Part shown: positions 1 through 40,717 of the stretch, piece by piece
How positions within the stretch are numbered: position 1 is the stretch's first letter
How the letters are laid out: each line of letters opens with the position of its first letter
Origin: Bacteroidaceae bacterium
Lineage (GTDB): Bacteria; Bacteroidota; Bacteroidia; Bacteroidales; Bacteroidaceae
DNA length: 40,717 nt
Assembly (NCBI GenBank): GCA_017428785.1
Contig: JAFRQD010000023.1
Location: 1 to 40,717 of the forward strand
Direction: 5' to 3'
Notes under the pieces: model-generated
What the model was told of the DNA's origin: nothing
Database searches by the model: none
What the model saw: the letters and a program-made list of their open reading frames with translations, nothing else
Translations under genes and position numbers: made by a program

Positions 1-177
1 GAAATTGCCTGTCAGTACAGCCGTTTTCGCTCTGTAGTTGTCATCGCGATTGAAAGGCGGCCACTTGGCAATCTGGTCCTTCGAGATGTAGTAGATGCGC
101 CTGCGAATGCCGGGCAGTTCAGGAATGCCCATGCACCATGCAAGCGACTTTTGGAAAGGAGTGCAATTTTGTGGCAT
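1..177 (-). CDS. Phage structural protein paralog, partial (N-terminal 59 residues)
   Basis: The reading frame starts at the ATG at 177 and runs off the window edge, so only the first 59 residues are seen. It begins MPQNCTPFQKSLAWCMG and continues PELPGIRRRIYYISKDQIA, almost the same as the N-terminus of the next gene upstream (257-1141). The two are therefore tandem paralogs. Being downstream of the major capsid gene, a head, connector or tail-tube role is likely, but this is inferred from position only. No domain is recognised. Confidence 0.75.
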   Translation of the reverse strand, partial: MPQNCTPFQKSLAWCMGIPELPGIRRRIYYISKDQIAKWPPFNRDDNYRAKTAVLTGNF

Positions 178-232
178 GACTTATAGGGTTAAGAATTAAG
201 AGTTAAGAATTAAGAATGAACGATTAGAAGGA
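178..232. repeat. A/T-rich heptamer repeat in the leader of the partial gene
   Basis: Repeats of a TTAAGAA-like heptamer (ttaagaattaagagttaag and continuing) occupy the spacer just before the start codon at 177. Similar short repeats precede three other genes of the element (1142-1200, 2167-2215, 4794-4850). Function unknown. Confidence 0.5.
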
Positions 233-256
233 TATTTCATCTGAAGGTCATTGTTG

Positions 257-1141
257 TCAATTTGTGATACCAGTAACCTCCAGGATGAACCACAGGACAT
301 CCGTGTTGTTTTCCCGTTTGCTGACAGCCACAGTAGCAGGAGCAGGCAAATTGCCTCTCCATGTAGCTGTTGTCCTATCAGTGTCCATCAAGGCAATGTC
401 CTCAGTGGAGTTGTCTGTGCGGACTTTGATCTGCTGCATGTTTTCACCAGTGAAGATGATTGTTGTCAATGGCCCGTGAATACTTATTTCACGACCAGCG
501 ACATTGTACGCCAGCCCATTGATAGAGACTTCATTGTCATAGACGGGAGCTTCAGCAGGGTCATCGGAATCATCGAACATTTCCCCTTGGACATCGCCAA
601 GCTCAGTTTCGATGATGCCCATGTAGAAGGGCGAAGGCACCTCGTCCGGTGCTTCCACGTTGATAGTGGTGGAAGTGGTGCCCGTAGGCCCCTGGCCATT
701 GTCCTGCGAGACCGTTGTCTTGGTGAACCACTTCCTGCAGCCCACAACGCGGAAGAAGCCCTTCATGTCTTCAACGAGGAACACATTGTCGCTGTTGTTG
801 AGATAGCAGGCGGCAGCCGACGCTTCCGGACTCACACCAGGGAACACAGCCACCAGTTTGTTCAACTGCGTCTGTGATGGCAGTTCCCCTTGTGGCTCCG
901 AAGTCAGCTGCGACTTTTCGGGAAGGATGTCAATGTACTTCCACTTGGCATCGGCAACGAGAACGAAATCACCTCTGTAGGCCGCCTTCTTCATCCTGCG
1001 ATTATTAACATCGCGGATGTAAGTAGGCCACTCGGCAATCTGGTCCTTTGAGATGTAGTAAATCCGCTTGCGGATGCCGGGCAGCTCAGGCGTACCCATG
1101 CACCACGCAAGAGATTTCTGAAGAGGAGAGCAGTTAGGCAT
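257..1141 (-). CDS. Phage structural protein of unknown function (294 aa)
   Basis: The start at 1141 gives the N-terminus MPNCSPLQKSLAWCMGTPEL, which matches that of the downstream paralog (1-177). A longer in-frame start at 1207 would overlap the capsid gene and add an unmatched tail. Residues 1-190 form the family-specific part and contain SQLTSEPQGELPSQTQLNKL. The C-terminal 100 residues look like a beta-rich Ig-type domain (threonine/valine-rich, with SINGLAYNVAGREISIHGP). The gene follows the major capsid gene in the direction of transcription. Similar proteins are common as hypotheticals in gut Bacteroidales phages, as far as I recall. A tail-tube or head-completion role is a guess. Confidence 0.7.
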   Translation of the reverse strand: MPNCSPLQKSLAWCMGTPELPGIRKRIYYISKDQIAEWPTYIRDVNNRRMKKAAYRGDFVLVADAKWKYIDILPEKSQLTSEPQGELPSQTQLNKLVAVFPGVSPEASAAACYLNNSDNVFLVEDMKGFFRVVGCRKWFTKTTVSQDNGQGPTGTTSTTINVEAPDEVPSPFYMGIIETELGDVQGEMFDDSDDPAEAPVYDNEVSINGLAYNVAGREISIHGPLTTIIFTGENMQQIKVRTDNSTEDIALMDTDRTTATWRGNLPAPATVAVSKRENNTDVLWFILEVTGITN

Positions 1142-1203
1142 GACTAATAAAATTGAAAAGGTGAAAAGTTGAAAAATTGAAGATTTCAAGAGTTCAAGGA
1201 TTA
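1142..1203. repeat. Purine-rich heptamer-like repeat before the structural gene
   Basis: The spacer between the capsid gene stop and the start at 1141 is made of GAAAAGTTG/GAAAAATTG-type repeats on the plus strand, pyrimidine-rich on the coding strand. No Shine-Dalgarno is seen. It is the same kind of leader as at 178-232, 2167-2215 and 4794-4850. Confidence 0.4.
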
Positions 1204-2166
1204 TCAATCCGCCAGTTCAACCACCTTGAAGCGGCGCTTGTCGATAGACTCGAACTGCACACCGAAGAACATGGTAGCGATGTAGGAGAGGATGAACGGC
1301 TCATACTCCTTGACCAAAACAGACTCGATGTCGCCCATCTGGTCATAACCTACGAGCATGTTGATCTTCGGGCAGATGTGGATGAACTTAGAGCCAATCT
1401 TGTTGTACATCGGCACGATGTGCAGGCGGCCATTGGAGCCTTCCACAGTGTCCTGTCCGTACTTCGTGTTGTAGTTGATGCCTCCATGAGTGAGCAGATA
1501 GCTCTCGTTGTAGGCATCAGCGAACTCCTGTGTGCAGAACATATAGAGATCCTGTGCACGAAGACGGGGATCCAGCGAGAAGAGAATCTCCTTGGCGATG
1601 TCCACCGCATTGTCGTTGGTGATGGCATCGGTGAGCTTCATGTAATTGCCCTCAGAAGCGGCAATAGTGCCAGCCGTGATCTCCTTGCTTGTGATGGTGT
1701 CGAAGCCATCGAAGAGGTCAAGAGTTGTGTCACCGTTGGGATTGCGCTCACCAGCCCAGATAGCCTCATTCAGATGCTCAGAGAGAGACTTGGCGATAAG
1801 CGCCAGCACATGCTTAGCCGTAGGCGCCTGCATCTGTCCATCGCCCTTCGTGTCACCAATCTGACCGAGGAGCGTAGATACAGCGCTGTTCGGCTCGAAC
1901 TTCGCCACGACGCTACCCAAGAATGTTTCGAGGGTGCGGAAGTCGATGTTCAGATTGAAGTCCGTAGAGCGGGAGGGCTTGTACGGTCCGAACTGAGCAT
2001 CACCGGAGAGAGCTCCCACCTGTTCCTTATAGCGGATGCCAGGGCGAGCCGTCATGTACTTCAGTGTATCCTGACAGCCTATGATAGGGAGCATGAGCAG
2101 GTCGGAGCGCCACTTGGTAGCCGCTTCCTGATATTCCTGCAGAGTAAAGTTAAGTTTTCCAGCCAT
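1204..2166 (-). CDS. Phage major capsid protein
   Basis: This 320-residue protein begins MAGKLNFTLQEYQEAATKWR. Size, position directly after a ClpP-like protease with a scaffold-like tail, and content point to an HK97-type major capsid protein: YMTARPGIRYKEQVGALSGD near the N-terminus and PRLRAQDLYMFCTQEFADAY in the middle. The conserved end of such proteins is seen in the last 40 residues (EYEPFILSYIATMFFGVQFE), typical of Bacteroidales phage capsids that finish with a strand-rich domain. The stop lies 62 bp upstream of the next structural gene. Capsid identity is inferred from gene order and general resemblance; no profile search was possible. Confidence 0.75.
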   Translation of the reverse strand: MAGKLNFTLQEYQEAATKWRSDLLMLPIIGCQDTLKYMTARPGIRYKEQVGALSGDAQFGPYKPSRSTDFNLNIDFRTLETFLGSVVAKFEPNSAVSTLLGQIGDTKGDGQMQAPTAKHVLALIAKSLSEHLNEAIWAGERNPNGDTTLDLFDGFDTITSKEITAGTIAASEGNYMKLTDAITNDNAVDIAKEILFSLDPRLRAQDLYMFCTQEFADAYNESYLLTHGGINYNTKYGQDTVEGSNGRLHIVPMYNKIGSKFIHICPKINMLVGYDQMGDIESVLVKEYEPFILSYIATMFFGVQFESIDKRRFKVVELAD

Positions 2167-2215
2167 AATAAAAATGAAGAATTAAGAATGAAGAATGAAG
2201 AATTGAACACGAGAG
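2167..2215. repeat. Heptamer repeat in the capsid gene leader
   Basis: The plus strand reads GAAGAATTAAGAATGAAGAA and continues in the same way, so the capsid mRNA leader is a pyrimidine-rich TTCATTC/TTAATTC repeat. No Shine-Dalgarno is visible. It may act as an unstructured ribosome landing region; this is inference. Confidence 0.5.
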
Positions 2216-2220
2216 AGACT

Positions 2221-3330
2221 TTACGGCACGAGATTGTAGAGCTCAGTGGCACGCTGACGCGTGGCGAAGAAGTCCTCGACAGCAGAGTGCTTGTCCTGAG
2301 GATTATCCTTCTTTTCTGTTTCTACCACCTGAGAAGTAGAAGCTCCTGGAGCCTTTTTAAGTGCATCCAGTTCTGCACGCAGTTGAGCAATCTCCTGGTC
2401 TTTGGCAGCAATAGTCGTGTTATGCTGTGCTTCCAGCGTCTGGCGCTGTTGCTCCAAAGCCTGTTGCTGTGCCTGTGACTGAGCATCCGCTGCAGGCTGC
2501 TCCTGCTGCTGAGGAGCTGGAGCTGGCTGCTGAGTCTGTACTTGCGTACCTGCTACAGGCTGCTGTACTGAGGCCTGAGGAGCCGGCTGCTGAGTCTGCA
2601 CCTGCTCCTGCTGAGTAGTAGTGTTAGCTTGTTCCATTTTAGATAATGTATTAGAGTTAGAGAAAATGTTAGTAAGTGCTTCGACAAAACGCGTGAAGAT
2701 ATTGGAAGGCTGCTGCCCGGAATAGCAGGATGGGACGGGAATACCCGAAGAAGCCATGTCAGCGGCAATAGAATCCGTAATGACAGGAGCTGCATCTTCC
2801 TCGTAATCGGTAATCTCATCTACGAAGCCCCATTCGAGCGCTTCCTTAGCAGTCAGCCATCCGCCTTTCTTCATCAGTGCGAGAAGATCCTCAGGGGACT
2901 TCTGACACTTAGAGGCGTACATCTGCGCGACATTCGCATCCATCTTCTCCAGATCGGACTTCATCTGCTTAGCCTCCTTGATGATGTCCGCCAGCTTGTC
3001 GCTGTTCGCCGAAGCCCAGCGGAAGAACTCCACCGAGCACTTATGAACAAGGTACATAGCGGAAGAATCAATAGAGACATGCTTCGCTCCAAGAGAAACA
3101 ATCGTAGCAGCAGAAGCGTTCATACCAACGAAGTGAACATGCACATTGGCGTGTTCACGGAAAGCAGCTACAATGGAGAGCGCAGTGGCCAGCGACCCGC
3201 CCAGCGAGTCAATGAGCACATGCACCTCCGTATCAGGATTCTTGGAGAGCACGTAATCGACGTAGTCCCTGTCGAAGTCGTAGCCTCCGACATACCCTTT
3301 CAGGTGAAGATGATATTTAGAATGAGCCAT
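2221..3330 (-). CDS. ClpP-like prohead protease with fused scaffold region
   Basis: Residues 1-190 resemble the ClpP/S14 peptidase fold. An early oxyanion-type motif VLIDSLGGSLATALSI is followed by a serine in GMNASAATIVSLGA (probable nucleophile) and a histidine in SAMYLVHKCS (probable base), then LTAKEALEWGFVDEIT. From about residue 230 the protein is glutamine/alanine/proline-rich low complexity. It ends in a coiled coil (about 285-330, QQRQTLEAQHNTTIAAKDQE) and a short charged tail. Such protease-scaffold fusions process and assemble phage proheads. An internal ATG at 2637 (MEQANTTTQQE) falls exactly where the scaffold begins and may give a separate scaffold product. The major capsid gene follows directly. 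Confidence 0.8.
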   Translation of the reverse strand: MAHSKYHLHLKGYVGGYDFDRDYVDYVLSKNPDTEVHVLIDSLGGSLATALSIVAAFREHANVHVHFVGMNASAATIVSLGAKHVSIDSSAMYLVHKCSVEFFRWASANSDKLADIIKEAKQMKSDLEKMDANVAQMYASKCQKSPEDLLALMKKGGWLTAKEALEWGFVDEITDYEEDAAPVITDSIAADMASSGIPVPSCYSGQQPSNIFTRFVEALTNIFSNSNTLSKMEQANTTTQQEQVQTQQPAPQASVQQPVAGTQVQTQQPAPAPQQQEQPAADAQSQAQQQALEQQRQTLEAQHNTTIAAKDQEIAQLRAELDALKKAPGASTSQVVETEKKDNPQDKHSAVEDFFATRQRATELYNLVP

Positions 3331-3334
3331 AAAA

Positions 3335-3373
3335 ATAGTGTACTAATGTGTTTCCGGCACAAAAGTACACTAT
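3335..3373 (-). promoter_or_regulatory. Late-gene promoter overlapped by a 10-bp inverted repeat
   Basis: On the minus strand a TACTTTTG box (3367-3360) fits the Bacteroidetes TAnnTTTG minus-7 element, with a start expected near 3353. A perfect inverted repeat, ATAGTGTACT (3335-3344) and AGTACACTAT (3364-3373), flanks the start point and covers the box. This is the layout of a repressor operator. The HTH gene immediately upstream is an obvious candidate to bind it, but that is inference. Confidence 0.55.
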
Positions 3374-3395
3374 TATATAAGAACAGGAAAAGACG

Positions 3396-3704
3396 CTAGG
3401 CCAGCTCCAATTCTTCCTGAAGGATAGATATTTCCAGGCAGTCCTCGATTTTGGATAATGTTTCGAGGGAGAGGTTTTCCTGTCCCTTCAGCACTTTCGA
3501 CACATATTGCTGGCTGCATCCCATAAGCTCAGCCAACTGCTTTTGTGTCATGTTCAATTCCTCCATCTTGTCAAGCATGAGCATAGCAATGTGCTGAGAG
3601 TAGCGCAGCCATGATTTGTTCTGCTGTCGCCACAGAGCCTTCTCACGCCATTTTGACGGAGTGGGTGACTGATGCTTTTTCAGTCCTTCAATTACTCCAT
3701 TCAT
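3396..3704 (-). CDS. XRE-family HTH antitoxin/repressor (HigA-like)
   Basis: A lambda-repressor-type helix-turn-helix lies in the C-terminal half: MTQKQLAELMGCSQQYVSKV followed by LKGQENLSLETLSKIEDCL. The start is set at the ATG at 3704 because an unusually strong Shine-Dalgarno (AAGGAGG, 3718-3712) stands 7 nt before it; an ATG two codons earlier is too close. The upstream partner (3732-4283) ends 27 bp before, so they form a pair. In HigBA-type modules the toxin gene comes first and the HTH antitoxin second, as here. It may also control the capsid operon through the inverted repeat at 3335-3373. Confidence 0.75.
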   Translation of the reverse strand: MNGVIEGLKKHQSPTPSKWREKALWRQQNKSWLRYSQHIAMLMLDKMEELNMTQKQLAELMGCSQQYVSKVLKGQENLSLETLSKIEDCLEISILQEELELA

Positions 3705-3731
3705 ACTCATTCCTCCTTATTATTATAAAGG

Positions 3732-4283
3732 TTATGACAACTCACTCATGTAGTCAGTAAATGCGTCTTTGTCAATGATGTTGTTTTCAAGCAGGAACCG
3801 TCTGACCTTTTCCATCTTCTCCAGTTCATGGAGCGTATGTTCACGTTCCTGCATGGTTCGAGTCAGTTTGATGGCCCCACCGGTTATCACATATATACCA
3901 GGCTCCAGTTTGATGGCATATATCCTAAGCCATGAAGCATGTTTATGATATTCTTTAAGTCTGGCTTTTTCCTTGCTAAGCAGCATATCTGAGGAGCGAC
4001 TGTTCTCCAGAGGGCGGAAAAGTTTGTCAAGGTCGGCATCGGGAGAAATGTCCATGATGAGACATTGCAGGCGTTCGCTATCATCTATAGTGTCGTAAAT
4101 AGCCTGGTTCACATCAGTTATTTTGAAATATGAAGTCAAGTCATCGATGTTTGCCTTAAAGAAATCGCGGAGCCAAACCACATCGTTCCATTGTTCAAAC
4201 AATGTATCTAAAGCATTATCAGCTTCGCCATCATACTTCGCAGCCCAAAGCCTTTCGTCTTCTGTGATAATAGAGAATTCCAT
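3732..4283 (-). CDS. Probable RelE/HigB-like toxin partner
   Basis: This 183-residue protein is acidic at the N-terminus. Its C-terminal third contains WLRIYAIKLEPGIYVITGGA followed by IKLTRTMQEREHT, a beta-strand plus lysine/arginine pattern like the Gp49/HigB-type mRNA interferase fold. An extra N-terminal 100 residues (IITEDERLWAAKYDGEADN) fits a Bacteroidales variant that I recall only as hypothetical proteins next to XRE genes. It is co-transcribed with the HTH gene 27 bp downstream and has its own promoter. The toxin role is inferred from the pairing and the C-terminal pattern. Confidence 0.6.
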   Translation of the reverse strand: MEFSIITEDERLWAAKYDGEADNALDTLFEQWNDVVWLRDFFKANIDDLTSYFKITDVNQAIYDTIDDSERLQCLIMDISPDADLDKLFRPLENSRSSDMLLSKEKARLKEYHKHASWLRIYAIKLEPGIYVITGGAIKLTRTMQEREHTLHELEKMEKVRRFLLENNIIDKDAFTDYMSELS

Positions 4284-4304
4284 AATTCAGTTATAATTTC
4301 AATG

Positions 4305-4348
4305 CAAAAATATATAAAACAAGTTTTGGGTACAACTTTTAGGTTGTA
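4305..4348 (-). promoter_or_regulatory. Promoter and palindromic operator of the toxin/antitoxin pair
   Basis: A TATTTTTG minus-7 box lies at 4312-4305, about 20 bp before the toxin start at 4283. An 18-bp palindrome, TACAACTTTTAGGTTGTA (4331-4348), sits where the minus-33 element should be. Autoregulation by the antitoxin is the usual behaviour of such modules and would use a site like this. Confidence 0.5.
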
Positions 4349-4385
4349 TAATTAACATTTATTAATATAAAAAGCACAAAAAGCA

Positions 4386-4793
4386 TCAAATAAGGCACGG
4401 AACGAGAGACTTTGGTCGTGTGAAAGTCACCTTGACAGTATTCACATGTACCTCCTTGTCAATCGTCTGTGTGATTTCCATGATAGGGTATGGCGCTTCC
4501 TTCGTACCTATGATATACGACTGCCCACCAGCATCCGTAACCACGAATGCCAGAGCAGGGTAGTGACTCAAATCGTCTGTAGTGTTGAACTGCAGCACTG
4601 TTTTCTCCGAATAGCCCCCACCCACATATTCCTGCTCAGCCTCACATGATGCATTCCTATATTGCTCAATGGAAGAGGGGAGTGGGAATATGGCAACAGG
4701 CAGTCCGGCCCGATGCTTCTCAGTGATGTTCGGTATAAGCGAAGCACAAGGCACATAATAGATGGCCGTTATGTTGGGAAGAGACTGGTGCAT
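4386..4793 (-). CDS. Hypothetical protein of the phage-like element (135 aa)
   Basis: Starts MHQSLPNITAIYYVPCASLI. It is beta-rich with no signal peptide or transmembrane helix and contains YGGGYSEK-like and AFVVTDAGGQSYIIGTKE segments. The overall look (short, strand-rich, Ala/Thr/Val) is that of a phage structural or assembly protein, but no family is recognised. It lies between the 172-residue unknown gene and the toxin/antitoxin pair, all leftward. A heptamer-rich leader (4794-4850) precedes it. Confidence 0.55.
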   Translation of the reverse strand: MHQSLPNITAIYYVPCASLIPNITEKHRAGLPVAIFPLPSSIEQYRNASCEAEQEYVGGGYSEKTVLQFNTTDDLSHYPALAFVVTDAGGQSYIIGTKEAPYPIMEITQTIDKEVHVNTVKVTFTRPKSLVPCLI

Positions 4794-4850
4794 TGAAGAA
4801 TGAGAAAATGAAAGAATGAAAGAATGAAAAGGTGGACAAAACGAGAATGA
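4794..4850. repeat. GAATGAAA-type repeat leader
   Basis: The plus strand carries GAATGAGAAAATGAAAGAAT and further copies. This is the fourth occurrence in the element of a short-unit purine-rich repeat just before a start codon. The coding strand is therefore pyrimidine-rich and lacks a Shine-Dalgarno. Confidence 0.45.
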
Positions 4851-4867
4851 GGTAGTGAAAAAATTAG

Positions 4868-5368
4868 CTACATTTCTGCGTCTTTTGAAGATTTATGGTC
4901 AGTCAGACGATTATTCTTGCAATATGTAGCCCTACAACGCTGTAGAATCTTGGCGATAGTGTTCCAGTTCTTGTCATCCACCTCGATGCCATGTTTCTCC
5001 ATCCAGTCAGAGATGACGATGTCCGTCCTCTTGACCACATTCCCGACGGTATGCAGATCCGTCCACATAGCCACCTTGAAGCGATTGCGTATGCACTGGT
5101 GCAGCGCCTTCTCACCGCGAGGTGGCAAGTAGTTATAAGTACGCGTGTCTCTCAGTCGGAATCTAGGCAGCAGTATTTCCACCTGCCCAGGCAGTGCTTT
5201 AATCTGTGGCCTATACTGAGGGTCACGCGGTTGTTTCTGTAGGAACAGCTGCAGGATAGCAGCTTCAGCCGAAGCTCTCTTGACGGGAATAGGGCTAGTA
5301 CCGCCCATCTCATGTTTCAACCATTGGGCCAGATACGGCTCCAGTGTAATAAAAATAGTGTTTTCCAT
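4868..5368 (-). CDS. Hypothetical protein of the phage-like element
   Basis: The start MENTIFITLEPYLAQWLKHE at 5368 is preferred over one six codons earlier (5386), because the TACCTTTG promoter box at 5402-5395 would put the transcript start at about 5388. The protein is basic and contains two stretches that look conserved: KALPGQVEILLPRFRLRDTR and NWNTIAKILQRCRATYCKNN. The second resembles a short helical DNA-binding segment. I do not recognise a family. The gene begins a new transcription unit next to the iteron block, so a role in replication control or packaging initiation is possible but unproven. Confidence 0.55.
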   Translation of the reverse strand: MENTIFITLEPYLAQWLKHEMGGTSPIPVKRASAEAAILQLFLQKQPRDPQYRPQIKALPGQVEILLPRFRLRDTRTYNYLPPRGEKALHQCIRNRFKVAMWTDLHTVGNVVKRTDIVISDWMEKHGIEVDDKNWNTIAKILQRCRATYCKNNRLTDHKSSKDAEM

Positions 5369-5394
5369 AGTATCAGCAATTTTCAAATGATGTG

Positions 5395-5402
5395 CAAAGG
5401 TA
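5395..5402 (-). promoter_or_regulatory. Promoter minus-7 box (TACCTTTG)
   Basis: A perfect TAnnTTTG element on the minus strand, 27-34 bp before the start codon at 5368. It separates the primase transcription unit, which ends in a terminator at about 5740, from the downstream genes. Confidence 0.6.
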
Positions 5403-5482
5403 CTGATAATCGATAGTATCTCAACTATATATTAAACTTTTTCTGAAAAAAAGATTTTTCAACTCGTGTACACCTGTTTTCG

Positions 5483-5699
5483 CTTCCAACATTTACAACA
5501 CGTTCAACGATGTGCTAATTTATTGATATAAAATAAGATATAAATGTTGCATGTGTTGCCAGTGTTGTAAACTGCCCGATTTTGTTGTTGAAAAAAGCTA
5601 ATTATGAACAATGTTGTCAGATGTTGTCAGATGTTTCCGAGAGGAAGCCTTTTAACTTATTATAAAATAATATGTTGTATAAGTTGTAAATGTTGTAAG
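5483..5699. other. Origin-like block of four triple iterons
   Basis: Four clusters each hold three head-to-tail copies of a TGTTGTAAA-like unit. Cluster A (5483-5509) is inverted, with 9-bp spacing. Cluster B (5545-5571) reads TGTTGCATG, TGTTGCCAG, TGTTGTAAA. Cluster C (5612-5641) has 10-bp spacing with two identical TGTTGTCAGA copies. Cluster D (5673-5699) reads TGTTGTATA, AGTTGTAAA, TGTTGTAAG. Centres are about 60-68 bp apart, with A/T-rich spacers between A and B and between C and D. It sits beside the primase-ATPase gene, as replication origins of phages and plasmids often do. No open reading frame occupies it. Confidence 0.65.
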
Positions 5700-5735
5700 T
5701 AAAAAATGAGCTATCAAAATCAAATCGCTTTTTTC

Positions 5736-5784
5736 GGACAAAAAATAACCCCGATTACGTGCCTCGCGGCAAATAATCGGGGTT
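5736..5784 (-). terminator. Intrinsic terminator after the primase gene
   Basis: A perfect 11-bp stem (AACCCCGATTA, 5747-5757, with TAATCGGGGTT, 5774-5784) and a 16-nt loop are followed on the minus strand by a TTTTTT run (5745-5740). It stands 38 bp after the primase stop codon. Confidence 0.8.
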
Positions 5785-5821
5785 TGCAGAAGGTTCTGCA
5801 CTGAAAGAAAGAGAAGAATGT

Positions 5822-8800
5822 CTATAAGTCTAATGTCTGTTGTTTAGGATGAGCAGCATCATAATCTTCCTTATGAGCAGTGTCTCCATCATCATCGGAT
5901 GCCAGTTCCAGGTTGATGCCATAGTCCTCTTCCAGAATACCGTAGTCAAAGCAATAGGCTTGGAATACCTTGCTCTCGGGAACGCCTTCACCGCCACTCT
6001 TGAACTTCTGAACTCCACCATGAAACACCTTGAAGCGTACCCCTTTCTTATATCCTAGATAAGCCCTGGAGTTAAGGAGATAGTATTCAAGAGAACTTTC
6101 CGAAAGGATATTATCGCCCACAGCTTTTCCGTTCTTCTTGTAAAGCATGAACAATCGGGACTTTTGGACATAGAGAACAGGATGTGCTTCCTGCCATTCA
6201 CGTTTGTATTTGTCCGTATTGAGGCGGTGCAGATACTCGACACGGTAATCACCCCCGTCAACGAGCAAGTTCTCACCGACGAGATACATCACCACCTTCC
6301 AGAAGTTGGAAAGCTCATTGTTCTGCTTACAATGGGAGTTTTGAAAGCGTATGCCTTCGACACAGATATTGAACATCTCCTTATAGGAAAGTGAAGTGTC
6401 AATAGCACTCTCCAGACACCTGAACACAGTCAGCGGCGACACCCAGTTCATCATGATACGATCCTCGATATCTTTGCCCTTTTCCTTCAGGCTCTCGCTG
6501 ACCTCCATCATTGTCTGATGATAGAGATTGCGGAAAGAGCCTTCCACCTTCTTTCTGTGACTGAGTATCTCCAGTGTCAGATGTGTCAAGCCCTGCTTTC
6601 TGATTTGATTAAGCGTAAGGAAGTTTGCCCTTTCCTCTTCAGAGAACGAAGAATTCTTGAACGAGAGGAAGATGATACGCGAGAAAAGCGCATTGTCGGC
6701 AGTCGGCATCTCCTGTCCAGAGAGAATGACGCCAGAATCGACAGAAGTCACCTCGCTCTTCTTATCCAGATCCATGTTCTTGCGTGTACGTCCCGTGCCG
6801 TCCCAGAGTCCTTTCAAGAACTCAATCTTGCTAGGCTCCATTTCATTCTTGTACTCATCAAGGTGAACCAGCGCATTCGACACAGCGGCCACCGTATCGC
6901 AAAGAGCAGGCTTGGTAGAGTTATGTATATTTGGCGGCACGTTATCAATGATGAAGAATGACATCAGCGTATGTCCCAGCTCGGACTTACCAGAGCCTTT
7001 CGGTCCGAAGAGATTCAGGATAGGGAAGGAGCGTGTCACCCTTGTCACGATGTCCCTGTTAAGCGTAGCCAATAGGAACAGGAATCCCATGCGTCCATTG
7101 TTCCCGAAAACTCGGAAAAGATGATTCGTAAGCTCTTTGAGTGAAATGGTAGAAAGTCCCAGATGTACGAAACGCCGTTCAAACTGGAAAAGCTTCTTGT
7201 CCTTACTGTAGATAGAAGAGTTTGCAGGCAGATAGTAATTGCCTTCAGGCAGTCTGACGATACCCACATCATCTGTTTTGAGGAATTTCCCATCATGGAA
7301 TATACCATTGCCAAAGGCAAAGAACCCCTCGCTTTGCCATCCCAGCTGTACAATCTCCTCAGCCGAATCCGTGACCTCATAAAGCAGTTCCTTCAGCTTT
7401 TGCAATTCACGATTCGAAGCTTTCCAGATGAAATTACCCAAGCCTTCGACTTTCACCATGAACCTTTGCAGTGAGCACAAATCCTCCTGCTTCAGTTCCA
7501 GCAGTTCCTGCTGTCCCCGTTCATTCTTCAGCAAGTAGATACGCTTAGGATTCACGCTGTCTCTGATATGATAAAGCGGCGTCATGATGAAATTACTCCA
7601 TACATACACCCCACCTTTATCAGAGATAGAGTAATAGTGTTTGTCTTTCTCGATGTTGAAGCCATACTTTTTGAAAAGGTCAGAATCCTTTTCAGCCTTA
7701 GCCTTCGCTTCAGCTTCCGCCTGCTCATTACGCTGTGCATCCAGAGCCTTCTGCCAAGTGCGCTTCCCGGGAACATATTTTGTCAGTTTCGAGATATACC
7801 TGTCAACAGTTGTTTCATCAGATAGGGTAGTCATGAGCGAAGCAAGCCTGTTAATAATCTTGCTTTCCTGCTCTGCAGTCATGCCCTTCTCGAATAGGAG
7901 TTCGGCCAGCCAAAGAATAAAATCTGTTTCCTTAAGTTTATCAAACTTTGCCTTGTCTTTACAGTACGAGTCAGGATCCTTTTTCTTTTTTCCGATGGGT
8001 ATCTGCTTCACAGAGACAGTAAAGCCATACTTCATGGCCGCTTCGCCAGACTCCATCACCGCCTTGATGCCAGGTCCGTACTTCTCGTTAGGCTTGGGTG
8101 GGTCCGCATCAGGCACGAAGCAGATGTGTGAAGCCTTCTTCTTGATGATGGCACAATGTTCCTCCGTCCAGGCAGTGCCTAAAGGTGCCAAAGTGTTAGG
8201 AACACCGATGAGATGTAGCCTTATACAGTCAGAAGCACCTTCCACGATGTGACAGATGCCAGTCCGAAAGATTGCTCCCCATGCCGTATCAGAACCAAAG
8301 AATGAACTTTTCTTGTCATATATGATGCTTTCTTTGCTGTTCATATACTTTGGCGGCTCCTTCTCCTTGTCTTTATACTTGTCTTTGGGGATTTGTAGAA
8401 GGCGAGCTGTGAATCCGATAATGTGCTGGTTCCTGTCGCGGATAGGAATGACAACACGTTCATTGAAGAAGTCATACCCACCTTTGTTCTTCAGTCCCAG
8501 CTGCTCGACGATTTCATTTGATATGCCAAGCTTATCAATCAGGCGTGCGTCGGGCGGACAATAACCAATGAGATGTTTTTTGCAGTATTCTTCATTCCAT
8601 CGTCCGAAGGCATATTTGGAAGCTTCTACGTTATTAAGAAGCAGCTCATGATAGTATTTCGCCAGGATGTCATTGGCTATGTACATTGCCTCCTTCTGTT
8701 TCCGTACCATTTCATCCTGTGCAGAAGGCTCGGACTCCTCGATATCGATGTTGTATTTCTCAGCCAGTTTCTTCACAGCTTCGGGGAATGAGCAGCCATC

Positions 8801-9025
8801 ATGTTTTATAACGAAGCTGATGCTGTTTCCATGTTCATGGCATCCGAAGCAATGGTACGTATCAGTCTCAGGCGAAACGCAAAAAGAGCCAGTCTTCTCT
8901 TCATGGAAAGGGCAGCACGCAAAGAGGTACCTGCCTTTTTGTTTCAGGTTTACATTATAGTCCTTGACAACATCCACGATGTTGCAAGCATCCAGAACCC
9001 TGTCAATGTCGGATTGTTTAATCAT
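5822..9025 (-). CDS. Primase with C-terminal P-loop ATPase (replication primase-helicase)
   Basis: The 1067-residue protein has three parts. Residues 30-65 form a DnaG-type CHC2 zinc finger (ACCPFHEEKTGSF and YHCFGCHEHGN; ligands C38, H41, C59, C62). Residues about 255-345 are a TOPRIM domain with catalytic E262 (HIVEGASD) and D306/D308 (CFVPDADPP). From about 545 comes a helicase-like P-loop domain with Walker A GPKGSGKSE (674-682), Walker B LVHLDEYKN (D723/E724) and a later SRIIFLSF segment. Primase-ATPase fusions replicate many phages, plasmids and satellites. The tail is acidic. The start overlaps the preceding small gene by 8 bp, so they are translationally coupled. It resembles DUF927-type mobile-element ATPases; the exact helicase family is uncertain. 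Confidence 0.85.
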   Translation of the reverse strand: MIKQSDIDRVLDACNIVDVVKDYNVNLKQKGRYLFACCPFHEEKTGSFCVSPETDTYHCFGCHEHGNSISFVIKHDGCSFPEAVKKLAEKYNIDIEESEPSAQDEMVRKQKEAMYIANDILAKYYHELLLNNVEASKYAFGRWNEEYCKKHLIGYCPPDARLIDKLGISNEIVEQLGLKNKGGYDFFNERVVIPIRDRNQHIIGFTARLLQIPKDKYKDKEKEPPKYMNSKESIIYDKKSSFFGSDTAWGAIFRTGICHIVEGASDCIRLHLIGVPNTLAPLGTAWTEEHCAIIKKKASHICFVPDADPPKPNEKYGPGIKAVMESGEAAMKYGFTVSVKQIPIGKKKKDPDSYCKDKAKFDKLKETDFILWLAELLFEKGMTAEQESKIINRLASLMTTLSDETTVDRYISKLTKYVPGKRTWQKALDAQRNEQAEAEAKAKAEKDSDLFKKYGFNIEKDKHYYSISDKGGVYVWSNFIMTPLYHIRDSVNPKRIYLLKNERGQQELLELKQEDLCSLQRFMVKVEGLGNFIWKASNRELQKLKELLYEVTDSAEEIVQLGWQSEGFFAFGNGIFHDGKFLKTDDVGIVRLPEGNYYLPANSSIYSKDKKLFQFERRFVHLGLSTISLKELTNHLFRVFGNNGRMGFLFLLATLNRDIVTRVTRSFPILNLFGPKGSGKSELGHTLMSFFIIDNVPPNIHNSTKPALCDTVAAVSNALVHLDEYKNEMEPSKIEFLKGLWDGTGRTRKNMDLDKKSEVTSVDSGVILSGQEMPTADNALFSRIIFLSFKNSSFSEEERANFLTLNQIRKQGLTHLTLEILSHRKKVEGSFRNLYHQTMMEVSESLKEKGKDIEDRIMMNWVSPLTVFRCLESAIDTSLSYKEMFNICVEGIRFQNSHCKQNNELSNFWKVVMYLVGENLLVDGGDYRVEYLHRLNTDKYKREWQEAHPVLYVQKSRLFMLYKKNGKAVGDNILSESSLEYYLLNSRAYLGYKKGVRFKVFHGGVQKFKSGGEGVPESKVFQAYCFDYGILEEDYGINLELASDDDGDTAHKEDYDAAHPKQQTLDL

Positions 9026-9251
9026 TATCGTCTATAATTTCCTCATCAGGTAGGCAAGTATAAAACTGCGTACCTTTGTCCACGAGCCATGCCATGATGT
9101 GATAGTCAATCAGTTCGTACTCAAAGGTGATGGAGGTCAGATTTCCCACACACTCACCGACGATGATGTTCACTGGCAGGGCGTGCTCTACCTGCAATTC
9201 CACGATTTTAGTGGCAATCTTCGGCTGCACATAGTAAACTTTCCTTTCCAT
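9018..9251 (-). CDS. Small hypothetical protein coupled to the primase
   Basis: This 77-residue protein begins MERKVYYVQPKIATKIVELQ and is strand-rich, with an acidic end (LPDEEIIDDND). Its last 8 bp overlap the primase start. No family is recognised. Genes in this position often encode replication accessory or anti-defence proteins, but nothing in the sequence shows that. It lies only 1 bp after the ORF6N gene, so the three form one unit. Confidence 0.6.
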   Translation of the reverse strand: MERKVYYVQPKIATKIVELQVEHALPVNIIVGECVGNLTSITFEYELIDYHIMAWLVDKGTQFYTCLPDEEIIDDND

Positions 9252-9252
9252 G

Positions 9253-9822
9253 CTATTCCTCTTTACCTCCTCGAATGATTTTGTGCCTTATCTTCACGAC
9301 AGCGAAGTTAAGTTCAATTTCTGTTTCGACAGCTCTGGTGGAAAGATTCTGCCCGATGATTTCTCCCATGAGTTCGCCTGACTTCTTTAGAAGTTCTTTC
9401 TGCAATGACTCGCCATCAGGAGCGTGCTGCATTTCTTCCATCTTTCTTGCCATCTCTCGCACCTGTGTAAATGTATTGATGATGGCGATAGAAGTCATCA
9501 CTGCATTCTTTGACTTCAGGATTGTAGCCAGCATGTATAAGCCTCTTTCCGTGAAAGCTTTGTAGTTGTATTTTGAGTGTTTACCATAGTGCATTTCTTG
9601 TATGGTCGAAATTTTCGACCTTACAGATGAAGACTCTTCGTCGGTCAATTCAATTATGTAACCATCAGGAAACTTTTCAATGTTATTCCTGACAGCTTCA
9701 TTCACCCTTTTTGTCTCTACGCCATAAAGTGCAGCAACATCTCTGTCAAGCAAAACTTTCTGTCCACGCACGACAATAACTTTGTCTTCTACATCTTTTG
9801 TTGTAATGATTTCGTTTGCCAT
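9253..9822 (-). CDS. ORF6N-domain DNA-binding protein
   Basis: The start at 9822 (MANEIITTKDVEDKVIVVRG) gives 189 residues and places the domain at the N-terminus; the longer frame lacks support. Residues 15-75 match the ORF6N pattern: VIVVRGQKVLLDRDVAALYG followed by VETKRVNEAVRNNIEKFP. The following segment (YNYKAFTERGLYMLATILKS) is usual in Bacteroidales ORF6N proteins, and a coiled-coil helix follows. The family is common in phages and mobile elements and is thought to bind DNA as a regulator or antirepressor. The role here is inferred. A hairpin with a T-run precedes it (9841-9886). Confidence 0.8.
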   Translation of the reverse strand: MANEIITTKDVEDKVIVVRGQKVLLDRDVAALYGVETKRVNEAVRNNIEKFPDGYIIELTDEESSSVRSKISTIQEMHYGKHSKYNYKAFTERGLYMLATILKSKNAVMTSIAIINTFTQVREMARKMEEMQHAPDGESLQKELLKKSGELMGEIIGQNLSTRAVETEIELNFAVVKIRHKIIRGGKEE

Positions 9823-9840
9823 AATAATTAGAATAGATGT

Positions 9841-9887
9841 TAAAAAATTGCCTCTGCATGCGTTCTTCTCAGAGGACAGGCAGAGGA
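9841..9887 (-). terminator. Possible terminator/attenuator before the ORF6N gene
   Basis: On the minus strand CCTCTG (9886-9881) can pair with CAGAGG (9856-9851), followed by CAATTTTTT. A second CCTCTG (9878-9873) can pair with the same partner, so two alternative stems exist. It lies between the HTH gene and ORF6N, where partial read-through would lower expression of the replication genes. Confidence 0.4.
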
Positions 9888-9923
9888 CTTTACGCATTTA
9901 GAGTTCTTTGTGAGAGAACTTAA

Positions 9924-10145
9924 TTATAAAGCACGTAGCCATTCAACAATTTCGCTTTTAAGCAGGAGCCATGACTTACGTTCTTTGTGACATGGAATCT
10001 GTTTGCGCTGACACATTTTCTTTACGGCTTCTCTGGTCTTGCCGAGAAATTCGGCAGCATCATCCAATGTCATAACCGTGTCATTACAATTTACGATTCT
10101 TTGTGCTAGGGTAGTGTTTGCCCCTTTTGCTTTAATTTGTACCAT
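9924..10145 (-). CDS. Excisionase-like helix-turn-helix protein
   Basis: This 73-residue protein ends in the MerR-like HTH found in excisionases and many mobile-element regulators: VMTLDDAAEFLGKTREAVKK, then CQRKQIPCHKERKSWLLLKS and EIVEWLRAL. That is the HTH_17 layout in which the recognition helix is followed by a small wing. Position near the right end of the element, about 840 bp from the probable attachment site, supports an excision or early-control function. It is preceded by a 75-residue gene 12 bp upstream. Excisionase activity is inferred, as no integrase is in view. Confidence 0.7.
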   Translation of the reverse strand: MVQIKAKGANTTLAQRIVNCNDTVMTLDDAAEFLGKTREAVKKMCQRKQIPCHKERKSWLLLKSEIVEWLRAL

Positions 10146-10157
10146 ACTTGCCTTTCT

Positions 10158-10385
10158 TTAAGTTTTAATCTTTTCGCATTTAATACTAAACGATTTCTCA
10201 TCCCAGTTGCGCTTGGTTGTCAGCTTAACACCTCTATCTCTTCCCAGCCCTTGATTGAATCTGCTGACGAGAGTAGATAATGTGTCAATCTCTTCATAAT
10301 TTCTGACGAAACCCTTTTTTTCGTCGCCTGGACGGATTGAACGAATCCATTCCGTCTTCTTCTCAATGAAAGTTTTTTCTTCCAT
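10158..10385 (-). CDS. Small hypothetical protein (75 aa)
   Basis: Begins MEEKTFIEKKTEWIRSIRPG and is charged and basic (RDRGVKLTTKRNWDEKSFSI). No domain recognised. The gene sits 12 bp upstream of the excisionase-like gene and would share its mRNA. Its size and composition fit a small early regulator of a mobile element, but the sequence gives no direct clue to function. Confidence 0.5.
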   Translation of the reverse strand: MEEKTFIEKKTEWIRSIRPGDEKKGFVRNYEEIDTLSTLVSRFNQGLGRDRGVKLTTKRNWDEKSFSIKCEKIKT

Positions 10386-10409
10386 AATACATGTGTGTTT
10401 AATTGGTAA

Positions 10410-10676
10410 TTACCACCTACCTACAGGGGTGGATTCATTACAAATTAAATGCAGTATTACAAATGTCGCTTTTACATGCATTAATACACCTGTTTTCCTT
10501 TTGGAAAATGCACCTTGAACTGCCATTCCCATAAAATTCATGTTGCTTGAAGAAGGAAATCTATACATATTATATAATTTTAGTTCTTTTCCCTGAAAAT
10601 GTTTGTTTGTTTGCTTATTATTTAGTACCTTTGCAGTGTAATTAAGAGGTCTGTTATAGCAATCGAACACCAGCAT
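10410..10676 (-). CDS. Doubtful small ORF at the start of the early operon
   Basis: An 88-codon frame (MLVFDCYNRPLNYTAKVLNN) starts about 23 nt downstream of the expected transcript start of the minus-strand promoter at 10713-10706. That is a normal leader length for the phylum. Against it, composition is not protein-like, a plus-strand promoter lies inside it, and no family is recognised. It may simply be the 5' leader of the early operon. Confidence 0.22.
   Translation of the reverse strand: MLVFDCYNRPLNYTAKVLNNKQTNKHFQGKELKLYNMYRFPSSSNMNFMGMAVQGAFSKRKTGVLMHVKATFVILHLICNESTPVGRW
10626..10633 (+). promoter_or_regulatory. Plus-strand promoter box (TACCTTTG)
   Basis: A perfect minus-7 box with TTTG repeats (TTTGTTTGTTTGC, about 10600-10612) at the minus-33 distance. 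Transcription would start near 10640 and run right. No open frame of normal size follows, so a regulatory RNA or a very small protein is possible. Confidence 0.45.
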
Positions 10677-10705
10677 TAGTGATACTAAATTTCACGAATT
10701 TGGTG

Positions 10706-10713
10706 CAAAGTTA
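10706..10713 (-). promoter_or_regulatory. Early leftward promoter box (TAACTTTG)
   Basis: A perfect TAnnTTTG box on the minus strand. It is the best candidate to drive the leftward set from the small genes through the primase, ending at the terminator at 5736-5784. It faces the plus-strand promoter at 10626, so the two transcripts would overlap by about 60 nt. Confidence 0.5.
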
Positions 10714-10918
10714 CGAGAGTTTCAAAGTCACTGCAAGAAATTTCGGGACTGAAACGGCAAACAAACAAACCAAAAAATCTTAATTGCTCCCGTGTAGAGA
10801 TATGGGAATATCAAAAAAACAAATTAAATAATAATAATAATCAACGCCTCTCTAAAGGCAAAACTCTGAAAATTGTCGTTGGATAAAATCCGCAACTGAA
10901 AAATGGTAGAAAAAGAGT

Positions 10919-10951
10919 ATGTGTACACAAAATCAAAATCGGTATACACAT
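10919..10951. repeat. Near-perfect inverted repeat beside the attachment site
   Basis: ATGTGTACAC (10919-10928) and GTATACACAT (10942-10951) match at 9 of 10 positions as an inverted repeat. They lie 31 bp from the tRNA-like core. Placement suggests integrase arm sites or an excisionase operator; this is inference. Confidence 0.4.
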
Positions 10952-10981
10952 CTCTTCCTAACTATCTTATAATCAAATAGT

Positions 10982-11003
10982 GGTTCGAATCCGACAAGAG
11001 GCT
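10982..11003 (+). other. Probable attachment site: remnant of a tRNA 3' end
   Basis: The sequence has the geometry of a tRNA end: T-loop TTCGAAT (10984-10990), T-stem strand CCGAC (10991-10995), a 7-nt acceptor strand AAGAGGC (10996-11002) and discriminator T. The bases before it (AGTGG) do not complete the T-stem, as expected where element DNA replaces the tRNA body. A tRNA-type terminator follows at 11050. The acceptor implies a tRNA beginning GCCTCTT; its identity cannot be read, although threonine is plausible. Confidence 0.6.
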
Positions 11004-11049
11004 CAAGGATAGACGAAGTCAATCCGCTGTTTAAGCAGAAAACGCATTT

Positions 11050-11079
11050 AGAGAGTTCTTAAAAGAGCTCTCTTTTTTT
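11050..11079 (+). terminator. Terminator of the disrupted tRNA
   Basis: AGAGAG (11050-11055) pairs with CTCTCT (11068-11073), followed by a T-run (11073-11079). It closely resembles the terminator after tRNA-Thr at 23713-23742, supporting the view that this stretch was once the downstream end of a tRNA gene. Confidence 0.65.
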
Positions 11080-11243
11080 GTTTATAAAAGCCGAAATCAG
11101 TTCGACAACTATTCCATGGCCAATAGTTTTCTGCAAAGGTACGGACATGAAATGACGCATGAAAAGATAGGGATACACATGAAAAGAGTAGGAAGACAGG
11201 AAAAAAATCCTCGTTGCAAATGCTATGTCCTGGATCTTTTTCT

Positions 11244-11251
11244 TATCTTTG
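11244..11251 (+). promoter_or_regulatory. Promoter box (TATCTTTG) of the metallo-hydrolase gene
   Basis: A perfect minus-7 element. The transcript should start near 11258, giving a leader of about 25 nt and excluding the upstream in-frame start at 11214. Confidence 0.6.
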
Positions 11252-11282
11252 TACTGCATTTACATTCAAAACAACCAATAAT

Positions 11283-12269
11283 ATGGACAGAAGAGAATTC
11301 ATGCAAGCCGGAATAGCTACGATAGCACTATCCGGAATGAGCGGTGCGGAGGCTTATGCAAAGCCGTTTAGCGCTATTGCAAACGAAGAAAGAGGCTTTG
11401 CGCCTGTCACCTGCGAGAACGCCGCGGCCTCCGATGCCGACCTTCGGGTGCGATTCCTCGGCACGGGAGCTGCCGGATGGAAAGCAGGCACAACAACCGA
11501 AAGGCGCAACAGCAGCGTGCTGCTCGACGGGAAGGTGCTCATCGACCTCACTGTAAGCGTGCGCGACATGCTGCCCGAGGACTGCCACCCCGAGCATATC
11601 TTCTATACGCATTCCCACGGCGACCACTATCAGCCCCTCGAAGCACTGAAGCTGGGAGTGAAGACGGTCTATGTTTCCGATACGTGGATTGACCGTGCGA
11701 AGAGCGATTTCCGCCGCCTCGCATCAGAGAACAAACTGCCTGCCCCTCAGTTCGTCACGCTGAAGATTGGCGTGCCCGTCACGGTGGAAGGCCTCACCTT
11801 CACACCTCTTCCGGCCAACCACACAACAAACTTCTACGAAGAGCAGGCTCAGATATACCTTGTCGAGAAGGGTACAACGGCAGAGCGACTCGGCGTGCGC
11901 ATGCTCTATGCCACCGACACAAGCGGCATCATGGGCAAGGCAGCACGGCTGGCTGGCATCGACGCGCACAAGAGCGACATCCCGGACCGTCCGATAACAG
12001 CTTTCGTCATGGAAGCCACGATGGGACTTGGGCACGAGGAGGACTTCCGCCTCTTCAACCATTCCACCCCCGAAGTTGTTGCTCGAATAGCCCACGTGCT
12101 TGCCCGCACAAAACGCTACACTCCGCCAGCAGGCCAGCCTGTCTACCTCACCCACATCTCTAATCCCCTTCACGGCAGCCTCCAGCAGGACGAACTCAAC
12201 AAATCTCTCCCCATTCCCCTCCGTGCTGCTTCCGACGGCCTTGAAGTTGTCTTCCGTGCTGTGGAGTAG
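11283..12269 (+). CDS. Exported metallo-beta-lactamase-fold hydrolase
   Basis: The start at 11283 gives MDRREFMQAGIATIALSG, a twin-arginine-type leader (DRREF followed by a hydrophobic stretch). The mature part begins with VRFLGTGAAGWKAG and carries the metal-binding motif THSHGDHY (HxHxDH), a later NHTTNFY, ATDTSGIM and HISNPLHG. This order is that of RNase Z/PhnP-like phosphodiesterases in the metallo-beta-lactamase superfamily. The substrate is unknown; a cyclic phosphodiester or lactone is typical for the fold. Export suggests a periplasmic enzyme. The gene stands alone and converges on the DUF362 gene. Confidence 0.75.
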   Translation: MDRREFMQAGIATIALSGMSGAEAYAKPFSAIANEERGFAPVTCENAAASDADLRVRFLGTGAAGWKAGTTTERRNSSVLLDGKVLIDLTVSVRDMLPEDCHPEHIFYTHSHGDHYQPLEALKLGVKTVYVSDTWIDRAKSDFRRLASENKLPAPQFVTLKIGVPVTVEGLTFTPLPANHTTNFYEEQAQIYLVEKGTTAERLGVRMLYATDTSGIMGKAARLAGIDAHKSDIPDRPITAFVMEATMGLGHEEDFRLFNHSTPEVVARIAHVLARTKRYTPPAGQPVYLTHISNPLHGSLQQDELNKSLPIPLRAASDGLEVVFRAVE

Positions 12270-12382
12270 CCCATTGTATCATTATTTGAAGAAAGAGCCA
12301 TATGCCGGAGATTCAGATGATAATAGATGCTCTGTCTCGCCAGCATCAATGTGGCTACGTTCATCATGTATGGTATTGATTG

Positions 12383-12404
12383 CTTGGAGGCAACACGCTC
12401 CAAG
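12383..12404. terminator. Hairpin between convergent genes
   Basis: CTTGGAG (12383-12389) and CTCCAAG (12398-12404) form a 7-bp stem with an 8-nt loop between the stops of the hydrolase and DUF362 genes. There is no T-run, so it is a weak terminator at best. The remaining bases of 12270-12433 hold nothing else that I can identify. Confidence 0.3.
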
Positions 12405-12433
12405 TGGCGCATCCCGAGAGGCTTCGCTTCACC

Positions 12434-13462
12434 TTAAATGCCTGCAGAGTTAGTGCCTGTCACGAAAGGCTTCAGTCCCTTTGCGGCGTCGGCTGCGGTG
12501 ATGCGTTTGCCGCCAGTGTCGAGGTCGATGAGGACGTAGCGATTGTTGCCCATACCCAGTTCCTTCATATAGGAGAGCTGACGGAGGCCGTGGCGCGTCT
12601 CGATGCGTTCCACCATGTCGTGATGCTCCTCGGCAGTCATGGCGTAGATGATGTCCACACAGGCCTGGTCGATAGCGAGGATGTCGGTGGAGGAGAGGAT
12701 GCCCACGTCGGGCGTCACGACGGGTTCGGCCAGCAAGCCTTCGCAGTCGCACGAGACGGACATGTTGCGCATCACGTTGACATAGCTGACGTGCTTGCCA
12801 AAGAAGTCTATGGAGGCTTTAGCAGATTCCGTCATACGCTCCATGAACTCTTCTTCGCAGATGGACCATTGGTTGTCGGAGCCTTTTTCGGTATGGATGA
12901 TGGCTTTGCCGATGCGGCCGTCGGCGCAACCGATGCCGATGTTCTTGTTCGAGCCGCCGAAGCCGCCCATGGTGTGTCCCTTGAAGTGCGTCAGCGCCAC
13001 CATCGAGTCGTAGTTCTTGAGGTTCTTGCCGACGTACATTTTCTTGAACCACTTGCCGCCCTTGACGGGTAGGGTGGTGGTGTCCTGCTCGTCGATGATG
13101 TCCACGGGGCAGAACGTCCAGCCGTTCACCTTCAGTGTCTTGCGATGCTTCTCCGTCGTGTCGCGGTCGCCCTCGTAGTATGTGTTCGTCTCGATGATGC
13201 TGGCTCCCTTGAGGTCTTTCTTCATGAGCGCCTTCACCCATTCCCTCGGGATGATGTTCGGTCCGTTCTGTTCGCCGGTGTGCAGCTTCACGCCCACCTT
13301 GCCGCAGATGTTTGCGCTCACTTGCCTGTAGGCATTGATGAGTCCCTCGGCCGAGAGGTTGCGGGTGAAGTACACGATTGACTCGTTGCCCGTTCGCTTT
13401 TCGTAAGGCACATACTTCTTGCCGCCGGTGCCTGCGGTCGGCTTGTTTTTTCTGGAAACCAT
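12434..13462 (-). CDS. DUF362 domain protein
   Basis: The 342-residue protein begins MVSRKNKPTAGTGGKKYVPY and matches the DUF362 pattern: KVGVKLHTGEQNGPN, then HFKGHTMGGFGGSNKNIGIG in the middle and DIGILSSTDILAIDQACVDI-like text near 255-275 (actual start TPDVGILSSTDILAI). Unlike some members it lacks an obvious C-terminal 4Fe-4S ferredoxin motif, although CDCEGLL is present. The family function is unsettled; several members act in iron-sulphur or cofactor biochemistry. Its promoter appears to lie far upstream (13722-13715), leaving a leader of about 245 nt that contains a 21-bp repeat. Confidence 0.8.
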   Translation of the reverse strand: MVSRKNKPTAGTGGKKYVPYEKRTGNESIVYFTRNLSAEGLINAYRQVSANICGKVGVKLHTGEQNGPNIIPREWVKALMKKDLKGASIIETNTYYEGDRDTTEKHRKTLKVNGWTFCPVDIIDEQDTTTLPVKGGKWFKKMYVGKNLKNYDSMVALTHFKGHTMGGFGGSNKNIGIGCADGRIGKAIIHTEKGSDNQWSICEEEFMERMTESAKASIDFFGKHVSYVNVMRNMSVSCDCEGLLAEPVVTPDVGILSSTDILAIDQACVDIIYAMTAEEHHDMVERIETRHGLRQLSYMKELGMGNNRYVLIDLDTGGKRITAADAAKGLKPFVTGTNSAGI

Positions 13463-13600
13463 GATTTGTGATGTGATGTAATGTTATTGTTTTAGTATGT
13501 TAATCCGATGCGTGCCTCGCTTCTTCAGTCCGCTTCTGTGCCGGAAATCCATTTCTCCCTTTAGGTATTTTTCCCTTTCTGACCTTTAAGTATTTGTTTT

Positions 13601-13707
13601 CAGCTTGAGAAATCTTTGTTTCTCAACTTGCGTATGTGCGTACTCAGCTTGCGTACGCAGATTTGCAACATTCGTATGTACATTTGCAGCTTGCGTATGT
13701 AGAATTT
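13601..13707. repeat. 21-bp tandem repeat (four units plus a degenerate one)
   Basis: Four consecutive 21-bp units start at 13624, 13645, 13666 and 13687, with the core CAGCTTGCGTATGTA or close variants. A degenerate copy begins at 13601. Read on the minus strand the unit encodes a heptad (LHTQAAN, VHTNVAN, LRTQAEY, AHTQVEK), as in a coiled coil. It may be a remnant of a coding repeat, or may serve as leader structure of the DUF362 mRNA. The rest of the 13463-14102 gap shows only scattered stop-rich sequence. Confidence 0.7.
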
Positions 13708-13714
13708 CGCTCAG

Positions 13715-13722
13715 CAAAGTTA
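13715..13722 (-). promoter_or_regulatory. Minus-strand promoter box (TAACTTTG) upstream of the 21-bp repeat
   Basis: A perfect TAnnTTTG box on the minus strand. It would transcribe through the 21-bp repeat into the DUF362 gene. No closer box to the DUF362 start was noticed. Confidence 0.4.
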
Positions 13723-14102
13723 GGATTTTCTCTGCTTCCGTGCAAGTATTCCATGCAAAAAATCTGTTTTTCCTGTGTATGAAGAAATCATGTTTCGGAG
13801 GTCGAGTTTCCTTTTTGGATGAGTGGTTTTTAGGCAAGGCGCAGGCGCAGGCAGAGAAGCCAATACCTTTTCCCGTCTGTCTCACGCAGGCAATACATTC
13901 GGCTTAACTGCTTAGCCTTTGACTCTTTATCTACTTCATAAACTTCTGTAAACATGTAAAAAAGCAGATAAGTCCAAAGGCATCGTCGGAGACCATGTTT
14001 CGCTCGCCCCAAACACGCTGTTTTCCATGCGAAATGCACACAGACAAAAGACCTATTCACATATTTTCGGTCTGTATGTTTGGAGTTTGCTAACTTTTTC
14101 AC

Positions 14103-14110
14103 TACCTTTG
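14103..14110 (+). promoter_or_regulatory. Promoter box (TACCTTTG) of the secreted protein gene
   Basis: A perfect minus-7 element with TTTG sequences about 20-30 bp upstream. The predicted leader is about 26 nt. Confidence 0.6.
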
Positions 14111-14142
14111 CACTTTCTTTTTTCAACTAAAACCAAAAATTT

Positions 14143-14832
14143 ATGAAGCATTATTACTTTTTAGTATTGTTGGCGGCATTGACATTTATCCCGTCGTCAG
14201 CATGGGCACAACTCGACGAGAACACCGTCTACGAACGTCTTATGGAACGCAAAAACAAGGCAGGCTATACCGAAGGGACGCCTTGGAACAACTTGAACAA
14301 GTATTTGAACACCGTGGATTTCTTCGGCTATTCTGCCGGCCACTTCACGGGAATCGCCTGCTTTGCCTTTATGATGGACATGATGGAATATGCCTCCAAC
14401 TACGAGTACCCTATTCGCAAAATCGAATGTTCCTACGACAACATCCCCAAAATTCGTGTCGGAGACGGCATCAGAGTGAACGACAACGGACACTCGGTCG
14501 TAGTGCTTGAGGTGGATGGAAGCGTCATCACAGTTGTCGAGGGAAACTACAACCGTTCAGTCCACTGGGGCAGGAAAATCGACTTGGCAGACCCGAGTGA
14601 AGGCTTGACGTATGTCGCCACATTCTGGCCTGAGAACTCTACGGGCTTCGCTTATAACGAATTTGCAGAAACTGCTCGCGACATCTCCATCTCCAACCTC
14701 TCAGGAATGCTTGTGAAGGAGGTGACACAAACCAACCAGCCAGCACGAATGCTCCTGAATGACCTGCCGAAAGGCACATATATTATAAAGGAAGGAACCA
14801 AGACCTACAAGCTATTCAACAGCGGGAAGTAG
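14143..14832 (+). CDS. Secreted CHAP/NlpC-like protein
   Basis: A 229-residue protein with a clear signal peptide (MKHYYFLVLLAALTFIPSSA, cleavage after WAQ or nearby). The mature part has a cysteine in GHFTGIACFAFMMDMMEY and a histidine in RVNDNGHSVVVLEVDG followed by VITVVEGNYN. This C...H arrangement is like papain-type CHAP and NlpC/P60 amidases that cut peptidoglycan or peptides. The last 50 residues (ISNLSGMLVKEVTQ to TYIIKEGTKTYKLF) resemble a shortened C-terminal secretion or adhesion module seen in Bacteroidetes exported proteins. Enzyme activity is inferred; no third catalytic residue can be assigned with confidence. Confidence 0.65.
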   Translation: MKHYYFLVLLAALTFIPSSAWAQLDENTVYERLMERKNKAGYTEGTPWNNLNKYLNTVDFFGYSAGHFTGIACFAFMMDMMEYASNYEYPIRKIECSYDNIPKIRVGDGIRVNDNGHSVVVLEVDGSVITVVEGNYNRSVHWGRKIDLADPSEGLTYVATFWPENSTGFAYNEFAETARDISISNLSGMLVKEVTQTNQPARMLLNDLPKGTYIIKEGTKTYKLFNSGK

Positions 14833-14864
14833 GGGATGACAGGAATAAACGGATGGAAACTGTT

Positions 14865-15092
14865 GCTGTCCGCTAAAAATTATTATTAGTGTCCGGCAGG
14901 TAAAACCGGACTGCTCCGCCTGCGCCAGAGGCTTTAGCCGAAGGAAGGCCTGAAAGCTCTTAGCCCAGGACAGCGCCCTGGGCTAAGAGCTTTCTGCCTC
15001 TTTGGGGCGTTTCAAGCCCCCTTGCGCCAAGGTGTGAATAAAGGGCGTCAAATCGCATTTTTATAAGAACAGGCAGAGATCTAGCGGACAGC
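14865..15092. mobile_element. MITE-like non-coding element with strong internal hairpin
   Basis: An 11-bp inverted repeat bounds 228 bp: GCTGTCCGCTA (14865-14875) and TAGCGGACAGC (15082-15092). Inside is a shorter stem GTCCGG/CCGGAC (14891-14896/14906-14911). There is also a very strong hairpin with a perfect 18-bp stem around GAAAGCTCTTAGCCCAGG (14952-14969) and its partner (14977-14994). The size, terminal repeats and lack of an ORF fit a miniature inverted-repeat element or a structured RNA. The hairpin may also terminate the upstream gene. No clear target duplication was seen. Confidence 0.5.
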
Positions 15093-15231
15093 CAATAAAA
15101 TTATGTGAGAAAGGACTTGTTATAACGAAATCCAACAGTAATTTTTTGTGGCTTCCGGTAACAATAATATCATTTTTCACATATTTTTTTGTTTTCCCAC
15201 AAGAAAGCATCATGCTATTCTGGAATTTGCG

Positions 15232-15239
15232 TATATTTG
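15232..15239 (+). promoter_or_regulatory. Promoter box (TATATTTG) before the broken BspA-like gene
   Basis: A perfect minus-7 element 26-33 bp before the ATG at 15265, so the remnant may still be transcribed. Confidence 0.5.
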
Positions 15240-15264
15240 CAGAGCAACAACAAGTAATATATAA

Positions 15265-18200
15265 ATGGACATGGCAAAGTTTGCCTACATGGTCAACATA
15301 GGGTACAACTTCCAGAACAAGACAATTATGCTAAAGGCCAACGAAGTGCCTCTTCCTGCTTCTGGCGGCCAATACAGCTTTACTATGGGAGAGGAAGATG
15401 TCAACATCACTCAGAAGGAGATTGTCTTAGGGTGGAAAAGCGGTACAGCCATTTGCCGCCTGGATGGCAATACATTCACCGTAAGTCCCACTGCCGATGG
15501 TGGTGAGATGACGAACTATACGCAAGAGGAGGATTCGCCTTGGTATGCTTTCAGAGATGAGATAGAGAACATCGTATTTGAAAACGGCATAACAAGGATA
15601 GGTGAAAAGGCGTTCGCACAATGCCAACATATAAACACCATCACCATTCCACTGAGTCTGAGTATAACTCACATCGGACAACAAACATTCTATGACTGCG
15701 TTGCAAATGATGTGTATTGCTACCCGGCAGCCCAAAACCTGCAAATAGAGAAAAACGTCTTTATGAATATGCCTCGCTGGCATGTCTTCTCAAATCAGTA
15801 GGAAGCATATCAGGGCAAAACGAACAATCTTCATGCTGCCATCACTGGCGACCTGAATCTGCTCACGCTCAATGCCAATGGCGACAACACCTTGCCGCTG
15901 GAGGCTGCCGACGGCTCTGTGTGCGACGTGACGATTCAGAACTTGAAGCTGGTTCGCGAGGGTTTCACTCTTTGTGTGCCCTTTACCGTCAGCAATATCG
16001 CGCGGACGCCTCCATCGAAGGTTCGAAGGACTTCGTCTTTTCAAAGGTGAGGGACAAGCATCTTGCCACCATGCAGTACTACCGCACTGACCTCGACTCT
16101 GTGGTCATCGAGATAGGCGAGGATATTGAGTTGATCCGCTTGGAAGCCAACTATCCGGGCGGTGACAACGAACTGATGGTACGCCCCACTGTCAACAAGG
16201 CCGAGAGCACTATCACTACCCAACTGAAGAGCGGCGAGTCGGGCGGTCTGCTCTACAACCTCTCGGACGTTCAGAACTGAGGCAACTTGAAGGTGACGCC
16301 CAGCGCCTATCAGACCGGCACTTCGCTCATCGAAATGCCTGCACAGTTCGACGAGAACAGATACATGAGCATTAGCTTCGAGGTAAAGGAAGGCTACTCT
16401 TTCAAGCCCAAGACGACAAATCTCTATACGATGCCCGTCAATACCGGCAACAAGGCGAATGTCCGGCTTATGCTCATCGACGATTTCGGCAACAAGGCCG
16501 ACACTATCTTCCAAAACGTGGCCCAGAACGTGATGAAGCTCGACACGCTGAAACCCAAAGCACCATCCAAGGCCGAGGAACTGTGTCTCTACGGGAAGAT
16601 AGAACTCCGAATATATGTCTATGGCACCGAGGGCAACTACCGCTTGGGCGACTCCATCACTATCGGAGGCGAGCTGTGCCAGACTATCCGGTTCCCAGAA
16701 GGGCAGACCTATGTGCCGCACCTCATCACGAGTCCTATCGACTTCGACGGCATCGGCCTCGTTACTATCGATGCCTTCGAGGTGGTCCATGCCGATGAAA
16801 ACACACAGCTGATGACAATGACAGCCCTCAAGGAATGTCCCATGGGCAACGTGATGCTGCTGAAGAGCGACATACCTGGAGGCTTGTATAACATTCCGCT
16901 TACGAGAGCCGACGACTCCTACATAGCGGGACAAAGCATCCTGAAGGTGTCCGACGGGACAGTCATCGGCACAAAGCACCACTATGTGTTTGGCGTCCGC
17001 GACGGAGTCTATGGCTTCTTCATGGCGGCCATCGGCGACCCCATTGCAGAAGGAAATGTCTATTTCTACCATAACGGAATAAAGGACCTCCTTGCCTACT
17101 ACATCAATCCGAATGATGTCCCGCCGATGGTGGACGAGGTGATATTGTTTGCCGATGGCGACAACAACAAAATAATAAAGGATTACAATGGCCATGAGAT
17201 AACGGCGCTCGACATGAGTCGCTGCAATGGTTTGAAGCCTCTCATCATAGACCGTACCACGCCCGACACGCCTTTCTTCGGCTTGAACGAAGGTGCCATC
17301 GTCTATCTGCCTGCCTGCCGGCAAGGCTCAGCCAGCCGACAATGTTGTGGTAGGCGGCATCTGCAATAGGCTGATTCTCGATGACCAATATGGCTTCACG
17401 CCCTTGTACAACTTCACAGCCCAACAGGTGGTGCTGAACCGTTCCACGACTGCGGCTAACGGCTGGCAAGCACTCTGTCTGCCCTTCACGCTGACCAAGC
17501 AGATGACGCAGAACTGGAAGGGCGAGCTCATGGCGTTTGCCGGTGCCAAGAAGGAAAACGGCACGCTGACGCTCTTCTGCAACGAGAGCAAAGCAGTTCC
17601 TGCTGGCACACCTGCTATTGTAAGATGGACAGACGGGGCTCCGGACAAGATGATGTTCTCGAACATTGACATCATCACCGCCAAAGCCGACAGCGCCGAC
17701 TACAATGGCGTATCACTCTATGGCAGTTACATGCCCGTCACATTCTCCGAGACCGACCTGGCGAAGCTCTTCGTGGTTGACAGCCGAACCGACAGCTACA
17801 TGCTGCCCGGATTCCAGGCTTATTTCATGATGGACGACGAGACAACCGGCGATTTCAGCAGCGTTTGTGTGAGCTACGCAAATGTTGCAGACTTTGAGGC
17901 TGTCGAATCCCTGGCTGGACACTACGATGCTGCCTACGCCATTTGGTGCGAAGACAGCAAGACGCTCTACTTCACTGTTCCAGAGAGCCGCGTGAATGTG
18001 GGTGACAGCTATAACGACCATACCGTAACAATGATATGGAAGGGTGCAGATGTTCTGATGACAGGGGATAATGTGCCTAGATGGGAGATGGTGAACAAGC
18101 AGGTAGAGCAGGTTGTGTTCGACGAGAGCTTCAAACGCACTCGCCCCACCAGTTGCTATAAATGGTTCTATAATTTAAAAAAGCTGACGAATATCGAAGG

Positions 18201-18800
18201 CCTACATAACCTCTGCACATCGGAAGTAACGACGATGGCATCTATGTTCGACGGATGTTCCGCACTGAAGGAGTTGACATTAGGTTTCTTCGATACCAGC
18301 AATGTCACTGATATGAATTCCATGTTCTATGGCTGTATTGCGCTCGAGCATCTCAATTTGCTTGAATGGAAGACTTGGCAGGTTACGGATATGGAGTACA
18401 TGTTCTGCAGATGCCACAATCTGAGCAATTTGTATCTGGATAATCTCGATACACGGTCGGTAACAAACATGATGTATATGTTCTACGATTGCAGGAAACT
18501 CACCGACATCAATCTGACGAATTTCGACACAAGTAATGTCGACAACATGGTTGGTATGTTCAAGAACTGCCATTCGTTGAAGGATTTGGACCTGACCAGC
18601 TTCAATACAGGCAATGTGACCAATGTCCAGTTTATGTTTGAGAACGACTATGCCCTTACCACCATTACCGTTGGTGAAGGCTGGACGATGGAGTTGTCGT
18701 CGAGCTGTCGGGCAAAGACGGCCTGATGGATTATATGAGCCAAGATCTTGCCGGTGTTCGTGAGCACAGCAGATACGACGACGAATTCGAAGAAGAATAA
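15265..18800 (+). pseudogene. Degraded BspA-like leucine-rich surface protein gene
   Basis: One long gene can be followed across several lesions. There is an in-frame TAG at 15799, a frame change near 16000 and an in-frame TGA at 16278. An extra TGCC repeat unit at 17308-17319 shifts the frame, and a further shift occurs near 18700 before the natural-looking end (HSRYDDEFEEE, stop 18798-18800). Its N-terminal piece lacks a signal peptide. It contains an LRR_5-type stretch (ENGITRIGEKAFAQCQHINT). The C-terminal part carries several BspA/DUF285 repeats, for example ALKELTLGFFDTSNVTDMNS followed by MFYGC. Intact relatives are surface adhesins. With at least two stops and three frameshifts it is very unlikely to work. 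Confidence 0.85.
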
Positions 18801-18947
18801 CCCTCGGCATCACCCCTGCGACGCCACGAGTGCCCCTTCTCCGTCTCATTCGCGATGGCTGTCGATGGCTGATTTGTGTCCGCGACGATGGGCATTTGAC
18901 GGCCGTTCGCAGCGAAGAAGGTTAAAGGGGTATGCCTGCAGATACAA

Positions 18948-18979
18948 TAAAGGCTTGTCATAATCACGACAAGCCTTTA
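18948..18979. terminator. Bidirectional hairpin terminator
   Basis: A 12-bp perfect stem, TAAAGGCTTGTC (18948-18959) and GACAAGCCTTTA (18968-18979), with an 8-nt loop. It stands between the broken BspA-like gene and the small minus-strand ORF and would serve both. The flanking T-runs are weak. The stretch from 18801 to here holds no other recognisable feature. Confidence 0.6.
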
Positions 18980-18980
18980 C

Positions 18981-19172
18981 TTATAAAAGGGCGCACTGGT
19001 GATGTGATGAAACTCCGAAAAACAGGTTTTGAGGGTTCGCTGCCTTTGTAATCCATCTAACCATAATGGGATGGCACGCCATTAGCATACGAAACAGTTC
19101 TCGGTAATAAAATGTAAATTGATGAGTATCCCGATCAAACCAGTACGCCCGTATATTGTCTTCGTCCTGCAC
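18981..19172 (-). CDS. Small ORF with its own promoter and terminator
   Basis: The 63-residue product begins MQDEDNIRAYWFDRDTHQFT and is aromatic-rich; it matches no family I know. Support for it being real is structural. A TATTTTTG box lies on the minus strand at 19213-19206 with TTGC at the minus-33 distance, the leader is about 27 nt, and a strong hairpin begins right after the stop. It could also be a remnant of a longer gene, since it has no clear N-terminal domain start. Function unknown. Confidence 0.4.
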   Translation of the reverse strand: MQDEDNIRAYWFDRDTHQFTFYYRELFRMLMACHPIMVRWITKAANPQNLFFGVSSHHQCALL

Positions 19173-19287
19173 GCTGCAAGACCTTTTTGGACTTCAATGA
19201 TACTGCAAAAATAGGCATTCTTATCTTATTATGCAAGCTTTTTTACATTTTTCTTCCTTTCAGCTTGTCATTTTCTTCAAATCTTTC

Positions 19288-19295
19288 TAATTTTG
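19288..19295 (+). promoter_or_regulatory. Promoter box (TAATTTTG) of malQ
   Basis: A perfect minus-7 element. Transcription from about 19302 rules out the in-frame ATG at 19293 and supports the start at 19323. Confidence 0.6.
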
Positions 19296-19322
19296 TTAAG
19301 GAAAACGCAAGAAAAAGCACTT

Positions 19323-21998
19323 ATGACTCTTAATTTTTCGATAGAATACAGGACAGAGTGGGGGCAGAATGTGGAAGCGGAACTTTGCTTCCTTTCTGCA
19401 GAGGGCAAGACGCATCTCCAACGCATCCCTCTCGAAACGGATGATGGCTTGATTTGGAAAGGGTTATGCACTCTCAAGGCAAGAAGCAAGCAGTTCAGAT
19501 ATACGTATGTAATAACGGAGCATCCCTCCTCCTCTCCCTCAAAGGGGAGCATGAATGGAGGCCTCGCCCAGGAGGGAGAGGTGTGGCGAGGGTCTGTTGT
19601 GCGCCGAGAATGGGATGTTGTGCCTCGCCTTTTCCCTGCCGACGATGCCCGAACCTACTTCTTCATCGACCATTGGCGCGATATTCCCGAGGCTTCCCAT
19701 TGCTATACGGATGCCTATAAGGTCGCTTCAGGACAAGACAAACTGCCTGAGGCTTCTGTGGCGCTCTTCCCGCGGACATATCTTTTCCGGGTTCAGGCTC
19801 CTCAGTTTGTCAAAGGAGAACGGGTAGCTCTTGTGGGCGACCAGCCTACCTTGGGCAATTGGGATGTGGCGCGGGCTCTGCCGATGATTCAGTCCAACAA
19901 CGGAGAGTGGATTCTTTCCATCAGTGGCGACGGCTTGCGCTTGCCTTTCCAATATAAATATATTATTGTAGCCTCTCCCTCCTCTAAAGGGAAGGACTTC
20001 AATATGTATTCCCGTCCTTTTGGGGAAGGGGATAGGGAAAGGACTGTGCTTTGGGAGGAAGGCCCGAACAGACAAAGCCCTTCTATCGATGGTCAAAACA
20101 CGATGTTCAATGTCCAAAGCCTTCCCATAAAGGGAGGCGGGGGTTCTGTTATTGCCCTTTCCGATGGCGAGATAAGACTTGAGACCTCCCATTGGAAGGT
20201 GGCCGGACTTGTGGTGCCTCTCTTCTCCCTTCGCTCGGAGGGCAGTCAAGGAGTAGGGGACTTTGGCGACCTCAAAGAGATGGCCGACTGGGCGGCTTCC
20301 ACCGGAATGCATGCTGTTCAGCTCCTGCCTATTTACGATACGATTCAGGAGGGCAAGGAGACAGACAGCTATCCCTATAACGCCATCAGCGTCCATGCTT
20401 TGCATCCCATCTATGCTGACCTCCGGCAGTTGCCGCTCTCGGACAAGAAGAAGCTTGCGTCCTTCCAGAAGAAATGGCAGCAACTGAATGCGATGCCTGT
20501 GCTCGACTACGTGGAGGTCATCAAGATGAAGCAGGAATACCTGCATCTGTATTATGAAGAGACCTTCTCCACGCTTCCCCTTTGGGGGCGCGCTGAGCGG
20601 CAAAGCGGTGAGGAAGAGGCTCTTCCCAAAGGGGAGAGCAGGGAGGAGGCTTCTCGGTTCTCAGTCTTCATAGAGCAGAATGCCGAGTGGCTGCAGCCAT
20701 ATTGTGTCTTCTGCCATTTGCGGGACACTTACCACACGCCTCAGTTCTCGAAGTGGAAGAAGCTGTCATCCTACAACAGAAGCGCCGTCACGAAGTATAT
20801 CGATGCACACGCCGAGGAGGTAGGCTTCTATGCTTTCGTGCAATATCTCCTGCACAAACAGCTTTCCGATGCTGCCGAATACGCCCATCATCGCCAGGTC
20901 TTCCTGAAGGGCGACTTGCCGATAGGCATCAGTCCTCGCAGCGTGGAGGCTTGGCATGAGCCGCACCTCTTCAACATGAATATGGTGGCAGGCGCTCCTC
21001 CTGACGACTTCTCGAGGACGGGACAGAACTGGGGTTTCCCGACATACGACTGGGACAGGATGGCCGCCGACGGCTATCTCTGGTGGCGTCAAAGGTTGGG
21101 AGGAATGGCGCAGTACTTCAGCGCTTATCGCATCGACCACATTCTCGGCTTCTTCCGCATCTGGTCAATACCCAAGGACAGTCCCAATGCTCTGCTCGGA
21201 CAGTTCTCTCCGGCCTTACCCCTTAGCATAGGAGAGATAGAATCCTACGGTTTGCCATTCCATCCCGAACTCTTCGTTCCTGATGCCAAAGAGCCGAATC
21301 TCTATCATCCGCGTATAGGAGTGATAGGCGAAGAAGCCTGGCTTTCGCTGGTCAAGTACGAGCAGGATGCCTTCATCCGTCTTTACGAGGACTTCTTCTT
21401 CCGTCGCCATAATGACTTCTGGGCGGCTCAGGCCATGAAGAAGCTGCCTGCCCTCCTGGACGCAAGCAATATGCTGGTTTGTGGCGAGGACCTGGGTATG
21501 GTGCCGGAATGCGTGGGACCGGTCATGAAGCAGTTGGGCATCCTTAGCCTCGAGATACAGGCCATGCCGAAGACTTATGGCGTTCAGTTTGCCCAGCTGC
21601 ACGACAATCCTTATCGAAGCGTGGACACCATCTTCACGCACGATATGCCGACGCTACGCCTATGGTGGAAAGAGAATCCGGAGCGCACGCAATTATATTA
21701 TAATAATGTGTTGGAGCACGACGGTAAGGCTCCCGAAGAACCATCGGGGTGGCTTTGCGAAGAGATAATTGCCCATCATCTCAACTCTCCCTCGATGCTT
21801 TGCCTTATCAGTCTTCAAGATTGGCTTTCGATTGACGAAGGCTTGAGGAACCCCAATCCGGAGGCTGAACGCATCAATGTCCCGGCCAACCCCAAGCATT
21901 ATTGGCGCTACAGGATGCATCTTCCCATCTCGGAACTTCAAAAGGCAAAGGCTTTGAACGAACGCCTACAAACGCTCATCACTCGCTCTGAACGATAG
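19323..21998 (+). CDS. malQ: 4-alpha-glucanotransferase (MalQ, GH77) with N-terminal CBM20 domains
   Basis: This cytoplasmic amylomaltase moves maltodextrin segments between glucans. Residues 1-110 and about 135-230 look like two CBM20 starch-binding domains (FSIEYRTEWGQNVEAEL; VALVGDQPTLGNWDVARALP). The GH77 catalytic part starts near 285 (PLFSLRSEGSQGVGDF). It has nucleophile D605 (YRIDHILGFFRIW), acid/base E722 (CGEDLGMVPE) and D774 (THDMPTLR). Four low-complexity, in-frame segments rich in Ser/Pro/Gly/Glu interrupt it at about residues 68-93, 217-241, 255-275 and 417-443. They correspond to palindromic repeat insertions. From memory of Bacteroides homologues, the segment between the IESYG and HPRIG motifs is also much shorter here. 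Confidence 0.92.
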   Translation: MTLNFSIEYRTEWGQNVEAELCFLSAEGKTHLQRIPLETDDGLIWKGLCTLKARSKQFRYTYVITEHPSSSPSKGSMNGGLAQEGEVWRGSVVRREWDVVPRLFPADDARTYFFIDHWRDIPEASHCYTDAYKVASGQDKLPEASVALFPRTYLFRVQAPQFVKGERVALVGDQPTLGNWDVARALPMIQSNNGEWILSISGDGLRLPFQYKYIIVASPSSKGKDFNMYSRPFGEGDRERTVLWEEGPNRQSPSIDGQNTMFNVQSLPIKGGGGSVIALSDGEIRLETSHWKVAGLVVPLFSLRSEGSQGVGDFGDLKEMADWAASTGMHAVQLLPIYDTIQEGKETDSYPYNAISVHALHPIYADLRQLPLSDKKKLASFQKKWQQLNAMPVLDYVEVIKMKQEYLHLYYEETFSTLPLWGRAERQSGEEEALPKGESREEASRFSVFIEQNAEWLQPYCVFCHLRDTYHTPQFSKWKKLSSYNRSAVTKYIDAHAEEVGFYAFVQYLLHKQLSDAAEYAHHRQVFLKGDLPIGISPRSVEAWHEPHLFNMNMVAGAPPDDFSRTGQNWGFPTYDWDRMAADGYLWWRQRLGGMAQYFSAYRIDHILGFFRIWSIPKDSPNALLGQFSPALPLSIGEIESYGLPFHPELFVPDAKEPNLYHPRIGVIGEEAWLSLVKYEQDAFIRLYEDFFFRRHNDFWAAQAMKKLPALLDASNMLVCGEDLGMVPECVGPVMKQLGILSLEIQAMPKTYGVQFAQLHDNPYRSVDTIFTHDMPTLRLWWKENPERTQLYYNNVLEHDGKAPEEPSGWLCEEIIAHHLNSPSMLCLISLQDWLSIDEGLRNPNPEAERINVPANPKHYWRYRMHLPISELQKAKALNERLQTLITRSER
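19524..19600. repeat. Palindromic repeat inserted in malQ, copy 1
   Basis: A perfect 10-bp inverted repeat, CCTCTCCCTC (19531-19540) and GAGGGAGAGG (19572-19581), lies in a stretch encoding low-complexity text (HPSSSPSKGSMNGGLAQEGE). The stretch interrupts an expected CBM20 junction between TYVITE and VVRREW. Confidence 0.65.
19972..20060. repeat. Palindromic repeat inserted in malQ, copy 2
   Basis: Contains CCTCTCCCTCCTCTAAAGGG and later CCTTTTGGGGAAGGGG, the same CTCCC...AAAGGG theme. It encodes SPSSKGKDFNMYSRPFGEG, which splits the usual end of the second CBM20 domain (YKYIIV...VLWEEGPNR). Confidence 0.6.
20085..20145. repeat. Palindromic repeat inserted in malQ, copy 3
   Basis: The core CCTTCCCATAAAGGGAGG (20120-20137) is a near-palindrome. 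The segment encodes PSIDGQNTMFNVQSLPIKGG in the linker before the GH77 domain. Confidence 0.5.
20571..20656. repeat. Palindromic repeat inserted in malQ, copy 4
   Basis: Contains CTTCCCCTTTGGGGG at one end and CTTCCCAAAGGGGAG at the other. It encodes LPLWGRAERQSGEEEALPKG in a surface loop of the catalytic domain, between YLHLYYEE and FSVFIEQNAEWL. Confidence 0.6.
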
Positions 21999-22096
21999 CA
22001 TCTCTTTCTGGTAGTGGTATTGTTGCAGATATTCATCGCCAAATCTGCGAAAAATCCATTACAAAAATTGCATCGAAAAACGGAGGAATTGGCGTC

Positions 22097-22198
22097 GAGG
22101 CATGGGGCGTTAGCCAACGCCGCCTGCGGCATCGACCAACGCCGCACGCGGCGTTTGCAATTTCCCCACGCGAAGTTGGCCAACGCCCCACGCGGAAT
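22097..22198. repeat. GC-rich AACGCCGC repeat cluster downstream of malQ
   Basis: At least three units of the type CAACGCCGC-N2-GCGG begin at 22115, 22137 and 22181. One is a perfect palindrome, AACGCCGCACGCGGCGTT (22138-22155). The same family occurs at 30422-30509. No credible gene lies in 21999-22507; overlapping frames there only translate the repeats. Confidence 0.65.
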
Positions 22199-22419
22199 TT
22201 GGGCTCAAAGTACGCAGTATTTGGCAGAATCCCGTGCTGCGCCTGTACTTTCTTTGCTTCCTTCTTGAAAACGCCTCTTCGCAAACCCTTGATTTCAGAG
22301 GGAAACGCGATTTAAGGCCATATTTTGCGCTCGGGGTAGAAAAGTGCCACAGAAGAAAAAACAAGGCCTTAGAGAGAAAGGCTCAGAGAAAAATCTTGAC
22401 AAATATGCAAGACAACAAA

Positions 22420-22462
22420 CTCCCCTCCCATTTAAGGGGAGGGGTTAGGGGTGGGGTAGGCA
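22420..22462. repeat. Intergenic copy of the CTCCC...GGGAG palindrome
   Basis: CTCCCCTCCCATTTAAGGGG followed by AGGGGTTAGGGGTGGGG is an intergenic relative of the repeats inside malQ, placed 1 kb or less from them and just after the mltG stop. Such sequences are, as I recall, widely scattered in Bacteroidales genomes. Confidence 0.6.
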
Positions 22463-22507
22463 AGATGGACCAAACGAAGTGAGTTTAGCAGCCCCACGCT
22501 CTTCGCC

Positions 22508-23512
22508 TCACCTTATCCCACGCTCGTTGAGGGCTCTGATGTAGCGGCGAGCGTTCTGATAGTGCTCCGAAAGCGTCCGCGCATAGTTGTGAGTGCCCGA
22601 GAAATCCTCTTTCGCACACATATACAGGAAGTCGTGCTCGGCATGATTGAGCACAGCATCCAGTCCTGCGATACTCGGAATGCGGATAGGCCCCGGAGGA
22701 AGTCCCTCAACACGATATGTGTTATAAGGACTCTCTGTCAGAAGATGCTTCCCCAGGATGCGGCGAAGAGAGAAGTCGCCAACTGCGAACTTGACAGTCG
22801 GGTCGGCCTGCAGCTTCATTCCTATCCGCAGACGATTGAGGTAAAGGCCTGCAATCATCGGCTTCTCACCATCATTGGCCGTCTCTTCGTCCACGATGCT
22901 CGCCAGCGTTGCAACTTGTTCGTGAGTCAGCCCGATAGCATCTGCCTTCGCTTTCCTCTCGGCAGTCCAGAAGCGATTGTTCTCGCGCTCCATCCTTTCC
23001 ACAAGCTTATCCACAGAAATGTCCCAATAGACCTCGTAAGTGTTCGGAATGAAGAGAGCGGGAATCGTGGCAGTCGTATAGCCGTGCGTCTCGCAATAAA
23101 TGCTGTCCGTCAACGCCTGGGCAATCTCCGCAGAATCGACCATCAGGCTTTGGGAAAGCACAGAAGCCAGCCTGTCCATCGTGCGGGAAGTAGGGATGAC
23201 GAGGTGCATGGGCTCCTGAGTCCCGTTTCGAAGCAGACGATAGAGTTGCAGACAAGTCATTTCCGGAGATACTCGATAGCGACCTGTGCGGGGATGAGTG
23301 CTGAATACCTTATTATATATGTCCCATCTCCAACCCAGTTCGGACTTCGCCCTCACGCTATCCACATTATCGTCCCTGTCGATGTAGATCAATCTCCCAT
23401 GTCCATCGTCTCCGTTCGGAGCTTTAGTCGAGACAAGAGAATACACAAAGAACGTCGTCCCAGCCACAATGACAACCAGGGCGCTAATCAGAAAAATAAC
23501 CTTTTTACTCAT
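22508..23512 (-). CDS. mltG: Endolytic murein transglycosylase MltG
   Basis: The 334-residue protein starts with an N-terminal membrane anchor (KVIFLISALVVIVAGTTFFV), followed by a LysM-like region and the YceG/MltG catalytic core. Motifs are LFIPNTYEVYWD, LASIVDEETAN (containing the catalytic glutamate), YLNRLRIGMKLQADPTVKFA, SPYNTYRVEGLPPGPI and the C-terminal FSGTHNYARTLSEH. MltG cuts nascent glycan strands in the periplasm and helps set their length. A TAATTTTG box at 23543-23536 gives a leader of about 17 nt. It is transcribed away from tRNA-Thr. Confidence 0.93.
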   Translation of the reverse strand: MSKKVIFLISALVVIVAGTTFFVYSLVSTKAPNGDDGHGRLIYIDRDDNVDSVRAKSELGWRWDIYNKVFSTHPRTGRYRVSPEMTCLQLYRLLRNGTQEPMHLVIPTSRTMDRLASVLSQSLMVDSAEIAQALTDSIYCETHGYTTATIPALFIPNTYEVYWDISVDKLVERMERENNRFWTAERKAKADAIGLTHEQVATLASIVDEETANDGEKPMIAGLYLNRLRIGMKLQADPTVKFAVGDFSLRRILGKHLLTESPYNTYRVEGLPPGPIRIPSIAGLDAVLNHAEHDFLYMCAKEDFSGTHNYARTLSEHYQNARRYIRALNERGIR

Positions 23513-23605
23513 CGTCTGTAAAGCTTATTCGCCCACAAAATTACATAAAAACACGCGAAAAGCAAAATTTTTCCCTTTTCACTTTTCTCTTTTCACATTT
23601 TGTTG

Positions 23606-23613
23606 TATCTTTG
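23606..23613 (+). promoter_or_regulatory. Promoter box (TATCTTTG) of tRNA-Thr
   Basis: A perfect minus-7 element 13-20 bp before the first base of the tRNA. TTTG-like sequence lies at the minus-33 distance. Confidence 0.65.
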
Positions 23614-23625
23614 CACCCGCGTTTC

Positions 23626-23698
<73 letters not shown>

Positions 23699-23712
23699 CT
23701 GGAAAGGCACAG

Positions 23713-23742
23713 AGAGAGTCCTGCAGAAGGGCTCTCTTTTTT
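23713..23742 (+). terminator. Terminator after tRNA-Thr
   Basis: AGAGAG pairs with CTCTCT (23713-23718/23732-23737), with additional CC/GG pairing, followed by a T-run to 23742. Confidence 0.8.
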
Positions 23743-23780
23743 GTCGGATAACGTTTTGAGTACTATTCTTAAGTAGCGCA

Positions 23781-26144
23781 TTACTTGTCTTCGAAGTAGA
23801 TGCGTTTCACTCTTGGAGCGATGCCTGTTAGGATTTCGTAGGGAATCGTGCCGCAGAGAGAGGCCAGTTTCGACGGGGGGAGTTCGTCGCCGAAGATGGT
23901 GGCAAGGTCGCCTTCTTCACAAGGAATGTCGGTGACGTCTATCATGCAGACATCCATACAGATATTGCCTACGTAGTCTGCTTTCTGTCCATTAACCAGG
24001 CAATAGCCTTTCCTGTTGCCAAGCAATCTGTCAAGTCCGTCGGCATAACCTATCGGCAGGCTCGCAATGCGACTGTCCCTCTCTAAAATGGTTTTGCGGC
24101 TGTAGCCAACGCTCTCGCCAGCCTTCACATCATGAATCTGCAGGATTGTTGTGCGAAGAGTGCTGACGTTGTGGATGGTCTCGTTGTTGCAGCTGTTGAT
24201 ACCGTAAAGCCCCAGTCCGAGGCGCACCATCTCGAGGTGTCTGTCGGGGAAGCGTTCGATGGCAGCACTGTTGCAGATGTGCCTGAGGATGGGGTGGGGG
24301 AAGGCTTCCTGAAGCTGCTTGCTGCCCTTCAGGAATAGCTCGTATTGCTGAGCGGAGAAGTCATTGAAGTCTTCGGAATCGCTGCCCACGAAATGTGAGA
24401 AGACAGAACGGGGAATGAGAGCCGTCTGCCTCTTCAGGCGTTCAATGAGCTGGTGAATGTCTTTCTCGGGGTTGAAGCCGAGCCGGTGCATCCCCGTGTC
24501 GAGTTTGATGTGGACAGGGAAGTTTGTGATGCCTTCATGCTCAGCAGCATATATGAGGGCGTCGAGGATGCGGAAACTGTATATCTCAGGCTCGAGATTG
24601 TACTGGAAGAGTGTGCTGAAGCTGCTCATCTCCGGGTTCATGACCATGATTCCCTGGGTGATGCCTTTCTCGCGAAGCGTGACACCTTCATCAGCCACAG
24701 CGACTGCCAGGTAGTCCACATTGTGGTCCTGCAGGGTCTTTGCCACCTCGACTGCTCCGGCTCCATAACCATCGGCCTTCACCATGCAAACCATCTTCGT
24801 CTCGGGTTTCATGAAGGAGCGATAGTAGTTGAGGTTCTGCACGAGTGCGCTTAGATTAACCTCGAGGATGGTCTCGTGTACTTTCTTCTCCAATCGGTCG
24901 GTGATGCGCTCAAAGTGGAACTTTCGTGCACCTTTGATAAGGATGAGCTGATGCTCGAGTGAGGAAAGTATTTCGTCCTGCAGAAGTGCATCTGTGTTGG
25001 CGAAGAATCTGCATCGGATGGGCAAGCCGGCAAAGCAGTTCATGTGGGCGGATATGACGCCACCGACAGCCAACAGATTGTTGATGCCTCGCTGCTCAAG
25101 CAAGTCTGCCAATTGCGTGTAGAGAGCATGCGGCTCGACTCCGCTCTGCAGGATGTCGCTGAGGATCAGCGTGCGCTGACGGCCTTCTTTTTCGGGGCGG
25201 CGATTCATGAAGTCAAGTGCAATGTCCAGGCTGCTGATGTCGCTGTTGTAGGAATCGTTGATGAGCGTGCAGTCGTTCTGCCCTTCCTTCACCTCAAGCC
25301 GCATTGCTACGGGTTCAAGAGAGCGAAGGCGTTCCTCGATGGTGTCATCGTCGAGACCCAATTCGCGACAAGCTGCACGGCACAGAGCCTCGTTGTCCTC
25401 ATAAGCATTTCCAGTTGTGGGGCAAGCCACCAGTCGCCCCTTCAGCCTTGCTCGACGGATGCAATCCTTTATCACGGAGTCGCCTGCAGGATAGATGACG
25501 ACTTTCGCGTTTTTCATGAGCAAGAGCTTCTCCATGCACTTTTGCTCAAAGGTTGAGAAGTTCTCTTGATGGGCGCCGCCCAAGCAAGTGAAGATGCCGA
25601 TGGTGGGCTTGATGATGCGCTCCAAAGCCATCATCTCATTCGGTTGTGAGATGGCTGCTTCGAAGATACCAACCTCTGTGCTTTCCGAGATTTGCCATAC
25701 AGAAAGTGGGACGCCTGTCTGCGAGTTGTAGCTGCGGGGACTGCGGGTAATGGTGAAGTTGGGTGCCAAGAGTTGGTAGAGCCATTCCTTTACCACAGTC
25801 TTGCCATTGCTGCCAGTTACTCCGATGACAGGAATGTCGAAGCGGGAACGATGCTGAGCTGCAAGAGACTGGAGTGCGAAGAGCGTGTTCTGAACAAAGA
25901 GGAAGTCGGCGTCAGGGAAGTCGCCCTCCACTTCTTCGCTTACCACAAAGGCACGGACGCCTCGCTGATAAAGGTCGTTGATGTAGAGATGTCCGTTGCC
26001 CACCTCTGTTTTGATGGCAAAAAAGAGCGTCGATTCAGGGTAACAGAGGCTGCGACTGTCCGTCAGAAGCCAGTCAATCTCGCGCCCTTTGAGGTTGTTG
26101 GTTTTGGCTCCGATAAAGGATGCTATTTCGAGAGTGCTATACAT
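23781..26144 (-). CDS. murF-alr: Bifunctional MurF ligase / alanine racemase
   Basis: Two enzymes of D-alanine use in peptidoglycan synthesis are fused in 787 residues. The N-terminal half is MurF, which adds D-Ala-D-Ala to UDP-MurNAc-tripeptide: ATP loop VTGSNGKTVVKEW (about 109-121) and the middle/C-terminal Mur ligase parts (LINDSYNSDISSL). From about 422 comes alanine racemase (ILEVNLSALVQNLNYYRSFM), with PLP lysine K456 in MVKADGYGAG, then VHIKLDTGMHRLGF, VGYSRKT, LPIGYADGLDR and ICMDVCMIDV. This fusion is a known Bacteroidetes arrangement. The GSCFA gene lies 41 bp upstream on the same strand, so they probably form an operon. Confidence 0.95.
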   Translation of the reverse strand: MYSTLEIASFIGAKTNNLKGREIDWLLTDSRSLCYPESTLFFAIKTEVGNGHLYINDLYQRGVRAFVVSEEVEGDFPDADFLFVQNTLFALQSLAAQHRSRFDIPVIGVTGSNGKTVVKEWLYQLLAPNFTITRSPRSYNSQTGVPLSVWQISESTEVGIFEAAISQPNEMMALERIIKPTIGIFTCLGGAHQENFSTFEQKCMEKLLLMKNAKVVIYPAGDSVIKDCIRRARLKGRLVACPTTGNAYEDNEALCRAACRELGLDDDTIEERLRSLEPVAMRLEVKEGQNDCTLINDSYNSDISSLDIALDFMNRRPEKEGRQRTLILSDILQSGVEPHALYTQLADLLEQRGINNLLAVGGVISAHMNCFAGLPIRCRFFANTDALLQDEILSSLEHQLILIKGARKFHFERITDRLEKKVHETILEVNLSALVQNLNYYRSFMKPETKMVCMVKADGYGAGAVEVAKTLQDHNVDYLAVAVADEGVTLREKGITQGIMVMNPEMSSFSTLFQYNLEPEIYSFRILDALIYAAEHEGITNFPVHIKLDTGMHRLGFNPEKDIHQLIERLKRQTALIPRSVFSHFVGSDSEDFNDFSAQQYELFLKGSKQLQEAFPHPILRHICNSAAIERFPDRHLEMVRLGLGLYGINSCNNETIHNVSTLRTTILQIHDVKAGESVGYSRKTILERDSRIASLPIGYADGLDRLLGNRKGYCLVNGQKADYVGNICMDVCMIDVTDIPCEEGDLATIFGDELPPSKLASLCGTIPYEILTGIAPRVKRIYFEDK

Positions 26145-26185
26145 CTAGAAAAGTTTAAGAGTTTATATAAAATGAGATGTTAAGG

Positions 26186-27064
26186 TCAAGCGTTTAAAGG
26201 CCTGTGCATTTTAGCTCGGCGAATAGGTTCGTAGTCTTCGATATACTTCAGCATGTCTTTGTCCATACAGTTTTCCATCAGCCTTTGCCAAATGTAATCG
26301 ACGGCGGCGGAAGATGGGTGAATCATGTCTTCGGCATAGAAACGATAGTCGCGAAGCTCGTCGAGCAATATCTCGTATGCTGGGAAGTAGCTTGCCTTCT
26401 CCGGGTAGAGTTTCAGGACTTTATCAACTGCGAGAAGCAAGCTTGCCTTTGCCAGTTGACTTCCATGAAAGCCATACTTCTTATATCGATATGGACTTAT
26501 CGTAAATATCACGTGTGTTGTTGGGCAATGACACGTGAGTAAATCCAAAAGATCACGTGTGATGTTGGCGCACGACTCTGCATCTATTGGGACTTCCTCA
26601 AAGAGAGCATTCGGCTGCTTATGGCAATTAGTTACAGTCAAGCCGCTTTCTTTCAGGCGATAGCAGACGTTTGTGCCAAAAGTCAGGAAGAGGAAATCAG
26701 CCCTTCGCAAAGCCTCTCCAAGCTCATGGAACTTGTTCCGGACGGTCTCTCGCAATCTGTTCTCATCCGAATCGCTTATGAGCGTGTTTGCCAGCCAGCA
26801 ATGCCACTCCTGGTCGTTGGCTTGAAAGATGGGCAACTCGCTTTCTCCCGTCAATGCTTGCTTCACTTGGATGGCGACACTTTCGGGATTGTAGGTGATG
26901 CCAAGAGGGTTGCAAACCGCATCGAGACCATAGCTTTGGAAGCGCTCGCCTATGTGCTGGGCAAAACACGAGCCGAGCAAGACAAATCGCTGGTCTTTGT
27001 GCATCAGGTTTGTCCATTTAGGCACTTCCACAATGGTTCTGAATAGCGTCTCTTCTGCCTTCAT
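26186..27064 (-). CDS. GSCFA-domain protein
   Basis: The start at 27064 (MKAEETLFRTIVEVPKWTNL) is favoured over one 23 codons earlier because a TAATTTTG box (27098-27091) would start the mRNA near 27084. The family signature LLGSCFAQHIGERF is at about residues 29-42. Later come FLTFGTNVCYRL, VIFTISPYRYK and the AEDMIHPSSAAVDYIW block with the Asp/His pair expected of an SGNH-like hydrolase fold. The biochemical role is not established. It sits directly upstream of murF-alr, suggesting an envelope-linked job. 293 residues is the usual family size. Confidence 0.88.
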   Translation of the reverse strand: MKAEETLFRTIVEVPKWTNLMHKDQRFVLLGSCFAQHIGERFQSYGLDAVCNPLGITYNPESVAIQVKQALTGESELPIFQANDQEWHCWLANTLISDSDENRLRETVRNKFHELGEALRRADFLFLTFGTNVCYRLKESGLTVTNCHKQPNALFEEVPIDAESCANITRDLLDLLTCHCPTTHVIFTISPYRYKKYGFHGSQLAKASLLLAVDKVLKLYPEKASYFPAYEILLDELRDYRFYAEDMIHPSSAAVDYIWQRLMENCMDKDMLKYIEDYEPIRRAKMHRPLNA

Positions 27065-27090
27065 TCTCTTCTTTCGCTGATTTTGTTGCA

Positions 27091-27128
27091 CAAAATTACA
27101 TAAAACTCCGCAAAAATGTTTAACTTTG
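27091..27128. promoter_or_regulatory. Divergent promoters of the GSCFA and dxs genes
   Basis: A minus-strand TAATTTTG box (27098-27091) and a plus-strand TAACTTTG box (27121-27128) stand back to back. The predicted leaders are about 20 and 16 nt. GCACAAAAT-type motifs occur twice in the spacer. Confidence 0.6.
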
Positions 27129-27150
27129 CGCACAAAATATATAGTAAAGC

Positions 27151-29037
27151 GTGAAAAAAGAGCCTAAAGAGCTTCTATCAAAGATACATTTTCCTGCCGA
27201 CCTACGCAATTTGCCCCTCGAAGCATTGCCTCAGGTTTGCAGCGAACTGAGGCAGGAGATAATTCTGGAGATGGCCAACAACCCAGGTCATTTCGCCAGC
27301 GGACTTGGAGTCGTTGAGCTGACGGTTGCATTGCATTATGTCTTCAACACGCCTTATGACCGCATTGTTTGGGATGTGGGGCATCAGGCAGCAGGTCATA
27401 AGATACTGACTGGCCGCCGCGAAGCCTTCCATACATATCGTCATCTGGGAGGCCTTCGACCTTTCCCGTCGCCTCTGGAAAGCGAGTACGACACCTTTGC
27501 TTGCGGACATGCTTCCAACAGTATTTCTGCTGCGTTGGGAATGGCTGTGGCAGCTCATCAGAATGGTGAGGATGAACGGAAAGTGATTGCCGTAATCGGC
27601 GACGGAAGCATGAGCGGAGGCCTTGCCTATGAGGGTTTGAACAATGCAAGCAGCACTCCTAACAACCTGCTTATCATCCTGAATGATAACAATATGAGCA
27701 TTGACAGGAGTGTCGGTGGCATGAAACATTATCTGCATCTGCTCCACACATCCAGCTTATATAATAATGTGCGGTTCCGCCTCTCGAATGGACTTGTCCG
27801 GCTGGGCGTCTTGAGTGAAAAGAGACGACAGAGGATTCTGCGTTTCAACAACTCATTAAAGTCGTTGCTCAACAACCAGCAGAATGTCTTCGAGGGTCTC
27901 AACATTCGTTACTTCGGGCCTACCGATGGACATAATGTCATTGAGCTTGTCAATACACTTCGGCAGATTAAGGACATGAAAGGGCCAAAGTTGCTCCATC
28001 TTCACACAATCAAGGGCAAGGGCTTCAAGGCAGCGGAGAAGAATCCGACTGTTTATCATGCTCCAGGCAAGTATGACCCTGAGACAGGCGAACGCCTCAA
28101 GGACAATTGCGTCAACCAGCCTCCCAGATATCAGGATGTCTTTGGTGAGACGCTCCTCGAGCTGGCAAAGCAGAACGACAAGATAGTGGGCATCACGCCG
28201 GCAATGGCAACAGGTTGCAGCCTTACCATCATGATGAAGGAGATGCCGGAACGGACTTTCGACGTTGGCATCGCTGAAGGTCATGCGGTAACCTTTGCCG
28301 GAGGCCTGGCGAAAGAAGGTTTGCTGCCTTTCTGCAACATCTATTCCTCCTTCGCTCAAAGGGCTTTCGACCACATCATTCATGATGTCGCTCTTTGTAA
28401 GTTGCATGTAGTCTTCTGCTTCGATAGGGCGGGGCTTGTAGGGCAAGACGGTGCCACGCATCACGGCGCCTTCGACCTCGCTGCTCTTCGTCCTATTCCC
28501 AATCTCACCATCTCTTCCCCGATGAACGAGCACGAGCTTCGCAATCTGATGTACACAGCTCAGTTTCCCGACAAAGGACCTTTCGTCATCCGTTATCCGA
28601 GAGGCCGGGGCGTGCTTGTGGATTGGCGAAACCCCTTTGAAGAGGTTTCCGTTGGCAAAGGCCGCAAGCTGTCCGAGGGCAAGGATGTGGCTGTCCTGAG
28701 CCTTGGCCCGCTTGGCAATGTCGTCCAGAAGGTGGTGCAAGAATTGAAGGAAGAGGGGATGTCTGTGGCTCATTATGACATGCGTTTCCTCAAGCCAATT
28801 GATGAAGACATTCTGAAGGAGGTCGGCACAAAGTGTCGCCGCATAGTAACGGTGGAAGACGGAGTCATTCGAGGCGGACTGGGTTCTGCTGTCATCGAAT
28901 ATATGGCCGACCACAACCTGCATCCCGAAGTGATTCGTCTTGGTCTGCCCGACCATTTCGTAGAACACGGCACACCTGAAGAGCTCTATCATCTGGTAGG
29001 GCTCGATGCGGAAGCCATAAAGAAAGCAATCCTATGA
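27151..29037 (+). CDS. dxs: 1-deoxy-D-xylulose-5-phosphate synthase
   Basis: First enzyme of the MEP isoprenoid pathway, joining pyruvate and glyceraldehyde 3-phosphate with thiamine diphosphate. The N-terminal part has [15 protein letters not shown] and the diphosphate motif [17 protein letters not shown]. The middle shows [17 protein letters not shown] and [15 protein letters not shown], and the C-terminal domain has RYPRGRGV and [17 protein letters not shown]. At 628 residues it is full length. The start is a GTG 23 nt after the minus-7 box. It overlaps trkA by 4 bp, so they are translationally coupled. Confidence 0.96.
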
Positions 29038-30410
29038 AAATCGTAATAGCAGGAGCAGGAGCAGTCGGTTCGCATCTGGCCGCACTCCTTTCGAGAGAAG
29101 ACCAGGACATTATCCTCATCGACGAGAGTCCCGAGAAGACCGCCCGCCTTCTGAATTCCGGCGACCTCGATTTGATGACGCTCAACGTCTCGCCCACATC
29201 TATCAGCGGCCTTCGTGAAGGTGGCGTGCATCAATGCGACCTCTTTATTGCCGTTACGCCCGAGGAGACACGAAACATCACTTGCTGCATGCTTGCCCAC
29301 ACGCTTGGGGCTCGCAAGACAATTGCCCGAGTGGATACTGCCGAATATACGATGCCTCAGTACAGCGCCCTTTTCCATCAGATGGGGGTAGATTCCATCA
29401 TCTATCCGGAAGGTCTTGCTGCAAGGGAGATTCTTGACGGCATCAAGCGCTCATGGGTGCGTCAGTACTGGGAGGTGGCAGGTGGAGCCCTCGTCATGCT
29501 TGGCATCAAGCTTCGCGAGAAAGCTCGCATAACAGGCGTCGCTCTTCGCGATCTCTGCGATGCCCAGACACCATACCGTATTGTAGCCATCAAGCGAGGC
29601 GACGATACCATCATTCCTACCGGTAACGACGAACTGCGAAACGGCGACATAGCTTACTTCATGACCACGAAGCGTCACATCCAGTACATTCGCGAGATTG
29701 TTGGCAAGGAGGATTATGCTGACGTCCGCAATGTCATGATTATGGGAGGCGGACGCACCTCTGTTCATGTGGCAGAGGGAAAGCCCGATTTCTATAACAT
29801 AAAGATTATCGAGCAGAATGAAGAGCGTTGCCATAAACTCAACGAAATCCTCGAAGACAGCGACATCCGCATCATACAGGGCGACGGACGCGACACAAGC
29901 CTTCTCCTCGACGAAGGACTCTCAGATATGCACGCTTTCTGTGCCCTTACTCCAGAAACCGAGACGAACATCCTTGCCTGTCTTGCTGCAAAGAGAATGG
30001 GCGTTCGCAAGACCGTTGCTCTCGTCGATAATATGGATTATATCTCGATGGCCGAGAAGCTCGATATCGGCACCATTATCAATAAGAAGATGATAGCGGC
30101 AGGTCGCATCTACCAGATGATGCTCGACACCGATGCGCATAATGTGAAGTGCCTCACCATCGCAAGTGCCGATGTGGCCGAAATTGTGGCACAGGAAGGC
30201 AGTCTCGCCTGCCAGAAGCCCGTCTATGAACTGCGTTTGCCTACGGGAGTCACGCTTGGCGGCTATGTTCGGGGCGAGGACCAGGGTGCTCTGATTTACG
30301 GTAACACGCAACTCCAACCCGGCGACCGCGTGGTCGTTTTCTGCAAGAGCGGTCTCATCAAACAAATGGACCGTTATTTCTCGAAAAAGAGCGGCCTTCA
30401 TTTGTTCTGA
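29034..30410 (+). CDS. trkA: Trk potassium-uptake regulatory subunit TrkA
   Basis: Peripheral NAD(H)-binding gating protein of the Trk/Ktr potassium transporter. Two RCK repeats are visible. The first begins [20 protein letters not shown] (GxGxxG nucleotide motif) and contains [14 protein letters not shown]. The second begins [16 protein letters not shown] near residue 230, with [20 protein letters not shown] and a C-terminal RCK_C part. 458 residues is standard. The membrane subunit trkH, usually the next gene in Bacteroidales, is absent: a GC-rich repeat and then convergent priA follow instead. Confidence 0.93.
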
Positions 30411-30421
30411 CAAGGGGGTTG

Positions 30422-30509
30422 AAAACGCCGCCTGCGGAATTGCCCAACGCCGCGTGCGGGGATTGCCATCGCCGCAGCCGGGGATTGCCATCGCCGCACG
30501 CGGCGTTTT
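30422..30509. repeat. GC-rich AACGCCGC repeat between trkA and priA
   Basis: Four tandem units of about 22-24 bp of the type CGCCGC-N2-GCGG-N(GATTGCC). The outer ends, AAAACGCCGC (30422-30431) and GCGGCGTTTT (30500-30509), form an inverted repeat followed by a T-run, so it can act as a bidirectional terminator. Same family as 22097-22198. Confidence 0.65.
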
Positions 30510-30517
30510 TGAGGCCC

Positions 30518-32941
30518 TCAATCTACATCATAATACACCTGTGCCGAGCGGTATCCAGGCTGCTGCAGAACCCTGTTCTGAAGGGCTATGAGACGCTCTC
30601 TGACGGCAGACATCGAGGCATTGGTCTCTATCTTCAGTATCAGTTTGCGGATGTGCATCATCTGGATACGGCTCACCGGCGGTGTGTCCGGACCGAGCAC
30701 ACGCTCCCCGAACACTTGCCGAAGTAGTCCGGCAAAGTCCGTCGAAAGTTGATCCACAACGCTCTCGTCGCGGTGCTTCATATAGATGAACACGACTCTG
30801 CAGAAAGGAGGATAGCGGAACAATTCACGTTCCTGCGACTGCTGGGCATACATGCCCTCGTAGTCGTGGCGAACCACCTGACGGACGATGTCGTTCTCGG
30901 CGTCACGAGTCTGCAGCACAACTTGTCCCGTCGAGCCTTTTCTGCCTGCTCTGCCTGCAACCTGCTCCATAAGTTGGAAAGCCCTTTCGTAGCTGCGGAA
31001 GTCGGGTTGGGCGAGCATCTGGTCGGCCGAAAGGATGCCAACGAGGCTCACGCGGTCGAAGTCGAGACCCTTTGTCACCATCTGTGTGCCGATGAGGATA
31101 TCGGTCTTTCCCGCCTCGAAGTCGTGCAGAATCTGCTCGTAGTTCTGACGGGAACGCGTGGTATCCAAATCCATACGTGCAATGCGGGCTTCGGGCAAAA
31201 TGGCTTGCAACTGCTCCTCAATGCGCTCCGTGCCGTATCCTCTGCTGGAAAGCTCTTTGCCCTCGCAGTTCGGACAAATGGAAGGAATGTTGTAAGTCTT
31301 GCCGCAATAATGGCAGACCATCTGTCTGTAACCCCGATGAACAGTAAGGCTTACGTCGCATTTCTCGCAACGGGGAGTCCAACCGCAATCCTTGCACTCC
31401 AGGACGGGTGCATAGCCCCTACGGTTCTGAAAGAGAATGACTTGCCTGTGTTGCTCCAAAGCCTGGCGGATACGCAAAAGCAATTGCGGCGAGAAGACAC
31501 CGGTCATCATCTTTTTCCTATGCATCTCCTTGGTGTCGATGACCTCAATATTCGGCAACAGCATGCCAGCATAGCGCGTCTTCAGCGTCACAAGCCCGTA
31601 TTTGCCGACAAGGGCATTGTGGTACGACTCCAGGCTCGGAGTGGCAGAGCCCAGCAAAGTCTTCGCCCCAGTTTGCATTGCCAAAACCAATGCGGCATTT
31701 CGGGCATGATAGCGAGGCGCAGGGTCTTGTTGCTTGAAAGAAGTCTCGTGCTCTTCGTCGATTATGAGCAGGCCGAGTCGCTTGAAAGGCAGAAACAGAC
31801 TGCTACGAACCCCTACAACAATGTCATAAGGACTGTCGGAAAGCATCTTCTGATAAAGCTCCACGCGTTCGCGGTCAGGGTAGCGGGAATGATAGACTCC
31901 CAAGCGGTTTCCGAAGACTCGCCGAAGCCTTTCTGTGAGCTGCGTGGTCAAGACGATTTCGGGCAACATGAAAAGTACCTGTTTCCCCTCCTCGACAGCC
32001 TTCTTCATGAGGTGGATGTATATTTCCGTCTTACCGCTGCTCGTCACGCCATGAAGCAGGCAGACATTGTGCGACTTCCATTGCTCCTCGACGCTCTCCA
32101 TCGCCTTGTGCTGAACGGGTGTCAGAGGAGAAGCCCCTCCCTCTTGAAAAGCAAACTTTGCTCTTTCGATGGGCTTGGCAAATGTTTCGAGGATTCCTTT
32201 CTGGCAGAGTTCCCTCAATATGGCATCCGAGCAATTCGCCTCTTGCAGCAGCTTCGACTTCTCAATCGGAGTTTCGAGGGAAAGGAAACAACTGAGCAAA
32301 GCCTCTTGTTTAGGTGAACGACGCAAGCAGTCGAGGGCCTCTAATTGCTTCGCTTCGGAAGAACAGGCCTCTGCAAGCCGTACGCACATCACAGTCTTGG
32401 GCTTGTAAGTATGTCGAAGTTCTTCCTTCATCCTCACCGCGCCTTTCTCCAAAAGGCTTTTCACGACAGGCAGAATGCCCTTTACGCCAGTCTCTTTCTG
32501 CAAGCTCAACAAGGTCTGTTCTGGCTTTGCGCTAAGTGCCCGCCAAACCTTTTCCTCGCTTGGAGTCAGATGCGTTTCGGCCTTCCAATCGTCGTCGAGA
32601 ATGATGGTGCTCTCGCTCTCCAGCTTCAAACCGGAAGGCAAAGCAGCCTTGAACACATCACCGTAAGTGCAGAGATAATAATCGGCAATCCATTTCCAAA
32701 GGCGCAACTGCTCAGGAAGCACAACAGGCGAAACGTCGAGCACCTCGGAGATAGGCTTGGTAGGGCACGAAGGCGCCTGGTCGTGCAAGCGTACCACAAT
32801 TGCCGTATAGAACTTTCGGCTGCCAAAGGGCACAATCACACGACTCCCCACCTGTGGCTGAACCTCACATTCCGAGGGCAAGGCGTAGGTAAAAGAACCC
32901 TGCAAAGGCAAGGGCAAGATGACATCGGCATATAGTGGCAT
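30518..32941 (-). CDS. priA: Primosomal protein N' (replication restart helicase PriA)
   Basis: Restarts stalled replication forks by loading the replicative helicase. The start at 32941 (MPLYADVILPLPLQGSFTYA) matches the conserved N-terminal 3'-DNA-binding domain; the longer frame runs through the promoter. Helicase motifs are Walker A GVTSSGKTEIY, Walker B LLIIDEEHETSF and ATPSLESYHNA. The zinc region has paired cysteines (CKDCGWTPRCEKCDVSL, CHYCGKTYNIPSICPNCEG), followed by GTERIEEQL and VAGRAGRKGSTGQVVLQT. 807 residues is normal. The TATCTTTG box at 32957-32950 gives an almost leaderless transcript. Confidence 0.95.
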   Translation of the reverse strand: MPLYADVILPLPLQGSFTYALPSECEVQPQVGSRVIVPFGSRKFYTAIVVRLHDQAPSCPTKPISEVLDVSPVVLPEQLRLWKWIADYYLCTYGDVFKAALPSGLKLESESTIILDDDWKAETHLTPSEEKVWRALSAKPEQTLLSLQKETGVKGILPVVKSLLEKGAVRMKEELRHTYKPKTVMCVRLAEACSSEAKQLEALDCLRRSPKQEALLSCFLSLETPIEKSKLLQEANCSDAILRELCQKGILETFAKPIERAKFAFQEGGASPLTPVQHKAMESVEEQWKSHNVCLLHGVTSSGKTEIYIHLMKKAVEEGKQVLFMLPEIVLTTQLTERLRRVFGNRLGVYHSRYPDRERVELYQKMLSDSPYDIVVGVRSSLFLPFKRLGLLIIDEEHETSFKQQDPAPRYHARNAALVLAMQTGAKTLLGSATPSLESYHNALVGKYGLVTLKTRYAGMLLPNIEVIDTKEMHRKKMMTGVFSPQLLLRIRQALEQHRQVILFQNRRGYAPVLECKDCGWTPRCEKCDVSLTVHRGYRQMVCHYCGKTYNIPSICPNCEGKELSSRGYGTERIEEQLQAILPEARIARMDLDTTRSRQNYEQILHDFEAGKTDILIGTQMVTKGLDFDRVSLVGILSADQMLAQPDFRSYERAFQLMEQVAGRAGRKGSTGQVVLQTRDAENDIVRQVVRHDYEGMYAQQSQERELFRYPPFCRVVFIYMKHRDESVVDQLSTDFAGLLRQVFGERVLGPDTPPVSRIQMMHIRKLILKIETNASMSAVRERLIALQNRVLQQPGYRSAQVYYDVD

Positions 32942-32949
32942 AGTGGGTG

Positions 32950-33071
32950 CAAAGATACAAAATTCATTGCACACAACATAGTCTTTGTGCACAAAAAAGG
33001 TTAAAATGTGCACAAAAGGGCGTATTTTTGTGTTCAAGTGTTGCATATTTGCGCAAAATGTCTTTACTTTG
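32950..33071. promoter_or_regulatory. Divergent priA/acpP control region with paired palindromes
   Basis: The priA box TATCTTTG (32957-32950, minus strand) and a plus-strand TTACTTTG box (33064-33071) for acpP flank two palindromes. These are TTTGTGCACAAA (32984-32995) and TGTGCACA within ATGTGCACAAAA (33007-33014). Their centres are 21 bp apart, two helical turns, so a regulator would sit on one face of the DNA. The acpP leader would be about 47 nt. Confidence 0.5.
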
Positions 33072-33124
33072 CAGCGCGAAACAAAAAGCAGTACATTATT
33101 TATTTATAACCTAAACATAAGATT

Positions 33125-33358
33125 ATGTCAGAAATTGAAGCAAAAGTAAAAGAGATTATTGTTGATAAGTTGGGTGTTGATGAAGCAGACGTTACTCCCG
33201 AAGCATCATTCACAAACGACCTCGGTGCAGACTCTCTTGACACCGTTGAGTTGATTATGGAGTTCGAGAAGGCTTTCGAGATCACTATTCCCGACGACAA
33301 GGCAGAGAAGATCTCTACCGTTGCTGATGCTATCGCATTCATCGAAGCAAACAAGTAG
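33125..33358 (+). CDS. acpP: Acyl carrier protein
   Basis: This 77-residue acidic protein carries the growing acyl chain in fatty-acid synthesis on a phosphopantetheine arm attached to S37 of the [16 protein letters not shown] motif. The N-terminus [20 protein letters not shown] is typical. It is followed by fabF after an unusual 112-bp spacer containing a long inverted repeat, which may allow acpP to be expressed more strongly than fabF. Confidence 0.97.
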
Positions 33359-33363
33359 TTTCA

Positions 33364-33456
33364 GGATTAAGGAATAAAGATTAAGGATTAAAGCGTGATG
33401 CTGCTTTCGGTAGGAAGCCATCAAAACTTTAATCTTTAATCCGTAATCATTAATCC
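33364..33456. repeat. 30-bp imperfect inverted repeat between acpP and fabF
   Basis: Arms at 33364-33393 (GGATTAAGGAATAAAGATTA and on) and 33427-33456 are built of ATTAAGG/ATTAAAG heptamers and are complementary over most of 30 bp, with a 33-bp loop. It lacks a T-run, so it may act as an mRNA-stabilising or attenuating structure. Confidence 0.6.
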
Positions 33457-33470
33457 CCATTAGTTATTAT

Positions 33471-34736
33471 ATGGAACTGAAAAGAGTTGTAGTGACAGGC
33501 ATAGGTGCCGTCACTCCTTTAGGCAATACAGCTGCAGAAACGTGGCAGAACATGCTTAAGGGCGTGAGCGGCGCTGCACCTATTACACATTTCGACGCCT
33601 CTAAGTTCAAAGCGCAGTTTGCCTGCGAAGTCAAGAACTTCAATCCGGAAGATTTCATCGACAAGAAGGAAGCCCGCAAGATGGACCCCTATTGTCAGTA
33701 TGCACTTTCTGCAGCCATCATGGCCGTAGAGGATAGCGCAATGGATCTTGAGCAAATCGACAAGAACAGGGTTGGTGTCGTCTTCGGTGTTGGTATCGGA
33801 GGTATGAAGACTTATGAGGAAGAGGTAACCGCCTATGCAAAGACAGGCGAGACACTCGGCCCCAAGTTCAATCCCTTCTTCGTGCCTAAGATGATAGCAG
33901 ACATCTGTGCAGGTCACATCAGCATCAAGTTCGGCTTCCACGGCCCCAACTACATTACCTCCAGTGCTTGCGCCTCTTCAACAAACGCACTTGCCGACGC
34001 ATTCAACCTCATTCGTTTGGGTAAGGCCGACGTTATCGTAAGTGGCGGTGCAGAAGCAGCTATCACAGCTGCTGGAGTGGGCGGCTTCACAGCAATGCAC
34101 GCCCTCAGCACTCGCAACGACGAACCTCAAAAAGCCAGCAGGCCTTTCAGTGCAAGTCGTGACGGGTTCGTGATGGCAGAGGGCAGCGCAGTCCTCGTGC
34201 TTGAAGAACTGGAGCATGCAAAGGCTCGTGGTGCCAAGATTTATGCCGAGATGGCCGGCGCAGGCATGAGTGCCGACGCACATCACATCACGGCGTCTCA
34301 TCCCGAAGGTCTCGGTGCAAAGCTCGTCATGGAGAATGCTCTCGAAGATGCTGCCATGAAGCCTGAGGATATCGACTACATCAATGTGCACGGCACATCG
34401 ACTCCTGTCGGCGATGTAAGCGAATGCAAGGCCATCATTGCTGTTTTCGGAAAGCACGCCTACGAGCTCAACATCAGCAGCACAAAGTCCATGACAGGTC
34501 ATCTGCTTGGTGCCGCTGGAGCCATCGAGGCAATGGCGAGTGTGATGTCAGTCAAGGAAGACATCGTTCCGCCCACCATCAATCATGAAGAGGGCGACGA
34601 AGACCCGGAGATTGACTACAAGTTGAACTTCACCTTCGGCCAGGCACAGAAGCGCACAGTAAGAGCCGCTCTGAGCAATACATTTGGCTTCGGAGGTCAT
34701 AACGCCTGCGTTATCTTCAAGAAATACGCAGGATAA
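33471..34736 (+). CDS. fabF: 3-oxoacyl-ACP synthase II
   Basis: Condenses malonyl-ACP with an acyl-ACP in fatty-acid elongation. The catalytic triad of the KASII family is in place: C167 (SSACASSTNA), H307 (NVHGTSTPVGD) and H344 (GHLLGAAGA), with the conserved lysine K339 (SSTKSMTG). The protein starts MELKRVVVTGIGAVTPLGNT and ends in the usual NTFGFGGHNACVIFKKY. 421 residues is the normal length. rnc starts 4 bp after the stop, giving the acpP-fabF-rnc order common in bacteria. Confidence 0.97.
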   Translation: MELKRVVVTGIGAVTPLGNTAAETWQNMLKGVSGAAPITHFDASKFKAQFACEVKNFNPEDFIDKKEARKMDPYCQYALSAAIMAVEDSAMDLEQIDKNRVGVVFGVGIGGMKTYEEEVTAYAKTGETLGPKFNPFFVPKMIADICAGHISIKFGFHGPNYITSSACASSTNALADAFNLIRLGKADVIVSGGAEAAITAAGVGGFTAMHALSTRNDEPQKASRPFSASRDGFVMAEGSAVLVLEELEHAKARGAKIYAEMAGAGMSADAHHITASHPEGLGAKLVMENALEDAAMKPEDIDYINVHGTSTPVGDVSECKAIIAVFGKHAYELNISSTKSMTGHLLGAAGAIEAMASVMSVKEDIVPPTINHEEGDEDPEIDYKLNFTFGQAQKRTVRAALSNTFGFGGHNACVIFKKYAG

Positions 34737-34740
34737 GGCC

Positions 34741-35520
34741 GTGTCTGCCCTAAACCTGATAGACGCGATAAGGTTGCCTTTCCGCAAGGATAAGGAGCTT
34801 TATCGCGTTTTTCATAAAATGCTGGGCTTCTATCCTCGCGACATCCGCATCTATCAGGAAGCGTTGATGCACAAGTCGATGCTCGCCCAGAACAAAGAAG
34901 GGAACCGCCTGAACAACGAGCGCCTCGAGTTCCTTGGCGATGCCATCCTGGGTGCTGTCGTAGGCGAGATTGTCTATCATCACTTCCCTCGTAAGCGGGA
35001 AGGCTTCCTGACGAACACTCGTAGCAAAATAGTTCAGCGAGAGACTCTCGGTAAGCTTGCTGCTGAGATAGGCCTTGACAAACTCGTCCGCCGCAACGAA
35101 CACAACCAAACGCACAACAGCTACCTTGCTGGTAATGCCTTCGAAGCACTCATCGGTGCCATCTATCTCGACAGGGGATACGGCCAGTGCAAAAGCTTCG
35201 TAAAGAAGAGAATTCTGAAGCGCCTTATCGATATTGACAAGCTGGCATACAAAGAAGTGAACTTCAAGAGCAAACTTTTGGAGTGGTGCCAGAAGCACAA
35301 GGTCACTCTCGAATATGTCTTGCTTGAAGAAACAAAGGACGAAGACGGTTCGCCGCTCTTCAACTCAAAGGTTGTAATCAACGGCCATGAATGTGCTCGC
35401 GGTAAAGGCTACTCCAAAAAGGAAAGCCATCAGAAGGCAAGCAGAAATGCCCTTCATCGCCTCAAGCACGACCATAAGCTACACGACGAAATTGTAAATT
35501 GCAAACATGTCTCTGACTAA
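34741..35520 (+). CDS. rnc: Ribonuclease III
   Basis: Double-strand-specific endonuclease that processes rRNA and mRNA. The GTG at 34741 is chosen as the start because it gives SALNLIDAIRLPFRKDKELY, matching the usual Bacteroidales N-terminus. The longer in-frame ATG (34684) lies deep inside fabF. The signature ERLEFLGDAILGAVVGE holds the catalytic Glu/Asp. A second acidic cluster (NAFEALIGAIYLDRG) and a C-terminal dsRNA-binding domain (VINGHECARGKGYSKKESHQ) follow. It overlaps the GH3 gene by 14 bp. Confidence 0.95.
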   Translation: MSALNLIDAIRLPFRKDKELYRVFHKMLGFYPRDIRIYQEALMHKSMLAQNKEGNRLNNERLEFLGDAILGAVVGEIVYHHFPRKREGFLTNTRSKIVQRETLGKLAAEIGLDKLVRRNEHNQTHNSYLAGNAFEALIGAIYLDRGYGQCKSFVKKRILKRLIDIDKLAYKEVNFKSKLLEWCQKHKVTLEYVLLEETKDEDGSPLFNSKVVINGHECARGKGYSKKESHQKASRNALHRLKHDHKLHDEIVNCKHVSD

Positions 35521-37018
35521 CATCATACGCCCCGTCTTTACGCCTCGCTGCCATAAGCTCGACCTTTATGCAACTGAGGCAGAGGCTTTGCAAAGAGGCG
35601 TTCTCAAGCGTCTGCTCGGTAAAGCATCAGATACGGAATGGGGGAGGGCACATGGTTTTAGCAAGGACCTCAGCTACGAGGACTTTGTCCGCCAAACGCC
35701 TCTCAATACTTATGAAGAACTGAAAGGCTACATCGACCGCATGAGGCATGGCGAGAAGGATGTCCTTTGGCCAGGAAAGGTGAAGTGGTATGCCAAGTCC
35801 AGCGGCACGACGAACGACAAGAGCAAGTTCATCCCTGTAAGCAAGGATGGCTTGCACGACACACACTATGCCGGTGGCACCGATGCCGTTGTGTGGTACT
35901 TGCGCAACAATCCAAAGAGCCGTATCTTTGATGGTAAGGCCCTGATTCTTGGCGGCAGTCATGCCCCGAACTACAACTTGCCTGGCAGTCTTGTGGGCGA
36001 CCTTAGTGCCATCCTCATCGAGAACATCAACCCGCTTGTCAACCTGATTCGTGTTCCCAAGAAAGCCACTGCTTTACTGAGTGACTTCGAGGTAAAGCGT
36101 GACTGCATTGCGAGGGAAGCCATGAAGCAGAATGTCACAAATCTGAGCGGCGTTCCTTCTTGGATGCTTTCTGTCTTGAATCGCGTCATGGAACTTAGCG
36201 GGAAACAACACCTTAATGAGGTATGGCCCAACCTGGAAGTGTTCTTCCATGGTGGCGTGGCCTTCACTCCTTATCGTGGGCAATACGAACGCCTCATCAC
36301 ATCATCCAAGATGCACTATATGGAGACCTACAATGCCTCAGAAGGTTTCTTTGGCTTGCAGGACAATCCGAGTGATTCGGCTATGAGTCTGATGATAGAT
36401 TACGGAGTCTTCTACGAGTTCATTCCAATGGATGAGTTCGATAGGGAAGAGCCTACTGTTGTGCCTCTTTGGGGTGTTGAGACAGGAAAGAACTATGCAA
36501 TGGTCATCTCGACTTCAAGTGGCTTATGGCGATACATTATAGGCGACATGATTCGCTTCACGGAGAAGAACCCTTACAAGTTCGTTATAACAGGTCGCAC
36601 GAAGTCCTTCATCAACGCTTTCGGTGAGGAACTGATAGTCGACAATGCCGAGAAAGGATTGGCTGAAGCGTGCAAGCAGACAGGAGCAGAAGTGCTGGAA
36701 TATACTGCGGCACCTGTTTTCATGGATGCCGATGGAAAGTGCCGCCACCAATGGGTTGTGGAGTTCAGTCGCGAACCCGACAGTATAGAAGAGTTCGCCC
36801 GTATTCTCGACGAGAGCCTTCAGCAGATTAACTCGGATTATGAGGCAAAGAGATACAAGGACATCACGCTTCAGCGGCTCGAACTCATCAAGGGCCGACC
36901 AGGTGTCTTCAACGATTGGCTGAAGCAGAAAGGCAAGCTTGGCGGTCAGCATAAAGTGCCTCGACTCTGCAATAACCGTGATATCATCGAGCAGGTGATT
37001 GCATTGAACATTGAATAA
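35507..37018 (+). CDS. GH3-family acyl-adenylate/amino-acid conjugating protein
   Basis: This 503-residue protein has the adenylation fold first described for plant GH3 auxin-amido synthetases. The ATP loop KWYAKSSGTTNDKSKFIPVS is near residues 90-110, METYNASEGFFGLQD near 275-290, YIIGDMIRFTEK near 345-355 and FGEELIVDN further on. Bacterial members are common in Bacteroidetes but their substrates are unknown. It overlaps rnc by 14 bp and is followed at 13 bp by a lipoprotein gene, so it is expressed with the fatty-acid and envelope set. That makes an acyl-activating role plausible, though this is inference. Confidence 0.85.
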   Translation: MSLTNIIRPVFTPRCHKLDLYATEAEALQRGVLKRLLGKASDTEWGRAHGFSKDLSYEDFVRQTPLNTYEELKGYIDRMRHGEKDVLWPGKVKWYAKSSGTTNDKSKFIPVSKDGLHDTHYAGGTDAVVWYLRNNPKSRIFDGKALILGGSHAPNYNLPGSLVGDLSAILIENINPLVNLIRVPKKATALLSDFEVKRDCIAREAMKQNVTNLSGVPSWMLSVLNRVMELSGKQHLNEVWPNLEVFFHGGVAFTPYRGQYERLITSSKMHYMETYNASEGFFGLQDNPSDSAMSLMIDYGVFYEFIPMDEFDREEPTVVPLWGVETGKNYAMVISTSSGLWRYIIGDMIRFTEKNPYKFVITGRTKSFINAFGEELIVDNAEKGLAEACKQTGAEVLEYTAAPVFMDADGKCRHQWVVEFSREPDSIEEFARILDESLQQINSDYEAKRYKDITLQRLELIKGRPGVFNDWLKQKGKLGGQHKVPRLCNNRDIIEQVIALNIE

Positions 37019-37031
37019 TACATTGTATAGG

Positions 37032-38981
37032 GTGAAGGCAAGACATATATTTGTAGGCTTGATGCTGCTCCTCTTTGCGGCTTGTGCAAGCATCGGCTCT
37101 CCCGATGGGGGCATCTATGACGAGATTCCGCCAAAGGTTGTGTCGGCCAATCCTGCAGACCGTTCTACAGGCATCAATGTTCGCAAGATGCAGATTCGCT
37201 TCAACGAGTACATCAAGCTTGAGAATCCCAACGAGAAGGTTATTGTGTCGCCGCCACAGATAGAGCCTGCTAACATTCGTGCTGACGGCAAGAGCGTGAA
37301 GATTACGCTCTATGATACCTTGCAGGCGAATACCACCTACACCATTGACTTCAGCGATGCCATCGTTGATAACAACGAGGGTAATCCGATGGGGCACTAC
37401 ACTTACAGCTTCAGTACGGGCGAAGCTATTGACACGATGGAAGTGTCGGGTGCGGTGCTTAATGCGGAAAACCTGGAGCCGATAAAGGGCATCCTTGTGG
37501 GGCTTTACCCTTTGGATTCCCTCTTCAACGACTCTATCATACGACAAAAGCCTTTTGGCCGCGTCTCTCGCACGAATGGCTCTGGCAGGTTCTGCATAAA
37601 GGGAGTCAAGCCGGGCAAGTATCGTGCTTTTGCCCTCGAAGATAAAGACGGCGACTTCCTCTTTTCGCAGAAGAGCGAGCGCATTGCTTTCATGCAGGAT
37701 ACGTTTACGACTTCCTGCAAGTGGGATATTCGGATGGATACCGTTTGGCGTGACTCTACGCATTTCGACTCCATTCGCGTCACCCCATACGTCCATTATT
37801 ATCCCGACGACTTGGTGCTCACTGCGTTCCTCGAAGCAGGCCAAGACCAGCATCTTCTCAAGTTGGAGCGTCCCGAGCCCGACATCATCAGGATGTTCTT
37901 CACGGCTCCTGCCGACTCGCTTCCTATCATTAAGGGCATAAACTTCGACGAGAAGTGCCTCGTGGCTGATGCGTCTTTGCATAACGACACCATCACCTAT
38001 TGGATTACCGATACTGCTTTCACGCATCGCGAGGACACAATCAAGTACGAGCTTACGTTCCTTGAGACCGACAGCTTGGGCAACTTAAGCCCTCATACCG
38101 AACTGAGGGAAGATGCGCCGAAGGTGACATGGGATAAGATCCTGAAAGAGAAGCAGAAGAAGATACAGGAGTGGCAGAAGCTGCGCGAGAAGCAATTGAA
38201 GAAGGCCAAGGCGCCTTTGTCTGCAGAAGACAACCCCTACGAGAAGTCGCATCTCGAGATTTCGGCAAAGCCGTCAGGAAGCCTCGACCCCAATCAGAAT
38301 GTGCGTTATCTGGCGAAGCAACCCATTGCGAGTGTCGATACGACTCGGATGCATCTTTACAAGAAACAGGACACTCTGTGGATTCCGGAGCCGTTCCTTT
38401 TCCTTCCCGACCGTGACATCAAGTCCTACACCCTCTATGCCGAGTGGGAGCAGAAGTCGCAATATCGTTTCATGATTGACAGTGCTGCCGTAGTCGGCGT
38501 GATGGGCGACCCATGCAAGGCTATCAAGAATGAGTTCTCGGTGAAGAGCGAGGACGAGTACGGCTCGCTCTTCGTGCATGTCATACTGCCCGATACGGCA
38601 CGGATTATAGTCCAGCTGTTGAACAAGAGCGACAAGTGTGTGGCAGAGGTTCCTGCCGGAAAGGACGGCCGGGCCGACTTCTTCTTCTTGAAACCTACAG
38701 AGTATTACCTGCGATGCTATGTCGACATGAACTGGAATGGCGAGTGGAATACGGGCCATTATGACAACGGCTTGCAGCCAGAACGGGTGTTCTACTTCCC
38801 GAAGCCCATTACCGTAAAGGCGAAATGGGACATTGAGCAAGACTGGTCGCCGCTCGAGATACCTCTTATGTGGCAGAAGCCGAAGGAGATCACCAAGCAG
38901 AAGCCGGACAAGGAGAAGAACATCAAGCAGCGCAATAAGGAGCGTGAAATACTAAAGCAACAAGAGAGGCAGAAAAAATGA
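37032..38981 (+). CDS. Lipoprotein with Ig-like domain
   Basis: An outer-membrane or periplasmic lipoprotein: signal peptide with KARHIFVGLMLLLFAAC ending in the lipobox FAAC. The GTG at 37032 is preferred because it gives a compact signal peptide; a TTG at 37011, overlapping the GH3 gene by 8 bp, is possible. After the cysteine comes a Big_5-type Ig-like domain (PPKVVSANPADRSTGINVRK; TLQANTTYTIDFSDAIVDNN), then a carboxypeptidase-regulatory-like repeat (FCIKGVKPGKYRAFALEDKD). The highly charged tail contains KEITKQKPDKEKN. Function unknown. It overlaps the DUF3108 gene by 4 bp. Confidence 0.8.
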   Translation: MKARHIFVGLMLLLFAACASIGSPDGGIYDEIPPKVVSANPADRSTGINVRKMQIRFNEYIKLENPNEKVIVSPPQIEPANIRADGKSVKITLYDTLQANTTYTIDFSDAIVDNNEGNPMGHYTYSFSTGEAIDTMEVSGAVLNAENLEPIKGILVGLYPLDSLFNDSIIRQKPFGRVSRTNGSGRFCIKGVKPGKYRAFALEDKDGDFLFSQKSERIAFMQDTFTTSCKWDIRMDTVWRDSTHFDSIRVTPYVHYYPDDLVLTAFLEAGQDQHLLKLERPEPDIIRMFFTAPADSLPIIKGINFDEKCLVADASLHNDTITYWITDTAFTHREDTIKYELTFLETDSLGNLSPHTELREDAPKVTWDKILKEKQKKIQEWQKLREKQLKKAKAPLSAEDNPYEKSHLEISAKPSGSLDPNQNVRYLAKQPIASVDTTRMHLYKKQDTLWIPEPFLFLPDRDIKSYTLYAEWEQKSQYRFMIDSAAVVGVMGDPCKAIKNEFSVKSEDEYGSLFVHVILPDTARIIVQLLNKSDKCVAEVPAGKDGRADFFFLKPTEYYLRCYVDMNWNGEWNTGHYDNGLQPERVFYFPKPITVKAKWDIEQDWSPLEIPLMWQKPKEITKQKPDKEKNIKQRNKEREILKQQERQKK

Positions 38982-39793
38982 TTAAGCGTATCATAGTCCT
39001 GTTCTTTGTCGTTTTTTCTGTTTCGACAAAGGCTTTTTCCCAATGCACAGCAGAGAACAGTGCCTTCAGTGCTGGCGAGGAGCTGAACTACGACCTCTTC
39101 TTCAACTGGAAGTTCGTGTGGGTCAGCGCAGGTTCGGCTACGATGAGCATAAAGCCTGCCAACTTCGAGGGCAAAGCTGCCTACAAGACTCACCTCATCA
39201 CTCGCACCAGCACTCGCCTCGACCGCTTCTTCCTGATGCGCGACACCATGCTGAGCATCATGACGGAGGACATGACGCCACGCTACTACAAGAAGGGCGC
39301 CAACGAAGGCGGGCGGTATTATGTGGACGAAGTCTGGTATTCATATCCCGGCGGAAAGACGCATCTTCGCCAACGCTTCCGCAACCGCGACGGAGTGGTC
39401 ACAGAGAAGACCTACGACAGCCCCAAGTGTATCTACGATATGATGAGCCTGCTGCTGCGGGCACGCTCTTTCAAGGTAGGCGATTACCGCAAAGGCGACA
39501 AGATTCGCATGCCGATGGCCGACGGACATAAGGTGGAGGAGATCACACTCGTCTATCGTGGCCGCGAGAACTTCAAGATGAAGAGCAACGGCGTGACCTA
39601 TCGTTGCCTTGTTTTCTCTTTTGTGGAATATCCCAATGGGAAAGAGAAGGAAATCATCACTTTCTACATTTCGGACGACGACAATCACATTCCCGTCCGC
39701 CTCGACCTCTTCCTTCGTTTCGGTGTGGCGAAGGCTTACCTCAGCAGCAGCAAAGGCCTGAGGCACGAATGCACCTCAATAGTGAAGAACTAA
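38978..39793 (+). CDS. DUF3108 exported protein
   Basis: The 271-residue protein has a signal peptide (IIVLFFVVFSVSTKAFS) and the DUF3108 pattern: FSAGEELNYDLFFNWKFVWV, TRTSTRLDRFFLMRDTMLSI, CIYDMMSLLLRAR and the end ITFYISDDDNHIPVRLDL. DUF3108 proteins are predicted periplasmic or envelope beta-rich proteins with a lipocalin-like feel; no activity is established. It is the last gene of the fabF-rnc-GH3-lipoprotein run and overlaps the convergent NusG-like gene by 4 bp, leaving no room for a terminator. Confidence 0.87.
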   Translation: MIKRIIVLFFVVFSVSTKAFSQCTAENSAFSAGEELNYDLFFNWKFVWVSAGSATMSIKPANFEGKAAYKTHLITRTSTRLDRFFLMRDTMLSIMTEDMTPRYYKKGANEGGRYYVDEVWYSYPGGKTHLRQRFRNRDGVVTEKTYDSPKCIYDMMSLLLRARSFKVGDYRKGDKIRMPMADGHKVEEITLVYRGRENFKMKSNGVTYRCLVFSFVEYPNGKEKEIITFYISDDDNHIPVRLDLFLRFGVAKAYLSSSKGLRHECTSIVKN

Positions 39794-40305
39794 ACGGGCG
39801 TCACATCTTCCGCCTTGACCTCTACTGTGGCCGAACAAGCCCCGGGAATCGTGACCACAAGGCGTCGGTTGCGGTGGCCTTCCACGCGCTGGAAGTAGCC
39901 GCGGATGCTCTGTAGGGGACCGCTGACCACCATGACCTCTTGTCCCGGCTTGAACTGAATCTGCTCAGCCGGCACGATTTCTATGAAGTCGGGACTTGTG
40001 GTGCAGACCTTCATGAAGTCGTCCATCTGCCGCTCCGGCACGATGATTTTCTCCATCTTCCCGTCCATCTGCCGCATCATATACTGCAACTCAGGGCGTG
40101 TCCTCTTCAGCGCCTGCATCTTTTCCTCTGTTGCGTGAATGAAGATGAGATTGTGGATGGCAGGTTCGAAGGTGTTCTTCAGGCGAGGCCCGCGCCTCAT
40201 GATGCGTCGCATCGGTACAAAAGCCGGCACTCCCAAGGCGTCCATTTCACCCTTCACCTTCATCTCGCGTCGATATGTGACACGCATCGCGAACCATTTC
40301 TCCAT
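39790..40305 (-). CDS. NusG/UpxY-like transcription antitermination factor
   Basis: This 171-residue protein begins with the NGN domain: MEKWFAMRVTYRREMKVKGE, then VPAFVPMRRIMRRGPRLKNT and NLIFIHATEEKMQALKR. It ends in a KOW motif (FKPGQEVMVVSGPLQSIRGY). These are specialised NusG paralogs that travel with RNA polymerase. In Bacteroides, UpxY proteins head capsule operons and let polymerase read through them. Here no polysaccharide genes follow in its direction; it converges on the DUF3108 gene. The target is therefore unknown. Confidence 0.85.
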   Translation of the reverse strand: MEKWFAMRVTYRREMKVKGEMDALGVPAFVPMRRIMRRGPRLKNTFEPAIHNLIFIHATEEKMQALKRTRPELQYMMRQMDGKMEKIIVPERQMDDFMKVCTTSPDFIEIVPAEQIQFKPGQEVMVVSGPLQSIRGYFQRVEGHRNRRLVVTIPGACSATVEVKAEDVTPV

Positions 40306-40317
40306 TGATAATTAAAA

Positions 40318-40385
40318 ATTGAACATTGAACATTGAAATGTATCGGACAAACGAAATGTTCAATGTTTAATGTTCAATGTTCAAT
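40318..40385. repeat. TTGAACA heptamer inverted repeat
   Basis: Arms 40318-40337 (ATTGAACATTGAACATTGAA) and 40366-40385 pair at 19 of 20 positions around a 28-bp loop. It lies between the NusG-like gene and tRNA-Pro on the minus strand, so it is transcribed as part of the NusG leader or the tRNA trailer and may act as a terminator. Confidence 0.6.
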
Positions 40386-40392
40386 GAAAGTG

Positions 40393-40465
40393 TCGGAAAG
40401 AGGAGACTCGAACTCCCGACCCCCACGTCCCGAACGTGGTACGCTACCAACTGCGCTACTTTCCG
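40393..40465 (-). tRNA. tRNA-Pro (anticodon CGG)
   Basis: A 73-nt cloverleaf on the minus strand: acceptor CGGAAAG/CTTTCCG, D-arm GCGCAGTTGGTAGCGT, anticodon arm CCACG-TTCGGGA-CGTGG (anticodon CGG), T-arm GGGAGTTCGAGTCTCC, discriminator A. CCA is not encoded. A TACTTTTG box lies about 110 bp upstream (40581-40574), an unusually long leader. Confidence 0.96.
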
Positions 40466-40573
40466 AATGGTCTTGAAAACCACTGTAAGGACAGGGCGAA
40501 CCTGATGCTGAAAGCCTCGCTCCATGCAGAGGTGCAGCCCGTTCCTGCAATGCAATTATCTTGAATCGCGATG

Positions 40574-40581
40574 CAAAAGTA
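40574..40581 (-). promoter_or_regulatory. Possible tRNA-Pro promoter box (TACTTTTG)
   Basis: A perfect TAnnTTTG box on the minus strand. Transcription would begin near 40567, giving a precursor leader of about 100 nt before tRNA-Pro. No nearer box was noticed. Confidence 0.4.
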
Positions 40582-40677
40582 CGAAAAATAACTGACATAG
40601 CAAGACTATTTACAGGAAAATACCGCTTTTCCCTCATTTTTTTTGCTGAAATGCTTGCAGGGTTCGGATTTTTGGCT

Positions 40678-40685
40678 TACCTTTG
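40678..40685 (+). promoter_or_regulatory. Promoter box (TACCTTTG) of the last tRNA
   Basis: A perfect minus-7 element 19-26 bp before the tRNA start at 40704, with TTGC at about the minus-33 position. Confidence 0.6.
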
Positions 40686-40703
40686 CACTCGCATTTGAGA
40701 AAA

Positions 40704-40717
40704 GGTGCCATAGCTCA
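40704..40717 (+). tRNA. tRNA, 5' end only (possibly tRNA-Phe)
   Basis: GGTGCCATAGCTCA is a tRNA acceptor strand plus the start of a D-arm, cut by the window edge. The acceptor resembles that of Bacteroidales tRNA-Phe as I recall it, but the anticodon is outside the window. Confidence 0.65.

Follow-up and report, generated by a model that had tools for sequence, protein, structure and literature searches.

The stretch of DNA analysed here, called the window throughout, is a whole contig of 40,717 bp, the left part of which is a phage-like element encoded on the minus strand and cut by the start of the contig. The element carries two unassigned genes, one of them in capsid position, a gene for a Clp-type head protease with a C-terminal extension, an HTH gene, two further unassigned genes, the gene of a 166/172-aa protein (hereafter the 172-aa protein), that of a 1067-aa DnaG-type primase-ATPase and that of an ORF6N antirepressor; no integrase was found among these nine element proteins. 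For the genes at 257-1207 and 1204-2166, the latter in the position of the major capsid gene, no phage family was matched below E 0.03. Near the right edge of the element, a tRNA 3'-end-like stretch (GTGGTTCGAATCC, 10975-11010) was noticed by eye and represents a possible attachment site; ARAGORN reported no tRNA at 10975-11010, and Rfam returned no match in window positions 1-11300.

The primase gene (5822-9025, minus strand) encodes a DnaG-type primase fused to a P-loop ATPase/helicase-like half, which we propose as the initiator of the element. Its product matches Zn_ribbon_DnaG (1.6e-32), DNAG_N (1.2e-18) and Toprim_2 (2.7e-07), and a GPKGSGKS P-loop can be recognised by eye in the conserved half of the protein. 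Behind the gene lies a terminator-like inverted repeat (5747-5784, minus strand) with 17-nt arms of 88% identity, which a simple terminator scan does not list. The next gene, that of the 172-aa protein (4868-5368, minus strand), opens an operon leading to the head genes and is preceded by TACCTTTG at 5395-5402 (minus strand), which we take to be the Bacteroidota-type -7 box of its promoter; a sigma-70 promoter scan performed close to chance, with 3 promoters found versus 2.1 expected. Between this terminator and the new promoter, just where the first-pass annotation of the DNA had placed it, lies a block of short repeats (5483-5699, clusters at 5486-5699) that is a candidate replication origin. 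No ORF of at least 80 aa runs over the block, in line with the earlier description, and the stretch 5369-5821 has a G+C content of 33% versus 50% for the whole window.

Along the primase strand, the block is built of three direct clusters A, B and C, an A/T-rich gap and an inverted cluster D. Cluster A (5673-5698, minus strand), the nearest to the primase and direct along its strand, has three units 9 bp apart and matches the spaced triple pattern with 0 mismatches. The units of cluster B (5611-5640, minus strand) are 10 bp apart and the third is degenerate (GTTTCC), while cluster C (5545-5571, minus strand) again holds three units 9 bp apart. An extra overlapping pair of units (5583-5590, minus strand; GTTG at 5584/5587) is located between clusters B and C, and two related loci, L043 and L050, carry single units at about this place. 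The A/T-rich gap (5509-5544), a candidate melting region, contains an IHF-like site, TATCAATAAATTA at 5516-5528 (minus strand), that matches exactly what we take to be the applicable consensus, namely that of E. coli IHF. Cluster D (5486-5508, plus strand) is made up of three units 9 bp apart in inverted orientation. On the plus strand of the window the GTTG cores start at 5546/5555/5564, 5613/5623 and 5674/5683/5692, and on the minus strand at 5487/5496/5505, which bears out the claim that the first cluster in window order is inverted relative to the others. The cluster starts at 5487, 5546, 5613 and 5674 give intervals of 59, 67 and 61 bp, so that the spacing of about 60-68 bp given by the first-pass annotation agrees with the 59-67 bp measured. 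Its count of four triple clusters with 12 units of 9-10 bp stands as regards the clusters, whereas GTTG is present in 11 of the 12 units and one is degenerate; the unit core, described there as TGTTGTAAA-like, has to be corrected to TGTTG (CAACA).

Strict GTTG triples with 8-11-bp spacing occur only three times in the 40,717 bp, all of them inside the block. When the stretch 5369-5821 was resampled with a first-order Markov model, at least one such triple appeared in 8 of 5,000 resamplings and at least two in none. Allowing up to 3 mismatches, the spaced triple pattern gave 8 matches in the window versus a shuffle mean of 0.81 (100 shuffles, largest 5), and the three best matches are three of the block's clusters. 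The generic scans designed for the family score the window's block modestly, below the threshold of the exact 6-mer scan and at 5.8 on a second scan with a threshold of 4; whole-locus resamplings reached the threshold in 0/240 and 0/144 cases, respectively.

Family-, genus- and order-level whole genomes, viral contigs, named phages and one plasmid served as sources of relatives. Of 393 order-level genomes, 32 carry the helicase half at E<=1e-30, as do 16 of 139 genus-level genomes at E<=1e-20, with the genome of the window among them; the viral-contig sample comprises the best 80 of 128 loci. Removal of seven duplicates reduced 169 loci to 162 unique ones, which were subjected to a blind scan for 7-mers recurring at 8-12 bp on either strand; setting aside five more with <300 nt downstream left 157 loci, window included. 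The scan leaves out L001-L004, L006-L035 and L083-L099, which repeat the same places, as well as L038/L039 with <150 nt downstream, and L091 (G406) and L022 are also absent from the scanned set. Applied to phage P4 as a positive control, the same scan ranked two annotated elements highest, crr, 73 nt past the stop of alpha, and ori, followed by a weaker match to the attP arm repeats.

In 104 of the 157 loci a block starts between -20 and +700 nt from the primase stop, versus 28 of 1,421 upstream 720-nt zones, and at a score of at least 7 the figures are 65/157 and 3/1,421; the three best blocks per locus were retained, which limits the control count, and the upstream zones are mostly coding. 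Composition was also controlled within the zones themselves: 105 of 157 real zones (1,020 nt) scored at least 4, whereas of 1,570 sequences resampled from these zones 5 did so and none reached a score of 6. At a score of at least 5, blocks were present in 100/157 real zones and in 12 of 383 A/T-rich windows elsewhere in the loci. The latter figure shows that short matches do arise in A/T-rich intergenic DNA, and it is the one point in favour of reading the block as chance or low-complexity repeats. This reading is already contradicted by the resampling controls, that is by the lack of a second triple in the local resamplings, by the whole-locus resamplings and by those of the same zones, and we give it practically no credence.

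Some block was found anywhere in 142 of the 157 loci, not all of this layout; the best block lies in the zone from -20 to +700 nt in 98 loci, farther downstream in 34 and upstream in 10. Conversely, 53/157 loci have no scored block within 700 nt and 15/157 none anywhere. Ten loci that the scan had missed or that looked odd were inspected by eye: six have repeat clusters (L154 and L109, both already counted, L100, L145, L179 and L122), and L044, L164, L170 and L056 have none within 520 nt. Close relatives with primases 97-99% identical retain the block, and several remoter ones retain the layout with the word, as we call the sequence of the repeat unit, altered. In L047 and L061-L067 the block is 2-7 kb from the primase, and no 172-aa homologue was found there. 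Outside the order, one of four loci was scored (Flavobacterium phage laban6-1), while no scored block was detected in Cellulophaga Ingeline, Flavobacterium 1H and a Persicobacter plasmid. In the clade L070, L072-L075, which has no such block behind the primase, TACGGAA recurs as a short opposed repeat (++--++) whose position is constant, about 3.9 kb upstream of the primase stop; it may serve these five loci as a cis site of their own. The first-pass annotation had suggested looking for the clusters beside homologous primases and had regarded their absence there as evidence against an origin; they recur in the 104 of 157 loci given above, and, since some relatives have no block near the primase, the expectation does not hold everywhere. 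Plasmids with the same primase were considered as a proof of sufficiency and set aside: only 3 of 245 matching records were covered by more than 80%, at 26-27% identity (Persicobacter), and the one that was fetched (L283) is the plasmid already mentioned as having no scored block.

What persists across lineages is the layout of direct clusters, an A/T-rich gap, often with an IHF-like site, and an inverted cluster, whereas the word differs by lineage and includes ACAACA, GCAACA, GTAACA, TCTACA, ACTACA, TGCACA, GCTACA, TTGACA, CCTACA, CCAACA, TTACTT and GTAAA types, among others. The gap before the terminal inverted cluster, evaluated in 93 loci, has a median length of 45 nt and a median G+C content of 26% versus 47% for the loci, and it is lower in G+C than its own locus in all 93. 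Of 62 thinned gaps, 19 contain the E. coli IHF consensus exactly, where shuffling gave 0.4 on average and 3 at most; with up to one mismatch allowed the count rises to 47, versus an average of 7.6 and a maximum of 12 after shuffling. A shared 6-mer was sought in the same 62 gaps and none rose above the shuffle maxima. We also considered whether iteron incompatibility is visible as different words in co-resident copies, and dropped this line of support on account of a mixed outcome in the 8 genomes with at least two scored copies. The words clearly differ in five of them (G811, G703, G798, G861 and G331, the last counted with locus L052; simple counts), with one copy in G798 cut off, they differ by one base in G525 and they are the same or nearly the same in G532 and G598; in G697 only one of two copies has a scored block.

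The change of word between lineages allowed us to ask which of the two flanking proteins it follows, as the first-pass annotation had left the binder open between the primase and the 172-aa protein. Motifs were extracted from 115 loci, of which 105 have a primase of at least 900 aa and 90 have both proteins, leaving 77 after thinning. In these 77 loci, the distance between words correlates with primase distance given the 172-aa protein (partial Mantel r 0.489, 0/2000 permutations) and not with 172-aa distance given the primase (partial Mantel r -0.038, 1557/2000), bearing in mind that the permutations do not correct for shared ancestry. For pairs whose 172-aa proteins are at least 30, 40 or 50% identical, the values are 0.55-0.57 for the primase and -0.10 to 0.08 for the 172-aa protein. 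Natural recombinants point in the same direction. The window and L005 share a 172-aa protein at 97% identity and a primase at 62%, and the word has changed; L104 and L152 have primases 98% and 172-aa proteins 26% identical, and the word is the same; L049 and L200, with 172-aa proteins 65% and primases 39% identical, have different words. Words also differ between some primases that are 60-75% identical (L051, L180), which counts against tracking of the primase. The word of L154 likewise differs from those of L103, L104 and L152 despite primases 84-98% identical, in this case because the scan picked the wrong A/T-rich block, the units read by eye being GCTACA and GCCTACA; this locus was kept in the 77-locus Mantel test, where it counts against the primase, and was removed by hand from the sliding-window test described next.

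In a sliding-window comparison over the primases of 83 loci, the extra correlation with the word was highest at the C-terminus, for windows from residue 941 on. Given whole-primase divergence, residues 961-1060 retain a partial r of 0.274 with the word (0/1000 permutations) and the first 80 residues one of 0.149 (1/1000), both segments having been picked after the sliding-window result and the values being uncorrected for that choice. The alignment of the primase C-terminus would read as helices followed by a hairpin, possibly a winged helix, and on the strength of the co-variation we propose residues ~957-1060 (5846-6157, minus strand) as the iteron-reading domain. With the block mostly lying next to the primase gene, part of the correlation between word and primase is explained by co-inheritance alone; the C-terminal peak and the P4 positive control speak for something beyond it. 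Because the word varies with the primase rather than with the 172-aa protein, the choice of binder is now weighted to the primase, and the 172-aa protein was set aside as a likely binder on the partial Mantel test and the natural recombinants.

The same data bear on the possibility that the block is an operator or enhancer through which the 172-aa protein or another regulator switches the downstream late operon. A 172-aa homologue starts at most 700 nt 3' of the block in 80 of the 96 loci that have both, and in L042, L159, L178, L203 and L212-L215, where block and primase are far apart, the block adjoins the 172-aa gene. Against this, with the primase controlled for the word does not follow the 172-aa protein, and L060 and L200 have the block with the primase while the 172-aa gene lies kilobases away. 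The presumed -7 box is moreover outside the block, 85 bp from the nearest repeat unit in the window, and among 102 homologues of the 172-aa gene, 67 have TANNTTTG close to the gene start, compared with a mean of 11.0 and a maximum of 20 in shuffles. Finally, of 23 loci that have the 172-aa gene but lack this type of primase in a flank perhaps too short to reveal it, 17 have no block in the 700 nt upstream of the gene. Altogether we regard an operator as improbable. Still less credible, and assigned only a very small probability, is a pac/cos packaging site with the 172-aa protein as small terminase. In lambda cosB, repeated sites are mixed with an IHF site, and the block, with its IHF-like site, heads an operon that leads into head genes. 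A terminase site should, however, co-vary with its terminase, and the word ignores the 172-aa protein; furthermore, the terminase large subunit is about 8 kb away in an annotated Porphyromonas phage, and the 172-aa family matches no terminase family.

The 172-aa family, for which no convincing match was obtained in Pfam, PHROG or NCBIfam, was encountered in 63 viral loci, also behind other primase-helicase-like genes. Among 62 viral loci found via the 172-aa protein, 19 are too short to judge and 23, those referred to above, lack such a primase in the flank; 6 of the 23 do have a block (L225, L243, L244, L269, L277 and L278). Four of these six, L225, L243, L277 and L269, were examined. In L225, L243 and L277 the 172-aa gene follows a large replication-type gene of another kind, and the block between the two has yet another word. 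The replication-type protein of L243 combines DUF3854 with a DnaG zinc ribbon and that of L277 DUF5906 with DUF3854, whereas that of L225 has no Pfam match and shares an unnamed PHROG with L243. No such replication-type gene is listed for L269.

The P4 replicon is among the closest known systems. The window protein and P4 alpha both combine a primase with a helicase or helicase-like half, and in both cases short iterons, clustered and in both orientations, lie right behind the primase gene and a terminator. Binding of P4 alpha to its origin repeats is described as involving a winged helix (PMC4234260). The structure of the C-terminal domain of alpha has been solved (1KA8). In contrast to alpha, which has Pox_D5, D5_N and DUF5906, the window protein has none of the three; DUF5906 is matched by 1 of 55 relatives, at 0.0096. 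Comparison by hhalign gave a probability of 5% for the window protein versus alpha, which is not significant, and of 0.1%, judged by sequence only, for a P4-type origin-binding domain (1KA8/Pox_D5) in the C-terminus of the window primase, for which no convincing PDB relative was found either. SaPI Rep is reported to act with its C-terminal domain on iterons directly downstream of its own gene, and to have a DUF927 relative, Cch, in SCC elements (PMC7581432). The window shares with SaPI Rep, as described, the iterons directly downstream of the helicase gene and differs from SaPIbov1 Rep/Cch in the DnaG-type primase fused to the helicase half, in its Bacteroidota hosts and in being found in phages with head genes. 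DUF927 is matched by 7 of 55 relatives (best 2.2e-06) and not by the window protein. The best reading is that the window's replicon works like those of P4 and SaPI without being a P4 alpha member by sequence.

In iteron plasmids, too, short repeat clusters adjoin the initiator gene together with an A/T-rich stretch, as in our block, except that the initiator proposed here is an enzyme and not a small Rep. A Pfam scan of the nine element proteins brought up neither Rep_3 nor RepA_N, other parts of the element lying beyond the contig. For RepA_N plasmids, a comparable arrangement of repeats and A/T-rich DNA near the initiator gene is described in PMC7145576. Bordetella phage BIP-1 and plasmid pRN1 resemble the window in having a primase-helicase with a C-terminal DNA-binding domain and an origin 3' of its gene, shown for pRN1 and proposed for BIP-1 (PMC4234260); their downstream origin differs in being a large stem-loop without iterons.

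The P4 comparison also raises the question of how much of an origin the block represents. The P4 region in the corresponding place, behind the terminator, is crr, one part of a two-part origin whose ori is about 4.8 kb away, so the block could be half of an origin. It might accordingly be an accessory cis element of the crr kind, such as a copy-number or incompatibility locus, with forks starting elsewhere. In the flanks scanned, which cover few whole phages and, for the window, a phage that is cut, one block with an IHF-like gap is usual, and a second, ori-like block of the same word is no general trait. We consider an accessory element rather unlikely, and it is in our view probable that a temperate phage replicon has its replication origin, or the principal cis portion of one, in this block, which would be read by the C-terminal domain of the primase-helicase itself. 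The first-pass interpretation of the block as an iteron origin thus gains support from the recurrence in the family, the layout and the co-variation of word and primase, from which origin activity is predicted.

We infer the following mechanism for such an origin. The fused DnaG-type primase-helicase would bind the 9-10-bp iterons via its C-terminal domain (~residues 957-1060), loading on the direct clusters and on the opposed inverted cluster, while an IHF/HU-type protein may bend the A/T-rich gap between them. The gap would then melt, the same primase-helicase would unwind the DNA and prime, and its fused primase would start synthesis. Since reader and word lie side by side, they would be expected to diversify together and to move as one module. 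A change in GC skew, which the first-pass annotation had named as a sign of an origin, lends no help. Among 58 thinned loci, the mean skew is +0.063 in the 4 kb left of the block and -0.012 in the 4 kb right of it; a shift at the block, positive on the primase side and near zero on the other, is seen in 54 of 58 loci, and the right side exceeds the left in only 4. The direction is thus opposite to that of a simple bidirectional origin, and in a whole Porphyromonas phage the skew shows no change of sign, for which reasons we dropped it as evidence; the shift possibly stems from the codon use of the primase or coding bias.

Taken together, and with confidence only slightly above even, we read the loci as a widespread and apparently undescribed class of Bacteroidota phage replicons in which a DnaG primase-helicase with a C-terminal word-reader has its origin just downstream. 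Reader and word would have co-diversified into dozens of "replicon passwords" on one scaffold of direct triples, an IHF-bent A/T gap and an inverted triple, and unrelated primase-helicases, each bringing its own word, would have been swapped into the same slot in front of the same late gene. In the open-access literature, to which the search was largely confined, subscription journals being mostly beyond its scope, we recognised no paper describing such an origin in Bacteroidota phages. Bacteroidota are a major group of gut and rumen bacteria, and the block would provide a sequence rule for locating the candidate origin and naming the initiator in many of their phages. The many pairs of word and reader would make the long-standing question of initiator-origin co-evolution and module swapping testable by comparison and by simple binding assays, and, if the reading is true, they form a natural series of sufficient size for a protein-DNA recognition code to be worked out comparatively.

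A few further repeats came to light along the way. The contig of L037 has, 12 kb upstream of its primase stop, a second opposed-triple block (1151-1322) with the word ATTACA, perhaps part of a different replicon. Tandem arrays unlike the iteron blocks follow the primase stop in L208 (CAAAGAG x16, at about 3840 nt) and L299 (CACATTA x14, at about 843 nt). In the chromosomal part of the window, GC-rich tandem repeats of about 22 bp form two arrays at 22136-22202 and 30424-30498.
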